From positions 1 through 64,000 of the forward strand of contig NZ_SLVM01000006.1 of NCBI RefSeq assembly GCF_004339675.1: a DNA stretch of 64,000 nt, in the 5' to 3' direction. This document shows positions 1-64,000 of this stretch, in pieces. A program made the position numbers and the translations under genes. Position 1 is the stretch's first letter. The number at the start of each line of letters is the position of its first letter. Below the pieces are notes generated by a model. That model searched no databases. It was not told the DNA's origin and saw nothing but the letters and a program-made list of their open reading frames with translations. This DNA comes from Rhodovulum steppense. GTDB taxonomy: Bacteria; Pseudomonadota; Alphaproteobacteria; Rhodobacterales; Rhodobacteraceae.

Positions 1-66
1 CCCGAGCGCCGCGCCGGCAAGAGCGCCCTTCCCGCCTGGTGGCAGAAGTCCCGGCCCGGCCGATAA
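1..66 (+). CDS. Possible C-terminal end of an unidentified upstream gene (partial)
   Basis: Frame 1 is open from the window edge to a TAA at 64-66, giving a 21-residue tail ending AWWQKSRPGR. Nearly every codon ends in G or C, as in the real genes of this window, and a small hairpin follows 20 bases later. The fragment is too short to assign to a family. It could also be chance, since long open frames are common at this GC content. Confidence 0.35.
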   Translation, partial: PERRAGKSALPAWWQKSRPGR

Positions 67-86
67 TGCCGGACAATGCCGGGCCA

Positions 87-104
87 TCCGGGATAGCCCC
101 CGGA
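87..104 (+). terminator. Small hairpin after the edge gene
   Basis: TCCGGG (87-92) and CCCGGA (99-104) form a 6-bp stem with a 6-base loop. No T-run follows. It may be a weak terminator for the gene ending at 66. The rest of 105-291 shows no gene or other element I can support; it must hold the promoter of the NUDIX/pit genes. Confidence 0.25.
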
Positions 105-291
105 CCTCGACCCTCTTCCGGTATCAAACCCCTTGTAACCCCCTGTCAGAACCACCCGTAACGACACAGCCGGGTCGCCCCGGCGTCAGCCGGGGCGAAA
201 TGCCCCGCTCCGCGGCCGCGTCCAGGGATCGGCTTGCCCCGCCCGCCGGATCGGTGCTATCGCGACGGATCGGTTCACTGCGCGGGCGAGC

Positions 292-765
292 ATGCTGAAA
301 CAGGTCTGGACCAACCTTGTGCTGCCGCTCCTGGGGCGCCCCTCGCGCTTTCAGGTGGCGGCGCTGTGCCATCGCCGCGCCCCGGCGGGCGATGCGCCCG
401 AGATCCTGATGATCACCTCGCGCGAGACCGGCCGCTGGATCCTGCCCAAGGGCTGGCCGAAGGCCGGGCATGGCGCCGCGGACATGGCCGCCCAGGAGGC
501 CTGGGAAGAGGCCGGGGTCCGGGCCGGCCTTGTCCGCCCCGATCCGGTTGGGCGCTATCGCTATACCAAGCGGCTCAAGGGCGGGGTGCCGGTCGCCACC
601 GATGTCGAGGTCTTCGCCGTCGAGGTCGCGGCGCTGGACGACTTCTTTCCCGAGAGCGCCGAGCGCCGCCGCCGCTGGATGAGCCCGGCCGAGGCCGCCG
701 AGGCGGTCGAGGAACCCGAACTCAAGGCGCTGCTGGGCAGCTTCTCCGCCGGTTTCCCGGCCTGA
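292..765 (+). CDS. NUDIX hydrolase (DIPP-like)
   Basis: This 157-residue protein has a NUDIX fold signature at about residues 54-76. The box is degenerate compared with GX5EX7REUXEEXGU: the final EAWEEAGV half, with the metal-binding glutamates, is intact, but the first Glu is His (in GHGAADM) and the Arg is Gln (QEAWEE). NUDIX enzymes hydrolyse nucleoside diphosphates linked to another moiety; the substrate here cannot be told. Short proteins of this type in Rhodobacterales resemble the diphosphoinositol-polyphosphate/Ap4A-hydrolase group. It lies 52 bp upstream of the phosphate transporter gene on the same strand, so the two may be co-transcribed. Confidence 0.85.
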   Translation: MLKQVWTNLVLPLLGRPSRFQVAALCHRRAPAGDAPEILMITSRETGRWILPKGWPKAGHGAADMAAQEAWEEAGVRAGLVRPDPVGRYRYTKRLKGGVPVATDVEVFAVEVAALDDFFPESAERRRRWMSPAEAAEAVEEPELKALLGSFSAGFPA

Positions 766-817
766 ACCGCCCGGCCCTCCGCGCCCGCGCAGACTTCCCC
801 GAAAGGCCCCGCCAGAG

Positions 818-2299
818 ATGTCCGATACCAGCAAGCCCGATCAGTGGCGCACGCTCGACAAGGATCTGAACCGGCTCTCGCGGGTGGAATATGCCACGAT
901 GCATGTCTCGCGCCCGCTGGTGGGCGTGGGCGTGTCGCTGGCCTTCATCCTGCTGGCCGCGCTGGCGGCGATGGTCATGATCGGCCAGACCCCCGGCATG
1001 CTGTTCGTGGTCGCCGCGGCGGGGTTCGGGGCCTATATGGCGCTGAATATCGGCGCCAATGACGTGGCCAACAACATGGGCCCGGCGGTGGGCGCGAATG
1101 CGCTGTCGATGGTGGGCGCCATCGCGATCGCGGCGATCTGCGAAACCGCGGGGGCGCTGATCGCGGGCGGCGACGTGGTCTCGACGATTTCCAAGGGCAT
1201 TGTCGATCCCGAAAGGGTGGCGGATACGCAGGTCTTCACCTGGGCGATGATGTCGGCGCTGCTGGCCGCGGCGATCTGGGTGAACATCGCCACCTGGCTG
1301 GGCGCGCCGGTCTCGACCACCCATTCGGTGGTCGGCGGCGTGCTGGGTGCGGGGGTGGCGGCGGCGGGGCTGAGCGCCGTGAAATGGCCCATGATGGGCG
1401 CGATCGCGGCCAGCTGGGTGATCTCGCCGCTGATGGGGGGCGTGATCGCGGCCATGATCCTGGCCTTCATCAAGTGGCGCATCATCTATGTCGAGGACAA
1501 GATCGCCGCCGCGCGGGTCTGGGTGCCGGTGCTGATCGGGCTGATGGCAGGGGCCTTCGCGACCTATCTGGCGCTCAAGGGCCTGTCGCGGGTGGTCAGC
1601 ATCGGGATGGGCCATGCGCTGGTCATCGGGCTTGCCGTGGGTCTGGTCTGTCATCTGCTGGCGATCCCGGCGATCCGGCGCCAGGCGCGCGGGATGGAGA
1701 ACCGCAACAAGTCGCTGAAGACGCTGTTCGCCTTTCCGCTGGTGGTCTCGGCGGCGTTGTTGTCCTTTGCCCATGGTGCCAATGACGTGGCCAATGCGGT
1801 GGGGCCGCTGGCGGCGATCGTGCATGCCCAGCAGGAGGGGGCGGTTTCCGGTCAGGTGTCGATCCCGGTCTGGGTGATGGTGATCGGGGCCTTCGGCATC
1901 TCGTTCGGGCTGGTGCTGTTCGGTCCCAAGCTGATCCGGCTGGTCGGCAGCCAGATCACCAAGCTGAACCCGATGCGGGCCTATTGCGTGGCGCTGTCGG
2001 CGGCGGTGACGGTGATCGTGGCGTCCTGGCTGGGCCTGCCGGTCAGTTCCACCCATATCGCGGTGGGGGCCGTGTTCGGCGTGGGATTCTTCCGCGAATG
2101 GCATGCCGAGCGCCGGGTGCGGGCGATCACGCAGGCCCGCCCGCCCGCGAAACGCCTGCCCGAGGCCGAGCGGCGCCGCCGCAAGCTGGTGCGCCGGTCG
2201 CATTTCATGACGGTGGTCGCCGCCTGGGTCGTGACCGTGCCGGCCGCCGCGCTGCTGTCGGGGCTATTCTTCCTGGCGCTGAGCGCGCTGCTGGGCTGA
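818..2299 (+). CDS. pit: Inorganic phosphate transporter, Pit family
   Basis: This 493-residue polytopic inner-membrane protein of the PHO4/PiT family imports phosphate with a cation. The two inverted halves each carry the family signature: GANDVANNMGPAVGA near residue 77 and GANDVANAVGPLAAI near residue 324. Many hydrophobic segments lie between them. A basic cytoplasmic stretch rich in Arg and Lys (about residues 425-465) precedes the last membrane segment. The start has a weak AAAGG upstream. The gene ends 5 bp before the convergent photolyase gene, with no obvious terminator between. Confidence 0.93.
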   Translation: MSDTSKPDQWRTLDKDLNRLSRVEYATMHVSRPLVGVGVSLAFILLAALAAMVMIGQTPGMLFVVAAAGFGAYMALNIGANDVANNMGPAVGANALSMVGAIAIAAICETAGALIAGGDVVSTISKGIVDPERVADTQVFTWAMMSALLAAAIWVNIATWLGAPVSTTHSVVGGVLGAGVAAAGLSAVKWPMMGAIAASWVISPLMGGVIAAMILAFIKWRIIYVEDKIAAARVWVPVLIGLMAGAFATYLALKGLSRVVSIGMGHALVIGLAVGLVCHLLAIPAIRRQARGMENRNKSLKTLFAFPLVVSAALLSFAHGANDVANAVGPLAAIVHAQQEGAVSGQVSIPVWVMVIGAFGISFGLVLFGPKLIRLVGSQITKLNPMRAYCVALSAAVTVIVASWLGLPVSSTHIAVGAVFGVGFFREWHAERRVRAITQARPPAKRLPEAERRRRKLVRRSHFMTVVAAWVVTVPAAALLSGLFFLALSALLG

Positions 2300-2304
2300 G
2301 GGGG

Positions 2305-3834
2305 TCAGACCGTCCCGCCCGCATCCAGCCGGTCGAGCAGGCCCTGCGCCTCGGCCAGGATCGTCGCGCGGCGGTCGGGGGGCATCCTGTCCCAATTGCG
2401 GTAGATCGGCCCCATCCGGGGATTCGCGGCAAAGCGGTCGCGGTGGCGGTCGAGGAAATGCCAGTAGAGCAGGTTGAACGGACAGGCCCCCTTCCCCGTC
2501 TTCTGACGGACATCATATTGGCAGGACCGGCAATAATCCGACATCCGGTCGATATAGGCCCCGGACGAGACATAGGGCTTGGACGCGACGATGCCGCCAT
2601 CGGCGAACTGGCTCATGCCGATGGTATTGGGCACCTCGACCCATTCATGGGCATCGGCATAGACGGCCAGATACCATTCATGCAGCGCGCCCGGGTCGAT
2701 GCCTGCCAGCAGCGCGAAATTGCCGGTCAGCATCAGCCGCTGGATATGGTGGGCATAGGCGTCTTCCCGGGTCTGGGCGATGGCCTGGGCGATGCAATTC
2801 ATCTGCGTCCCGCCCCCCCAATAGAGCGGGGGCAGCGGGCGGGTGTGGGTCAGGGCGTTGCGGGTGGGATAGCCGGGGCCTTCGCGGAAATAGATGCCGC
2901 GGACGAATTCGCGCCAGCCGAGGATCTGGCGGATGAAGCCCTCGACCGCGTTCAGGGGCGCCCGGCCCGCGCGGTATTCGGCCTCGGCCCGGCGGCAGAT
3001 GTCCAGCGGGTCCAGCAGCCCGGCATTCAGATAGGGCGAGAGGAATGCGTGGTTCAGGAAGCGGTCGCCTGTCAGCATCGCGTCCTGCGTGTCGCCGAAG
3101 CCCGGCAGGGCGGTTGTCAGGAAATGCGCAAGGGCGGCTTCGGCCTGGTCGGCATCGGTGGCGAACCAGAACGGGCGCAACTGGCCGAAATTGTCGGCAA
3201 AGCGGGTTTCGACGAGGGTCAGCACCTCCTGCACGATGTCGTCGGGGTCGAAGCGCAGGGGGCCGTGGCGGAACAGGTCGGGGGCGGCGGGCTTGCGGTT
3301 CTCGGCATCGTAGTTCCACTTGCCGCCCGCGGGGGCGCCGCCCTCCATCAGGAGGCCGGTCTTGCGGCGCATCTCGCGGTAGAAATATTCCATGCGCAGC
3401 GATTTGCGCCCCGCGGCCCAGGCGTCGAATTCGGCATGGCTGGCGATGAAACGGTCATCGGGCAGTTGGCGCAGCGCCAGCGGCAGGTCGGACAGCGCCG
3501 CGATCAGCCGCCAGTCGCCGGGTTCGGTGGCCAGCACCTGATGCGCGCCTTCGGCGGCGGCGCGGCGCAAAAGCTCGCCCGGGATCGACTGGGTGTTGCC
3601 GGGATCGTCCAGCCGCGTATAGGCGACGCGCCAGCCAGCGGCGGCCAGCCGGGCGGCGAATTTGCGCATGGCGGCGAAGGTGAAGGCAAGTTTCTTGGGG
3701 TGGTGGCGGACATGGGACGCCTCGGCCATGACTTCGGCCATCACGACAAGATCGCGCGCCCTGTCCGCCGCCCGCAGCGCCGAGAGGCCGGGCGAAAGCT
3801 GGTCGCCCAGGATCAGGACAAGGCGGGCTACCAT
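2305..3834 (-). CDS. Cryptochrome/photolyase of the FeS-BCP (PhrB/CryB) type
   Basis: This 509-residue protein belongs to the iron-sulfur bacterial cryptochrome/photolyase group, whose characterised members (Agrobacterium PhrB, Rhodobacter CryB) bind FAD, a lumazine-type antenna and a [4Fe-4S] cluster, and either repair (6-4) photoproducts or act in light signalling. The start (LVLILGDQLSPGL) is typical of the antenna-binding domain. Four cysteines, C347 (in MNCI), C435, C438 and C451 (in CRSC...GAC), have exactly the spacing of the four cluster ligands C350, C438, C441 and C454 of PhrB as I recall them. It follows an SDR gene with a 7-bp overlap. Sequence alone cannot separate a repair enzyme from a photoreceptor. 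Confidence 0.92.
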   Translation of the reverse strand: MVARLVLILGDQLSPGLSALRAADRARDLVVMAEVMAEASHVRHHPKKLAFTFAAMRKFAARLAAAGWRVAYTRLDDPGNTQSIPGELLRRAAAEGAHQVLATEPGDWRLIAALSDLPLALRQLPDDRFIASHAEFDAWAAGRKSLRMEYFYREMRRKTGLLMEGGAPAGGKWNYDAENRKPAAPDLFRHGPLRFDPDDIVQEVLTLVETRFADNFGQLRPFWFATDADQAEAALAHFLTTALPGFGDTQDAMLTGDRFLNHAFLSPYLNAGLLDPLDICRRAEAEYRAGRAPLNAVEGFIRQILGWREFVRGIYFREGPGYPTRNALTHTRPLPPLYWGGGTQMNCIAQAIAQTREDAYAHHIQRLMLTGNFALLAGIDPGALHEWYLAVYADAHEWVEVPNTIGMSQFADGGIVASKPYVSSGAYIDRMSDYCRSCQYDVRQKTGKGACPFNLLYWHFLDRHRDRFAANPRMGPIYRNWDRMPPDRRATILAEAQGLLDRLDAGGTV

Positions 3835-4493
3835 GGCACGGGCGCGCCCGACCAGTCGAAGAAGCCGCCCGTTGCGCTTGTGTCGAGGCCTTCGATAACG
3901 GCCAGCAGGTTGGCCGCGGCCTGATCGGGCGGCACGGTCGGGTGGCGGGCGGCATGCGCGGCGGTGAAGGGCGTGGCGACGGTGCCGGGATGGAGGGCTG
4001 CGCAGATCGCCCGGGGATGGGTGCGGGCAAGCTCGATCGCCGCGCTGTGCAGCCCCTGGTTCAGCGCGGCCTTGGCCATGCGATAGGCATACCAGCCGCC
4101 CAGCCGGTTGTCGCCGATGGACCCGACCCGGGCCGACAGCGCGGCAAAGACCGCGCGGCGGTCGCGCGGCATCAGTCGGACAGCATGTTTCAGCACCAGA
4201 AGGGGGCCCGCGGCATTGACGGCGAAGTGATGGGCCAGCGCCTCGGGCGTCAATGCCCTCAACGCCTTTTCGGGGGGATGGCCCGCGCCGTTCAGAACGC
4301 CGGTGGCGACAAGGATCAGGTCGAACGGGCCGGTCAGCGCGCCAAGGCAGCGGGCGATGCTGGCCTCGTCGGTGACGTCCAGCGCGTGTTCGCGCCGCGA
4401 CAGGGCCGTGACCGATGCGCCCCGGTCGGCAAGCGCCGCGCAGAGGGCGGCGCCGATCCCGCCCGACGCGCCTATGACAAGGGTCCGTTTCAT
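3828..4493 (-). CDS. Short-chain dehydrogenase/reductase (SDR)
   Basis: This 221-residue classical SDR is close to the short CsgA/C-factor-like type. It has an N-terminal Rossmann glycine motif GASGGIGAAL (about residues 7-16) and the YxxxK active-site pair in YAYRMAKAAL. NAD(P)H-dependent carbonyl or alcohol chemistry is expected; the substrate is unknown. I chose the ATG at 4493; a TTG three codons upstream is possible. Its 3' end overlaps the photolyase start by 7 bp, which implies co-transcription and perhaps translational coupling. The promoter must share the intergenic region with the leuA leader on the other strand. Confidence 0.85.
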   Translation of the reverse strand: MKRTLVIGASGGIGAALCAALADRGASVTALSRREHALDVTDEASIARCLGALTGPFDLILVATGVLNGAGHPPEKALRALTPEALAHHFAVNAAGPLLVLKHAVRLMPRDRRAVFAALSARVGSIGDNRLGGWYAYRMAKAALNQGLHSAAIELARTHPRAICAALHPGTVATPFTAAHAARHPTVPPDQAAANLLAVIEGLDTSATGGFFDWSGAPVPW

Positions 4494-4566
4494 CGCGGCC
4501 AAGCTAGGGCAGCGGCGGGCGGCCGCAAGGCCCGGCGATTCCGCTTTCCTTTGGCGTTTGCATGCC

Positions 4567-4572
4567 TATACT
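4567..4572 (+). promoter_or_regulatory. Candidate -10 box for the leuA leader transcript
   Basis: TATACT matches the sigma-70 -10 consensus at 5 of 6 positions. It lies only 7 bp before the ATG of the putative leader peptide, so transcription would begin at or next to that ATG (a leaderless message). No strong -35 box is visible; TTTCCT at 4545-4550 has a 16-bp spacer but matches poorly. Confidence 0.35.
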
Positions 4573-4579
4573 GCGCGGC

Positions 4580-4663
4580 ATGGAACATCAGGCCCATATC
4601 CTTGCCGCCGCCCGCGCCCCGCGCGCGCTGCCGCTTGGCCTGCTGCTGCTTAGCCGCCTCTGA
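4580..4663 (+). CDS. Putative leucine-rich leader peptide of leuA
   Basis: This is a 27-codon ORF upstream of 2-isopropylmalate synthase. Eight of its 27 residues are Leu, including four consecutive Leu codons (ctg ctg ctg ctt, 4640-4651), and it ends SRL-stop. The last Leu codon and the stop lie inside the 5' arm of a perfect 10-bp hairpin. Such an arrangement is the hallmark of ribosome-mediated attenuation of leucine genes. There is no Shine-Dalgarno sequence, and a -10-like TATACT sits 7 bp upstream of the ATG, so it may be translated leaderless, as reported for the trpL leader in Sinorhizobium. The function is inferred from position and composition only. Confidence 0.6.
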   Translation: MEHQAHILAAARAPRALPLGLLLLSRL

Positions 4664-4693
4664 GCGTGCCGTTCCGGCGCGACCGCTCAGAGG
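4657..4693 (+). promoter_or_regulatory. Attenuator hairpin of leuA
   Basis: CCTCTGAGCG (4657-4666) and CGCTCAGAGG (4684-4693) are perfect 10-bp inverted repeats with a 17-base loop. The 5' arm contains the leader stop codon. A ribosome stalled on the run of Leu codons just upstream would cover this arm and block the hairpin. No U-run follows (ATCCCG), so it may be a weak or non-canonical terminator, or one arm of alternative structures. Confidence 0.55.
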
Positions 4694-4747
4694 ATCCCGT
4701 TCCGCGCCAAGACCCTTCCGGCTAAGACCAACACGAGAGTTCTCACC

Positions 4748-6307
4748 ATGACCGACCAGACCGAACAGGACCGCGTCCTGATCTTCGACACGACCTTGCG
4801 CGATGGCGAGCAAAGCCCCGGCGCGACCATGACCCATGACGAAAAGCTGGAAATCGCAGCCATGCTTGACGAGATGGGCGTCGACATCATCGAGGCGGGG
4901 TTTCCGATCGCCTCGGAAGGCGATTTCGAGGCGGTGCGCGACATCGCGAAACAGGCGAAATCGGCGGTGATCTGCGGGCTGGCGCGTGCCAATTTCGCCG
5001 ATATCGACCGCGCCTGGGAAGCGGTGAGCCATGCGAAACGGCCGCGCATCCATACCTTCATCGGCACCTCGCCCCTGCATCGCGACATCACCAAGCTGAC
5101 GCAGGACGAGATGGTAGAGAAGATCGCCGCGACCGTGACGCACGCCCGCAACCTGTGCGACAATGTCCAATGGTCGCCGATGGATGCGACGCGGACCGAA
5201 CGCGATTACCTGTGCCGGGTGGTCGAGACCGCGATCAAATGCGGCGCCACCACGATCAACATTCCCGACACGGTGGGCTATACCGCGCCGCGCGAAAGTG
5301 CGGACCTGATCGCGATGCTGCTGGAGCGGGTGCCCGGCGCCGATCAGGTGATCTTTGCCACGCATTGCCACAACGATCTGGGCATGGCGACGGCGAATGC
5401 GCTGGCCGCGGTCGAGGCGGGCGCGCGGCAGATCGAATGCACGATCAACGGGCTGGGCGAGCGCGCGGGCAATACCGCGCTGGAAGAAGTCGTCATGGCG
5501 CTGAAGGTCCGGAACGACATCATGCCGTTCCGCACGGGCATCGACACGCGGCGGATCATGGCGATCTCGCGCAAGGTGGCGACCGTGTCCGGGTTCCCGG
5601 TGCAATACAACAAGGCCATCGTCGGCAAGAACGCCTTTGCCCATGAATCGGGCATCCATCAGGATGGCGTGCTGAAGAATGCCGAGACCTTCGAGATCAT
5701 GCGCCCCGAGGATATCGGGCTGAACGCCACCAATCTGGTGATGGGCAAGCATTCGGGCCGGGCGGCGCTGCGCGCGAAGCTGAAGGAGTTGGGCTTCGAT
5801 CTGGGCGACAACCAGTTGAACGACGTCTTCGTGCGGTTCAAGGCGCTCGCCGACCGCAAGAAGGAGGTCTATGACGACGACCTGATCGCGCTGATGCGCG
5901 ACAGCGAGGCGGACCTGGACCATGACCGGGTGCAGGTGAAATTCCTGCGGGTGATCTGCGGCACCGAGGCGCCGCAATCGGCCGACCTGATCCTGTCGAT
6001 CGACGGGGTGGAACAGCGGGTCACGGCGCAGGGCGACGGGCCGGTGGATGCCACCTTTGCCGCCGTCAGGGCGCTGGTGCCGCATCACGCGCATCTGGAG
6101 CTTTACCAGGTGCATGCGGTCACAGGCGGCACCGATGCGCAGGCCACCGTCAGCGTGCGCCTGCAGGAGGATGGCCATATCGCGACCGGGCAGGCCTCGG
6201 ATACCGATACGGTGGTGGCCAGCGCCAAGGCCTATGTGAACGCCCTGAATCGGTTGGCGGTGCGGCGCGAAAAGACCCGGCCGGACGAGGCGAAGGCGGC
6301 GGTCTGA
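4748..6307 (+). CDS. leuA: 2-isopropylmalate synthase
   Basis: This 519-residue enzyme makes the first committed step of leucine synthesis: acetyl-CoA plus 2-oxoisovalerate to 2-isopropylmalate. The TIM-barrel catalytic domain starts with DTTLRDGEQSPGA (about residues 14-26) and has the metal-binding HCHNDLGMATANAL. A C-terminal regulatory domain (about residues 390-505) is where leucine feedback acts in this family. The length is normal. It is preceded by a probable leader peptide and hairpin and followed by a strong terminator, so it looks like a single-gene unit under attenuation control. Confidence 0.97.
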   Translation: MTDQTEQDRVLIFDTTLRDGEQSPGATMTHDEKLEIAAMLDEMGVDIIEAGFPIASEGDFEAVRDIAKQAKSAVICGLARANFADIDRAWEAVSHAKRPRIHTFIGTSPLHRDITKLTQDEMVEKIAATVTHARNLCDNVQWSPMDATRTERDYLCRVVETAIKCGATTINIPDTVGYTAPRESADLIAMLLERVPGADQVIFATHCHNDLGMATANALAAVEAGARQIECTINGLGERAGNTALEEVVMALKVRNDIMPFRTGIDTRRIMAISRKVATVSGFPVQYNKAIVGKNAFAHESGIHQDGVLKNAETFEIMRPEDIGLNATNLVMGKHSGRAALRAKLKELGFDLGDNQLNDVFVRFKALADRKKEVYDDDLIALMRDSEADLDHDRVQVKFLRVICGTEAPQSADLILSIDGVEQRVTAQGDGPVDATFAAVRALVPHHAHLELYQVHAVTGGTDAQATVSVRLQEDGHIATGQASDTDTVVASAKAYVNALNRLAVRREKTRPDEAKAAV

Positions 6308-6321
6308 GTCGCGAGGGTTGG

Positions 6322-6354
6322 TCCCGGGGCGGGGTGCCTTGCCCTGCCCCGGGA
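6322..6354 (+). terminator. Strong hairpin terminator after leuA
   Basis: A 13-bp stem (6322-6334 with 6342-6354; one G-U pair) begins TCCCGGGGC and ends GCCCCGGGA, with a 7-base loop. It lies 15 bp after the leuA stop. Only AAAG follows, without a T-run. It separates leuA from the mreB operon. Confidence 0.7.
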
Positions 6355-6360
6355 AAGCGA

Positions 6361-6384
6361 ATGTTGGAAAAGTGAAAGCCGCGG
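6361..6384 (+). repeat. Direct repeat upstream of mreB, copy 1
   Basis: This 24-base sequence contains AGTGAAAGCCGCGG. It matches a second copy at 6415-6438 at 20 of 24 positions. The start-to-start distance is 54 bases. It may be a regulator binding site or a duplicated promoter piece; no known motif was recognised. Confidence 0.5.
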
Positions 6385-6414
6385 GCGGGGATTTCCGGGT
6401 CTTGACCGGGCCGA

Positions 6415-7596
<1,182 letters not shown>

Positions 7597-7631
7597 ACCG
7601 GACGGCCGCGCGCGCCGCAAGCGAGGCAGAC

Positions 7632-8549
7632 TTGGCCGCTGACCGCAATTCCGAACTGGACTATGCCCGCCCGATCCGGCGCATCCTGATCGGGGGGCTG
7701 GTCTTTGTCCTGCTGGCGGTGTTCGTGCTGTGGCGGGTGGACAGCCCGCGCGTGGAACGGTTCCGCGCCGCCCTGGTGGATGCGGTGGTGCCGAGCTTCG
7801 ACTGGGCGCTGGTGCCGGTCACGCGCACCGCGCGGCTGATCGAGGGGTTCCAGTCCTATGCCCGGCTTGCCGAGCAGAATCAGGAACTTCGCCGCGAATT
7901 GCGCCAGATGATGGCCTGGAAGGAAGCCGCGCTGCAGCTTGAGCAGGAGAATGCCAAGCTGCTGGATCTGAACAAGGTTCGGCTGGATCCGCGGCTGACC
8001 CATGTCACGGGCGTCGTGCTGGCGGATTCGGGCTCGCCCTTCCGGCAGTCGGTGCTGCTGAACGTGGGGGCGCGGGACGGTATCCTGGACGGCTGGGCGA
8101 CGACCGACGGGCTGGGGCTGGTGGGGCGGATCGCGGGGGTCGGCAAGACCACCTCGCGGGTGATCCTGCTGACCGATTCGAACAGCCGCATCCCGGTGAC
8201 GATCCAGCCCTCGGGTCAGCGCGCGGTTCTGGCGGGCGACAATTCGGGCGCGCCGCTGCTGGATTTCGTCGAGGACCCGGCGCAGGTGCGGCCCGGCGAC
8301 CGGGTCGTGTCCTCGGGCGATGGCGGGGTGTTCCCGGCGGGCCTGCTGGTGGGGCATGTGGCGCTGGGGCGCGACCAACGGCTGCGGGCGCGGCTGGCGG
8401 CGGAATATGACCGGCTGGAATTCCTGCGCGTGCTGCGCAGCCATGCGGGCGAGGTGATCCGCGATGCAGGCGGGCTGGTGGTGCCCGCACCGATCGGCCC
8501 GGCCCCTGCCCCGATGCCCGCCGCAGCGCAGGAGGCGGGCGATGGTTGA
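7632..8549 (+). CDS. mreC: Rod shape-determining protein MreC
   Basis: This 305-residue bitopic periplasmic protein links MreB to PBP2/RodA. A membrane segment lies at about residues 18-36. It is followed by a coiled-coil-like stretch (EQNQELRRELRQM...LEQENAKLLDLN, about 80-115) and the paired beta-barrel MreC domain. It starts with TTG (MAADRNSELDY) after a GAGG-type ribosome site; no ATG gives the full membrane anchor. The last 8 bases overlap mreD. The C terminus is rich in Pro and Ala. Confidence 0.93.
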   Translation: MAADRNSELDYARPIRRILIGGLVFVLLAVFVLWRVDSPRVERFRAALVDAVVPSFDWALVPVTRTARLIEGFQSYARLAEQNQELRRELRQMMAWKEAALQLEQENAKLLDLNKVRLDPRLTHVTGVVLADSGSPFRQSVLLNVGARDGILDGWATTDGLGLVGRIAGVGKTTSRVILLTDSNSRIPVTIQPSGQRAVLAGDNSGAPLLDFVEDPAQVRPGDRVVSSGDGGVFPAGLLVGHVALGRDQRLRARLAAEYDRLEFLRVLRSHAGEVIRDAGGLVVPAPIGPAPAPMPAAAQEAGDG

Positions 8550-9081
8550 TCCGTTGACGCTGGACCGCTGGGTCTATCGGCTGGTCTTCGGGGCGGTGGC
8601 GGGGGTTGTGGTCTTCGTGCAGCTCCTGCCGCTGGAGGCGCGGGCCGAGATCCTGCCCGGGCCGGAATGGATGCTGTGCCTGACCTTTGCCTGGTTGCAG
8701 CGTCGGCCCGACTACCTGCCGCCCTGGCTGATCGCCTGCGTGTTCCTGATGCTGGACCTGCTGCTGATGCGCCCGCCGGGGCTGCTGACCGCCCTGGCGC
8801 TGATCGGGGCGGAGTTCCTGCGCGCGCGCCAGCAGGTCTCGGTCGAGACGCCGTTCGGGCCGGAATGGCTGTTGACCGGGGGCACGATCGGTGGCGTGTT
8901 CCTGGTCTACGGGATGGTGCTGGCGCTGTTCGGCGTGCCCGAGATGCAGTTCGGGCTGTTGGCGGTGCAGGCCGTGTTGACGGTGCTGGCCTATCCGCTG
9001 GTGGCGCTGGCCACGCGCTACCTGTTCATGGTGCGCCGGGTGACGCCGGGCGATCTGGACCCGCGGGGGCTCAGGCGATGA
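8542..9081 (+). CDS. mreD: Rod shape-determining protein MreD
   Basis: This 179-residue inner-membrane protein has five to six hydrophobic segments and no soluble domain, as usual for MreD in the elongation complex. I chose ATG 8542 (MVDPLTLDRW), which overlaps mreC by 8 bp. It ends in an ATGA overlap with mrdA. Sequence conservation in MreD is low; position between mreC and the PBP2 gene is the strongest evidence. Confidence 0.9.
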   Translation: MVDPLTLDRWVYRLVFGAVAGVVVFVQLLPLEARAEILPGPEWMLCLTFAWLQRRPDYLPPWLIACVFLMLDLLLMRPPGLLTALALIGAEFLRARQQVSVETPFGPEWLLTGGTIGGVFLVYGMVLALFGVPEMQFGLLAVQAVLTVLAYPLVALATRYLFMVRRVTPGDLDPRGLRR

Positions 9082-11024
9082 AACGCTCGTCCAGGGATAC
9101 CGAGGAAAGCAACCGGCGCATCGGCCGGCGCGCGCTGGTCTTTGGCGGTGCGCAGGCGGTGCTGGTGACGGCACTGGCGCTGCGGATGCGGCATCTGCAG
9201 GTCACCGAGGCCGATACCTACCGGATGCTGGCCGAGGAGAACCGCATCAACATCCGCCTGATCCCGCCGATCCGCGGGATGATCTATGACCGGGCGGGCC
9301 ATGTCGTCGCCGAGAACGAGCAGAATTATCGCATCGTGGTGGTGCGCGAGGATGCCGGAGATGTCGAGCAGACGCTGGACCGGCTGATCCGGCTGGTGCC
9401 GCTGGACGAGGAGACGATCGAGCGGGCGATGCGCGAGATCAACCGCCACAGCCCCTTCGTGCCGGTGACGGTGGCCGACCGGCTGCATTGGGACGATGTG
9501 GCGCGGGTAGCGGTGAATGCCCCGGCCCTGCCGGGGATCAGCCCCGAGGTGGGGCTGTCGCGGCATTACCCGCTGGGCCCCGATTTCGCACATCTGGTGG
9601 GTTATGTCGGGCCGGTCTCCGAACAGGATCTGGCGCAGCGGGAAACGCCCGACCCGCTGTTGCGGATCCCGCGTTTCCAGATCGGCAAGACCGGGGTCGA
9701 GGCGAAATACGAGGACCGGCTGCGCGGCAAGGCGGGCACGCGGCGGATCGAGGTGAACGCGGCGGGCCGGGTGATCCGCGAACTGGACCGGATCGAGGGC
9801 CAGCCGGGCAGCGACCTGCAACTGACCGTGGATGCGGGGTTGCAGAACTTTGCCCAGGCGCGGCTGGGCGAGGAAAGCGCGGCCGTCGTGGTGATGGATG
9901 TCGAGCGCGGCGACCTGCTGGCGCTGGCCTCGGCGCCGAGCTTCGATCCGAACCTGTTCGTGCGCGGCATCTCGGTTGCCGATTACCGCATGCTGACCGA
10001 CACCCCCTATCGGCCGCTGTCGAACAAGACGGTGCAGGGCGCCTATCCGCCGGGCTCGACCTTCAAGATGATCACGGCGCTGGCCGCGCTGGAGGATGGC
10101 GTGATCCGGCCCGAGGATACCGTCTGGTGCCCCGGCCACCTGACGCTGGGCAGCCGCCGGTTCCATTGCTGGAAGCGGGGCGGGCATGGCCATGTGAACC
10201 TGGTGGAAAGCGTCGAGCAATCCTGCGACGTCTATTACTACGATATCGGCCAGCGCGTCGGCATCGACAAGATCGCCGCGATGGCGCGCAAGTTCGGCCT
10301 GGGCGAGGCGTTCGACCTGCCGCTGTCGGCGGTGGGCGAGGGGCTGGTGCCCGACCGGGCGTGGAAGCGCGCGCGCCGGGGCGAGGAATGGCGGATCGGC
10401 GACACGCTGAACGCCTCGATCGGGCAGGGCTATGTGCTGTCCACGCCGCTGCAACTGGCGGTGATGAGCGCGCGTCTGGCGACCGGGCGGGCGGTGGTGC
10501 CGCGGCTGGTCAAGTCGATCGACGGGGTCGAGCAGCCCTCGGGCGCGGGCGAGCCGCTGGAGGTGAACCCGGCCAATCTGGCGCGGATCCGCCGCTCGAT
10601 GGATGCGGTGGTCAATTCCCGGCGCGGCACGGCCTATAGCAGCCGCGTGGTCACGGCCGAGATGGCGATGGCGGGCAAGACCGGCACCAGCCAGGTGCGC
10701 AACATCACCGCCGCCGAACGCGCGGCGGGCGTGTTCCGCAACGAGGACCTGCCCTGGGAGCGGCGCGACCATGCGTTGTTCGTGGCCTATGCGCCGGTCG
10801 AGACGCCGAAGATCGCGATCGCGGTCGTGGTCGAGCATGGCGGCGGCGGCTCGACCGCGGCGGCCCCCATCGCACGCGACATCATCCTGCGCGCGCTGCA
10901 TGGCGATGTGCCGCCGCTCTCGGCCTATCCCGACCGGCAGCGCTGGCAGATCGAGGAGCGGTTGCGCGGCCTGCGCCTGCGCGATCCGGGCAGCGGCCCC
11001 TCTGGCGGGCGCGGGCGGGCATGA
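9078..11024 (+). CDS. mrdA: Penicillin-binding protein 2 (elongation transpeptidase)
   Basis: This 648-residue class B PBP crosslinks peptidoglycan during side-wall growth. A membrane anchor lies near residues 20-38, then the PBP dimer domain and the transpeptidase domain. The active-site serine motif is STFK (S327-K330), the second motif is SCD in SVEQSCDVYY, and the third is KTGT (from K534). It overlaps mreD and rodA by 4 bp on each side (ATGA), showing tight translational coupling. RodA, next in the operon, is its glycosyltransferase partner. Confidence 0.96.
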   Translation: MKRSSRDTEESNRRIGRRALVFGGAQAVLVTALALRMRHLQVTEADTYRMLAEENRINIRLIPPIRGMIYDRAGHVVAENEQNYRIVVVREDAGDVEQTLDRLIRLVPLDEETIERAMREINRHSPFVPVTVADRLHWDDVARVAVNAPALPGISPEVGLSRHYPLGPDFAHLVGYVGPVSEQDLAQRETPDPLLRIPRFQIGKTGVEAKYEDRLRGKAGTRRIEVNAAGRVIRELDRIEGQPGSDLQLTVDAGLQNFAQARLGEESAAVVVMDVERGDLLALASAPSFDPNLFVRGISVADYRMLTDTPYRPLSNKTVQGAYPPGSTFKMITALAALEDGVIRPEDTVWCPGHLTLGSRRFHCWKRGGHGHVNLVESVEQSCDVYYYDIGQRVGIDKIAAMARKFGLGEAFDLPLSAVGEGLVPDRAWKRARRGEEWRIGDTLNASIGQGYVLSTPLQLAVMSARLATGRAVVPRLVKSIDGVEQPSGAGEPLEVNPANLARIRRSMDAVVNSRRGTAYSSRVVTAEMAMAGKTGTSQVRNITAAERAAGVFRNEDLPWERRDHALFVAYAPVETPKIAIAVVVEHGGGGSTAAAPIARDIILRALHGDVPPLSAYPDRQRWQIEERLRGLRLRDPGSGPSGGRGRA

Positions 11025-12166
11025 GCTATCTGGAATATACCGTCAAGCGGGTGCCCACCGGGCCGAGCAAGGTGCTTTACCTGAACTGGGCGCTGGTGCT
11101 GCTGCTATGCGCGGTGGCCTCGGTCGGATTCCTGATGCTGTATTCGGTGGCGGGCGGCAATGTCGAGCGCTGGGCCGAGCCGCAGATGAAGCGCTTCGCG
11201 CTGGGGCTGTTCGCCATGTTCGCGGTGGCCTTCGTGCCGATCTGGTTCTGGCGCAACATGGCGGCGCTGGCCTACGGGCTGTCGGTGCTGCTGCTGGTGG
11301 CGGTCGAGTTCTTCGGCGAGGTCGGCATGGGCGCGCAGCGCTGGATCGACCTCGGGTTCATCCGGCTGCAACCTTCGGAAGTCATGAAGATCACGCTGGT
11401 GATGATGCTGGCGGCCTATTACGACTGGCTGGACATCAACAAGGTCTCGCGGCCGCTGTTCGTGCTGATGCCCGCGGCGCTGATCCTGGCGCCCACCGCG
11501 CTGGTGCTGAAACAGCCCGATCTGGGCACCGCGATCCTGCTGCTGGCGGGCGGCGGGATCGTGATGTTCCTGGCTGGGGTGCACTGGCTTTACTTCGCGG
11601 TGATCGCGGGGGCGGGCGTGGGCGCGGTCGCCGCGGTGCTGTCGAGCCGCGGGACCGAGTGGCAATTGCTGAAGGATTACCAGTTCCGCCGGATCGACAC
11701 CTTCCTCGATCCCGCGAGCGATCCGCTGGGCGCGGGCTATCACATCACCCAGTCCAAGATCGCGCTGGGCTCGGGCGGCTGGTCGGGGCGCGGTTTCATG
11801 CAGGGCACGCAGTCGCGGCTGAACTTCCTGCCCGAGAAACATACCGATTTCATCTTCACCACGCTGGCCGAGGAATTCGGCCTGCTGGGGGGCGTGTCGC
11901 TGCTGGCGCTTTATGTGCTGATCCTGGTCTTCTGCATCAGCGCGGCGCTGAAGAACAAGGACCGCTTCTCGTCGCTGCTGACGCTGGGGATCGGGGCGAC
12001 CTTCTTCCTGTATTTCGCGGTGAACATGTCGATGGTGATGGGGCTGATGCCGGTGGTGGGGGTGCCCCTGCCGCTGGTGTCCTACGGGGGGTCGGCGATG
12101 CTGGTGCTGATGGTGGGCTTCGGGCTGGTGCAGAGCGCGTATATCCATCGCCCGCGGGGGCGCTGA
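11021..12166 (+). CDS. rodA: RodA peptidoglycan glycosyltransferase (SEDS family)
   Basis: This 381-residue polytopic SEDS protein polymerises lipid II glycan strands together with PBP2. Family signatures include GAQRWIDLGFIRLQPSE (about residues 103-119), KQPDLGTAILLL, and the C-terminal LPLVSYGGSAML. About ten membrane segments are expected. It starts inside the mrdA stop (ATGA). Its stop (TGATG) overlaps the next gene by one base. Confidence 0.96.
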   Translation: MSYLEYTVKRVPTGPSKVLYLNWALVLLLCAVASVGFLMLYSVAGGNVERWAEPQMKRFALGLFAMFAVAFVPIWFWRNMAALAYGLSVLLLVAVEFFGEVGMGAQRWIDLGFIRLQPSEVMKITLVMMLAAYYDWLDINKVSRPLFVLMPAALILAPTALVLKQPDLGTAILLLAGGGIVMFLAGVHWLYFAVIAGAGVGAVAAVLSSRGTEWQLLKDYQFRRIDTFLDPASDPLGAGYHITQSKIALGSGGWSGRGFMQGTQSRLNFLPEKHTDFIFTTLAEEFGLLGGVSLLALYVLILVFCISAALKNKDRFSSLLTLGIGATFFLYFAVNMSMVMGLMPVVGVPLPLVSYGGSAMLVLMVGFGLVQSAYIHRPRGR

Positions 12167-13098
12167 TGTCGCTGGTCCTGTTTTCCGCCCGCGACGGGCT
12201 GTGGGAGGCCTATCGCGCGCCGCTGACCCGCGCGCTGGAGGAGGCGGGGGTGGCGGCGCGGATCGTGACCGGAACCGATGCGCCCGGCGCGGTGGATTAC
12301 ATCGTCTACGCCCCGAATGACGGCCTGCGCGATTTCGCGCCCTTCACCCGCTGCCGCGCGGTCCTGAGCCTGTGGGCCGGGGTCGAGCGGATCGTGACCG
12401 ATCCGACGCTGACCCAGCCCCTGTGCCGGATGGTCGATCCGGGGCTGGAGGAGGGCATGGTGGAATGGGTGACGGGGCAGGTGCTGCGCCATCACCTGGG
12501 GCTGGACCGGCATCTGCTGCGCCGCGCGCCGGTCTGGGACCCGGTCGTGCCGCCGCTGGCGCGCGAAAGGCGGGTGGCGGTGCTGGGGCTGGGCGCGCTG
12601 GGGCGGGCCTGCGCGCAGGCGCTGGCAGGGTTGCGGTTCGAGGTGGCGGGCTGGAGCCGGACGCCGCGCGAGATCGGGGGGATCGCCTGCCATCACGGCG
12701 CGGCGGGGCTGCGCGCGGTGCTGGAGCGTGCGGACATCGTGGTGCTGCTGTTGCCGCTGACGGCGCAGACCGAGAACCTGATGGATGCGGAGCGGCTGGG
12801 CTGGTTGCCGCCCGGCGCGGTGCTGATCAATCCGGGGCGCGGGGCGCTGGTGGAGGATGCCGCGCTGCTTGCGGCGCTGGATGCGGGGCGGCTGGGCCAT
12901 GCGACGCTGGACGTGTTCCGCACCGAGCCGCTGCCTGCGGGGCATCCGTTCTGGACCCATCCCAGGGTGACGGTGAGCCCGCATGTCGCGGCCGAGACGC
13001 GGCCTGAAACGGCCGCCCGCGTGATCGCCGAGAATATCCGGCGCGGCGAGGCGGGCGAGCCGTTCCTGCATCTGGTGGACCGCGCGCGGGGCTATTGA
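12166..13098 (+). CDS. ghrA: Glyoxylate/hydroxypyruvate reductase A-like D-2-hydroxyacid dehydrogenase
   Basis: This 310-residue protein is of the D-isomer-specific 2-hydroxyacid dehydrogenase family (GhrA subgroup). The NAD(P) Rossmann motif is GLGALGRACAQAL (about residues 141-153). The catalytic Arg is in NPGRGALVED, the Glu in FRTEPLPAGHPFW and the His in SPHVAAET. It should reduce glyoxylate or hydroxypyruvate. Its start overlaps the rodA stop by one base, so it is read as the last gene of the cell-shape operon although its chemistry is unrelated. A strong terminator follows. Confidence 0.9.
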   Translation: MSLVLFSARDGLWEAYRAPLTRALEEAGVAARIVTGTDAPGAVDYIVYAPNDGLRDFAPFTRCRAVLSLWAGVERIVTDPTLTQPLCRMVDPGLEEGMVEWVTGQVLRHHLGLDRHLLRRAPVWDPVVPPLARERRVAVLGLGALGRACAQALAGLRFEVAGWSRTPREIGGIACHHGAAGLRAVLERADIVVLLLPLTAQTENLMDAERLGWLPPGAVLINPGRGALVEDAALLAALDAGRLGHATLDVFRTEPLPAGHPFWTHPRVTVSPHVAAETRPETAARVIAENIRRGEAGEPFLHLVDRARGY

Positions 13099-13129
13099 CG
13101 GGGCGGCTGGTGACGGGGCGCTCCCGCCC

Positions 13130-13165
13130 CCGGGCCGCGCGGGGCATGCGCCCCGCGCGGCCCGG
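13130..13165 (+). terminator. Perfect 16-bp hairpin ending the mre-rod-ghrA operon
   Basis: Positions 13130-13145 and 13150-13165 are perfectly complementary over 16 bp, entirely G and C, with the loop ATGC. It lies 32 bp after the ghrA stop. No T-run follows. Because it is symmetric it would also form in transcripts entering from the convergent gene at 13234. Confidence 0.7.
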
Positions 13166-13176
13166 CGTTGGGGGTA

Positions 13177-13196
13177 GCGCCCGCTGACGCGGGCGC
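13177..13196 (+). terminator. Second hairpin in the ghrA/sseB-like convergent gap
   Basis: GCGCCCGC (13177-13184) and GCGGGCGC (13189-13196) pair perfectly around the loop TGAC. It lies just before a copy of the dispersed GGTATTTGG element and may serve the convergent minus-strand gene ending at 13234. Confidence 0.45.
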
Positions 13197-13209
13197 GCGC
13201 TCCGCGCGG

Positions 13210-13230
13210 GGGTATTTGGACCAGGAAGAA
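13210..13230 (+). repeat. Dispersed 21-bp intergenic element, copy A
   Basis: This copy reads GGGTATTTGGACCAGG followed by AAGAA. Near-identical copies occur at 37807-37827 (opposite strand) and 51255-51275. Here it sits beside two hairpins in a convergent intergenic region. Confidence 0.6.
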
Positions 13231-13233
13231 GAA

Positions 13234-14007
13234 TCAGCGCAGGCGCGGGGGGGCGTCGGGATCGGCCTGCCCGGATGGCGGGGAAGGCGGGGGGGCGAGG
13301 TCGATGCGCAGGCCGATCCGGGCAAGGCGGGCGGCGTCGGGATGGTCCGCGGCGAGGAAGGCGATGTCGAGTTCTGCCTCGTCGAGGCCGCAGAAGCGCA
13401 GCGCCTCGGCAGCGGCGCGGGCGAGCGCGGTTTCGGCGCCGGGGCGGGGGTCGAGGAAGGCGAGCACGAGGCCATGGCTGCCATCCTCCTGGCGCAGCCC
13501 GGCGAGGCAGGCGCAGGCGGCAAGGCCGGTGGCCGTGGCAAGGCAGCGGTCGAGCGCGGCGAGGAGCGGCGCGGGCAGGTCGGGCGGCGGGGTCGGCGTT
13601 CCGGCCGCGAGCATGCGCGGTTCGGGCGCGGGGGCGAGCATGCCGGCCCACCAGTCGATCGCGTCGGGGGGCAGCAATTCGCCATCTTCGGTGCCGAGAT
13701 TGATGCCGAGGCCGAGCCCCTGCCCGGCCAGGAGCTCCGCCAGCGCCCGGCCCGGCAGCGCGGCATAGGGGGCGGGTTCGGCGGTGAAATCGGTCAGCCG
13801 CGTCGCGCGGTCGAAGGCGAGGACGACGGGGCCCGTATCCAGCCGGAAGACGCGGGGGGCGAGGCGGTCCCCGGCCGGTTCGCGGTCGAGCAGCAGGTAA
13901 AGCTCGCTTGCGGAAAGCGCGCCATACCAGCGCAGCCGGGGGGAGGGATCCTCGGGCGCGGCGGCCATCGCGCGATGGGCGAGATCGAGGGCGGTGGGGT
14001 CGGTCAT
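13234..14007 (-). CDS. SseB family protein of unknown function
   Basis: This 257-residue soluble protein resembles SseB-type proteins: an N-terminal half with LYLLLDREP and FTAEPAPYAALPGRALAELLAG, then GLGINLGTEDGELLPPDAIDW, and a C-terminal half with a second repeat-like fold. It has no signal peptide and ends in a Pro-rich tail. The ATG at 14007 (MTDPTALDLAHR) was chosen because the open frame upstream codes for Pro/Arg-rich sequence unlike the family. No enzymatic role is known. It stands alone, convergent with ghrA and divergent from the efflux genes. Confidence 0.7.
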   Translation of the reverse strand: MTDPTALDLAHRAMAAAPEDPSPRLRWYGALSASELYLLLDREPAGDRLAPRVFRLDTGPVVLAFDRATRLTDFTAEPAPYAALPGRALAELLAGQGLGLGINLGTEDGELLPPDAIDWWAGMLAPAPEPRMLAAGTPTPPPDLPAPLLAALDRCLATATGLAACACLAGLRQEDGSHGLVLAFLDPRPGAETALARAAAEALRFCGLDEAELDIAFLAADHPDAARLARIGLRIDLAPPPSPPSGQADPDAPPRLR

Positions 14008-14269
14008 GCGGGCAGGCTCCGGGGTCGGGGGGCGGGAGGGCTGGCCCCTGCCCTGTCCGCGCGCGGCATGGGGTCGTCCTGGGGGCATCTACCCGTCGGC
14101 AATGGCGGGCTTCTACGCCTCTGCGCGCCGATGGTCCAGCGGCCCGGGCGGCGTGTCGCGGGGGGGGCGATCACGCGGCACTCGCCGGCCCGTGAGGGGA
14201 CGGGGAAGTGACTCGGGGGCGCGGGGGCGCTATATGCTGGGGCCGAAGCCGCATGGCGGCGCCCTTGCA

Positions 14270-15424
14270 ATGGAACGCCCGATGCTCCGGCAGATTGTCA
14301 TTTCCACGCTCGTGATCGCGCTGACGCTGGCGCTGTGGGTGGCCTTCGTGCCCTCGGCGCGGCCGGTGCTGGACCGGCTGGGCCTGGCGGGGCTGTTCGG
14401 GATCGAGGCGACCGCGCCCGGGCAGGAGGCGGCGGGGCCGCGGCGGGGCGGCGCGGTTTCGGTCGTGGTCGAGCCGGTGGCCGAGGGGCGGATCAGCGAC
14501 CGGGTGGCGGCGATCGGCGACGGGCGGGCGCTGCGCACGGTCAATGTGCGCGCGCGGGTGGCGGGCGAGGTCGTCGAGATCGGCACCGGGGACGGCGCCT
14601 TTGTCGAGGAAGGCAGCCTGATCCTGCGGCTGGAGGACGAGGCCCAGCGGATCGCGCTGGAACGCGCCCGGCTGGTGCTGGCGGATGCGCGCGACGAGGC
14701 GGCGCGGCTGGGCCGCCTGGAGACCACCGGGGCGGTGACCGAGGTCAGCCGCCGGGCCGCCGATCTGGCGCTGCGCTCGGCCGAGCTGGCGCTGCGCGAG
14801 GCCGAATTCGCGCTGGAGCAGCGCAGCCTGCTGGCGCCGGTCTCGGGCTGGGCGGGGGTGCTGGACCTGGCGGTGGGCGACAGCGTGTCGGCGCAGGAGC
14901 CGGTGGTCACGATCACGGATCGCACGCAGATCCTGATAGATTTCCGCGTGCCCGAGCGGGTGGTGGGCCAGGTCGCGACCGGCATGGCGCTGGAGGCGCG
15001 GCCGCTGTCGATGCGGGGCACGGTGCTGGAGGGCACGGTTCAGGCCATCGACAACGTCGTGGACCAGGCGAGCCGGACCATGCGGGTGCAGGGGCGGCTG
15101 GACAACGCGGCGGATCTGTTGCGCGCGGGCATGGCCTTCGAGGTGGTGCTGCGCTTTCCCGGCGAGGTGCTGCCCTCGGTCGATCCGCTGTCGGTGCAAT
15201 GGTCGGCGGAGGGCGCCTATGTCTGGGTGGTGCGCGAGGACCGGGCCGAGCGGGTGCCGGTGACGATCCGCCAGCGCAGTGCCGATGCCGTTCTGGTCGA
15301 GGCCGCGCTGGAGGTCGGCGAAATGGTCGTGGTCGAGGGGGTGCAGATCCTGCGCCCGGGCGCCGAGGTGCGGATCGTGGCGCCGCAGGCCGCGCTGGCC
15401 GGGGATCGCGCGGCGCCGCTTTAG
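14270..15424 (+). CDS. RND efflux membrane-fusion (periplasmic adaptor) protein
   Basis: This 384-residue protein is of the HlyD/AcrA-like adaptor family. An N-terminal membrane anchor (LVIALTLALWVAFV) is followed by a lipoyl half (VRARVAGEVVEIGTGDG), an alpha-hairpin with alternating Ala/Glu/Arg, the second lipoyl half (LLAPVSGWAGVLDLAVGDSV) and a beta-barrel domain. It bridges the RND pump to an outer-membrane channel, which is not encoded nearby. The start is uncertain: ATG 14234, 14270 and 14282 are in frame and none has a clear ribosome site. The gene pairs with the RND permease 15 bp downstream. Confidence 0.9.
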   Translation: MERPMLRQIVISTLVIALTLALWVAFVPSARPVLDRLGLAGLFGIEATAPGQEAAGPRRGGAVSVVVEPVAEGRISDRVAAIGDGRALRTVNVRARVAGEVVEIGTGDGAFVEEGSLILRLEDEAQRIALERARLVLADARDEAARLGRLETTGAVTEVSRRAADLALRSAELALREAEFALEQRSLLAPVSGWAGVLDLAVGDSVSAQEPVVTITDRTQILIDFRVPERVVGQVATGMALEARPLSMRGTVLEGTVQAIDNVVDQASRTMRVQGRLDNAADLLRAGMAFEVVLRFPGEVLPSVDPLSVQWSAEGAYVWVVREDRAERVPVTIRQRSADAVLVEAALEVGEMVVVEGVQILRPGAEVRIVAPQAALAGDRAAPL

Positions 15425-15439
15425 CGAAAGGAGCCTGCC

Positions 15440-18400
15440 ATGCTGGAGGAAGCGACGCGCGCCGCCGAAGGGGGAGGCCCCGCGCTGTTCGTGCGCCGGC
15501 CGATCCTGGCGCTGGTGGTCTCGGCCCTGATCGTGCTGGCGGGGTTTGCCGCGCTGTTCGGGGTCGAGGTGCGCGAATTGCCCAATGTGGACCGGCCCGT
15601 GGTCACCGTCACGACCGATTTCCAGGGGGCGGCGCCCGAGACCATCGACCAGGAGATAACGGGCCGGATCGAGGGCGCGGTGGGCCGGGTGGCGGGCGTG
15701 CGCTCGATCTCGTCGAATTCGCGCTTCGGGCGCAGCCGGGTGACGGTGGAATTTTCCGAAAGCGTCGATATCGACGTCGCCGCGACCGATATCCGCGACG
15801 CGGTGGCCCGGGTCGAGGGGCAGTTGCCGACCGGGGCGGATGCGCCGCAGGTGGTCAAGGCCGATGCCGATGCCCAGCCGGTGATGCGGGTCGGCGTCAC
15901 CTCGTCGCGGCGCAGCGCGCAGGACCTGACGCAGATCGTCGAGGACCGGGTGCTGGACCGGATGATCTCGGTCGAGGGGGTGGCGGATGTGCGCGTCTAT
16001 GGCGACCGCGAGCCGATCTTTCGCGTCGATATCGACCAGGCGGCGCTGGCCAGCCGCGGGCTGACGCTGGCGGACATGGCGCGCGCGCTGTCGGATGCGG
16101 GGTTCAACGCGGCGGCGGGCGATCTGGAAGGTGCGCGGCAGTCGATCAATGTGCGCACGACGGCGATGGTCGCCTCGCCCGAGGCGTTCGAGGATCTGCG
16201 CATCGCGCCCCATGTCGAGATCCGCGACGTGGCCCGCGTGACGCTGGGCCCCGCGCCGAACGAGACGGTGCTGCGCGCGAACGGGCAGACCGGCATCGGG
16301 CTGGGCGTGATCCGGCAGGCGGGCAGCAACACGCTGGACATCTCGCGCAATGTGCGTGCGCTGGTGGCCGAGCTGGACCGCACCCTGCCCGAGGATCTGG
16401 ACATCTTCGTCACCTCGGATGACGCGATCTTCGTCAATGGCGCGATTGCCGAGGTGCTGAAGACGCTGGGGCTGGCCATCGCGATCGTGGTGGCGGTGAT
16501 CTTCCTGTTCCTGCGCGATGCGCGCGCCACGCTGATCCCCGCGCTGACCATGCCGGTCGCGCTGATCGGGACGCTGGCGGCGATCTACCTGGTGGGGTTC
16601 TCGGTCAATATCCTGACGCTGCTGGCGCTGGTGCTGGCCACGGGTCTGGTGGTGGATGACGCCATCGTGGTGCTGGAAAACATCGTGCGCCGCCGGGGCG
16701 AGGGGATGGGGCCGCGCGCGGCGGCGGTGCTGGGCACGAAACAGGTGTTCTTTGCGGTGGTGACGACGACGGCGACGCTGGCCGCGGTCTTCGTGCCGCT
16801 GTCCTTCCTGCCCGGACAGGCGGGGGGGCTGTTCCGCGAGTTCGGCTTCACGCTGGCGATTGCGGTCGGGATCTCGTCGGTGGTGGCGCTGACGCTCTGT
16901 CCGGTGCTGGCCAGCCGGCTGTTGCGTGCCGACGGGGAAAAGAAGGCGGGGCGCAGCCCGGTGGGCTGGCTGGGGGCGGTGCTGGCCGGGATCTATGCGC
17001 GGACGCTGCGCGGGGCGCTGGCAATGCCCTTTGTCGTGGTGCTGGTCGCGGTGCTGTTCGCGGCGACCGCCGTGCTGGTGGCGGGCGGCATCCGGCAGGA
17101 GCTGACCCCGCGCGAGGATCGCGCCGTGGCGCTGCTGCGGGTCAGCGCGCCGCAGGGCGTGTCGCTGGACTACACGCAGGAAAAGATGCTGGCCATCGAG
17201 GAAGCGGTGGCGCCCCTGCTGGAGACGGGCGAGATCACCGGCACTTTCGCGATCTCGGGGATGGGCACGGCCAATTCCGGCTTCATGGTGTTCCGGCTGG
17301 CCGATTGGGGCGAGCGCGCCCGCAGCCAGGACGAGATCGTGGGCGAGATCAACGCCAAGCTGCGCGAGATCGTGGGCGTGCGCGCCTTCGCGATCCAGCC
17401 CAATTCGCTGGGGATTCGCGGCGCCGGGCGGGGGCTGAGTTTCGCGATCACCGGCGACAGCTATGAGCGGCTGGCCGATCTGGCCGAGACGCTGGTCGAA
17501 CGGATGCAGGACGATCCCGCCTTTGGCGAGGTGCAGTTGGAATACGAGACCACGCAGCCGCAATTGTTCGTCGAGATCGACCGCACCCGCGCCGCCGATC
17601 TGGGCATCGACATCACCGGGCTGGGCGATGCGTTGCGGGCGATGCTGAACGGGCGGACGGTGGGCTCGGTCTTCATCGGCGACCAGAGCTATGACATCCA
17701 GATGCTGTCGAGCGCGAACCCGGTGAACGATCCGGGCGATCTGCAGAACATCTATGTGCGCACGGGCGACGGCCAGATGGTGCCGATGTCGAGTTTCGTG
17801 CATCTGGAGGAACGCCCCGTCGCCCCGGAACTGGACCGCGAGAACCAGGGCCGGGCGGTCAAGATCGCGGCCGGGCTGACCCCCGAACTGGCGCTGGGCG
17901 AGGCGCTGGTGCGGGTCGAGGCGCTGGCCGCCGATCTGATGGAGGAGCAGAACCGCATCGTGCCGCTGGGCGAGGCGGCGACGCTGAACCAGACCAATGC
18001 GGGGCTGCTGATCATCTTCGGCTTTGCCATCGCGGTGGTCTTCCTGGTGCTGTCGGCGCAGTTCGAAAGCTTCATCTCGGCGATCGTGGTGATGTCGACC
18101 GTGCCGCTGGGGCTGGCCTGCGCGGTCTTTGCGCTGATGCTGACCGGGCAAAGCCTGAACGTCTATTCGCAGATCGGGCTGGTGATGCTGATCGGGATCA
18201 TGGCCAAGAACGGCATCCTGATCGTCGAATTCGCCAACCAGTTGCGCGACGGGGGCGCGAGCGTGGCGCAGGCGGCCCATGATGCGGCGACGATCCGGCT
18301 GCGGCCGGTGATGATGACCATGGCCTCGACCGTGCTGGGCGGCGTGCCGCTGATCCTGTCCGCGGGCGCGGGCGCCGAGGCGCGCGAGGCGCTGGGCTGG

Positions 18401-18547
18401 GTGATCGTGGGCGGGCTGGGTCTGGCGACGCTGTCCACGCTGTATCTGACGCCGGTGGTCTATCTGCTGCTGGCGCGCTTCTCGAAACCGCGGGCGGAGG
18501 AAAGCAAGCGGCTGGCGCGCGAACTGGAAGAGGCGCTGGCGGGCTGA
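15440..18547 (+). CDS. RND efflux permease (AcrB/MexF-like, HAE1 type)
   Basis: This 1035-residue proton-driven efflux pump has 12 expected membrane segments and two large periplasmic loops. The first segment is ALVVSALIVLAGFAALFGV. The proton-relay Asp pair lies in ATGLVVDDAIVVLENI (TM4), and the second-half counterpart is GIMAKNGILIVEFANQL. The substrate cannot be predicted. The ribosome site GAAAGGAG is good. It forms a two-gene unit with the adaptor upstream; no regulator gene adjoins. Confidence 0.94.
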   Translation: MLEEATRAAEGGGPALFVRRPILALVVSALIVLAGFAALFGVEVRELPNVDRPVVTVTTDFQGAAPETIDQEITGRIEGAVGRVAGVRSISSNSRFGRSRVTVEFSESVDIDVAATDIRDAVARVEGQLPTGADAPQVVKADADAQPVMRVGVTSSRRSAQDLTQIVEDRVLDRMISVEGVADVRVYGDREPIFRVDIDQAALASRGLTLADMARALSDAGFNAAAGDLEGARQSINVRTTAMVASPEAFEDLRIAPHVEIRDVARVTLGPAPNETVLRANGQTGIGLGVIRQAGSNTLDISRNVRALVAELDRTLPEDLDIFVTSDDAIFVNGAIAEVLKTLGLAIAIVVAVIFLFLRDARATLIPALTMPVALIGTLAAIYLVGFSVNILTLLALVLATGLVVDDAIVVLENIVRRRGEGMGPRAAAVLGTKQVFFAVVTTTATLAAVFVPLSFLPGQAGGLFREFGFTLAIAVGISSVVALTLCPVLASRLLRADGEKKAGRSPVGWLGAVLAGIYARTLRGALAMPFVVVLVAVLFAATAVLVAGGIRQELTPREDRAVALLRVSAPQGVSLDYTQEKMLAIEEAVAPLLETGEITGTFAISGMGTANSGFMVFRLADWGERARSQDEIVGEINAKLREIVGVRAFAIQPNSLGIRGAGRGLSFAITGDSYERLADLAETLVERMQDDPAFGEVQLEYETTQPQLFVEIDRTRAADLGIDITGLGDALRAMLNGRTVGSVFIGDQSYDIQMLSSANPVNDPGDLQNIYVRTGDGQMVPMSSFVHLEERPVAPELDRENQGRAVKIAAGLTPELALGEALVRVEALAADLMEEQNRIVPLGEAATLNQTNAGLLIIFGFAIAVVFLVLSAQFESFISAIVVMSTVPLGLACAVFALMLTGQSLNVYSQIGLVMLIGIMAKNGILIVEFANQLRDGGASVAQAAHDAATIRLRPVMMTMASTVLGGVPLILSAGAGAEAREALGWVIVGGLGLATLSTLYLTPVVYLLLARFSKPRAEESKRLARELEEALAG

Positions 18548-18625
18548 CGCGCGGGGCGGTTGACCGCAGGCCCGGCGGGCGGGATACTTGCCCCCGGACC
18601 GCGAGGGGAGGCGCGGCTCTGCCGC

Positions 18626-19717
18626 ATGCTGGTTTACGGGTATGATTACAGGCTGATCGCCGCCTCCGTGCTCATCTCGATGATGGCCGCGTTCACCGGG
18701 CTTGCGCTGACCCGCGGGCTGTCGGGCGTGTCCGAAGGCGTGCGCCACCTGCGCATCGCGATGGCGGCGGTGGCGCTGGGCGGCGGCATCTGGACGATGC
18801 ATTTCGTGGCCATGCTGGCGATGCGTTTCGAGGTGGCGGTGTATTATCGCGCGCTGCCCACGGTGGCCTCGGTGCTGATCGCGATCCTGCTGGCGGGGCT
18901 GGCGCTGATCCTGATGCATTTCGGGCGGCGCACGGGGCCGCGCATGGGGCTGGCGGGGGCGGTGCTGGGCCTGGGGATCGTGGCGATGCACTACACCGGG
19001 CTGTCCGCCATAGAGGGCTGCGCGCCGGTCTATCGCCCCACTGGCTTTGCGGTGGCGGGCGGGCTGGCGGTCGGGCTGGGGGTGCTGGCGATCCGGGTGG
19101 CCTATGGGCAGCGGCGGGCGGCGAACATCCTGGGCGCGACGGCGATCTTCGGGCTGTCGGTGGCGATCGTGCATTTCGCGGCGATGCACTGGACCGGGTT
19201 TGCCCGGGCGGTGGCCGGTGCGGCGGCGGGTCCGGCCATCGACAACGCGCATCTGGCGCTGATCGTGCTGGTGACGGCCTTCGTCATTTCGGGGGCGTTC
19301 CTGCTGTCGGGGGCGTCGTTTCTGGCGGCGGCCCCTGGTCCGGACGCGCCGCCCCCGGCCGAGCCCGCGCCGCCGCCCGCCACCGGCCCCCGCCTGCCCT
19401 ATGAGCGCGAGGGGGTGACCTATTTCCTGCCCGCCGCCGAGGTGGCCGCGATCCGGGCCGAGGGGCATTACACCATCGCCTATGCGCCCCTTGGCCGGGT
19501 CTTCTGCCCCTGGTCGATCAGCGAGGCGGAAAAGCGGCTGACCCCGGCCGGGTTCTTTCGCGTGCATCGCAGCTATCTGGTCAATACCGCCCATGTCGCC
19601 GCCTTCGAGCGGCTGAAGGACAACGGCATCTGCCGGTTCGAAGGGCTGGCCGATCTGGACCGGGTGCCGGTCAGCCGCTCGCGCGTGCAGGCGCTGCGCG
19701 CGGCGCTGGGGCTTTGA
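18626..19717 (+). CDS. coxC: CoxC-like MHYT-LytTR membrane regulator of CO oxidation
   Basis: This 363-residue protein has an N-terminal seven-segment MHYT domain (repeated TMHFVAM, AMHYTG and AMHWTG motifs; such motifs are proposed to bind copper and sense a gas), a Pro/Ala linker (about 235-260), and a C-terminal LytTR DNA-binding domain (about 262-360, with FFRVHRSYLVNTAHV). This architecture is that of CoxC/CoxH of Oligotropha carboxidovorans, and it lies directly upstream of coxMSL. It probably senses CO or O2 at the membrane and activates the operon. I prefer ATG 18626 (after GAGGGGAGG) over the ATG at 18560, which would add an unlikely N-terminal extension. Confidence 0.82.
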   Translation: MLVYGYDYRLIAASVLISMMAAFTGLALTRGLSGVSEGVRHLRIAMAAVALGGGIWTMHFVAMLAMRFEVAVYYRALPTVASVLIAILLAGLALILMHFGRRTGPRMGLAGAVLGLGIVAMHYTGLSAIEGCAPVYRPTGFAVAGGLAVGLGVLAIRVAYGQRRAANILGATAIFGLSVAIVHFAAMHWTGFARAVAGAAAGPAIDNAHLALIVLVTAFVISGAFLLSGASFLAAAPGPDAPPPAEPAPPPATGPRLPYEREGVTYFLPAAEVAAIRAEGHYTIAYAPLGRVFCPWSISEAEKRLTPAGFFRVHRSYLVNTAHVAAFERLKDNGICRFEGLADLDRVPVSRSRVQALRAALGL

Positions 19718-19769
19718 TCGCATCTGGTGCAGCCATTTCGCAATTCGTGAAAATGCCCCGGCGGGCGGT

Positions 19770-19827
19770 GCGACACCCTGTCGCCGCCCGCGGCCTGCCC
19801 CCTACCCTTCGGGCCGACGCGACACCC
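19770..19827 (+). promoter_or_regulatory. Candidate operator region of coxMSL
   Basis: GCGACACCC occurs twice in the 156-bp gap before coxM, at 19770-19778 and 19819-19827 (49 bases apart). The first copy is the left arm of a palindrome, GCGACA-CCC-TGTCGC (19770-19784). LytTR regulators bind paired direct repeats, though usually spaced nearer two helical turns, so this is only a candidate site for the adjacent CoxC-like protein. No convincing -35/-10 pair was seen. Confidence 0.35.
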
Positions 19828-19873
19828 CGCCACCGAATGAGCGGGGGCGCGTCCGACAAGGGAGGAGCGGGAG

Positions 19874-20725
19874 ATGATCCCAGCGAGATTCGACTATCAC
19901 CGGCCGGACTCCGTCGCGGCGGCGGTAGGGCTGTTGCAGCAGCATGGCGACGAGGCGCGCGTGGTTGCGGGCGGGCACAGCCTGATCCCGATGATGAAGC
20001 TGCGCATGGCCGCGCCTGCGCATCTGGTGGACCTGCAGGGCATCGCCGCGTTGCGCGGGATCGAGGCGGGCGACCGGATCCGGATCGGGGCGATGGTCAC
20101 GCAATCCGAGATGCTCGCCCATGCCGGGCTGGCCGAGGCCGCGCCGATCCTGGCCGAGGCCGCGCGCCAGATCGCCGATCCGCAGGTGCGCAACCTGGGC
20201 ACCGTCGGCGGCAATGTGGCGAATGGCGATCCGGGCAACGACCTGCCCGCGCTGATGCTGTGCCTGGATGCGACCTTCACGCTGGAGGGGCCGGAGGGCG
20301 TGCGTGAGGTCGCGGCGCGCGGCTTCTACGAGGCGCCCTATGTGACCGCGCGGGAGGAGGAGGAGATCCTGACCGCGGTCGGCTTTGACCGCCCGGCCCG
20401 CGGGTTCGCCTATGAAAAGCAGAAGCGCAAGATCGGCGATTACGCGACCGCCGCGGCTGCCGTGCTGATCGGGGCCGAAGGGGGGCGCGTCGTCTCGGCC
20501 TCGGTCGCGATGACCAATCTGGCGGATGTGCCGGTCTTCAGCGCGGCGGCCGGCGAGGTCCTTCTGGGCAGCGACTGCGGGGAGGACGCGGTCGCCGCCG
20601 CCGTGGACGCCATGCAGGGCGATATCGACCCGGTCGAGGACAATCGCGGACCCGTGGAGTTCAAGCGCCATGTCGCGGGCGTGATCCTGGCCCGCGCCAT
20701 CGCGCGGGCCTGGTCGCGCGTCTGA
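19874..20725 (+). CDS. coxM: Carbon monoxide dehydrogenase medium subunit (FAD)
   Basis: This 283-residue FAD-binding subunit passes electrons from the 2Fe-2S subunit to the quinone pool. The FAD motifs of the xanthine-oxidase family are visible: [13 protein letters not shown] (about residues 35-47) and the [15 protein letters not shown] region (about residues 112-126). The start [11 protein letters not shown] with GGAGGAGCGGGAG upstream is clear. The gene order M-S-L is that of aerobic CO dehydrogenases. Confidence 0.93.
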
Positions 20726-20736
20726 GGGAGGACGAG

Positions 20737-21227
20737 ATGTCGAACAGGATGCACCTGACGCTGAAGGTGAATGGCGAGGCGGTCGAGACGCTGGCCGAGC
20801 CGCGCGAATTGCTGATCCATGTGCTGCGCGAGCGGCTGGGGATCACCGGCCCGCATATCGGCTGCGAGACCAGCCATTGCGGCGCCTGCACCGTCGACAT
20901 GGACGGCAAATCGGTCAAGGCCTGCACGATCTTTGCCGCGCAGGCGCAGGGGGCCGAGATCACCACGATCGAGGGGATCGGCACGCCCGACAGCCTGCAT
21001 GTGCTTCAGGAGATGTTCCGCGAGCATCACGGGCTGCAATGCGGCTTCTGCACGCCGGGGATGATTACCCGGGCCTGGCGGCTGTTGCAGGAAACCCCGT
21101 CGCCGACCGAGGAGGAGGTGCGCTTCGGCATGGCCGGGAACCTGTGCCGCTGCACCGGCTATCAGAACATCGTCAAGGCGGTGCTGGCCGCTGCCAATGA
21201 ACTGAACACCGTCAAGGAGGCCGCGGA

Positions 21228-21231
<4 letters not shown>
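20737..21231 (+). CDS. coxS: Carbon monoxide dehydrogenase small subunit (two 2Fe-2S)
   Basis: This 164-residue iron-sulfur subunit carries a plant-ferredoxin-like cluster ([15 protein letters not shown], with the fourth Cys in VKAC) and a C-terminal four-helix cluster (CGFCTPGM and [10 protein letters not shown]). It transfers electrons from the Mo-Cu site to FAD. The start has GAGGGAGGACGAG upstream. It overlaps coxL by 4 bp. Confidence 0.95.
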
Positions 21232-23641
<2,410 letters not shown>

Positions 23642-23645
<4 letters not shown>

Positions 23646-23992
23646 GGCGCGCGGTTGTTCTGGCGGCCATGCTTGCCGCCGCCCCGGCGCTGGCGCAGCA
23701 CGCCCATCACCAGCATGGCGCGGCCGGGGGGGACAGCCCCTCGACCGCCGCCTATCGCGCGGCGAATGACCGGATGCATGCGGAGATGGAGATTCCCTTT
23801 ACGGGGGATGCCGATATCGACTTCGTGCGGGGCATGATTCCCCACCACCAGGGCGCCATCGACATGGCGCGCGTGGTGCTGGAATTCGGCGAGAACCCCG
23901 AGATCCGGGCGCTGGCCGAAGGGATCATCGCCGCGCAGGAGGAAGAGATCGCGCAGATGCGCGCCTGGCTGGAAAAGAACGCGAGCCAATGA
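23642..23992 (+). CDS. Secreted DUF305 protein in the cox operon, possible copper-binding
   Basis: This 116-residue protein has a Sec signal peptide ([17 protein letters not shown]) and a mature part starting with the His cluster HAHHQHG, then a DUF305 helical domain with [13 protein letters not shown] (about residues 64-76). Some DUF305 proteins, such as cyanobacterial CopM, bind copper through His and Met. It overlaps coxL by 4 bp and coxD by 4 bp, so it is an integral part of the operon. Since form I CODH needs copper, a role in copper handling is an attractive but untested inference. I do not recall such a gene in the Oligotropha cox cluster. Confidence 0.85.
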
Positions 23993-24870
23993 CCGGCGGG
24001 GCCGCGGCGTTGCAGGCGCAGCTTTCCGGGGCGGGCTATGTCGCCTCGGACGAGCTGGCCATGGCGCTTTACCTTGCGCTGGAACTGGAACGGCCGCTGC
24101 TGCTGGAAGGCGCGGCGGGGGTCGGCAAGACCGAGGTGGCCAAGGTGCTGGCGGCGCTGAAATCGGCGCCGCTGATCCGGCTGCAATGCTATGAGGGGCT
24201 GGATGCCAGCCACGCGATCTACGAGTGGAACTATCAGCGGCAATTGCTGGCGATCCGGGCCGCGGGCGAAAGCGGCGCGGCGGGGCCGGGGCTGGAGGCG
24301 CGGATATTCTCGGAGGACTACCTGCTGGAACGGCCGCTGTTGCAGGCGATCCGGCAGGCGGTGCCGCCTGTCCTGCTGATCGACGAGATCGACCGGGCGG
24401 ATGAGGAGTTCGAAGCCTATCTGCTGGAAATCCTGTCGGATTTCACGATCTCGATCCCCGAGCTGGGCACCATCCACGCGACCGCGCGGCCGCATGTGAT
24501 CCTGACCTCGAACGGCACGCGCGACCTGTCGGACGCGCTGAGGCGGCGCTGCATCTATGCCTATGTCGAGTATCCCGACCCGGCGACGGAACTGGCGATC
24601 CTGGAAAAGCGCCATCCGGGGCTGGAGCCGCGGCTGGCGGCGCAGATCGTGGGCTTCGTGCAGGCGCTCAGGCGCGAGGATCTGGACAAGGTGCCGGGCG
24701 TGGCCGAGACGCTGGATTTCGCCGCGGCCGTTTCGGGGCTGGGGGTGGCGGACCTGACCGACGATCCGGGGACGCTTCAGGCGGCCCTGGTCACGCTGCT
24801 GAAGACGCAGGCCGACCGGGCGCGGGTGCCGAGCGAGGTGGCGCAGCGGCTGGCGGGGCGGGCGGCATGA
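23989..24870 (+). CDS. coxD: CoxD, MoxR-type AAA+ ATPase for CODH maturation
   Basis: This 293-residue AAA+ protein has Walker [13 protein letters not shown] (about residues 42-53), Walker [14 protein letters not shown], and sensor-1 [11 protein letters not shown]. In Oligotropha, CoxD is a membrane-associated chaperone needed to insert sulfur and copper into the Mo site of CoxL. It pairs with CoxE (vWA) immediately downstream, the typical MoxR/vWA partnership. It overlaps both neighbours by 4 bp. Confidence 0.92.
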
Positions 24871-26042
24871 GCGGGGTCACGCGCTTTCCCGCCCGCGCGA
24901 CCGGGCCGGCCGAGCGGATGGCGGGGTTCATGGCGCATCTGCGGCTGAACGGGCTGGCGGCGGGGGTCGACGGGACGGCGACCGCGCTGGCGGCGGCGGC
25001 GCGGGTCGATCCGACCGATCCGGGGCAATTGCGGCTGGCGCTGAAGGCGGTCTGCGCAGGCACGCGGGATGAGGCCGACCGCTTCGACGACCTTTTCGCG
25101 GCCTGGTGGCTGAACCGCGGGCGGGAGCGGGCGGGCGCGGGGCCGGGAAAAACGGCGGAACCCCGGCGCCGGTCGCCCTTCGTCACCGAGGCGCTGTCGG
25201 CTTTGGGGCGGGGACAGGCCGACCGACCCGAGGGCGGCGAGGGCGCGGCGGACCAGTCGGGCGAGGGGCGGCTGGTGGGCGCGCGCGTCGCGCGGCTGGA
25301 CCGCACCGATCTGCGCGATCTGGTCAGCCCCGAGGATATCGCGGAGGCCGAGGCCACCGCGCGGCGCATCGCGCAGGCGATCCGCGACCGCCGCGCGCGC
25401 CGGTTCAGGGCCGACCGGCGGGGGGCGCGGGTGGATTTGCGGCGCACGCTGCGGGCCTCGGTCGCGACGGGGGGCGAGCCGCTGCGGCTGTTTCGCCGCA
25501 CCCGGCCCGACCGGCCCGCCAATATCGTGGCGCTGTGCGATGTCTCGGGCTCGATGACGGTCTATGCCCGCGTGTTCCTGTCCTTCCTCAAGGGGCTGAT
25601 CGGGGCGGATTTCAGGGCGGACGCCTACCTCTTTCACACCCGACTCGTGCGGATCACCGACGCGCTGCGCGATCCCGACCCGTTGCGCGCGGTCAACCGG
25701 CTGAGCCTGATGGCGCAGGGCTTTGGCGGGGGGACGCGGATCGGGGGGGCGCTGGCGGCGTTCAACCGGGGCCATGCCAAGGCGCGGGTCAATGGGCGGT
25801 CGGTGGTGATCGTGCTGTCGGACGGCTATGACACCGACCCGCCGGGGATGATCGGCGCGGAACTCGCGCGGCTGAGGAAGCGCGGCTGCCGGATCGTCTG
25901 GCTGAACCCGCTGCTGGGTTGGCGGGACTACGCACCCGTCGCGCGCGGGATGGCGGCCGCCCTGCCCCATCTGGACCATTTCGCGGCGGCCAACACGCTT
26001 GCGGCGCTGGCCGCGCTGGAACCGGAGCTTGCGCGGCTATGA
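24867..26042 (+). CDS. coxE: CoxE, von Willebrand factor A domain protein
   Basis: This 391-residue CoxE-like protein has a basic, low-complexity N-terminal half and a C-terminal vWA domain. The MIDAS motif is DVSGSM (about residues 223-228), with the Thr in GGGTRIGGAL and the Asp in LSDGYDTDPPG. In Oligotropha it works with CoxD and CoxF in copper insertion into CODH. It overlaps coxD and coxF by 4 bp each (ATGA). Confidence 0.9.
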   Translation: MSGVTRFPARATGPAERMAGFMAHLRLNGLAAGVDGTATALAAAARVDPTDPGQLRLALKAVCAGTRDEADRFDDLFAAWWLNRGRERAGAGPGKTAEPRRRSPFVTEALSALGRGQADRPEGGEGAADQSGEGRLVGARVARLDRTDLRDLVSPEDIAEAEATARRIAQAIRDRRARRFRADRRGARVDLRRTLRASVATGGEPLRLFRRTRPDRPANIVALCDVSGSMTVYARVFLSFLKGLIGADFRADAYLFHTRLVRITDALRDPDPLRAVNRLSLMAQGFGGGTRIGGALAAFNRGHAKARVNGRSVVIVLSDGYDTDPPGMIGAELARLRKRGCRIVWLNPLLGWRDYAPVARGMAAALPHLDHFAAANTLAALAALEPELARL

Positions 26043-26863
26043 AACCGATGAGACAGGACGACATCCTTGAGCGCATCGCGGAACTGAAACGCGCAGGCAC
26101 CGCCTTTGCGGTGGCGACCGTGGTGCGCACGGTGCGCGCGACGGCGGCCAAGGCCGGGGCCAAGGCGGTGATCCTGCCCGATGGCACGGTGCTGGCGGGC
26201 TGGATCGGCGGCGGCTGCGCGCGGGGCGCGGTGATCCGGGCGGCGCGCGAGGCGCTGGCGGATGGCGCGCCGCGGCTGATCTCGGTCCAGCCGGAAGAGG
26301 CGCTGGCGCAAGGCGGTCTGGCCCCGGGCGAGACGCGCGACGGCATCCGCTTTGCCCGCAACATGTGCCCGAGCCGGGGCATGATGGACATTTTCGTGGA
26401 GGCCGTGATGCCCGCCCCCGAATGCGTGATCTGCGGCGCCGCGCCGGTGGCGGTCGCGCTGGCCGATCTGGCGCCGCGCATGGGTTTTTCGGTCACCGCC
26501 TGCGCGCCCGCCGAGGAACAGGCCGCCTTTGCCGCGCCGGACCGGCGGATCGAGGGCTATGCGCTGGAGGTGGCCCCGAATGGCGCGCGCTATGTCGTCG
26601 TGGCGACGCAGGGCAAGGGGGACGAGGCGGCGCTGCGCGCGGCGCTGTCGGTGCCGTCGGACTATGTGGCCTTTGTCGGCAGCCGGGCCAAGACCGCGGC
26701 GCTGCGCGACAGGCTGACCGCGGCGGGGGTGGCGCCGGAGGCGTTCGCGAACCTGCGCGCGCCCGCGGGGCTGGATCTGGGCGCGATCACGCCCGAGGAA
26801 ATCGCGCTGTCGATCCTGGCCGAGATGGTGGCCCTGCGCCGGGCGGGCCAGCGCGGGGGCTGA
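26039..26863 (+). CDS. coxF: CoxF, XdhC/CoxI family maturation factor
   Basis: This 274-residue XdhC-family protein has an N-terminal XdhC/CoxI domain with GWIGGGCARGAV (about residues 53-64) and a C-terminal Rossmann-like domain with VICGAAPVAVALADLA and FVGSRAKTAALRDRL. Such proteins bind and sulfurate the molybdenum cofactor before its insertion. ATG 26039 lies in the coxE stop. It is the last gene of the operon here; coxG, coxI and a second MHYT gene are not found downstream, where the convergent urease operon begins after 6 bp. Confidence 0.88.
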   Translation: MKPMRQDDILERIAELKRAGTAFAVATVVRTVRATAAKAGAKAVILPDGTVLAGWIGGGCARGAVIRAAREALADGAPRLISVQPEEALAQGGLAPGETRDGIRFARNMCPSRGMMDIFVEAVMPAPECVICGAAPVAVALADLAPRMGFSVTACAPAEEQAAFAAPDRRIEGYALEVAPNGARYVVVATQGKGDEAALRAALSVPSDYVAFVGSRAKTAALRDRLTAAGVAPEAFANLRAPAGLDLGAITPEEIALSILAEMVALRRAGQRGG

Positions 26864-26869
26864 GGGGGG

Positions 26870-27493
26870 TCAGGCGGTTTCGGCCAGACCGCCGATCAGG
26901 CAGAGATGCTCCACGATCTCGTCCACGCCCTGGCCATGGCGCAGCGCGGCGAAGATGAACCGCCCCTGCCCGCGCATCCGTTTGGCGTCCCGCTCCATCA
27001 CCGCAAGATCGGCGCCGACATGGGGGGCGAGGTCGGTCTTGTTGATCACCAGAAGGTCGGATTTGGTGATTGCCGGGCCGCCCTTGCGGGGGATTTCCTC
27101 GCCCGCGGCGACGTCGATCACATAGACGGTCAGATCGGCCAGTTCCGGGCTGAAGGTGGCCGACAGGTTGTCGCCGCCCGACTCGATCAGGACCACCTCA
27201 AGATCGGGGAAGCGGGCGGTCAGATCCGCGATGGCGGCGAGGTTGATCGAGGCATCCTCGCGGATCGCGGTATGCGGGCAGCCGCCGGTTTCCACGCCCC
27301 GGATGCGTTCGGCGGGCAGCACCTGCATGCGCGTCAGCGCCTCGGCATCCTCTTGCGTGTAGATGTCGTTGGTCACGACCGCGACGGAAAAGCGGGGGGC
27401 CAGCGCGCGGGCCAGCGCCGCGGTCAGCGTGGTCTTGCCGGCGCCCACGGGGCCGCCGATGCCGATGCGCAAGGGTCCGTTGGGGGAAGTCAT
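26870..27493 (-). CDS. ureG: Urease accessory GTPase UreG
   Basis: This 207-residue SIMIBI GTPase drives nickel transfer into urease. The P-loop is [11 protein letters not shown] (about residues 13-23). The metal-binding CPH motif is in [17 protein letters not shown], and NKTD for guanine recognition is present. ATG 27493 ([11 protein letters not shown]) was chosen for the family length. It overlaps the ureF stop by 4 bp and is the last gene of the urease operon. Confidence 0.96.
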
Positions 27494-28137
27494 GTGCGAA
27501 ACAGCCTCGAATACTGGGTTTCGTGGTTCATGGATGCGATGTCGGCCAGAAAGGCGGTGCTGGCAAGATCGTCGAGCGTCAGGGCGGTCGCCGCCTCGGC
27601 CACCGCGGCGCAAAGCGGCGTCAGGGCGGTCAGCACGCTCTGGCCCTCGGTCTGGCCGATGGGGATCAGCCGGATCCCGGCCGAGACGAGGTTCGAGGTG
27701 AAGGCATGCAGATACATCCGCGCGGTCAGCACCAGCGGCAGGTCATGCAGCCGCGCGGCGCGGCCCAGCGCCACGGGATAGGTGAAACCGGGCAGATCGG
27801 CAGGCCAGATGGCGGCCGTGATCTGGGCGAAGGCGGCCCCCTGCGCCGTGGTTTCCACAAGCCGTTCGGCCGAGGGCTGGAAGGCGCGGGCGGTCGCGTC
27901 GATCGCCGCCAGCGCGGCGGCGTCGGGGGCATTGCAGGCGGCGGCCAGCAGGATGGCATCGGTCCGCCCGGCGCCGTGGTCCAGAAGGTCGGCGAGCCAG
28001 TCGCGCAGGCTGGCGGCATCCGTGACCGCGCCCGACTGGACCGCCCATTCCAGCCCGTGGGAATAGGCGAAGGCCCCCACCGGATAGGCGGGGGACAGCC
28101 ATTGCACAAGTTTCAGGACCTGGGCGTCAGTGGCCAT
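27490..28137 (-). CDS. ureF: Urease accessory protein UreF
   Basis: This 215-residue all-helical protein recruits UreG to the UreD-urease complex. Family features include [21 protein letters not shown] near the N terminus, a DAILLAAA helix and a C-terminal end with [18 protein letters not shown] 28137 (MATDAQVLK) lies inside the end of ureE (11-bp overlap). The frame continues open upstream only because it runs antisense-like through the His-codon repeat of ureE. Confidence 0.93.
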
Positions 28138-28687
28138 GGCCGTGGTCATGGCCGTGGTGGTGGCCATGGTCATGCGGGTGGTCGTGATGGTGGTCATGGT
28201 CGTGACCGTGGTGGTGATGCCCGTGGTCGTGGGGATGGTCATGGCTATGGGAATGGGTCCGGCCGTGTCCATAGGCGCCGCCTTCGGGCAGGAATGGTTC
28301 CTCGATCTCGGTGATCTCGGCGCCGAGGCGTTCCAGCATGTCGCGGATGACATGGTCGCGCTGGATCACCAGACGGCCGGGGTCGATCTGGCAGGGGGTG
28401 TGGCGGTTGCCGACATGCCAGGCGATGCGCACCAGATCGGGGCCGGTCACCTCGTAGAGCGGTTCGTCGGCCGCGCGGATCTTGACCGTCAGCCCGTCCT
28501 CCAGCACCAGAACGTCGCCCTCGTTCAGCGAGGTGGTCCTGGCCAGATCGACGAGGAAGGCCAGCCCGCCATCGCTGACCAGCCGCTTGCGACGCAGGAA
28601 GCGGGCGTCATAGGTCAGCGTCACGCAATCATCGGCGCGCCCGTCCACGTTCAGGCGCAGCTCGCGGGCCACGGGCAGCGCGCTCAT
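28127..28687 (-). CDS. ureE: Urease nickel metallochaperone UreE with long His tail
   Basis: This 186-residue UreE delivers Ni(II) to urease. An N-terminal peptide-binding domain is followed by the metal-binding domain with VGNRHTPCQ (the conserved interface His is in GNRH). The C terminus is an extreme His/Asp/Gly tail: about 26 His in the last 46 residues. Such tails store nickel in some species. ATG 28687 (MSALPVARELRL) was chosen; the open frame upstream encodes unrelated sequence. The DNA of the tail (about 28130-28265) is a low-complexity repeat and overlaps ureF by 11 bp. Confidence 0.93.
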   Translation of the reverse strand: MSALPVARELRLNVDGRADDCVTLTYDARFLRRKRLVSDGGLAFLVDLARTTSLNEGDVLVLEDGLTVKIRAADEPLYEVTGPDLVRIAWHVGNRHTPCQIDPGRLVIQRDHVIRDMLERLGAEITEIEEPFLPEGGAYGHGRTHSHSHDHPHDHGHHHHGHDHDHHHDHPHDHGHHHGHDHGHGH

Positions 28688-28712
28688 GCCCGGACTCCGG
28701 CCCGAATGGGAC

Positions 28713-28937
28713 TCAGTTGAACAGGTCGCGGAAGACGTAGTCGGGAATTCCCTCGCGCGTGATGCCGAGCCGGGCAAGCTGGGCATCCGAACAGGCGTTG
28801 AGGTTCTGGATCTCGCGCATACGGGCCCGGCGCAGGGTGTAGGCGTTGAAGCCCTGCCCAAGCCCCGCGAAGAACAGATCCAGCCGTTCGGACATGCCGC
28901 CGGGCACGGATTTCATCGTCATGAAAGGCGTTGCCAT
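28713..28937 (-). CDS. DUF1127 small protein inside the urease operon
   Basis: This 74-residue protein has a C-terminal DUF1127 domain: YTLRRARMREIQNLNACSD and LARLGITREGIPDYVF. Proteins of this family are small, Arg-rich, often stress- or phosphate-regulated in alphaproteobacteria, and some bind RNA. ATG 28937 follows GAGGT at a good distance; an ATG four codons upstream is possible. It lies between ureC and ureE, where no such gene is usual, with 25 bp to ureE and 146 bp to ureC. Confidence 0.75.
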   Translation of the reverse strand: MATPFMTMKSVPGGMSERLDLFFAGLGQGFNAYTLRRARMREIQNLNACSDAQLARLGITREGIPDYVFRDLFN

Positions 28938-29083
28938 CGGAAACCTCATCGTGGGTCACAAGAAGTTTCCTCCCTTGATGGTCAACATAGGGTTCACGGG
29001 GCGCGCCGCCCAATGCCAACCGGGCATTCCCGCCATCACCATGCTGCATTGCAGCAAATTTGTGCGTCTGATCCATTTTTCCC

Positions 29084-30793
<1,710 letters not shown>

Positions 30794-31144
30794 CTAGGGT
30801 CTCCCGAGCGGGTTTTTCGGCCCGCGCCTGGCGAGCCGCGTGACATTGGACCGGGTCCGGCGGCGGATCGGGCGCACCATCTCTGCGGCGATCCCGGCAG
30901 GCGAGGCCCCGCGCGCGGCCGCCTGCCCGCCCTGCATCGCGGCGCGGGTGAAGGCCGCGGCCTTCTCGGTGAACATGCGCGTGGTCTCCTGCGGCGTGGT
31001 CGCCCAGAGCCCTCCCATGCCCAGCATGCGCATCGCGATGACCATCTGCGCCTCTTGCGCCATCAGCGCCATCTGCCAGCCGACGCGCCAGAACTCGATC
31101 ATCGCGCCGGGCGTGGCGCTGACCCGGAAGGCAAAGGGGATCAT
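30794..31144 (-). CDS. Small helical protein in the urease operon (phasin-like, unknown)
   Basis: This 116-residue protein is predicted mostly helical, with an amphipathic Met/Ala-rich first half (FWRVGWQMALMAQEAQMVIA) and a basic tail (RPIRRRTRSNVTRLARR). I do not recognise a characterised family. The pattern recalls phasin-like or so-called antifreeze-annotated proteins of Rhodobacterales. Its stop codon abuts the ureC start exactly, so it is co-translated with urease. It shares a loose helix pattern with the next gene upstream and may be a distant paralogue. Confidence 0.65.
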   Translation of the reverse strand: MIPFAFRVSATPGAMIEFWRVGWQMALMAQEAQMVIAMRMLGMGGLWATTPQETTRMFTEKAAAFTRAAMQGGQAAARGASPAGIAAEMVRPIRRRTRSNVTRLARRGPKNPLGRP

Positions 31145-31178
31145 CGGCGCAACTCCGGGTCAGGCGGGCAAGGGTCGG

Positions 31179-31661
31179 TCATTCGCCGCCCCCCTCGGGT
31201 CCGCCGGGTTCGACGGGCAGGCGGGGCGGGGGCGCGGGCTGGCGCCGGGCCCGGCTGCGCGACGGGTCCGCGCCGGTCGCGGGCTTGCGCGGGGATGTGG
31301 CGGCGCGGGGACGGGCGGGCTTGGCCTTGGCCGGGGCGGCGGGCGTGATCCTTGCCACGGCGGCCGGGGGCGCGGATGTCTCGGCCGGGGGCGGGGCCGG
31401 GGGATCGGCGCGCGCCTCGGCCTCGGCGCCACCGGCTTCGAGGTCGATATCGGTGGGCGCATCGCCCTCGCCCAGCGCCCCGTCGGCGGTCAGCGGGTCG
31501 ATGCCGCGCGCACGCAGCAGCATGAACCAGGGGTTGGTCCGGATCATGATGTCGGTCATCATCCGGAACGCCTGAAACTGCTGTTCCACCATCCAGTTCG
31601 AGAACAGGAACGGGTTCGCCGCCATCTGGAAGGGGCTGGGCCGGGTCGGGTTGCATGTCAT
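31179..31661 (-). CDS. Pro/Ala-rich protein of the urease operon (unknown)
   Basis: This 160-residue protein has an N-terminal helical part (NPFLFSNWMVEQQFQAFRMM and TDIMIRTNPWFMLL) and a long disordered tail rich in Pro, Ala, Arg and Lys, resembling phasins with basic C termini. A strong ribosome site, AAGGAGG, precedes ATG 31661. It lies between ureB and the 116-residue gene. It has no membrane segment and no known catalytic motif. Function unknown; granule- or DNA-binding is a guess from composition. Confidence 0.65.
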   Translation of the reverse strand: MTCNPTRPSPFQMAANPFLFSNWMVEQQFQAFRMMTDIMIRTNPWFMLLRARGIDPLTADGALGEGDAPTDIDLEAGGAEAEARADPPAPPPAETSAPPAAVARITPAAPAKAKPARPRAATSPRKPATGADPSRSRARRQPAPPPRLPVEPGGPEGGGE

Positions 31662-31688
31662 GGCATGTCCTCCTTGGGTCGGGACGGA

Positions 31689-31994
31689 TCAGAGATCGCC
31701 CATGACCTGCCCGTTGAAGCCGAAGACCCTGCGGGCCCCGGCGATGGGGATCAGCGCGACCTCGCGTTTCTGCCCGGGCTCGAAACGGACGGCGGTGCCC
31801 GCGGCGATGTCCAGCCGCCTGCCGCGCGCCGCCGCCCGGTCGAAATCGAGCGCCGGGTTCGTCTCGGCGAAATGGTAATGGCTGCCGACCTGCACCGGGC
31901 GGTCGCCGGTATTCGCCACCATCAAGGTGATGGCCTCGCGGTCGGCGTTCAAGGTCAGGGTGCCGGTCGCGGGGAAAAGCTCTCCGGGGATCAT
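31689..31994 (-). CDS. ureB: Urease beta subunit
   Basis: This 101-residue structural subunit of urease starts [19 protein letters not shown]. The conserved [20 protein letters not shown] and the C-terminal [10 protein letters not shown] are present. Ribosome site GAGG. Separate beta and gamma subunits are normal for bacteria; the separation of ureB from ureC by two unrelated small genes is less usual. Confidence 0.97.
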
Positions 31995-32004
31995 GGGGAT
32001 TTCC

Positions 32005-32580
32005 TCAGCCTGCAAGGACCAGAACCGCCCCGGCCCCGGCGACAAGGGCGCCGGAGGCGCGGGCGAGAATCGCGCCGCCGAAACGGGCCATCGCCCAGCC
32101 CGCCAGAACGCCCACGCCGTGCAGGAGCGCGGTGGCCAGCGCGAAGCCGCCCAGATAGGCCAGCGCGGTCGCCCCGCCCATTTCCGCGCCATGGGCATGG
32201 CCGTGGAACAGCGCAAGCGCGCCGACCACCGCCGCGCCTGCGGCGAGCGGCAGCCGGACGGCAAGAGCAACCAGCACGCCCAGCACCAGCACCGAGGCCA
32301 GGATCATCGGCTCGACCATCGGCAGCGGCAGACCCACCAGCGCCAGCGCAAATCCCAGCGTCATCGCGCCGACGAACGCGGCGGGCAGCGCCACGAGCGC
32401 GCGCCCGCCCAGCGTCACCGCCCAGAGGCCGACGGCCACCATGGCAAGGATGTGGTCGAGCCCGAAGACCGGATGGGTGAAGCCCGCCGCGAAGGATCCA
32501 TGCGCGACCGGGTCGAGATGGGCCAGCGCGGGGCTGGCGGCCAGCAGCGCGGGCGCGAGGGCGAGGGCAAGGCGTTTCAT
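32005..32580 (-). CDS. ureJ: HupE/UreJ family membrane protein
   Basis: This 191-residue protein has a cleavable signal ([18 protein letters not shown]) and about six membrane segments. Family motifs are [19 protein letters not shown] and [11 protein letters not shown]. HupE/UreJ proteins are thought to be secondary nickel (or cobalt) permeases, supplying metal for urease. A strong AGGAGG ribosome site is present. Placed between ureA and ureB, as in other alphaproteobacterial urease operons. Confidence 0.9.
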
Positions 32581-32647
32581 GGGCGGACCTCCTGGAATGG
32601 CAAGACGGATCGGGATCGGCGCGGGCCGGACGGGGATGCGGGCGGGG

Positions 32648-32935
32648 TCATAGGGCCTCCTTGCGCAATTCGCGCCGGGCCTGAAGGGCGGAGGCGGGCG
32701 CCACCAGCAGCATGATCTTCCATGCGTTGAAGCCGCGGGCAAAGGCGGTTTCGGCCTCCTCGACGCCGAGCAGGTCGAACCCCTGCGCGCCCAGCCAGAC
32801 CGCCCCTGCCCCCAGCAGCAGCGCCGCGAGGATCGCCACGGGCACGGCCAGCCGCCCCGGCAGGCGCCGGACCAGAAGCTGGGGCACGACCCAGCTGATC
32901 AGCATGGAGGACAGGATGAAGGCGACAAGGACCAT
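32648..32935 (-). CDS. Small membrane protein in the urease operon (unknown)
   Basis: This 95-residue protein has two to three hydrophobic segments (MVLVAFILSSMLISWVVPQL; VPVAILAALLLGAGAVW; WKIMLLVAPASAL) and a basic C terminus. No family was recognised. It starts 4 bp after the ureA stop, with its ribosome site inside ureA, and is followed by ureJ. A role next to the nickel permease is possible but only by position. Confidence 0.65.
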   Translation of the reverse strand: MVLVAFILSSMLISWVVPQLLVRRLPGRLAVPVAILAALLLGAGAVWLGAQGFDLLGVEEAETAFARGFNAWKIMLLVAPASALQARRELRKEAL

Positions 32936-32939
32936 GGGG

Positions 32940-33242
<303 letters not shown>

Positions 33243-33243
33243 G

Positions 33244-34053
33244 TCAGGTCATCCATGATCTTGGCAAGGCGTCGTCGGTCAGGCGCCCGAGCACCGGCAC
33301 CAGCACCCGGCGCAGGGCGAAACTGTCAGGCGCCAGCAGGCGCAGGGCCAGCAGGTCGGCGCCGATCAGGCTAACCCCGCCGGTGGCGGGCATCAAGGCG
33401 CGCAGGGGCGCCAGATGCGCCTCGGCCTCGGGGGCGACAAGGATCAGGCTGGCCATGGCCCCCGCGCCGAAGGCCACGGCGGGCCGGGCCAGATGGGCGG
33501 CCAGATCGCCCTCGAGGCGCAGGGCGTCGAGATAGAGCGGCACGCCCGCGCGGCGGATCTCGATCCGGTCGCGGAACGAGACGGCGTGCAGCACCTCGCC
33601 CATCGCGGCGCGGCCGAAGACCAGCGGTTCGACCAGCAGAAGCCGCGCGCCGGGGGCCAGGTCGGCCACCAGCCGCCGGTCAAGCGCCGCGCCGTCGAAC
33701 AGGATCGTCTCCTGCGGCAGCCAGTCGAGCCGGGCGCCCGCGGCAACGTTCAGCCGGTTGGTCACGCGGCCGCGTTCGCCGGGCTGGGCGCGATAGGCGC
33801 GTTCGGCGGCCTGTGTCGTCACCCGCAGATGGCTGCCCGGCTGCGCCTGAAGATCGGCCTCGAAGCGGTCGCCGCCGGTGATCCCGCCCGCGGTGTTCAC
33901 GAGGATCGCGTCGAGCGCGCCATCCCGCGGGCGCGGGAACAGCGCCTTGAACGCCCCGCTCTGGCGCAGCCCTGCGATGGCCGTGCCATGCAAGCCGGGC
34001 TTGGCCGAGAGCCGGACAAGGCCCTGCGCCCGCGGCTGCGCGCAGGCCGTCAT
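33244..34053 (-). CDS. ureD: Urease accessory protein UreD
   Basis: This 269-residue scaffold binds apo-urease and UreF/UreG. Family motifs include [15 protein letters not shown] and [12 protein letters not shown], plus [14 protein letters not shown] 34053 ([11 protein letters not shown]) was chosen; the frame is open for 40 more codons upstream, into the regulatory region. It is the first gene of the urease operon, divergent from urtA. Confidence 0.93.
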
Positions 34054-34484
34054 CGCCGCCCTTTCCGTCGCAAGACAGGTAATCTGATTGCCCCCCGGAC
34101 CGCCTTCACCTTGGCTTCTTGTTCCGCAGATCGCGGCGGACTGCACAGGTTTTCGCCGGAAACGAAGCGGCAAGCGCAGCTTTTCGCCGTATTATTGTGC
34201 GCTTTTGGGGATTCTTGTTCGTTTGTTGTGCAAATATCCCGACGAGACCGGAAATCGGATCGCCGCCACGTCCCTTGCGATTGCGCGCCTGCCGCAGCGC
34301 AGAAAAGCCTTGAGGCGCCCGTCACGACGTCATCCGTGGATCGGGGGGGGTGTGCGGCGACCACGCGAACCGGGACATCGGCGGGGGCGGCGCACGGGTG
34401 CAACGAAAAAGCTGCGGGGCCTGGGGAGGGTGTTGCGCGCCATGCGCGCAGGCCCGCCGCAAACGCCCCACGCGGAGGGAATCC
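34054..34484. promoter_or_regulatory. Divergent ureD/urtA control region
   Basis: This 431-bp gap has no supported gene. It includes the most A/T-rich patch of this neighbourhood (about 34180-34240). TTGTGC occurs at 34195-34200 and again at 34226-34231, and TATTAT at 34190-34195 resembles a -10 box. I could not match a sigma-54 site (GG-N10-GC) or an NtrC dyad with confidence. An open frame reading into urtA from 34350 is not credible as coding. Confidence 0.4.
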
Positions 34485-35765
34485 ATGAAGAAGATCAAGA
34501 CGTTTCTTGCCGGTGCCGTCGCCTTTTCGGCGCTGAGCCTGCCGGCCTGGGCACAGGACACGATCAAGGTGGGCGTGCTGCATTCGCTGTCGGGCACGAT
34601 GGCGATTTCCGAGACCACGCTGAAGGACACCATGCTGATGCTAATCGACGAGCAGAACAAGAAGGGCGGCGTGCTGGGCAAGCAGCTTGAGGCGGTCGTG
34701 GTCGATCCGGCCTCGGACTGGCCGCTTTTCGCGGAGAAGGCGCGCGAATTGCTGACCGTGTCGAATGTGGACGTGATGTTCGGCTGCTGGACGTCGGTCA
34801 GCCGCAAGTCGGTCCTGCCGGTGATCGAGGAACTGAACGGGTTGCTGTTCTACCCGGTGCAGTATGAGGGCGAGGAAAGCTCGAAGAACGTGTTCTACAC
34901 CGGCGCCGCGCCGAACCAGCAGGCGATCCCGGCGACCGACTATTTCCTTGAGGAACTGGGCGTCGAGAAATTCGCCCTGCTCGGCACCGACTATGTCTAT
35001 CCGCGCACGACGAACAACATCCTGGAATCCTATCTGAAATCCAAGGGGATCGCCGAGTCGGACATCTTCGTGAACTACACCCCCTTCGGCCATTCCGACT
35101 GGTCCAAGATCGTCTCGGACGTGATCGCGCTGGGCGCGGACGGCAAGAAGGTGGGCGTGATCTCGACGATCAACGGCGACGCCAATATCGGGTTCTACAA
35201 GGAACTGGCGGCCAAGGGCGTTTCGGCCGACGACATTCCGGTGGTCGCCTTCTCGGTGGGCGAGGAGGAGCTTTCGGGCCTCGACACCTCGAACCTGGTG
35301 GGGCATCTGGCGGCCTGGAACTACTTCATGTCCGCCGACACGTCCGAGAACGCCACCTTCATCGAAGCCTGGCATGCCTTCATCGGGGACACGAACCGCG
35401 TGACCAATGACCCGATGGAAGCCCATTACATCGGCTTCAACATGTGGGTGAACGCGGTCGAACAGGCCGGGACCACCGATGTCGATGCCGTGCGCGAGGC
35501 GATGTGGGGGCAGGAATTCCCCAACCTGACGGGCGGCATGGCCGTGATGGGCACCAACCATCACCTGTCCAAGCCGGTGCTGATCGGCGAGATCCTGGCC
35601 GACGGGCAGTTCGACATCATCAGCCAGACCGAAGAGGTGCCGGGCGATGCCTGGACCGATTTCCTGCCGGAATCGGCGGTGCTGACCTCGGACTGGAAGG
35701 ACCTGGGCTGCGGCATGTACAACACCGAGACCCAGTCCTGCGTGCAGATCAAGTCGAACTATTGA
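34485..35765 (+). CDS. urtA: Urea ABC transporter substrate-binding protein
   Basis: This 426-residue periplasmic urea-binding protein has a signal peptide (KKIKTFLAGAVAFSALSLPAWA) and then a type I periplasmic-binding fold. UrtA-typical pieces are GVLHSLSGTMAISET, MFGCWTSVSRKSVLPV and LLFYPVQYEGEESS. ATG 34485 follows CGGAGGGA. It leads the urtABCDE operon, which is divergent from urease, so uptake and hydrolysis of urea are genetically paired. Confidence 0.96.
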   Translation: MKKIKTFLAGAVAFSALSLPAWAQDTIKVGVLHSLSGTMAISETTLKDTMLMLIDEQNKKGGVLGKQLEAVVVDPASDWPLFAEKARELLTVSNVDVMFGCWTSVSRKSVLPVIEELNGLLFYPVQYEGEESSKNVFYTGAAPNQQAIPATDYFLEELGVEKFALLGTDYVYPRTTNNILESYLKSKGIAESDIFVNYTPFGHSDWSKIVSDVIALGADGKKVGVISTINGDANIGFYKELAAKGVSADDIPVVAFSVGEEELSGLDTSNLVGHLAAWNYFMSADTSENATFIEAWHAFIGDTNRVTNDPMEAHYIGFNMWVNAVEQAGTTDVDAVREAMWGQEFPNLTGGMAVMGTNHHLSKPVLIGEILADGQFDIISQTEEVPGDAWTDFLPESAVLTSDWKDLGCGMYNTETQSCVQIKSNY

Positions 35766-35817
35766 CGTGACCGGGGGGCGGGATGCCGCCCCCCCCTTTC
35801 CCGACAGGCTGACAGCC

Positions 35818-37791
35818 ATGCGCATCCTTCTTGCCGCACTTACCTTTCTGTGTCTCGTCGCCACTGCCGGGGCACAGGACATCGCCGCCGATGGCCCGGC
35901 TGCCACGCCCTTGCAGAGCCTGCTGAAAGAGCATCGCGCGGCCATCGAGCAGGGCGCGCGCCGCGGCATCGGCCCGGCGATCGAGGCCTTGCGCGACAGC
36001 GGCCTGCCCGAGGCGCGTCTGATCCTCGAGAAATGGCAGGCGCGCGAGCTGTGGCTGCGCAAGGCGGACGGTCTGTTCTTCCTGGCCGAGTCGGCCGAGG
36101 GCGGCTATCGCCTGACCGACCCGGCCACCGGCGAAGCGGCGGGCAGCGCCACCCGCGACGAGGTGATCCAGATCCGGCCCAATAGCGGCATCCGCGCCGT
36201 GCTGGCGGGCGCGCTGGTGCAGTTCCAGTTGACCGACCCGAACCCGGCCGTGCGCGCCGCAGCGCTGGACGCCATCGCCCGGCGGTCCGAGGCCGGGCAT
36301 CTGGACGCCCTGCGCGCGGTGCTGGAGGACGAGCCCGACCCACGGCTGAAGGCGCGCAAGGCGCGTCTGGAGCGGCTGCTGACGATTTCCTTCGACCCGG
36401 ACCCGGATGCACGGATCGCCGCCATCGAAGGCTTTGCGGGCGATATCGGCGTGGATGTGCGCGCCGCGCTGAACCCGCTGGTGGCGACCACCCGCGCCGT
36501 CGCGCCGGGCGAGCCGCCCGCGGGCGAAAACATCGCGCGCCGCCTGAGCCCCGGCAGCGAGGCGCTGCCGCGCGAGGCGGCCTATGCCATGCTGGTCGAG
36601 GCCGGGCTGGCCCCGCCCCGGATCGGCCGCGCCGAGATCCGCGCGGCCCTTGCCGCCCATGTCGAGGGCGGCCGGGTGGGCGGCGTGCCGGTGGCCGAGC
36701 TGAACAGCGATGCCGCGCGCGAGCGGGCCTATGCCGGGCTGGCCGCGGCGGGGCTGGTGCCCGCCCATCTCACCGAGGCCGGGATCGACGCGGCCCTTGC
36801 CGCGCACGCCTTCTACGACCGCTATGCCGAAGCCGACCCGCGCGTGACCGAAGCCGCCGCCGACGCGCTTGCCGCCATCGCGCTGATGGTCGGGGTCAAC
36901 CAGATGGCCGATCTGGCGCTGGATGCGCTGTCGCTGGCCTCGATCTATTTCCTGGCGGCCATCGGGCTGGCGATCACCTTTGGCGTGATGCGCGTCATCA
37001 ACATGGCCCATGGCGAGTTCATCATGATGGGCGCCTATACCGGCTATGTCGTCCAGCAATTCATCCCCGACTACACGATCTCGATCCTTGTCGCGCTGCC
37101 GCTGGCCTTTGCCATCACCTTCGGCGCGGGTGTGGCGATGGAACGGCTGGTGATCCGCTGGCTCTACAACCGGCCGCTGGAAACGCTGCTGGCGACCTTC
37201 GGCATTTCCATCGCGTTGCAGCAACTTGCGAAGAACATCTTCGGCACGCAGGCCCGCCCGCTGACCTCGCCGGCCTGGCTGGACGGGTCGCTGGTCATCA
37301 ACGATGTCGTCTCGATCAGCTATATCCGCATCGCGATCTTCGTCCTTGCGCTGATGTTCCTCGGCCTGTTCCTGTTCATCATGCGCCGCACCCGTCTGGG
37401 GCTGGAGGTGCGCGCGGTCACGCAGAACCCGCGCATGGCGGCGTCCATGGGGATCAATCCCGACCGGATCAACATGCTGACCTTCGGGCTGGGCTCGGGC
37501 ATCGCGGGTGTGGCGGGCGTGGCCATCGGGCTCTATGCCAAGGTCACGTCCGAACTCGGCCAGGACTACATCGTGCAAAGCTTCATGACGGTGGTCGTGG
37601 GGGGTGTCGGCAATATCTGGGGCACGCTGCTGGGCGCCACGCTGATCGGCTTCCTGCAAAAGGGGATCGAGTGGTTCAACCCCTCCAACACGCTGGCCGC
37701 CCAGACCTACATGATCCTGTTCATCATCCTGTTCATCCAGTTCCGGCCGCGGGGGATCATCGCCCTCAAGGGCCGCGCCGCGGGGGATTGA
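35818..37791 (+). CDS. urtB: Urea ABC transporter permease UrtB
   Basis: This 657-residue protein has a signal-like N terminus (RILLAALTFLCLVATAGA) and a large N-terminal extracytoplasmic helical-repeat region up to about residue 355. The LivH-like permease domain follows, starting with DALSLASIYFLAAIGLAIT and including MRVINMAHGEFIMMGAYTG. Proteobacterial UrtB proteins have such an N-terminal extension; this one is on the long side, with an added segment around residues 225-330. It starts 52 bp after urtA. Confidence 0.93.
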   Translation: MRILLAALTFLCLVATAGAQDIAADGPAATPLQSLLKEHRAAIEQGARRGIGPAIEALRDSGLPEARLILEKWQARELWLRKADGLFFLAESAEGGYRLTDPATGEAAGSATRDEVIQIRPNSGIRAVLAGALVQFQLTDPNPAVRAAALDAIARRSEAGHLDALRAVLEDEPDPRLKARKARLERLLTISFDPDPDARIAAIEGFAGDIGVDVRAALNPLVATTRAVAPGEPPAGENIARRLSPGSEALPREAAYAMLVEAGLAPPRIGRAEIRAALAAHVEGGRVGGVPVAELNSDAARERAYAGLAAAGLVPAHLTEAGIDAALAAHAFYDRYAEADPRVTEAAADALAAIALMVGVNQMADLALDALSLASIYFLAAIGLAITFGVMRVINMAHGEFIMMGAYTGYVVQQFIPDYTISILVALPLAFAITFGAGVAMERLVIRWLYNRPLETLLATFGISIALQQLAKNIFGTQARPLTSPAWLDGSLVINDVVSISYIRIAIFVLALMFLGLFLFIMRRTRLGLEVRAVTQNPRMAASMGINPDRINMLTFGLGSGIAGVAGVAIGLYAKVTSELGQDYIVQSFMTVVVGGVGNIWGTLLGATLIGFLQKGIEWFNPSNTLAAQTYMILFIILFIQFRPRGIIALKGRAAGD

Positions 37792-37806
37792 GGAAATGCC
37801 CGTGCC

Positions 37807-37827
37807 TTCTTCTTGGTCCAAATACCC
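37807..37827 (-). repeat. Dispersed 21-bp intergenic element, copy B
   Basis: On the minus strand this reads GGGTATTTGGACCAAG followed by AAGAA. It matches copies at 13210-13230 and 51255-51275. Unlike them it sits inside an operon, in the 66-bp gap between urtB and urtC. Confidence 0.6.
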
Positions 37828-37857
37828 AGATCCTGCCCGTGCAAGGGGAGCCGCCGC

Positions 37858-39090
37858 ATGAGACAGAGCTTTGTCGCGAAGAACCCCTCGGTGCTGGTCT
37901 TCCTCGCCTGCCTGGGGCTGTTCACGCTGGGCGTTTCGGTCCTGAGCGAAGGCATGGGGATCGGGCTGATCTCGACCAGTTTCGTCAAGACGCTGGGCAA
38001 GACGCTGTGCCTGTGCCTTGTCGCCATCGCGATGGATCTGGTCTGGGGCTATGCGGGCATCCTGTCGCTGGGCCATTTCGCCTTTTTCGGGCTGGGCGGC
38101 TACATGATCGGCATGTGGCTCATGTATGCCCGCACCGAGGGCATCGTCGCGGCCTCGCTTTCCAATGCCGAGATCCCGCCGACCCCCGACGAGCTGCGCA
38201 GCGCCATCGCCAACCAGATCTTCGGCGTCGTGGGCAGTTCCGACTTTCCGGCGATCTGGGTCTTTGCCCATTCGCTGCCGCTGCAACTGGCGCTGGTGGT
38301 GCTGGTGCCGGGCCTGCTGGCGCTGGTCTTCGGCTGGCTCGCGTTCCGCTCGCGCGTGACGGGGGTTTACCTTTCGATCCTGACACAGGCGATGACGCTG
38401 GCGCTGGCGCTCTACCTGTTCCAGAACGACAGCGGCCTGCGCGGCAATAACGGGCTGTCGGGGTTGCAGAACATCCCCGGCGCCGAGGGCGTGCCGCAAT
38501 CGGTGATCTCGGTCTGGTTCCTCTGGGCCTCTGCCGCCGCATTGGGGCTGGGCTATGTGATCGCGGCTTTCGTCGTGTCGGGCAAGTTCGGCAGCGTGAT
38601 CCGCGGCATCCGCGATGACGAGGCGCGGGTGCGGTTCCTCGGCTATTCGGTCGAGGGCTACAAGCTGTTCGTCTTCACCCTGACGGCCGTGATCGCGGGG
38701 ATTGCGGGCGCGCTTTACTATCCGCAGGCGGGCATCATCAATCCCAAGGAAATCGCGCCCATCGCCTCGATCTATCTGGCGGTCTGGGTGGCGATCGGCG
38801 GGCGCGGGCGGCTTTACGGGGCAGTGATCGGGGCGGCGCTGGTGTCGCTTCTGTCCACATGGTTCACCGGCGGGCGGGTGCCCGATCTGCCGCTGGGCTT
38901 CTACACGGTCAGCTGGGTGGATTGGTGGCAGGTGCTGCTGGGGCTGAGTTTCGTGCTGGTCACGCTGTTCGCGCCCAAGGGGATCGGCGGGCTGTTCGAT
39001 CTGGTCGCGGGACGCCGTGCGCCCGACCGCCACGGCGCGGATCTGGGCCCCGATCCCGGCGCCCTGCGCGAGAAGGAGGCCGAGCGATGA
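37858..39090 (+). CDS. urtC: Urea ABC transporter permease UrtC
   Basis: This 410-residue LivM-like permease has about ten membrane segments. Family pieces include LVWGYAGILSLGHFAFFGLGG and AGIINPKEIAPIASIYLAVW. ATG 37858 follows AAGGGGAG. It overlaps urtD by 4 bp. It pairs with UrtB as the two membrane halves of the transporter. Confidence 0.95.
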   Translation: MRQSFVAKNPSVLVFLACLGLFTLGVSVLSEGMGIGLISTSFVKTLGKTLCLCLVAIAMDLVWGYAGILSLGHFAFFGLGGYMIGMWLMYARTEGIVAASLSNAEIPPTPDELRSAIANQIFGVVGSSDFPAIWVFAHSLPLQLALVVLVPGLLALVFGWLAFRSRVTGVYLSILTQAMTLALALYLFQNDSGLRGNNGLSGLQNIPGAEGVPQSVISVWFLWASAAALGLGYVIAAFVVSGKFGSVIRGIRDDEARVRFLGYSVEGYKLFVFTLTAVIAGIAGALYYPQAGIINPKEIAPIASIYLAVWVAIGGRGRLYGAVIGAALVSLLSTWFTGGRVPDLPLGFYTVSWVDWWQVLLGLSFVLVTLFAPKGIGGLFDLVAGRRAPDRHGADLGPDPGALREKEAER

Positions 39091-39827
39091 GCACGCTTCT
39101 GGAGGTCTCGGGCGTCTCGGTCAGTTTCGACGGGTTCAAGGCGATCAACAACCTGTCCTTCGAGATCGGCCCGGCCGAGCTGCGCGCGATCATCGGGCCG
39201 AACGGGGCGGGCAAGACGACCTTCATGGATATCGTCACCGGCAAGACCCGGCCCGACGAGGGCGATGTGCTGTGGGGCGAGAAGAGCCGGTCGCTGCTGA
39301 AGATGAACGAAAGCCAGATCGCGCAGGCGGGCATCGGGCGCAAGTTCCAGCGCCCCACCGTGTTCGAGGACCAGTCGGTGTTCGACAACCTGCTGATGGC
39401 GCTGAAGAAGGACCGCGCGCCGTGGAAGGTGCTGTTCTACCGCGAGACGGCGGAAGACCGGGCGCGGGTGGGGGAACTGGCCGAGGAGATCGGGCTGGCC
39501 GACCAGATCGGGCGCAAGGCGGGCGAGTTGAGCCACGGCCAGAAGCAATGGCTGGAAATCGGCATGCTGCTGGCGCAGGAGCCGCGGCTGTTGCTGGTCG
39601 ACGAACCCGCCGCGGGCATGACCCTGGCCGAGCGCGAGCATACCACCGACCTGTTGAAACAGGCGGCCAGGACGCGCGCGGTGATCGTGGTGGAACATGA
39701 CATGGAATTCGTCCGGCGGCTGGATTGCCGGGTGACGGTGCTGCACGAGGGCTCGGTTCTGGCCGAGGGGAGCCTGGATTTCGTGACGAAGAACCAGCAG
39801 GTGATCGATGTCTATCTGGGGCGCTGA
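39087..39827 (+). CDS. urtD: Urea ABC transporter ATPase UrtD
   Basis: This 246-residue LivG-like ATPase has Walker A GPNGAGKTTFMD, signature ELSHGQKQWLEIG and Walker B LLLVDEPAAGM. The signature LSHGQ is the form usual in UrtD. It starts in the urtC stop (ATGA) and ends 3 bp before urtE. Confidence 0.96.
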   Translation: MSTLLEVSGVSVSFDGFKAINNLSFEIGPAELRAIIGPNGAGKTTFMDIVTGKTRPDEGDVLWGEKSRSLLKMNESQIAQAGIGRKFQRPTVFEDQSVFDNLLMALKKDRAPWKVLFYRETAEDRARVGELAEEIGLADQIGRKAGELSHGQKQWLEIGMLLAQEPRLLLVDEPAAGMTLAEREHTTDLLKQAARTRAVIVVEHDMEFVRRLDCRVTVLHEGSVLAEGSLDFVTKNQQVIDVYLGR

Positions 39828-39830
39828 GAG

Positions 39831-40526
39831 ATGCTGAAGACCCAAGGGCTGACGCTGCATTACGGCGGCTCGCAGATCCTGTACGGGATCGACCTGGAAG
39901 CGCGGGCGGGCGAGGTGACCTGTGTGATGGGCACGAATGGCGTGGGCAAGACCAGCCTTCTCAAGGCGATCTCGGGCACGCATCTGCGCTCGGCCGGGAC
40001 GATGGAACTGGACGGCAGGCCCGTGGGCCGGGTGACGGCGCAGGCGATGGCGCAGCTGGGCGTGGGCTATGTGCCGCAGGGGCGGATGATCTTTCCCCTG
40101 CTGACCGTGCGCGAGAACCTGGAAACCGGCTTTGCCTGCCTGCCGCGGGCCGAACGCTTCGTGCCGGACGAGATCTATGAACTGTTCCCGGTGCTGAAGG
40201 ACATGGCGCACCGGCGCGGCGGCGATCTGTCGGGCGGCCAGCAGCAGCAGCTTGCCATCGCGCGAGCGATGATCACCAAGCCGAAGCTGCTGTTGCTGGA
40301 CGAGCCAACCGAGGGAATCCAGCCCAACATCATCCAGCAGATCGGCCGGGTGATCGAATATCTGCGCGATCAGGGCCGCATGGCGATCATCCTTGTCGAA
40401 CAGTATTTCGAGTTCGCCTATGGGCTGGCCGACCGCTTCTATGTGATGGAACGCGGCGCCGTGACCGTCGCGGGCAGCAAGGCGGAATTGCCCAAGGAAC
40501 GGCTGGTGGCGGCGGTCTCGGTCTGA
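39831..40526 (+). CDS. urtE: Urea ABC transporter ATPase UrtE
   Basis: This 231-residue LivF-like ATPase has Walker A GTNGVGKTSLLK, signature LSGGQQQQLAIARAM and Walker B LLLLDEPTEGIQPNII. It completes the urea importer. It is the last gene of the operon and is convergent, after 18 bp, with an RND gene; no clear terminator lies between. Confidence 0.96.
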   Translation: MLKTQGLTLHYGGSQILYGIDLEARAGEVTCVMGTNGVGKTSLLKAISGTHLRSAGTMELDGRPVGRVTAQAMAQLGVGYVPQGRMIFPLLTVRENLETGFACLPRAERFVPDEIYELFPVLKDMAHRRGGDLSGGQQQQLAIARAMITKPKLLLLDEPTEGIQPNIIQQIGRVIEYLRDQGRMAIILVEQYFEFAYGLADRFYVMERGAVTVAGSKAELPKERLVAAVSV

Positions 40527-40544
40527 GGGCCGCCGCCAGCGGGA

Positions 40545-43500
40545 TCAGGTGCGGAAGATGCGGTAGATCGCCGGGATCACCAGCACCGTCAGCGCGGTGG
40601 AGGAGGCCAGACCGAACAGAAGCGACAGCGCCAGCCCCTGGAAGATCGGATCGGCCAGGATCACCGTCGCGCCGATCATCGCGGCCAGCGCGGTCAGAAG
40701 GATCGGCTTGAACCGCGTGGCGCCCGCCTCGACCAGAGTCTCGACCGTGACCGGGCCGCCGGAATGGCGGATGAAATCGACCAGCAGGATCGAGTTGCGC
40801 ACGATGATGCCCGCAAGCGCGATGAAGCCGATCATCGAGGTCGCGGTGAAGGGCGCCGAGAACAGCCAGTGCCCCAGCATGATCCCGAGAAAGGTCAGGG
40901 GCACCGGCGTCAGCACCACCAGCGGCAGCTTGAACGAGCCGAACTGCGCCACGACAAGGATGTAGATCCCCACCAGCGCCACGCCGAAGGCCGCGCCCAT
41001 GTCGCGGAAGGTGACATAGGTCACTTCCCATTCGCCATCCCACAGAAGGACGGTGTCGTCCTCGGACAGGGGCTGGCCGTAAAGGCTGATCGCGGGTTTC
41101 GGCAGATCGCCCCAGTCGATTTCGTCCAGCCGTTGCTGCACCGCGAGCATGCCGTAAAGCGGCGCCTCGAATTCGCCCGCAAGCTCTGCGGTGACCATCT
41201 CGGCATAGCGGCCATTGTGGCGGAAGATCGGGTGCGAGGCGCGTTCCTCCGACAGCCGCACCACATCGCCCAGTTCCACCACGCCCCGCCCGCCGGGCAG
41301 CGCGTTGGCGGGCACGGGCGTGGCCAGCGCGCGTTCGTCCATCACCCGGCCCGCCCGGTCGCGGCCGACCACGATGGGGATCGGCACCCGGCCCTCGCCG
41401 CGATGGGAATAGCCCACCACCCTGTCGCCATGCAGCAGGCGCAGGGTTTCCAGCGCGTCGGATTCCTGCACGTTGAAGAAGGCCAGATCGGCGGGGTCAA
41501 GCTCGGCCCGGATGCGGCGCGGCGGGGTGCCGAAACTGTCATCGACATCGACGATGAAGGGGATTTCCTCGAACACCTCGCGCACCTTGGTCGCGACCGC
41601 GCGGCGGGTTTCGCCGTCGGGGCCATAGATCTCGGCCAGAAGCGTCGCGATCACCGGGGGGCCGGGGGGCGGTTCGACCACCTTGAGGACCGTGCCCCCG
41701 GGCAGGTCGAGCGCCGCAAGCCGGGTACGCAGATCCAGCGCGATCTCGTGGCTGGTGCGGTCGCGGTCGTCCTTGCCCGTCAGGTTCAGCTGCACATCGC
41801 CCAGATGCGGGCTTTGGCGCAGGAAGTAGTGGCGCACCAGCCCGTTGAAGTTGAAGGGCTGCGCGGTGCCCGCATAGGTCTGCACGCTCAGCGTTTCGGG
41901 CATGTCCAGCGCCACCTGGGCCACGGCCTGCGCCACGGCATCCGTATCCTCGACAGACGCCCCCTCGGGCAGGTCGATCACCACGGCGAGTTCCGACTTG
42001 TTGTCGAAGGGCAGCAGCTTGACGGTGACATCCTTGGTGTAAAGCGCGCCCATCGAGCCGAAGGAGACCACCGCCACCGCCAGCAGGAAGGCGAGGGAGA
42101 TCCATTTGCGCGCAAGGATCGGGCGGACGGTGGCGGCGTAAAGCCGCCCCAGACGGCCGCCGGGATGGCCATGGCCGCCATGGGCGTGGATCGGCGCGCG
42201 GCCCGCGACCTTCATCATCAGCCAGGGCGTGATCATCACCGCCACGAAGAAGGAGAAGATCATCGCCGCCGAGGCCACCGCCGGGATCGGGCTCATGTAG
42301 GGGCCCATCAGCCCCGAGACGAACAGCATCGGCAGCAGGGCGGCAACAACGGTCAGCGTGGCGATGATGGTGGGGTTGCCGACCTCGGCCACGCCGTCGA
42401 TGGCGCGTTGCAGCCGGCTGCGGCCATCGTCGCGCATCGCCCAGTGGCGCGCGATGTTCTCGATCACCACGATGGCGTCATCGACCAGGATGCCGATGGA
42501 GAAGATCAGCGCGAAGAGCGACACGCGGTTCAGCGTGTAGCCCATGAAATAGGCCGCAAAGAGCGTGAGAAGGATCGTCACCGGAATGACGATGGCCACC
42601 ACGATCGCCTCGCGCCAGCCGATGGCCAGAAGCGTCAGCAGGATGATCGACATCGTCGCGATGAACAGCTTGGCCAGCAGCGTGTTGGCCTTGTCCTGCG
42701 CGGTCGCGCCATAGTCGCGGGTGATCTCGACCGCGACCGAGTCCGGGATCAGCCCGCCTTCCATCTGCTGCACGCGCCCAAGGATCGCCTCGGCCACGAC
42801 CACGGCATTGGCGCCTGCGCGCTTGGCCAGCGCGAGCGTCACCGCCGGGCGGCGGGTGATCTCGCCGCTTGCGTCCCGGCTGAGCGTGGCGACGTGTTGC
42901 TCGTCCAGATCCTGCGCAAGCCCGATGGCCGCCACGTCACGGACATAGACGGTGCGCCCGTCGCGGGCGGTCAGTTCCAGATTGCCGATTTCCTCGGGCG
43001 TGGACAACGTGCGGCCGATCACCAGCCCAAGCTGGTCGCCGCCCGTGCGCACCATCCCCGCAGGCGCCGCGGCATTGGCGCCCTGCACCTTGGCGGCAAG
43101 CTGTTGCAGCGTGATGCCGTAAAGCGCCAGTTTCTCGGGGTCGGGCGCGACGCGCAGCGCCTCGTCGGTGGCGCCGACCAGATAGGTCAGGCCGACATCC
43201 GTGACCTTGGCCAGTTCGACCTCGACCTCGCGGGCGATGCGGGTCAGGTCGGCCGGGGTGATCGCGTCCTGACCGGCAATGGGCGAGAAGGTGAGCGAGA
43301 CGATGGCCACATCGTTGATGCCGCGGCCCACCACCATCGGTTCGGGGATGCCGACCGGGATGCGGTCGAGATTGGCGAGGATCTTGTCGCGCACCCGCAG
43401 GATCGCGGTGTCCTGGCTGAGGCCCACCTCGAAGCGGGCGGTCAGCATCACCTGGTCGTCGCGGGTTTCGGAATAGACATGCTCGACCTCGTCTATGCCC

Positions 43501-43769
43501 TTGACGATGGTCTCAAGCGGTTCGGTCACCAGCTTGACGGCATCGGCGGCCTTCAACCCGTCGGCGCGGACATGGATGTCCACCAGCGGGACCGAGATCT
43601 GCGGCTCTTCCTCGCGCGGCAGGCTCATCAGGGCGATCAGCCCCACGGCCAGCGCGGCCAGCAGCAGAAGCGGCGTCAGCGGCGAGGCGATGAAGCCGCG
43701 CGTCAACTGGCCCGCGATGCCCAGTTTCGGGCCGCGGGGCGCGTCGGGGGATTTCGGCGCGTCAGTCAT
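40545..43769 (-). CDS. RND efflux permease
   Basis: This 1074-residue RND pump belongs to the group starting SPLTPLLLLAALAVGLIALM then SLPREEEPQI. TM4 contains GILVDDAIVVIENI with the proton-relay Asp pair, and the second-half TM motif is AGIIVRNSILLVDFIRHSGG. Between the halves, before the second transmembrane bundle, is a short His/Gly-rich cytoplasmic loop (HAHGGHGHPGG). Substrate unknown; metals or organic compounds are both possible. It overlaps the adaptor gene upstream by 8 bp. Confidence 0.93.
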   Translation of the reverse strand: MTDAPKSPDAPRGPKLGIAGQLTRGFIASPLTPLLLLAALAVGLIALMSLPREEEPQISVPLVDIHVRADGLKAADAVKLVTEPLETIVKGIDEVEHVYSETRDDQVMLTARFEVGLSQDTAILRVRDKILANLDRIPVGIPEPMVVGRGINDVAIVSLTFSPIAGQDAITPADLTRIAREVEVELAKVTDVGLTYLVGATDEALRVAPDPEKLALYGITLQQLAAKVQGANAAAPAGMVRTGGDQLGLVIGRTLSTPEEIGNLELTARDGRTVYVRDVAAIGLAQDLDEQHVATLSRDASGEITRRPAVTLALAKRAGANAVVVAEAILGRVQQMEGGLIPDSVAVEITRDYGATAQDKANTLLAKLFIATMSIILLTLLAIGWREAIVVAIVIPVTILLTLFAAYFMGYTLNRVSLFALIFSIGILVDDAIVVIENIARHWAMRDDGRSRLQRAIDGVAEVGNPTIIATLTVVAALLPMLFVSGLMGPYMSPIPAVASAAMIFSFFVAVMITPWLMMKVAGRAPIHAHGGHGHPGGRLGRLYAATVRPILARKWISLAFLLAVAVVSFGSMGALYTKDVTVKLLPFDNKSELAVVIDLPEGASVEDTDAVAQAVAQVALDMPETLSVQTYAGTAQPFNFNGLVRHYFLRQSPHLGDVQLNLTGKDDRDRTSHEIALDLRTRLAALDLPGGTVLKVVEPPPGPPVIATLLAEIYGPDGETRRAVATKVREVFEEIPFIVDVDDSFGTPPRRIRAELDPADLAFFNVQESDALETLRLLHGDRVVGYSHRGEGRVPIPIVVGRDRAGRVMDERALATPVPANALPGGRGVVELGDVVRLSEERASHPIFRHNGRYAEMVTAELAGEFEAPLYGMLAVQQRLDEIDWGDLPKPAISLYGQPLSEDDTVLLWDGEWEVTYVTFRDMGAAFGVALVGIYILVVAQFGSFKLPLVVLTPVPLTFLGIMLGHWLFSAPFTATSMIGFIALAGIIVRNSILLVDFIRHSGGPVTVETLVEAGATRFKPILLTALAAMIGATVILADPIFQGLALSLLFGLASSTALTVLVIPAIYRIFRT

Positions 43770-44745
43770 GGCCGGTCACCACGGTCTCGCCGGGGACAAG
43801 CCCGCTCAGGATTTCGCGCCATTCGGCACCGTCATGGGTGACGATCTCGCCCGGCACGACGGCCCGGCGCACCGGACCTGCCCCCGCCTGCCCCGCCACG
43901 GTCACGAAATCCAGCCCGCCCGCCCGGCTGACCGCCCCGGGCGGCACCAGAAGCGCGGCGCGCGTGCCCACGGGCAGGCGCACCGGCACGCGGCGACCGA
44001 CGAAGCGGCCATCCAGCCCCTCGACCTCGACATCCGCGATCACGCGGCCGCCCTCGATCTGGGGATAGATCTTGGCCAGCCGCCCGGTCTGTCCGTCCAG
44101 GCCCACGCCCGCGCCCAGCGCGATCGCGTCCCCCTCGGCCAGCGCGGCGGCGTGGCGTTCGGGCACGGCAAGCCGCAGGAACACCCCGCCGCCGCCGATC
44201 GCGGCCACCGTCTCGCCCGGCGTGATCACCGACCCCAAGGACTGCGGCACCGCCAGCACCACGCCCGCATCGGGCGAGAGCACCGCGCCCTCGGCCACCT
44301 GCTGCTCGATCACCCGGCGCTCGGCCTCGGCGGTGCCGATCTGGCCCTGCAGGATGTCGACCTGTGTGCGCAACTGGTCCAGCCGCTGCTGGGTGATGAC
44401 GCCCCGCTCGCGCAGCGCCTCGCCCCGGTCCAGATCGGTCGTGGCGGTCTGAAGCTGGGTGCGCAGAGCGGTCAGTTGCGCGTCGATGGCGCGCAGCTGG
44501 AATGTCAGCTTGTCATCCTCGACCCGCGCGATTTCCTGGCCCGCCTCGACCCGGTCGCCCTCGGTCACCTTGAGCTCGACCAGCGTGCCGCCGATCCGCG
44601 CGCGGGCGGGCACCCGGTCGCGGGTCTCGACCTGGCCATGGACGGCCTTCCATTCGCGGATCTCGACCGGCTGAAGCACCAGTTCGCCCGCCGCGACCGG
44701 CAAGGCCGCGACAAGGGTCAGCATGGAAAGAAGGGTTTTCATCAT
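43762..44745 (-). CDS. RND efflux adaptor (membrane-fusion) protein
   Basis: This 327-residue periplasmic adaptor has a signal peptide (LLSMLTLVAALPVAAG), a first lipoyl half (GGTLVELKVTEGDRVEAGQ), an alpha-hairpin (RAIDAQLTALRTQLQTATTD), a second lipoyl half (LSPDAGVVLAVPQSLGSVI) and beta-barrel parts. It is on the short side for the family and has no Cys lipidation site. Two in-frame ATGs lie at 44745 and 44742. It is first in a two-gene unit with the RND pump; no outer-membrane channel or regulator gene adjoins. Confidence 0.9.
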   Translation of the reverse strand: MMKTLLSMLTLVAALPVAAGELVLQPVEIREWKAVHGQVETRDRVPARARIGGTLVELKVTEGDRVEAGQEIARVEDDKLTFQLRAIDAQLTALRTQLQTATTDLDRGEALRERGVITQQRLDQLRTQVDILQGQIGTAEAERRVIEQQVAEGAVLSPDAGVVLAVPQSLGSVITPGETVAAIGGGGVFLRLAVPERHAAALAEGDAIALGAGVGLDGQTGRLAKIYPQIEGGRVIADVEVEGLDGRFVGRRVPVRLPVGTRAALLVPPGAVSRAGGLDFVTVAGQAGAGPVRRAVVPGEIVTHDGAEWREILSGLVPGETVVTGHD

Positions 44746-45110
44746 CGGTCCGTCCTCTCGGGGCCTTGTGGCCGGTTCCTGCGGGCCGCCACCCCGTTCG
44801 ATGGCTGCGCATGGTCATGTCGGCTGCCCGACGGTTGCATGCAATTTTTTGAATATATGGGCCGACGGATATCTCGGTGCAAGAGGGATAACACGACGCG
44901 GGACGCCTGAAACGTCGCAGCCCGTCGGGACCGGTCCGGCAAACCCCTGCGCAAGACCCGCCTGCACGCTCCGAACGTCTTGCCCGGCCCAGCAGGGCCG
45001 CCTATGTTATGCGCATTCGGGGTGGCCCCATCCGGGCGCTCCTGAATCGTGCTTATTGTTTCAGTGATTGTTTGGCCGGGCAGCGGTTGCCCGACCCGGG
45101 GGTTAGACCG
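44746..45110. other. Intergenic region between RND adaptor and orphan gene
   Basis: This 365-bp gap has no supported gene. It holds an A/T-rich patch with the palindrome TTGCATGCAA, which is a candidate minus-strand promoter and operator. Further right, about 45045-45075, T-rich sequence (GTTTCAGTGATTGTTTGG) could be the promoter of the gene at 45111. Nothing else was seen. Confidence 0.5.
44835..44882 (-). promoter_or_regulatory. Candidate promoter and operator of the second RND pair
   Basis: On the minus strand TATATT (44857-44852; 5 of 6 to the -10 consensus) has a weak TTGCAC (44882-44877) 19 bp upstream. The perfect 10-bp palindrome TTGCATGCAA (44844-44835) falls at the predicted start point, where a repressor could block transcription. 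No regulator gene is adjacent. Confidence 0.35.
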
Positions 45111-45500
45111 ATGCCTACGAACCAACCGACAGCCGCCCAGAGCCCGCATGACGGCCTTTCGGACCGCGAGGACGATTCCGACGGTCTGACCGAGTTCGCC
45201 TTGGAAACGCTGCTATCCAGCCCCGATGGATGGCGCCGCTTTGCCCGCGAGGCGGCCGAGCGCTGGCCTGCGACACCGCCGCTGGCGATCGTCTTCGCGC
45301 TGGTCAATGCCTCGGCACAGGTCGAGGCGATCTTTTCCGAGGGCAGCCCCGCGCGCACCGCCGCGCAGCATGGGTTTCGTGTCGCCGGGCTGATATCCGC
45401 CGATCTTTACGCCATGGAAACCCTGGGCCTGAAGCGGGCGCGGGCTGCGGATCTGGTGGCCTATTGGCGCGCCCATGACGATTATTTCCTGACACTCTGA
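45111..45500 (+). CDS. Hypothetical protein (orphan, 129 residues)
   Basis: This soluble protein starts MPTNQPTAAQSPHDG with an acidic stretch (SDREDDSDGLTEFALE). An Ala-rich helical region follows (PPLAIVFALVNASAQVEAIF), and it ends DLVAYWRAHDDYFLTL. It has no signal peptide, membrane segment or recognised domain. Codon use matches its neighbours. It lies 35 bp upstream of deoC on the same strand and may be co-transcribed. No function is proposed. Confidence 0.6.
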   Translation: MPTNQPTAAQSPHDGLSDREDDSDGLTEFALETLLSSPDGWRRFAREAAERWPATPPLAIVFALVNASAQVEAIFSEGSPARTAAQHGFRVAGLISADLYAMETLGLKRARAADLVAYWRAHDDYFLTL

Positions 45501-45535
45501 GGCGCCCCGCCCCGCTTGCCAAGCCGGGTGCCCCC

Positions 45536-46579
45536 GTGCGACCAAGGGCGGAACGCCCGCGACAGGTGCCCGCCGCCGTGCCCCCAGACGCCCCCCGAAC
45601 CGAAACGCCGCCCCGCGCCGCGCTGCCGCTTGTCAGCCATGCGCGCAATCCGGGCCTGCCGCTGGACATGGACTGGCTGCGGACGGCCCGGGTCAACCGC
45701 CCGGCGGCCGAGCGGCGCTGCGCCAGCCTGCCCGCGTGTCGGCCGGTGACAGGGGTGCATCGGGTGGCGTGGCTGCTGCGGGCGGTCGGCCTGATCGACC
45801 TGACCACGCTGTCGGGCGATGACACGCCCGGGCGGGTGCATCGGCTCTGTGCCAAGGCCCGCCAGCCGGTGCGCGCCGATCTGCTGGCGGCGTTGGGGGT
45901 GGACGGGCTGAGCACCGCGGCGATCTGCGTCTATCACGAGATGATCGCGCCCGCGCTGGCCGCGCTGCGGGGCTCGGGCATTCCGGTGGCGGCGGTGTCC
46001 ACGGGGTTTCCCGCGGGGCTGTCGCCGATGGCCACGCGGCTGGCCGAGATCGAGGCATCGGTGGCGGCGGGGGCCGCGGAAATCGACATCGTGATTTCGC
46101 GCCGCCATGTGCTGCTGGGCGACTGGGCCGCGCTTTACGACGAGGTGGCCGCCTTTCGCGCGGCCTGCGGCCCGGCGCATCTGAAGACGATCCTTGCGAC
46201 GGGCGAGTTGGGAACCTTGACGAATGTCGCGCGCGCAAGCCTTGTGTGCATGATGGCAGGCGCGGATTTCATCAAGACCTCGACCGGCAAGGAGCCGGTG
46301 AACGCCACCCTGCCCGTCGGCCTGACCATGGTGCGCGCGATCCGCGCCTATCACGCGGCCACCGGCCAGCGGGTCGGGTTCAAGCCCGCGGGCGGGATTT
46401 CCACGGCGAAGGAGGCGCTTGTCTGGCTCGCGCTCATCAAGGAGGAACTGGGGGATCGCTGGCTGTCGCCCGACCTGTTCCGCTTTGGCGCCTCGTCGCT
46501 TCTGGGCGATATCGAGCGGCAGATCGAACAGCATGTCACCGGCGCCCCTTCGGCCGCGTGGCGGCATCCGATGGGGTGA
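45536..46579 (+). CDS. deoC: Deoxyribose-phosphate aldolase
   Basis: This 347-residue class I aldolase splits 2-deoxyribose 5-phosphate to glyceraldehyde 3-phosphate and acetaldehyde. The Schiff-base lysine is K247 in ADFIKTSTGKEP. The second lysine is in HLKTILATGELG and the C-terminal lysine in VGFKPAGGIST. It belongs to the longer proteobacterial type. The start is GTG 45536; the first 35 or so residues are Pro/Arg-rich and may not all be translated. It is followed 4 bp later by an ALDH-family gene, fitting disposal of acetaldehyde in nucleoside breakdown. Confidence 0.92.
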   Translation: MRPRAERPRQVPAAVPPDAPRTETPPRAALPLVSHARNPGLPLDMDWLRTARVNRPAAERRCASLPACRPVTGVHRVAWLLRAVGLIDLTTLSGDDTPGRVHRLCAKARQPVRADLLAALGVDGLSTAAICVYHEMIAPALAALRGSGIPVAAVSTGFPAGLSPMATRLAEIEASVAAGAAEIDIVISRRHVLLGDWAALYDEVAAFRAACGPAHLKTILATGELGTLTNVARASLVCMMAGADFIKTSTGKEPVNATLPVGLTMVRAIRAYHAATGQRVGFKPAGGISTAKEALVWLALIKEELGDRWLSPDLFRFGASSLLGDIERQIEQHVTGAPSAAWRHPMG

Positions 46580-46583
46580 CGGG

Positions 46584-48890
46584 ATGAGCGTTTCCGAGCT
46601 GATGCAGACGATGGACTATGGCCCCGCCCCCGAAAGCCCGGCCGAGGCGCTGGACTGGCTGGCGGGGCACGGGAACCGGTTCGGGCTGTTCATCGCGGGC
46701 CGGTTCACCGAGCCGCGCGCGGGGGTCGAGGCACGCAACCCCGCCACGGGCGAGGTGCTGGCGATGCTGACCGCCGCGACGCCCGGAGAGGTGGAGGACG
46801 CCGTGGCCGCCGCGCGCCGTGCGCAGCCGAAATGGGCCGGTCTGGGCGGGGCGGCGCGGGCGCGGCATCTGCGCGCGCTGGCCCGGCTGATCCGCCAGCG
46901 CGCCCGCCTGATCGCGGTGCTGGAGACGCTGGACAGCGGCCAGCCGATCCGCGAAAGCCGCGAGACGGGAGAGGCGCAGGCCGAGCGGCTGTTCCATCAC
47001 CATGCGGGGCTGGCGCAGCTTCTGGAGCAGGACTTGCCCGGCCATGTGCCGCTGGGCGTCTGCGGTCTGATCCTGCCCTCGACCCTGCCCTTCGTGATGC
47101 TGGCCTCGATGGCCGCGCCCGCGCTTGCGGCGGGGAACACGATTGTTCTGAAACCGGCCGAACGGACCTCGCTGGGCGCGTTGCTGTTTGCCGATCTTGC
47201 GCGCGCGGCGGGGCTGCCCAGGGGGGTCGTCAATGTCGTGACCGGTGGCGTGGCGGTGGGCGAGGCGATGGTGGCCCATCCCGGGATCGACGGGATCGGG
47301 TTTGCCGGGTCCGCCGGGGTCGGGCGGGCGATCCGGACGGCGGCGGCGGGCAGCGGCAAGGCGCTGGGGCTGCATCTGTCGGCCAAGCCGCCGGTGATCG
47401 TCTTCGAGGATGCCGATCTGGATGCGGCGGTCGAAGGCGCGGTCGAGGCGATGTGCAGCCGCGGCCCGGCGGGCGGTGCGGGGGCGCGGCTGATCCTTCA
47501 GGAGGGGATCGCCGGGGATTTCCTTGTGCGGCTGAAGGCGCGGATGGCGGGGCTGCGGTTGGGCGATCCGCTGGACAGAGGCACCGATATCGGCGCGCTG
47601 ATCGACGAAGGCCAGCGCGACCATGTGGCCGCGCTGGTGGCCGAGGGCGCGGCGGAGGGCGATCTTTTCCAGCCCGATGGCGCGTTGCCCGGACGGGGGG
47701 CGTTCCATCCGCCGACGCTGGTCTCGGGGCTGGCCTCGGCCTCGCGGCTGATGCAGGCGGAGGTTTTCGGCCCCGTGCTGGTCTCGACCACCTTCCGCAC
47801 GCCGACCGAGGCGGTGCAACTGGCCAATGACGCCCGCCATGGGCAGGTGGCGAGCGTCTGGTCCGAGACCATCACCCTGGCGCTGGACGTGGCGCCGAGG
47901 CTGGCGGCGGGGGTCGTCCGGATGAACGGGGCGAACCTGGTCGATGCGGCCGGAGTCGGCGGCCTGGACGGGCTGACCGCGTATCTGCGGCCCGAGGGAC
48001 GGGGACGGGGAAAGCGGCTGAAACCGCCCGCCCCGCCCCGGCAAGGCGATCCGCTGGCGCGGGCCGAAAGGCTGTGGATCGGGGGCAAGCGGGTGCCGCC
48101 AAGCGGTGGGCAGGCGCGCGCGATCCATGGGCCGCGCGGGCAGGTGATCGGCCATGTGGGGCTGGCCACGCGCGAGGATGTCCAAGCCGCGGTGGCGGCG
48201 GCGCGCAAGGCACAACCGGGATGGGCGACGCAGGACGCGCAGGCCCGTGCGCAGGTGCTATGCACCATCGCCGAGGCCCTGTCGGCGCGGGCGTCCGAGG
48301 TCGCGGACCTTTTGCGGACGATGACCGGGGCACCCGGCGCAAAGGCCGAGGTGGCGCAAAGTGTCGAACGGCTGTTCACATGGGCCGCCCGCGCCGGGAC
48401 GCAGGCGGGCGAGATCAGGCCGGGGCCGATCCGCGGCACGGCGCTGGCGATGGCGGTGCCGGTTGGCGTGATCGGCGCGCTTTGCCCGGACGAGGCGCCG
48501 CTTCTGGGCCTTGTCTCGGTGCTGGCGCCCGCCATCGCGATGGGCAATGCCTGCGTGCTGGTCCCCTCGGAGCCCTGCCCGCTGGCGGCGACGGCGTTCG
48601 GCGAGGTGCTGGAGGCATCGGACCTGCCGGGGGGTGTGGTGAACCTGCTCACCGGGGCGCATGCCGCGCTGGCCGAACCGCTGGCCGCGCATATGGATGT
48701 CGATGCGGTCTGGTCGTTTTCATCCGCGGACCTGTCCGCCGGGATCGAGCGCGCGGCGGCGGGCGACCTGAAACGGAGCTGGGTCAATCACGGACGCGCC
48801 CGCGACTGGTGGGGCGCGGAGGGCGAGGACCGCGCGTTCCTGCGCGCGGCCACCGATGTCAGGACGATCCTGATCCCGTGGGGGGCCTGA
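46584..48890 (+). CDS. ALDH16-like double-domain aldehyde dehydrogenase homologue, catalytic residues missing
   Basis: This 768-residue protein has a full ALDH-like N-terminal domain (about 1-475: NAD-fold pieces LPSTLPFVMLASMAAPALA, AGNTIVLKPAERTS, GFAGSAGVGRAI, EVFGPVLVSTTF) and a second, shorter ALDH-like domain (about 490-768). This is the layout of ALDH16. At the catalytic site the GQxCxAxxR motif reads GPAGGAGAR, with Gly in place of the Cys, and the ELGGK motif reads HLSAK, with His in place of the Glu. The second domain also has no such Cys. It is therefore probably not an active dehydrogenase by the usual mechanism. It follows deoC by 4 bp. Confidence 0.82.
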   Translation: MSVSELMQTMDYGPAPESPAEALDWLAGHGNRFGLFIAGRFTEPRAGVEARNPATGEVLAMLTAATPGEVEDAVAAARRAQPKWAGLGGAARARHLRALARLIRQRARLIAVLETLDSGQPIRESRETGEAQAERLFHHHAGLAQLLEQDLPGHVPLGVCGLILPSTLPFVMLASMAAPALAAGNTIVLKPAERTSLGALLFADLARAAGLPRGVVNVVTGGVAVGEAMVAHPGIDGIGFAGSAGVGRAIRTAAAGSGKALGLHLSAKPPVIVFEDADLDAAVEGAVEAMCSRGPAGGAGARLILQEGIAGDFLVRLKARMAGLRLGDPLDRGTDIGALIDEGQRDHVAALVAEGAAEGDLFQPDGALPGRGAFHPPTLVSGLASASRLMQAEVFGPVLVSTTFRTPTEAVQLANDARHGQVASVWSETITLALDVAPRLAAGVVRMNGANLVDAAGVGGLDGLTAYLRPEGRGRGKRLKPPAPPRQGDPLARAERLWIGGKRVPPSGGQARAIHGPRGQVIGHVGLATREDVQAAVAAARKAQPGWATQDAQARAQVLCTIAEALSARASEVADLLRTMTGAPGAKAEVAQSVERLFTWAARAGTQAGEIRPGPIRGTALAMAVPVGVIGALCPDEAPLLGLVSVLAPAIAMGNACVLVPSEPCPLAATAFGEVLEASDLPGGVVNLLTGAHAALAEPLAAHMDVDAVWSFSSADLSAGIERAAAGDLKRSWVNHGRARDWWGAEGEDRAFLRAATDVRTILIPWGA

Positions 48891-48893
48891 GCG

Positions 48894-49505
48894 TTACCGC
48901 CCGCCCCCGCCGAACAGACGGCGCAGGACCGCCCCGGCGCGGCTGTCCGGGTCGTCGATCAGCGGTTCGATCCGGTTCTCCTTGAACCGGGCGAACACCG
49001 TCCAGACCCACGCCGCGAAGACCGCGAGGCTGAACAGGACGGCGATGTTGAACCACGGGATGATGAACTCGTCCGGACCCTCGGCGGGGCGCACGGCGAC
49101 CGCGTTGGGGTAGATCGAGAGATATTCGTTGCGCCAGCCGTAATGGGTGACCACCACCCATTGCGGGTTTTCCTTGGTCGAGATCAGATCCCGCGCCATG
49201 GCCTGAAGATTCGAGGTGTTGACCTTGAAATAGGGCGGCCAGCCCCAGCCGGTATCCTCGTTGCGATAGACCATCGGCTTGTCGTTGGGGCGGAAGGTCT
49301 CGATGAAATGCACGTCGCGATTGGCGACGCCGCCCGCCGTGCCGGGCGCCGAGCCCGCCCAGAAGATCGAGTTGTCGCCGAAGTCGATCCGGCGCACCTC
49401 GGTATTGGTGATGCGCACGATGTCGTGCTGGGGCAGCGTGTAGTGCAGGAAGGAGAAGACCAGCGCGGCGATCACCGCAATGAAGGTCCATTTGACGTAA
49501 ACCAT
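48894..49505 (-). CDS. DUF1523 family membrane protein
   Basis: This 203-residue protein has an N-terminal membrane segment (WTFIAVIAALVFSFLHY), a periplasmic domain (TNTEVRRIDFGDNSIFW; THYGWRNEYLSIYPNAV) and a C-terminal membrane segment (FNIAVLFSLAVFAAWVWTV) followed by a basic tail. The pattern fits DUF1523 proteins, common in Rhodobacterales and of unknown function. It starts 7 bp after the small membrane gene upstream and is convergent with the ALDH-like gene (3-bp gap). Confidence 0.75.
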   Translation of the reverse strand: MVYVKWTFIAVIAALVFSFLHYTLPQHDIVRITNTEVRRIDFGDNSIFWAGSAPGTAGGVANRDVHFIETFRPNDKPMVYRNEDTGWGWPPYFKVNTSNLQAMARDLISTKENPQWVVVTHYGWRNEYLSIYPNAVAVRPAEGPDEFIIPWFNIAVLFSLAVFAAWVWTVFARFKENRIEPLIDDPDSRAGAVLRRLFGGGGR

Positions 49506-49512
49506 CGCAGCC

Positions 49513-49779
49513 TCACGTATAATTGACGATGTAGACGATCGTGCCGACCACGATCATCGGAATGATGTAGACCCCGAGGATCAGCCTGCGCCGCAGCGAG
49601 CGGTCATAGAGGGCAAGCCCCTTGCGGACGAAGGCGTCGCGGTCGCCCGTGCCGATCTTCTCGTCCCAGTGGCGCCGCAGCTTCTGGCGGCGCATGGCGC
49701 GGGAATAGAGCGAGACGGAAACATAGACCACCGTCAGGACGACGAACCCCATCAGAAGAAAACGCAGCAGGGCGATCAT
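49513..49779 (-). CDS. Small two-segment membrane protein (unknown)
   Basis: This 88-residue protein has an N-terminal membrane segment (IALLRFLLMGFVVLTVVYVS), a basic loop (RRQKLRRHWDEKIG), and a second membrane segment (ILGVYIIPMIVVGTIVYIV). It is the first gene of a two-gene unit with the DUF1523 gene. No family was recognised with certainty. Confidence 0.7.
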   Translation of the reverse strand: MIALLRFLLMGFVVLTVVYVSVSLYSRAMRRQKLRRHWDEKIGTGDRDAFVRKGLALYDRSLRRRLILGVYIIPMIVVGTIVYIVNYT

Positions 49780-49913
49780 CTCGGCCCCCCTCGGCCGCAG
49801 GATAACGGGTCAGCCTCTTGCGTTCCGATATAGGCGCATCGGATGGGTTTTGCACCCTGCCGCAACGCCGCGGCGCGATTGCTGTGGCGATCGGCGCGCG
49901 CTAGGCTCTCGCG

Positions 49914-51197
49914 ATGGACGAGGACAGATGGCAGAGGCTGGAGGCGGCGATTGCCGCGCGGCGCGACGATCTGGTGGCGCTGACGCAGGCATTGATCCGC
50001 ATCCCCACGCTGAACCCGCCGGGGCGGAACTATCGCGAGATCTGCGAATTCCTTGCCGCCCGGCTGGCGGCAAAAGGGTTTGGCATCGAGATGATCCGCG
50101 CCACGGGCGCACCGGCCGACAGCGACGCGCATCCGCGCTGGAACCTGATCGCCCGGCATGAGGGCGCGGAACCGGGGGAATGCGTGCATTTCAACGGCCA
50201 TCACGATGTCGTCGAGGTCGGCCATGGCTGGAGCGTCGATCCCTTTGGCGGCGAGGTTCGGGAGGGCCGCGTCTATGGCCGGGGCGCCTGCGACATGAAG
50301 GGGGGCATCGCCGCGGCCGTGATCGCCGCCGAAGCCTTTGTCGAGACCTGCCCGGATTATCGCGGCGCGGTCGAGATCAGCGCCACGGCGGACGAGGAAT
50401 CGGGCGGCTATGGCGGTGTCGCGTGGCTCGCCGAACGCGGCTGGTTCGACCCCGACCGGGTGCAGCATGTCATCATCCCCGAACCGCTGAACAAGGACCG
50501 CATCTGCCTGGGCCATCGCGGCGTCTGGTGGGCCGAGATCGAGACGCAGGGGCGCATCGCCCATGGCTCGATGCCCTTCCTCGGCGATTGCGCGGTGCGC
50601 CACATGGGCGCGGTGATTGCCGAGATGGAGGAAACGCTGTTCCCGCTGCTGGCGGGCCGGCAGACCGCGATGCCGGTGGTGCCCGAAGGGGCGCGGTCCT
50701 CGACGCTGAACATCAACGCGATCCATGGCGGCGAGCCGGAGCAGGAGCCCGGCTATACCGGCCTGCCCGCGCCCTGCGTGCCCGACCGCTGCCGCATCGT
50801 GATCGACCGGCGCGTGCTGATCGAGGAGGACATCGCCGAGGTCAAGGCCGAGATCGCCGCACTGATGGAGCGGGTCAAGGCGCGGCGGCCGGGCTTTGGC
50901 TACGAGATCCGGGAATTGTTCGAGGTGGCGCCGACCATGGCCCCGCGCGATGCCCCGGTGGTGACGACCGTGGCGCAGGCGATCACGCATGTGCTGGGCC
51001 GGGCGCCCGATTTCGTCGTCTCGCCCGGCACCTATGACCAGAAGCATATCGACCGGATCGGGCGGCTGAAGAACTGCATCGCCTATGGGCCGGGGATCCT
51101 GGACCTGGCGCATCAGCCCGACGAATGGGTGGGCATCGAGGACATGCTGGACAGCGCGCGGGTGATGGCGCGGGTGCTGGGGATGCTGCTGCGGTGA
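49914..51197 (+). CDS. M20 family zinc peptidase/deacylase (ArgE/DapE-like)
   Basis: This 427-residue cytoplasmic metal-dependent hydrolase resembles acetylornithine deacetylase and succinyl-diaminopimelate desuccinylase. Metal ligands and base are visible: HFNGHHDVVEVG (His, Asp), GRGACDMKGGIAA, ATADEESGGYGG (catalytic Glu) and the late His in GTYDQKHIDRIG. The dimerisation domain lies between. The exact substrate is not predictable; biosynthetic ArgE or DapE are usually shorter, so a peptidase or amidase role is possible. It stands alone and is followed by a hairpin. Confidence 0.88.
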   Translation: MDEDRWQRLEAAIAARRDDLVALTQALIRIPTLNPPGRNYREICEFLAARLAAKGFGIEMIRATGAPADSDAHPRWNLIARHEGAEPGECVHFNGHHDVVEVGHGWSVDPFGGEVREGRVYGRGACDMKGGIAAAVIAAEAFVETCPDYRGAVEISATADEESGGYGGVAWLAERGWFDPDRVQHVIIPEPLNKDRICLGHRGVWWAEIETQGRIAHGSMPFLGDCAVRHMGAVIAEMEETLFPLLAGRQTAMPVVPEGARSSTLNINAIHGGEPEQEPGYTGLPAPCVPDRCRIVIDRRVLIEEDIAEVKAEIAALMERVKARRPGFGYEIRELFEVAPTMAPRDAPVVTTVAQAITHVLGRAPDFVVSPGTYDQKHIDRIGRLKNCIAYGPGILDLAHQPDEWVGIEDMLDSARVMARVLGMLLR

Positions 51198-51213
51198 CGG
51201 ACCGGCGGCGGGT

Positions 51214-51243
51214 CGCAAGGGGGGCGCTGCCCCCGTCCTTGCG
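51214..51243 (+). terminator. Hairpin between convergent M20 and SDR genes
   Basis: CGCAAGG (51214-51220) pairs with CCTTGCG (51237-51243), and inside it GGGGC pairs with GCCCC, making a long near-perfect stem. It lies 17 bp after the M20 stop and just before a copy of the dispersed element. Being symmetric it could end transcription from both sides. Confidence 0.6.
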
Positions 51244-51254
51244 GACTCCCCCCG

Positions 51255-51275
51255 GGGTATTTGGGCCAAGAAGAA
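51255..51275 (+). repeat. Dispersed 21-bp intergenic element, copy C
   Basis: This copy reads GGGTATTTGGGCCAAG followed by AAGAA, matching copies at 13210-13230 and 37807-37827. It is preceded by CCCCCCG and a hairpin. Confidence 0.6.
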
Positions 51276-51290
51276 ACAGGGCGCGCGGGA

Positions 51291-52100
51291 TCAATGGGCC
51301 GGGGCGTTGACCGGGTCGAGCAGGGTGCGCCCGCCATCGACCGTCAGGATCTGGCCGGTGATGAACTGCGCGCCCTCCGAGGCGAGGAACTGCACCGTCT
51401 CGGCCAGTTCGGCGGGCTTGGCGATGCGGCCGAGCGGGGTGTGGTCGCGGATGTCGTCGCGATATTCGGCGTGATCCTTGAGCACACCCTGAAGGCTGGC
51501 CGAAAGCACAGAGCCGAAGGCCACCGCGTTCACCCGGATCCGGTGCGGCGCGAGCGCGACGGCCATCGAGCGCGTAAGCTGGTCCAGCGCGGCGCAGCTG
51601 ACCGAATAGCCCATCAGGTCGGGATGGGTGCGCCGGGCCGCGATCGAGGAGAGGTTCACGATCGCCCCCGCGCAGCCCTCGTCCAGCCCGTCCGCCTCGG
51701 CCTGGCGGATCATCCGGCGGGCGACGCATTGGCTGAGGCGCAGGCCGGTCATCAGGTTCTGCTGCAACAGCGTCTCGACCGCGTCCTGATCGGGGTCGAG
51801 CGGGTCCGAGGCGATCATCTGGCGGCTGGCATTCACCAGGATGTCGATCCGGTCGAAGGCGTCGATGGTCGCCGAGAGCAGGTTGGCGATCGTCAGCCTT
51901 TCGCGCAGGTCGCCCGCGAAATAGCGCATGTTGCCTTCGGCTTCGGTCTGCTTGCCGCATTCGTCGGTCAGGCGGTCCTCGTCGATATCGGCGAACATCA
52001 CATTGGCACCGCGATCCACGAAGTGGCGCGCGATGGCGAGGCCCACGCCATTGGCTGCGCCCGTCACGATGGCGGTCTTGCCGGAGATGGAGAAGGACAT
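51291..52100 (-). CDS. SDR family oxidoreductase
   Basis: This 269-residue classical SDR has NAD(P) motif TGAANGVGLAIA (about residues 13-24), the acidic DIDEDRL after beta-2 suggesting NAD preference, the Ser in NLSSIAARR, a YSVSCAAL region where the usual YxxxK lysine is replaced (Y-S-V-S-C), and LDPVNAPAH at the end. The missing active-site Lys is unusual and could alter activity. Ribosome site GGAG. It stands alone between convergent and co-directional neighbours. Confidence 0.85.
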   Translation of the reverse strand: MSFSISGKTAIVTGAANGVGLAIARHFVDRGANVMFADIDEDRLTDECGKQTEAEGNMRYFAGDLRERLTIANLLSATIDAFDRIDILVNASRQMIASDPLDPDQDAVETLLQQNLMTGLRLSQCVARRMIRQAEADGLDEGCAGAIVNLSSIAARRTHPDLMGYSVSCAALDQLTRSMAVALAPHRIRVNAVAFGSVLSASLQGVLKDHAEYRDDIRDHTPLGRIAKPAELAETVQFLASEGAQFITGQILTVDGGRTLLDPVNAPAH

Positions 52101-52140
52101 GCGGTGGAACTCCTGATTCGGATGCCCAAGCTAGGCGATT

Positions 52141-53151
52141 TCACCGCCCCCCGCGAGCGGCGCGCCTTGGCCTGTGCCCATGCAGGACCTTGAAGCCCGC
52201 ATCGCCGCCGATCTCGTGGGTCTCGACGAACAGCGCGGCAAGGTCGCGTTCATAGGGCAGATGGCGGTTGGCGACGACAAAGACCTGCCCGTGCGGCGCG
52301 AGCAGGCGGGCGGCGGCGGCCAGGAAGGCGCGGCCGAGGCCGGGATCGGCGGCGCGCGAGGCATGGAAGGGCGGGTTGGCCAGCACGATGTCGAAGGGCG
52401 CATCGGGGGCGAAGGCGGTGGCGTCGGCCCAGTGGAAGCGGGCGCGCGGGTCGGGGACATTGGCGCGCGCGCAGGACAGGGCGGCGTGGTCGGCCTCGAT
52501 CAGGTGCATCTCGGCGATCTCGGGATGGGCGGAGAGCGCCTCGCCCGCCAGGTAACCCCAGCCTGCGCCCAGATCGGCGACGCGCCCCTTCAGCTTGGCG
52601 GGAAGGGCGGCGAGCAGCAGCGCCGAGCCACGGTCCACCCCGTCCGCCGAGAAGACGCCCGGCGCGGTGCGGTAGCGGCCTTCGATCAACGCCCCCTCGC
52701 CCGGGCGCCACTCGGCGAAGGCGGCGGGGTCCGCGGTGAACGAGAAGCATTTGCCATGGGCCTTGGCGAAGGGCGCCGTGACATCGGCCCCCTGCCCCTT
52801 GATCGCCCTGAACAGGCTGTCGACCCCGTCGGTCTTGTCGCCATCCACGATCACCGGCCCGCCAGCGGTCAGGGCCAGCGCCTCTGCGATCCAGGCGCGG
52901 CCCAGCGCCTTGGCGCGCGGCACCACGACCATGGCGGCGGCGAAATCGCCCGTGGGGGAAACGACCACGTTCCAGCCGCGCCGCACCCAGGCATCGTGAT
53001 CGGGGGCGAAGCCCTGCACGATCTGCACCCGGTCCTTCGGCAGCGCCGAGAGATCCGCGGCCGCCGAGGGGCCGAAGACCGCAATGCGGCCGGTATCGGG
53101 CAAGGCGACCGCGCCGCTATGCAGCGCAAGGGTCAGGCGGGCATCGGACAT
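52141..53151 (-). CDS. rsmC: 16S rRNA (guanine-N2) methyltransferase RsmC-like
   Basis: This 336-residue SAM-dependent methyltransferase has an N-terminal degenerate methyltransferase domain and a C-terminal catalytic domain. The SAM motif is VADLGAGWGYLAGEAL (about residues 191-206) and the catalytic NPPFH motif is in VLANPPFHASRA. RsmC methylates G1207 of 16S rRNA; RsmC and RlmG are similar, so the target is inferred. It lies 31 bp downstream of clpS on the same strand. Confidence 0.85.
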   Translation of the reverse strand: MSDARLTLALHSGAVALPDTGRIAVFGPSAAADLSALPKDRVQIVQGFAPDHDAWVRRGWNVVVSPTGDFAAAMVVVPRAKALGRAWIAEALALTAGGPVIVDGDKTDGVDSLFRAIKGQGADVTAPFAKAHGKCFSFTADPAAFAEWRPGEGALIEGRYRTAPGVFSADGVDRGSALLLAALPAKLKGRVADLGAGWGYLAGEALSAHPEIAEMHLIEADHAALSCARANVPDPRARFHWADATAFAPDAPFDIVLANPPFHASRAADPGLGRAFLAAAARLLAPHGQVFVVANRHLPYERDLAALFVETHEIGGDAGFKVLHGHRPRRAARGGR

Positions 53152-53182
53152 GAGGTGCTTTCCGGAATGCGGGCGCGCGGCC

Positions 53183-53506
53183 CTATTCCTTTTCCATGGT
53201 GCATTGCAGCGGGTGCTGGTGGCGGCGGGCGAAATCCATCACCTGCGCGACCTTGGTCTCGGCCACCTCGAAGCTGAAGACGCCCACCACCGCGACGCCC
53301 TTCTTGTGCACGACCAGCATCAGTTCGAAGGCCTGCGCATGGGTCATGCCGAAGAAGCGTTCCAGGACATGCACGACGAATTCCATCGGGGTGTAGTCGT
53401 CGTTCAGCAGCAGCACCTTGTAGAGCGGCGGGCGCTGGGTCCTGGGGCGTGTCTTGGTGATGACCCCGGTCTCGCCTTCGGGGGCGTCGCCCTTGTCGGC
53501 CATCAT
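53183..53506 (-). CDS. clpS: ATP-dependent Clp protease adaptor ClpS
   Basis: This 107-residue N-end-rule adaptor for ClpA has the conserved core [17 protein letters not shown] (about 29-45), HKKGVAVVG and a C terminus ending [10 protein letters not shown]. The N-terminal extension is flexible and acidic or basic. I chose ATG 53506; a GTG at 53524 in the same frame would add six residues. It leads the clpS-rsmC pair. No clpA gene is adjacent in the window. Confidence 0.93.
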
Positions 53507-53608
53507 GCGAGGGTCGGTGGTCACGGCGGCCCGTCTCCGGCAAATCGGGTGGTGTTCGGCTTGGGCCTCTTTATATATGCGGGTCGGCCCGTCTGAAAAG
53601 GGTCGAGC

Positions 53609-54328
53609 ATGGGAGCCGGGCGCGGGATGTCCAGGGCGATCACGACAATCGGGTTCGATGCCGACGACACGCTCTGGCAGAACGAGCGGTTCTTCCGCAT
53701 GACGCAGGAGCGATTCGCCGCTTTGCTGGCCGATTACACCGAGGCCGACCGGCTGATGGAGCGGCTGCTGGCGGCCGAGAAGCGCAACCTTGGCCATTAC
53801 GGATTCGGCATCAAGGGCTTCGTGCTGTCGATGATCGAGACCGCGATCGAGGTGACCGAGGACCGGGTGCCTGCCAGCGTGATCCGCGAATTGCTGGCGG
53901 CGGGGCAGGAGATGCTGCGCCATCCGATCGAGCTGATGCCCGAGGCGCGGGAGGCCGTGGAATCACTGGCGGCCGATTACCGTATCCTTTTGATAACCAA
54001 AGGCGATCTGCTGGACCAGGAGCGCAAGCTGGCGCAGTCGGGGCTGGGCGATCTGTTCGACGGGGTCGAGATCGTGTCGGACAAGACCGCGCCGCGCTAT
54101 GATGCGATCTTTGCCCGCCATGGCGAGGGGGCAAGCCACGCGGCGATGGTGGGCAACTCGCTGAAATCGGACGTGATCCCGGCCATCGAGGCGGGCGCCT
54201 GGGGCGTGTTCGTGCCGCATGACCTGACCTGGGAACTGGAACATGCCGAACCGCCGCGGGGCCATGCCCGTTTTGCCGAATTGCAACATCTGGGCGAATT
54301 GCCCGACCTGATCGCGGCGCTTGGCTGA
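53609..54328 (+). CDS. HAD family hydrolase
   Basis: This 239-residue haloacid-dehalogenase-type phosphatase has motif I DADDTLW (Asp nucleophile and acid/base), motif II in LLITKGD (Thr), a Lys in the K(T/S) region ([10 protein letters not shown]) and motif III around MVGNSLKSD. The cap is helical. The substrate is unknown. ATG 53609 follows AAGGG; ATG 53627 (MSRAITT) is a second choice. Confidence 0.85.
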
Positions 54329-54404
54329 GGCCGAAAGGCAGGGATTGTTGCCTGCGGGTCAGTCGGCGCGATATCTCGATCAACCTTTGTTTAACTGGCA
54401 AACT

Positions 54405-54424
54405 CCCCAGAAACGGGGTATTTT
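54405..54424 (+). terminator. Short hairpin with T-rich tail after the HAD gene
   Basis: CCCC (54405-54408) and GGGG (54415-54418) flank AGAAAC, followed by TATTTT. The stem is short, but this is one of the few hairpins here followed by T residues. It could end the HAD transcript before the carboxypeptidase gene. Confidence 0.35.
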
Positions 54425-54514
54425 CCGGCACCGATGGCTGTGCTACGCTTCGCACAGAAACGATCGCCCACTGAAAAAATCCGGGCGACGAGAGGCAGTG
54501 AGAAGGCAGCAGCC

Positions 54515-55981
54515 GTGCAACGTTCGGGGCAGTACGTCCGGCGCATATTCGTCGTATCGTTCATCGCGGTCGCGATGGCGTTCGTGACATCCGGGGCGCG
54601 CGCCGCGCCCTACGCGGCCATGGTGATCGACGCGCGGTCGGGCGAGGTTCTGCATGCGCAGAACGCCGATACCCGGCTAAATCCGGCCTCGCTGACCAAG
54701 ATGATGACGCTCTATGTCGTCTTCGAGGCGGTGCAGAACGGCGAGATCAGCCTGGACGATTACGTCACCATCTCGCGCAAGGCCGCGTCCGAGCCGCCCT
54801 CGAAGCTTGGGCTGAAAGCGGGCCAGAGGCTTCAGTTGCGCTATCTGATCCGCGCGGCCGCGATCAAGTCGGCCAATGATGCGGCAACCGCCCTGGCCGA
54901 GGCGATCGAGGGGTCCGAGGCGGCCTTTGCCCGGCGGATGAACCGCACCGCCAAGGCGATGGGCATGACCCGCACCACCTTCCGCAACGCCCATGGCCTG
55001 ACCCAGGAGGGGCACCTGTCCACGGCGCGGGACATGACGACGCTGGGGCGCAACCTGTTCTATCACTACCCGCAATATTACAACCTGTTCTCGCGCGAGA
55101 GCACGCATGCGGGGATCGCAACGGTGTCGAATACCAATCGCCGCCTGCTGGCCAGCTATCGCGGCGCCGACGGGATCAAGACCGGCTATACCCGCGCAGC
55201 GGGGTTCAACCTGGTGGCCTCGGCCGACCGGGGCGGCAAGCGGATCATCGCGACCGTGTTCGGCGGCGCCTCTCCGGCAAGCCGCAATGCCAAGGTGGCC
55301 GAACTGCTGGACCTCGGGTTCCAGCGCTCGCCGAACCGCGTTGCGCTGCGCACGCCGACGCGGCCCACCTATGCCGGCAAGATAGGGCCAGACGGGGGCG
55401 ACGGGGACACGGTGCGCGTTTCGATGCGGCTTGCCGCGTCGCCCCGCCCCGCGATGCGGCCGGCTGCGCAGCCGCCCGCCGCGCTGATGGCAGCTGTCGT
55501 CGAGAGCGTCGAAAGCGCGCTGGAAGCCGCCCAGACCGAACTGGCCATCGTCGCGACGGCCGAGGCTGCGACCCCGGAGCCTGAACCGGCACGGCGCCCC
55601 GTCCCAGGCATTGCACCACGCGCACGGCCCGAGAATATCGTGCTGGCTGCGGTGGATACGACGCCCCCCCCCGAACCCCGCCCGGACAGGGCGGTCGATG
55701 AGGTCGGACAAGAGGTCGTGACCCGGCTTTCCTCTTCGGGCGGCCGGATGTGGGGCATCAATGTCGGGCGTTACGGCTCGCGCTACCAGGCCGAACGGGT
55801 GCTGCTGAGAACCGCGTTGCAGGAAATCGGAACGCTCGATTCCGCACTGCGCAAGGTGGTCCAGAACAGCCGGGGGTTCGAGGCGAATTTCGTGGGCCTG
55901 ACCGAGGACGAGGCGGCGATCGCATGTCGCAGATTGCAGGCCCAGGGATCGGAATGCACCCAGATCGGTCCGCAATCGTAA
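54515..55981 (+). CDS. D-alanyl-D-alanine carboxypeptidase with SPOR domain
   Basis: This 488-residue S11-family low-molecular-weight PBP trims the terminal D-Ala of peptidoglycan peptides. It has a signal peptide (IFVVSFIAVAMAFVTSGARA) and active-site motifs SLTK (S59-K62), SAN (S119-N121) and KTG (K222). A Pro/Ala linker and a C-terminal SPOR domain (last 80 or so residues, starting WGINVGRYGSRYQAERVL) follow; the SPOR domain would bind denuded glycan at the septum. I chose GTG 54515, after AGAAGG, because it places the signal peptide at the N terminus; ATG 54434 in frame would add 27 residues and has no ribosome site. Confidence 0.92.
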   Translation: MQRSGQYVRRIFVVSFIAVAMAFVTSGARAAPYAAMVIDARSGEVLHAQNADTRLNPASLTKMMTLYVVFEAVQNGEISLDDYVTISRKAASEPPSKLGLKAGQRLQLRYLIRAAAIKSANDAATALAEAIEGSEAAFARRMNRTAKAMGMTRTTFRNAHGLTQEGHLSTARDMTTLGRNLFYHYPQYYNLFSRESTHAGIATVSNTNRRLLASYRGADGIKTGYTRAAGFNLVASADRGGKRIIATVFGGASPASRNAKVAELLDLGFQRSPNRVALRTPTRPTYAGKIGPDGGDGDTVRVSMRLAASPRPAMRPAAQPPAALMAAVVESVESALEAAQTELAIVATAEAATPEPEPARRPVPGIAPRARPENIVLAAVDTTPPPEPRPDRAVDEVGQEVVTRLSSSGGRMWGINVGRYGSRYQAERVLLRTALQEIGTLDSALRKVVQNSRGFEANFVGLTEDEAAIACRRLQAQGSECTQIGPQS

Positions 55982-56197
55982 TCGACTGGACGTCCCCCGC
56001 CCTGCCCCTGCCCGTTCCGGCCTGTGCCGGGTCCGGGGCAGGCATCCGAGACATCGCGACATGGCGTGACCGGGATCGTGTGCACGCGGACCCGACGGGA
56101 CGCGCCCGGAGGGCCGCGAGCCGGAGTCGGGTTATCCTCTCGACGGTTCGAGACCGACGGGGCGCGGGCCGACCCCTTTCCGGTCCGCCCGGGACGG

Positions 56198-57037
56198 TCA
56201 GTGCGCCATCAGGATCGGCACCCCGGTTCGTTCCAGCATGTCCCGCGTGGCCCCGCCCAGGATCGCCTCGCGGAAACGGGAATGGCCATAGGCGCCCATC
56301 ACCATCATGTCGGCCTCGATGTCCTGGACGTGGCGTTGCAGGACGTCCGAGATGCGCGGCATGGTCTTGGCCAGGACCGATATCTCGGCCCGGACCCCGT
56401 GGCGCGACAGCATCTGCGACAGCGCCCCGCCCGGGTCCGAGCGATCCGAGGCATGCTTGGGCGGGTCGACGATGGCGATGTTCACGAGTTCGGCGGCCTG
56501 CATCAGCGGCATCGCCTGCTTGATCGCGGCCATCGCCTCGTGGCTCTGGTTCCAGGCGATCACGATCTTCTGGCCGATCACCGCAGCATCCGCGTCCTCG
56601 GGCATGATCAGAAGCGGTGCATGGCCGTCGAACAGCACCGCCTCGGTGGCCGCCTCGTCCTCGATCCCGCGCCGTTCGCCATAGGGGCGGGGCATCACGA
56701 CAAGGTCCGAATACCGTGCGCGCTGCGCGACCAGGTGGCTCAACCCGGCGATCTGCGCGACCGCGGCCTCGGTAGCCCAGGCGATCCCCTCGCGGCCCAG
56801 CCGATCCTTGACGGCGGTCTCGATCGCGGCCGAATCCTCCTGCGCCTTGTGCAGCGTCTCCTGCTGGATGAAGGCGTTGGTGCCCGCATAGTAATAGCCC
56901 GTCTGGGTACGGTCCACGCCCAGGCAGAGGATGTCGAGATGAGCATCCTCCCGGTTCGCGAGCGTGATCGCGGACTCGAGCGCCGAATGGGCGATGTCGG
57001 TATCCGTGATGATCGTGAGAATGGTCTTGTAACCCAC
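56198..57037 (-). CDS. Tandem universal stress protein (Orf277-like)
   Basis: This 279-residue protein has two UspA-type domains. The C-terminal one keeps the nucleotide-binding glycine pattern, MGAYGHSRFREAILGGATR. The start is GTG 57037 (MGYKTILTII) with GGAG 8 bases before. In Rhodobacter capsulatus an orf277 of about this length also lies divergent from ccoN, and the same arrangement holds here. An FNR-type box sits 69 bp before the start, so induction at low oxygen is likely. The role in oxidase function is unknown. Confidence 0.92.
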   Translation of the reverse strand: MGYKTILTIITDTDIAHSALESAITLANREDAHLDILCLGVDRTQTGYYYAGTNAFIQQETLHKAQEDSAAIETAVKDRLGREGIAWATEAAVAQIAGLSHLVAQRARYSDLVVMPRPYGERRGIEDEAATEAVLFDGHAPLLIMPEDADAAVIGQKIVIAWNQSHEAMAAIKQAMPLMQAAELVNIAIVDPPKHASDRSDPGGALSQMLSRHGVRAEISVLAKTMPRISDVLQRHVQDIEADMMVMGAYGHSRFREAILGGATRDMLERTGVPILMAH

Positions 57038-57105
57038 CTGAACTGCTCCTTCGCGTCGATCCCGACCTTGCCCGCAACTCTAGCGCCGAGGACGACGGCC
57101 GGGCT

Positions 57106-57119
57106 TTGACAAGGATCAA
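57106..57119 (-). promoter_or_regulatory. FNR/FnrL-type box for the Usp gene
   Basis: TTGAC-AAGG-ATCAA matches the FNR consensus TTGAT-N4-ATCAA at 9 of 10 positions. A TAGAGT on the minus strand (57082-57077) could be the -10 box, giving a start near 57070, which places this box near -41.5 for the Usp promoter, as in class II activation. Confidence 0.65.
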
Positions 57120-57147
57120 CCAGACTTTGGAATCGTTCGAAGATGCC

Positions 57148-57161
57148 TTGACTTGGATCAA
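57148..57161 (+). promoter_or_regulatory. FNR/FnrL-type box for ccoNOQP
   Basis: TTGAC-TTGG-ATCAA matches the FNR consensus at 9 of 10 positions. TACGAC (57186-57191) could be the -10 box, giving a start near 57197, so the box is centred near -42 for ccoN. In Rhodobacter, FnrL activates ccoNOQP through such a site. It lies 42 bp from the divergent box. Confidence 0.7.
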
Positions 57162-57251
57162 TGCGTATTTTTGCATACAAATGGATACGACACGGTAACG
57201 TGAGGGGAGTCGGCCGCCGGGAATCGGCCGGATGAGACGAAGGGACTTCCA

Positions 57252-58850
57252 ATGTGGGACTACGTTAAGATCGCCGTCTATGGCGTCATCGCGGTATGTG
57301 CCGCGATCGCGGCGAGCTATGCACGCGACTTCGCATATCAGGTTCATGCGCTGATTGTGATGCTGGTCGCGGCGGGGCTGTTTCTGTGGACCGTGCGGCG
57401 CACTGGCGACCCGAAACCGGTGCCCGACACAGGATATATGGACGATGTCGTCCGCGCGGGCGTCATCGCGACCGCATTCTGGGGAGTGATCGGCTTTGCC
57501 GCGGGCACCTTCATCGCCAGCCAGCTGGCCTTTCCCTGGCTCAATTTCGAATGGGCGCAGGGCTATCTGAACTTCGGCCGTCTGCGGCCCCTTCACACCT
57601 CGGCGGTGATTTTCGCCTTCGGCGGCAACGCCCTGATCGCGACCTCGTTCTATGTGGTCCAGCGCACCAGCGCCGCACGGCTCTGGGGCGGCAATGCCGC
57701 CTGGTTCGTGTTCTGGGGCTACCAGCTCTTCATCGTGCTTGCGGCGACGGGCTATGTGCTGGGCGCGACCCAGTCCAAGGAATACGCCGAGCCGGAATGG
57801 TATGTGGACATCTGGCTGACGATCATCTGGGTGGTCTATCTGGCGATCTTCCTCGGCACGATCTTCCGGCGCAAGGAACCCCATATCTACGTCGCGAACT
57901 GGTTCTACCTGTCCTTCATCGTGACCGTCGCGATGCTGCATATCGTCAACAACCTGTCGATCCCGGTCTCGATCTTCGGCTCGAAATCGGTGCAGGTCTT
58001 CGCGGGCGTGCAGGACGCGATGATCCAGTGGTGGTATGGCCACAACGCGGTCGGCTTCTTCCTGACCGCGGGCTTCCTGGGCATGATGTACTATTTCGTG
58101 CCCAAGCAGGCCGAACGCCCGGTCTACAGCTACAAGCTGTCGATCATCCACTTCTGGGCGCTGATCTTCCTTTATATCTGGGCCGGTCCGCACCACCTGC
58201 ACTACACCGCGCTGCCCGACTGGGCCTCGACGCTGGGCATGGTGTTCTCGATCATGCTGTGGATGCCCTCCTGGGGGGGCATGATCAACGGCCTGATGAC
58301 GCTGTCGGGAGCCTGGGACAAGCTGCGCACCGATCCGGTGATCCGGATGATGGTGGTCGCCGTGGGCTTCTACGGCATGTCCACCTTCGAAGGGCCGATG
58401 ATGTCCATCAAGGCGGTCAACTCGCTGTCGCACTACACCGACTGGACCATCGGGCATGTGCATTCCGGCGCGCTGGGCTGGAATGGCATGATCACCTTTG
58501 GCGCGCTCTATTTCCTGGCGCCGCGGCTCTGGGGCAAGGAGCGGCTTTACTCCAATGCGCTGGTGTCCTGGCACTTCTGGCTCGCCACCATCGGGATCGT
58601 GCTCTACGCCGCCTCGATGTGGGTCTCGGGCATCATGGAAGGGCTGATGTGGCGTGAGGTCGATGCCCAGGGCTTCCTGGTCAACAGCTTCGCCGACACG
58701 GTCGACGCCAAGTTCCCGATGTATGTGGTCCGCGCCATCGGCGGGGGGCTTTATGTCCTCGGCGGTCTGATCATGTGCTTCAACATCTGGAAGACCGCCA
58801 CCTCCGCACCGGCCCGTCAACCCGCGCGCGTCGCAGCCCCTGCGGAATGA
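57252..58850 (+). CDS. ccoN: Cytochrome cbb3 oxidase catalytic subunit CcoN
   Basis: This 532-residue heme-copper oxidase subunit I has 12 or more membrane segments. Heme and copper ligand histidines are visible in [14 protein letters not shown], the [16 protein letters not shown] loop and [13 protein letters not shown], with the late pair in [12 protein letters not shown]. It reduces O2 to water with high affinity. ATG 57252 follows GAAGGGAC. It leads ccoNOQP, with 12 bp to ccoO. Confidence 0.97.
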
Positions 58851-58862
58851 GGAGCAGAAGCC

Positions 58863-59591
58863 ATGGCCATTCTTGAAAAGCACAAGATCCTTGAGAAGAA
58901 CGCCTCGCTGCTGCTGGTGTTCAGCTTCCTCGTGGTGACCGTCGGCGGTCTGGTGGAGATCGCGCCGCTCTTCTACCTCGAGAACACGATCGAGGAGGTG
59001 GAGGGCGTGCGCCCCTACTCGCCGATGGAGCTGGAAGGGCGCGACATCTATGTCCGCGAGGGCTGCTATGTCTGCCACAGCCAGATGATCCGTCCGATGC
59101 GCGACGAGGTGGAACGCTACGGGCATTACAGCCTTGCGGCCGAGTCGATGTATGACCATCCGTTCCAGTGGGGGTCCAAGCGGACGGGGCCGGATCTGGC
59201 CCGCGTCGGCGGGCGCTATTCGGACGACTGGCATGTGCAGCACCTGCGCGACCCGCAGGCGCTGGTGCCGGAATCGATCATGCCGAAATACGGCTTCCTC
59301 GAGAACCGGATGATCGACCCGCAGGGGATCGCGGACAAGCTGCGCGTTCACCGCATGGTCGGCGTGCCCTATACCGACGAGATGATCGAGAACGCGGTGG
59401 CGGATTTCAACGCGCAGATCGACCCGTTCTCGGATGGCGCCGATGCGTTGCTGGAACGCTATCCCGGCGCGCAGGTGCGCAATTTCGACGGCAAGCCGGG
59501 CATCTCGGAAATGGATGCGCTGGTGGCCTACCTTCAAATGCTGGGCACGCTGGTCGATTTCTCGACCTTCGAGCCGCATGCAAGCCGGTAG
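58863..59591 (+). CDS. ccoO: Cytochrome cbb3 oxidase monoheme subunit CcoO
   Basis: This 242-residue membrane-anchored c-type cytochrome has an N-terminal anchor ([20 protein letters not shown]), one heme-binding CYVCH (about residue 70), and a Met ligand probably in [11 protein letters not shown]. It passes electrons from CcoP to CcoN. Ribosome site GAGGAG. Length and motifs are canonical. Confidence 0.97.
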
Positions 59592-59600
59592 GGGGGTGCA

Positions 59601-59813
59601 ATGGAAACCTATACCGCCATGCGCGCCTTTGCGGACAGCTGGATGCTCTTGTTCCTGACGCTGTTCTTCGTCGGCGTGATCTTCTGGGCGCTGCGCCCGG
59701 GCAGCGCGCGGGTGCATCGCGACAGCGCCGATATCCCGTTCCGACATGACAACGAACCCGCCCCGTCCCGCGACGCGGATGAGGCCGCCCGCCACAAGGA
59801 GGCGCGGACATGA
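59601..59813 (+). CDS. ccoQ: Cytochrome cbb3 oxidase small subunit CcoQ
   Basis: This 70-residue single-span protein has a membrane segment [19 protein letters not shown] and an acidic/His-containing tail ([17 protein letters not shown]). CcoQ stabilises the oxidase; in Rhodobacter sphaeroides it was also linked to redox signalling. It overlaps ccoP by 4 bp. Confidence 0.92.
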
Positions 59814-60697
59814 GCACGAGCGACAAGAAACCCCTGCCCGAAGACGTGGTCGGCACCACCGGGCACAGTTGGGACGGCATCGAGGAGTTGAACAACCCCC
59901 TGCCGCGCTGGTGGCTCTGGTCCTTCTACGCCTGCATCGCCTTCGCGCTGATCTATGTGGTCCTCTACCCGGCGGTTCCGCTGAAATCGGGCGCGACGCC
60001 GGGGCTTCTGGGTCATTCGACCCGGGCCGAGGTGGCGCGCGAGATCGAGCGCTTCCATGAGGCGAATGCCGACCTGGTGGCGCGCCTGATCGAGGCGGAC
60101 CTGGACCCCGAGGTGATCCGCGCCGATCCCGACCTCTACAACTACGCCGTGCAGGGCGGGGCCGCGGTGTTCCGGACCTGGTGCGCGCAGTGCCACGGCT
60201 CGGGTGCGGCGGGCGTGCAGGCGGCGGGCTATCCCAGCCTTCTGGACGATGACTGGCTGTGGGGTGGCGCGCTGGAGGACATCTATACCACCGTGACCCA
60301 TGGCATCCGCAACGAGGACGATCCCGATGCGCGCTGGTCCCAGATGCCTGCCTTCGGTGTGGACGAGTTGCTGACCCAGGAGGAAATCGGGCAGGTCGTG
60401 CATTACGTCCGAAAAATTTCCGGACAGGAACATGATGCCGCATTGGCAAGCGATGGCGAAGAGGTGTTTCTATACAACTGTGCCTCGTGCCACATGGACG
60501 ATGGAACCGGAGACCGCTACCAGGGCGCGCCCAATCTGACGGATGCGATCTGGCTTTATGGCGGAAGTGTCGAGACGCTGACCGAGACGGTGTTCTATTC
60601 GCGCTTTGGCGTCATGCCGAGCCACCAGGAACGCCTGAGCGAGGCCGACCGGCGTGCGGTTGCGACCTATGTCCATCAGCTTGGCGGGGGCGAGTGA
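59810..60697 (+). CDS. ccoP: Cytochrome cbb3 oxidase diheme subunit CcoP
   Basis: This 295-residue membrane-bound diheme cytochrome c has an N-terminal membrane segment ([20 protein letters not shown]), then two cytochrome c domains with CAQCH (about residue 125) and CASCH (about residue 224). It receives electrons from the bc1 complex through soluble or anchored cytochromes. It is the last gene of ccoNOQP and is followed by a hairpin. Confidence 0.97.
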
Positions 60698-60709
60698 GAT
60701 CAAAGTCTT

Positions 60710-60731
60710 CCGGGGGCCGCAAGGCCCCCGG
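60710..60731 (+). terminator. Hairpin terminator after ccoNOQP
   Basis: CCGGGGGCC (60710-60718) and GGCCCCCGG (60723-60731) pair perfectly with a GCAA tetraloop, 13 bp after the ccoP stop. No T-run follows. Confidence 0.6.
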
Positions 60732-60738
60732 TCGATGG

Positions 60739-60781
60739 CACCGGCCCCCATCCTGTTCGCGCGTTTCCACGGGGGCCGGTG
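60739..60781 (+). repeat. Second inverted repeat downstream of ccoP
   Basis: CACCGGCCCCC (60739-60749) and GGGGGCCGGTG (60771-60781) pair perfectly over 11 bp around a 21-base loop. It shares the GGGGGCC core with the first hairpin, so alternative pairings are possible. It may be a back-up terminator or an mRNA-stabilising structure. Confidence 0.45.
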
Positions 60782-61030
60782 TTCATCCTCGCCCATCCCC
60801 CCGAACCCGTCCAGCGCGCCAGATGAGACCCGGCTGTTCGTCCGCGCACAGATTTGGAACTTTTCCAGTTCTCAGGCGGGGTGCCCGCTGATTCGGTCCG
60901 GCCGCGGCCCACAATGTGAACGGGCGGACGCTTTCAATCGCCCGGCGCAAGGTCTAGTTAGAACAGATGCAGGGTCCAGTGTCGCGCCGCGACCGGCCGG
61001 CCGGGCCTGCAGCCCGAACGGAGAGAGCCC

Positions 61031-62464
61031 GTGAGCTCGACAGAACAGCCCCCCGAACGCCTTTACGTCGCCCGCGAACCGATCTTTCCGCGCCGCGTCT
61101 CGGGCAGGTTCCGCACCATCAGATGGTGGCTTCTCGCGATCTGCCTCGGCCTTTATTATCTTCTGCCCTGGCTGCGCTGGGACCGGGGGCCGAACCTCCC
61201 CGACCAGGCGGTGCTGATCGACCTTGCCAACCGGCGCTTCTTCTTCTTCTGGATCGAGATCTGGCCGCACGAGTTCTATTTCGTCGCGGGCCTGCTGATC
61301 ATGGCGGGGCTGGGGCTGTTCCTGTTCACCTCGGCGCTGGGTCGGGTCTGGTGCGGCTATTTCTGCCCGCAGACGGTCTGGACCGACCTGTTCATCCTGA
61401 CCGAGCGCTGGATCGAGGGCGACCGAAACAAGCGCGTGAGGCTGTGGAACCAGAAATGGGATTTCCGCAAGACGCGCCTGCGGTTCAGCAAGTGGACGCT
61501 GTGGCTGGCGATTTCCATTGCGACGGGCGGCGCCTGGGTGTTCTACTTCGCCGATGCGCCGACCCTGCTCTGGCAGCTTGTCACGCTTCAGGCCCACCCG
61601 GTCGCCTATTCCACGATCCTTGTTCTCACGCTGACGACGCTGATCCTGGGCGGGTTCATGCGCGAACAGGTCTGCATCTACATGTGTCCCTGGCCGCGCA
61701 TCCAGGCCGCGATGATGGACGAGGACACGATCACCATCGGCTATCGCGACTGGCGGGGCGAGCCGCGCGGCAAGCATCGCAAGGCCGAAGGCGCCGAGGT
61801 GCTGGGCGATTGCATCGACTGCTTTGCCTGTGTGAACGTCTGCCCCATGGGCATCGACATCCGCGACGGCCAGCAACTGGCCTGCATCACCTGCGGGCTG
61901 TGCATCGACGCCTGCGACGAGGTGATGGAGAAGATCGGCAAGCCGCGCGGGCTGGTCGACTACATGGCGCTGTCGGACGAGACGCGCGAACGCGCAGGCG
62001 AAAGGCCCCGCTCGGTCTGGACCCATGTCTTCCGCACCCGCACCGTCCTTTATACCGTGCTCTGGTCGGCGGTCGGCGTGGGCCTGATGGTCGCGCTGTT
62101 CGTGCGCTCCGACATCGACCTGACGGTGGCGCCGATCCGCAACCCGACCTTCGTGACGCTGTCGGACGGCTCGATCCGCAACGCCTATGAGGTGCGTGTG
62201 CGCAACATGCAGGGCGAGGCGCGCGATTTCGCGATCACCGTCGTCCCGGCGGATGTCTTCAAGATCGAGATCGAGGGCGCCGAGGGCGGCACGTTCACCG
62301 TTGCGCCGGATGCGACCGAGCTCAAGCGCGTCTATGTCATCGTCCCCCCGGGCAGCGCCCCGGCAACCGCCCAGAGCACGCCAATGCGGCTGTGGCTGGA
62401 AGACCTGGCCGCCGCCGAGCGGGCCTTCAACGACACCATCTTTCACGGAAGGACAACGCCATGA
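61031..62464 (+). CDS. ccoG: CcoG/RdxA, ferredoxin-type cbb3 assembly protein
   Basis: This 477-residue membrane protein has two [4Fe-4S] sites (DCIDCFACVNVCPMG from C261 and LACITCGLCIDACDE). Further cysteines lie in GRVWCGYFCPQTVWTD and QVCIYMCPWPRIQ. About five membrane segments and a C-terminal Ig-like periplasmic domain (FixG C-terminal) are present. CcoG acts in copper reduction during cbb3 assembly. The start is GTG 61031 after GGAGAGAG. It overlaps ccoH by 4 bp. Confidence 0.96.
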   Translation: MSSTEQPPERLYVAREPIFPRRVSGRFRTIRWWLLAICLGLYYLLPWLRWDRGPNLPDQAVLIDLANRRFFFFWIEIWPHEFYFVAGLLIMAGLGLFLFTSALGRVWCGYFCPQTVWTDLFILTERWIEGDRNKRVRLWNQKWDFRKTRLRFSKWTLWLAISIATGGAWVFYFADAPTLLWQLVTLQAHPVAYSTILVLTLTTLILGGFMREQVCIYMCPWPRIQAAMMDEDTITIGYRDWRGEPRGKHRKAEGAEVLGDCIDCFACVNVCPMGIDIRDGQQLACITCGLCIDACDEVMEKIGKPRGLVDYMALSDETRERAGERPRSVWTHVFRTRTVLYTVLWSAVGVGLMVALFVRSDIDLTVAPIRNPTFVTLSDGSIRNAYEVRVRNMQGEARDFAITVVPADVFKIEIEGAEGGTFTVAPDATELKRVYVIVPPGSAPATAQSTPMRLWLEDLAAAERAFNDTIFHGRTTP

Positions 62465-62925
62465 AAACGAATGAACTGACAGGTCGAAAGGTTCTTTTCA
62501 TCGTGGTTTCGTTCTTCGGGGTCATCATCGTCGTCAACCTCTTCATGGCGTTCAAGGCGGTCAGCACCTTCCCCGGCCTGGAGGTCAAGAACTCCTATGT
62601 CGCCAGCCAGCATTTTGACGCGATGCGCGACGCGCAAGAGGCGCTGGGCTGGACCGCAGGGGCCGATTACGACGCCGCGGCGGGGCTGTTCCTGCTGCGC
62701 CTGACGGATGCCGATGGCTTGCCGGTGCGGGCGCCCGAGGTGGCGGTAACGATCGGCCGGGCGACCAGCACGCGCGACGACCGCGCACCCGGACTGACCT
62801 ATTACAACGGCGCGTTCTCGGCGCCCATGGAACTTGGCCCCGGCTACTGGACGGTGCGTCTCGAAGCCCGGGCCGCGGATGGCACGCTGTTCCGCCAGCG
62901 GCTGCAGCTTTACGTCCGGGGCTAG
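62461..62925 (+). CDS. ccoH: CcoH/FixH cbb3 assembly protein
   Basis: This 154-residue protein has one N-terminal membrane segment (VLFIVVSFFGVIIVVNLFMA) and a periplasmic FixH domain (SYVASQHFDAMRDAQEALGW; YWTVRLEARAADGTLF). It is needed for stable cbb3 oxidase. It starts in the ccoG end (4-bp overlap) and ends 4 bp before ccoI. Confidence 0.93.
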   Translation: MKTNELTGRKVLFIVVSFFGVIIVVNLFMAFKAVSTFPGLEVKNSYVASQHFDAMRDAQEALGWTAGADYDAAAGLFLLRLTDADGLPVRAPEVAVTIGRATSTRDDRAPGLTYYNGAFSAPMELGPGYWTVRLEARAADGTLFRQRLQLYVRG

Positions 62926-62929
62926 GACG

Positions 62930-64000
62930 ATGGGCGCCGCGCTTCCGTCCCGGCCCGCGGCCTGCCCGGCCTGCGCGGTGGTCCCCTCGGCCGAGGCGCT
63001 GGCCGAGGCTGCTGCGCCGCGGGATGCACGACTGGTACTGTCCCTGCCCACGATCCATTGTGCGGGATGCATCTCGGCGGTCGAGCGTGCCCTGGAGGCG
63101 ACCCCCGGCGTGCGGGAGGCGCGCGTGAACCTGACGTTGAAACGCGTCGCAGTCGCAACCGAACCGGACCTGACCGCCGAGGCCCTGATCACCGTGCTCG
63201 ACCGGGCAGGCTACGAGGCGCATGAGCTCGACGCCGGCATGATCGCCGCGACCGCGACCGACAGGGCAGGGCGCGACCTGTTGATGCGCATCGCGGTCTC
63301 GGGCTTTGCGATGATGAACATCATGCTGCTGTCGGTGGCGGTCTGGTCGGGGGCCAGCGACTTCACCCGCGACATGTTCCACTGGATCTCGGCGATGATC
63401 GCATTGCCCACCGTCGCCTTTGCCGGCCAGCCCTTCTTTCGCAGCGCCGCACGGGCGCTGGGGGCGCGACGGCTGAACATGGATGTGCCGATTTCCCTGG
63501 CGCTGATCCTGGCCACGGGCTTTTCGCTTTACGAGACCTCGCAGCACGGGCCGCACGCCTATTTCGACGCGGCGGTCGCGCTGACCTTCTTCCTTCTGGC
63601 GGGGCGCTATCTCGACCACCGTACCCGCGCGGTGGCGCGCTCCGCGGCCGAGGAACTGGCCGCGCTGGAAGTGCCGCGCGCGATCAGGCGGCGGGCCGAC
63701 GGCACCGAGGAAACCGTGCCCGTGGCCGGAATCACGGTGGGCGACATCGTGCTGGTGAAACCCGGCGCGCGCGTGCCGGTGGACGGCGTGATCGCCGAGG
63801 GCCGGTCCGAGATCGACCGTTCCCTGCTGACCGGAGAGACCCTGCCCGCCTATGCCGAGCCCGGTCTTGCGGTCTCGGCGGGCGAGGTGAACCTGACCGG
63901 GCCGCTTGCCGTGACCGTCACCGCCGCGGGGCAGGACACGTCGCTGCACCGCATGGCAGAACTGGTGGCTGTCGCCGAAAGCGCGAAGAACCGCTACACC
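62930..64000 (+). CDS. ccoI: CcoI/FixI copper-transporting P1B-type ATPase (N-terminal part)
   Basis: The first 357 residues are present; the gene runs off the window. An N-terminal CPAC pair precedes a heavy-metal-associated domain with the CAGCIS motif (about residues 44-49). Membrane segments follow, and then the actuator domain with SLLTGETLPAY. The phosphorylation site DKTGT lies beyond the edge. CcoI exports Cu(I) to supply the cbb3 oxidase. It follows ccoGH in the usual ccoGHIS order; ccoS should be next. Confidence 0.95.
   Translation, partial: MGAALPSRPAACPACAVVPSAEALAEAAAPRDARLVLSLPTIHCAGCISAVERALEATPGVREARVNLTLKRVAVATEPDLTAEALITVLDRAGYEAHELDAGMIAATATDRAGRDLLMRIAVSGFAMMNIMLLSVAVWSGASDFTRDMFHWISAMIALPTVAFAGQPFFRSAARALGARRLNMDVPISLALILATGFSLYETSQHGPHAYFDAAVALTFFLLAGRYLDHRTRAVARSAAEELAALEVPRAIRRRADGTEETVPVAGITVGDIVLVKPGARVPVDGVIAEGRSEIDRSLLTGETLPAYAEPGLAVSAGEVNLTGPLAVTVTAAGQDTSLHRMAELVAVAESAKNRYT

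Follow-up and report, generated by a model that had tools for sequence, protein, structure and literature searches.

The form I CO dehydrogenase (CODH) operon of Rhodovulum steppense carries a gene for a DUF305 protein of the CopM family at the junction of coxL and coxD, a rare variant in which an established type of operon has taken up a copper protein of an established kind. The family of the protein, its conserved ligands, the match of its fold, the position of its gene and the rarity of the arrangement make it somewhat probable that the protein is an accessory buffer or carrier of periplasmic copper that is made together with the CO-oxidation system. The window referred to here is the whole stretch of 64,000 nucleotides of contig NZ_SLVM01000006.1 that was analysed, and its relevant features are listed in Table 1.

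Table 1. The cox operon of the window and the gene inserted in it, with positions in the window.
Feature	Positions	Strand	Basis
coxC-like MHYT-LytTR regulator	18560..19717	+	37% identity to OM5 MHYT protein in CoxC position
coxM	19874..20725	+	ORF and Pfam
coxS	20737..21231	+	ORF and Pfam
coxL, form I CODH large subunit	21228..23645	+	TIGR02416; AYRCSFR at 22368-22388
CopM-family (DUF305) protein, 116 aa, apparently exported	23642..23992	+	profiles, alignment, model
Putative Sec signal peptide, residues 1-18, ends ALA	23642..23695	+	by eye; residues 1-30 low pLDDT
MHAEM, residues 45-49, candidate copper ligands M45/H46/M49	23774..23788	+	invariance in alignment
MIPHH (MxxHH), residues 65-69	23834..23848	+	M65/H68/H69 invariant in 43/43
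coxD, AAA+ ATPase	23989..24870	+	ORF and Pfam
coxE, VWA protein	24867..26042	+	ORF and Pfam
coxF, XdhC-type protein, MCPSRGMM in place of OM5 MCPSHGTM	26039..26863	+	Pfam, OM5 alignment

The inserted gene opens with ATG, closes with TGA and, as the original prediction had stated and the coordinates bear out, shares 4 bp (ATGA) with coxL on one side and with coxD on the other. Overlaps of the same length lie at coxS/coxL (21228-21231), coxD/coxE (24867-24870) and coxE/coxF (26039-26042), so that all five junctions of the chain coxS-coxL-DUF305-coxD-coxE-coxF are of this kind, and the overlaps suggest co-translation of the DUF305 gene with the cox genes. Every cox gene from the coxC-like gene to coxF lies on the + strand. 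The large subunit belongs to form I, scoring 1396 bits with TIGR02416 against a cut-off of 991. AYxCSFR is the active-site loop motif of form I CoxL, and the loop of the window protein (residues 381-387) reads AYRCSFR, as it does in 73 of 123 form I CoxL sequences, with SYRCSFR in 49 and one not read. The cluster has the form I layout of coxM-S-L followed by coxD-E-F, and its order is that of the cox operon on plasmid pHCG3 of Afipia (Oligotropha) carboxidovorans OM5 (MHYT regulator, coxM, S, L, D, E, F) except for the inserted gene. OM5 has 54 bp and no gene between coxL and coxD, whereas the window has DUF305 there, and no DUF305 gene stands beside coxL on the OM5 plasmid. In addition, coxG follows coxF in OM5, whereas OM5 CoxG finds no tblastn match in the 64 kb of the window. 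An AcrB-type RND efflux pump gene (15440-18547) lies directly 5' of the coxC-like gene on the same strand. The window also holds a second copper enzyme with its own maturation genes, a cbb3-type oxidase cluster at 57252-64000 (COX1-type subunit at 57252, FixG/CcoG-like gene at 61031), which is followed by a P-type ATPase (match at 63674) that runs past the window end.

The protein matches DUF305 (PF03713, 71.4 bits, E 1.1e-19) and the CopM family metallochaperone model NF049983 (124.2 bits against a cut-off of 90, positions 1-73 of 73), scores that place the ORF far beyond a chance ORF. The cox-linked proteins of two other genomes of the family, G696 and G660, pass NF049983 as well, with 120 and 118 bits. 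The putative signal peptide, assigned by eye, ends in ALA at residues 16-18 and predicts a mature start of QHAHHQHG, one residue ahead of the HAHHQHG named in the original prediction. A similar His-rich stretch follows the signal in several relatives, and the N terminus was accordingly rejected as a special trait. The HHQGAIDM motif, also put forward earlier as a mark of metal binding, is present (residues 68-75) but occurs family-wide. Six residues, M45, H46, M49, M65, H68 and H69, are invariant in all 43 aligned sequences. The AlphaFold model reaches a pLDDT of about 95-99 over residues 31-110 and contains three confident helices (33-49, 57-82 and 86-113), and this three-helix domain probably dimerises. 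The top Foldseek match in the PDB is 7vw1 (rmsd 1.2-1.6 A, 42-43% identity, probability 1.00, TM on the target 0.82-0.85), titled as a dimeric periplasmic protein bound with cuprous ions, and the next matches are 7vw0 and then CopM in its Cu(I), Ag and Cu(II) forms. Given membership in the CopM family and nearest solved folds that hold Cu(I), the protein is very likely to bind copper, as judged from its sequence and predicted structure, and the earlier expectation of copper binding thereby gains support. Between the window gene and that of Rhodovulum tesquicola (locus L119) dN/dS is 0.16, a value resting on just 10 differences.

The protein of structures 7vw0-7vw2, which by their title are probably those of Yang et al. 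2022, is single-domain like that of the window, with 40-43% identity and an rmsd of 1.2-2.8 A, and holds cuprous ions in 7vw1. CopM of Synechocystis sp. PCC 6803 (5fej, 5ffa-5ffe) likewise shares with it the DUF305 fold, MxxHH and an N-terminal export signal, which for the window protein is the putative one assigned by eye. CopM, however, has two DUF305 domains and is encoded in copMRS, next to a two-component system for copper (PMC4335983), whereas the window protein has one domain and is encoded in a CO-oxidation operon. The same source describes CopM as a protein of copper resistance that occurs in the periplasm and in part outside the cell, with a KD for Cu(I) of about 3e-16, and a CopM MxxHH peptide is reported to bind Cu(II) strongly (PMC11836926). 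Among 120 neighbours of other DUF305 genes that were scanned, left of 164 once near-duplicate loci had been removed by hand, the commonest family was the heavy-metal-associated domain (HMA; 18/120); P-type ATPases were as frequent as class I aminotransferases (9/120 each), these being raw counts with no background rate. This neighbour set had earlier excluded L111, L113, L114 and L119, and neighbours of more than 900 aa. The DUF305 gene of Tabrizicola piscis lies in a plain copper cluster, in the row cueR, heavy-metal ATPase, HMA, DUF305, copper ATPase. Weak DUF305 matches of about 40 bits were also seen in frames of about 200-300 aa in G419, G543, G610, G620 and other genomes, sometimes several per genome, and perhaps represent a different, longer protein family.

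The placement between coxL and coxD, hereafter the slot, was surveyed across Pseudomonadota, with the two best CoxL candidates per genome scored in class, family and phylum searches. Form I CoxL is present in 101 of the 394 genomes of the family Rhodobacteraceae, and DUF305 lies in the slot in three of these, the window genome, G696 and G660; genome-wide searches and inspection of the slot found none beside coxL at the other 98 loci. CoxD lay outside the stretch at four of the 101 loci (L042, L049, L272 and L273), of which three belong to genomes with no DUF305 match and the fourth to G643, whose single DUF305 match is weak (40 bits) and lies on another contig, and whose slot runs off the contig end. 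Outside the family, DUF305 occupies the slot at none of 20 form I loci, of which the class search (385 genomes) gave 12 and the phylum search (398 genomes) a further 8; CoxD was not observed at L005 and L017, and no DUF305 was found anywhere in their genomes. Within Rhodovulum, 5 of 16 genomes, the window included, possess form I, and two of these carry DUF305 in the slot (the window genome and G786, with 97% identity between the proteins); the slot of L115 is occupied by a RidA-like gene, and those of the other two are empty. The nearest named relative found for the operon is that of R. tesquicola (CoxL 98%, DUF305 97%), in which both ATGA overlaps are retained. The sole other genome of the genus of G696 has form I and no DUF305 in the slot.

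At the level of whole genomes, DUF305 occurs in 28 of the 101 genomes with form I, in 27 of them above the Pfam cut-off, versus 30 in a sample of 80 genomes without form I drawn from 292 in the family (Fisher p 0.20), and DUF305 was therefore rejected as a general marker of form I genomes; without the three cox-linked cases the figures are 25/101 versus 30/80 (p 0.07), with the trend reversed against form I. Among the 80 best of 103 DUF305 loci in GTDB species, L119 alone is cox-linked, in a search that is incomplete, having reached its loci through two peptide patterns and having failed to recognise G696 and G660 in the best 80. A general placement of DUF305 beside any large subunit of xanthine-oxidase type was likewise rejected, CoxL being adjacent only in L119 of 91 loci, a lower bound because flanks extended up to 7 kb or up to about 5 kb and were shorter at contig ends; in L160, a 43% relative lies about 6.5 kb away. 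A query joining the CoxL tail, DUF305 and the CoxD head matched none of 72,556 plasmid records with at least 80% coverage, and the 15 best (H61-H75) align to CoxL and CoxD as two pieces (57-65% coverage), 12 being annotated as CODH and 3 unannotated. The stretch matched in H3 (Paracoccus versutus) carries no annotation. No paper linking DUF305 with CO dehydrogenase or coxL was found in the open-access literature, and a DUF305 gene in a sulfite-oxidation paper was discarded as a molybdoenzyme lead, being described in that text as a sigma-factor target and not placed there in a molybdoenzyme operon (PMC6527743). The original prediction had called for a survey of form I clusters for an association with DUF305; with three of 101 loci in the family, none of 20 outside it and no genome-level link, such an association is all but absent, and DUF305 is not upheld as a general form I-specific copper-delivery factor.

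A phylogenetic tree of DUF305 (88 of 94 rows, after identical ends were dropped) places the Rhodovulum pair apart from the G696/G660 pair, and 0% of 200 bootstrap trees join them; an AU test over 110 columns does not reject a single clade (p 0.302). On the CoxL tree (FastTree, 123 rows of at least 700 aa from the 125 loci given), each pair lies nested within clusters that lack the slot gene. Two separate captures into one slot are suggested by these trees as the simpler reading, though not a proven one. Under a rough null, in which 37 other DUF305 matches fall at random on an assumed 4000 positions, 0.009 would be expected in the slot, whereas two genomes beyond the window have DUF305 there, perhaps through one event. 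The placement thus looks non-random, as DUF305 occupies the same slot in a second lineage. The slot also accepts other genes: a RidA-like (YjgF) gene is found there at 2 of the 101 family loci and in one congener of the window (L244 and L115, at 3839-4372 in the latter, by Pfam; L243 by eye), and a CoxG/SRPBCC-like gene outside the family (L002, L199 and L202 by eye; H73 by annotation). The slot is thus permissive, although in two lineages a copper protein occupies it. Many loci (L103, L117, L209, L014 and others) show a G+C-rich hairpin lacking a T run in the intercistronic gap between coxL and coxD. Among the 104 of 125 loci counted, the minimum free energy is under -15 kcal/mol in 98, and z is under -2 against single-base shuffles in only 66. 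In G696 and G660 a hairpin follows DUF305, and the genes of the window, overlapping by 4 bp, have no gap between them. The hairpin may set different levels of the enzyme and the maturation genes.

One alternative, possible though on the unlikely side, is that the operon took in a gene of general copper tolerance in the periplasm, which is induced by CO through accident of position, with its product serving the whole cell in copper tolerance or in the copper supply of the cbb3-type oxidase. The second lineage with the same slot, set against the 0.009 expected at random, and the tight ATGA embedding retained in the sister species R. tesquicola argue for more than an accident. Such an origin would nevertheless suit a gene that is the sole DUF305 match of its 3.66-Mb genome and has relatives in copper loci, a slot open to unrelated genes such as RidA, the absence of a genome-level link between form I and DUF305, and the presence of the cbb3-type cluster at 57-64 kb of the window.

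A dedicated supply of copper to CODH, as the original prediction proposed, is unlikely. It would require capture of copper in the periplasm, passage through an inner-membrane importer and transfer by CoxE/CoxF to CODH. The premise that cox clusters generally have no assigned protein for copper delivery is not supported as it was worded: in OM5, CODH from coxE and coxF mutants is reported to lack copper, and a role as copper carrier is proposed for CoxF (PMC4240915). The window retains CoxD, CoxE and CoxF, and with coxE and coxF kept, the apparently exported DUF305 protein would be an extra. Substitution of CoxF by DUF305 was considered and rejected, the CoxF of the window aligning with that of OM5 with the motif MCPSRGMM. 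CODH is a cytoplasmic enzyme, and since the DUF305 protein is apparently exported, direct hand-over of copper between the two is unlikely and a transporter would be needed; no copper importer or transporter was recognised with Pfam and NCBIfam among the cox genes scanned. Added to this are the 98 of 101 family loci, and the OM5 plasmid, with no DUF305 beside coxL, the regular presence in form I clusters expected of a dedicated chaperone being replaced by three loci of 101 in the family and none of 20 outside it, and CoxE and CoxF as the genetically shown copper factors of OM5. These points stand against the copper need of form I CODH, with which the operon position and the copper family fit, and against the variability of CoxF. 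Across 68 loci scanned for the CoxF motif (L101-L103, L119, L213-L273, L274, L283 and L284), the stretch was not found in 17, and the first position of the motif, Met in OM5 (MCPSHGTM), is Met in 7 of the remaining 51 and Gly in 44. The proposed CoxF copper ligand is thus not conserved in most scanned clusters, which tempers the case against the original premise.

A further possible client is CoxC, the CO sensor of the operon, although it is quite unlikely that the CopM-like protein supplies or tunes its copper site. In OM5, copper is reported to be required for the CO response of CoxC, and its MHYT residues are placed near the periplasmic side (PMC11347149). The window CoxC is 37% identical to that of OM5 and keeps the MH and MHY residues. 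CoxC homologues are present in all three slot-gene genomes tested, the window genome, G696 and G660, and likewise in L119; that of G660 shares a contig with the cox genes, at a distance of about 24 kb. Homologues are also present without the slot gene in G743 and OM5, so a CopM-like carrier for CoxC would be an add-on. Were it true, a Cu(I) carrier induced along with the operon could load CoxC from the periplasm and couple CO induction to copper supply; supply of CoxC falls within the accessory buffer or carrier reading. A functionless, neutral insertion on its way to loss is very improbable, its patchy presence in the genus (2/5) being outweighed by an intact frame, invariant ligands, a dN/dS of 0.16 between two species and both ATGA overlaps kept in L119.

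For an accessory periplasmic buffer or carrier count the NF049983 score, the Cu(I) fold match, the invariant ligands, the copper-gene neighbours, the slot of the second lineage and the dN/dS of 0.16; against it count its absence from three of the five form I clusters of the genus and 98 of 101 in the family, the lack of a genome-level form I link, the RidA-like slot genes, the AU result (p 0.302) and the lack of a recognised importer. The ancestor of the slot gene would have served copper homeostasis, and its capture at the coxL-coxD junction would cause the protein to be made when CO induces the cox operon. Once exported to the periplasm, its invariant Met/His sites would hold Cu(I). The CO system has two copper needs that such a protein may meet, the CoxC site near the periplasmic face and the cytoplasmic CODH, whose copper must cross the periplasm, and it would buffer or carry periplasmic copper either as a supply for CODH or to keep free copper low. 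CoxD, CoxE and CoxF would not be replaced by it, and most related cox operons lack the slot gene. Besides CODH, a Mo-Cu enzyme, the CO sensor of the operon requires copper, at a site close to the periplasm. Operons with a captured periplasmic copper protein, beside congeners without it, constitute a natural with/without comparison.
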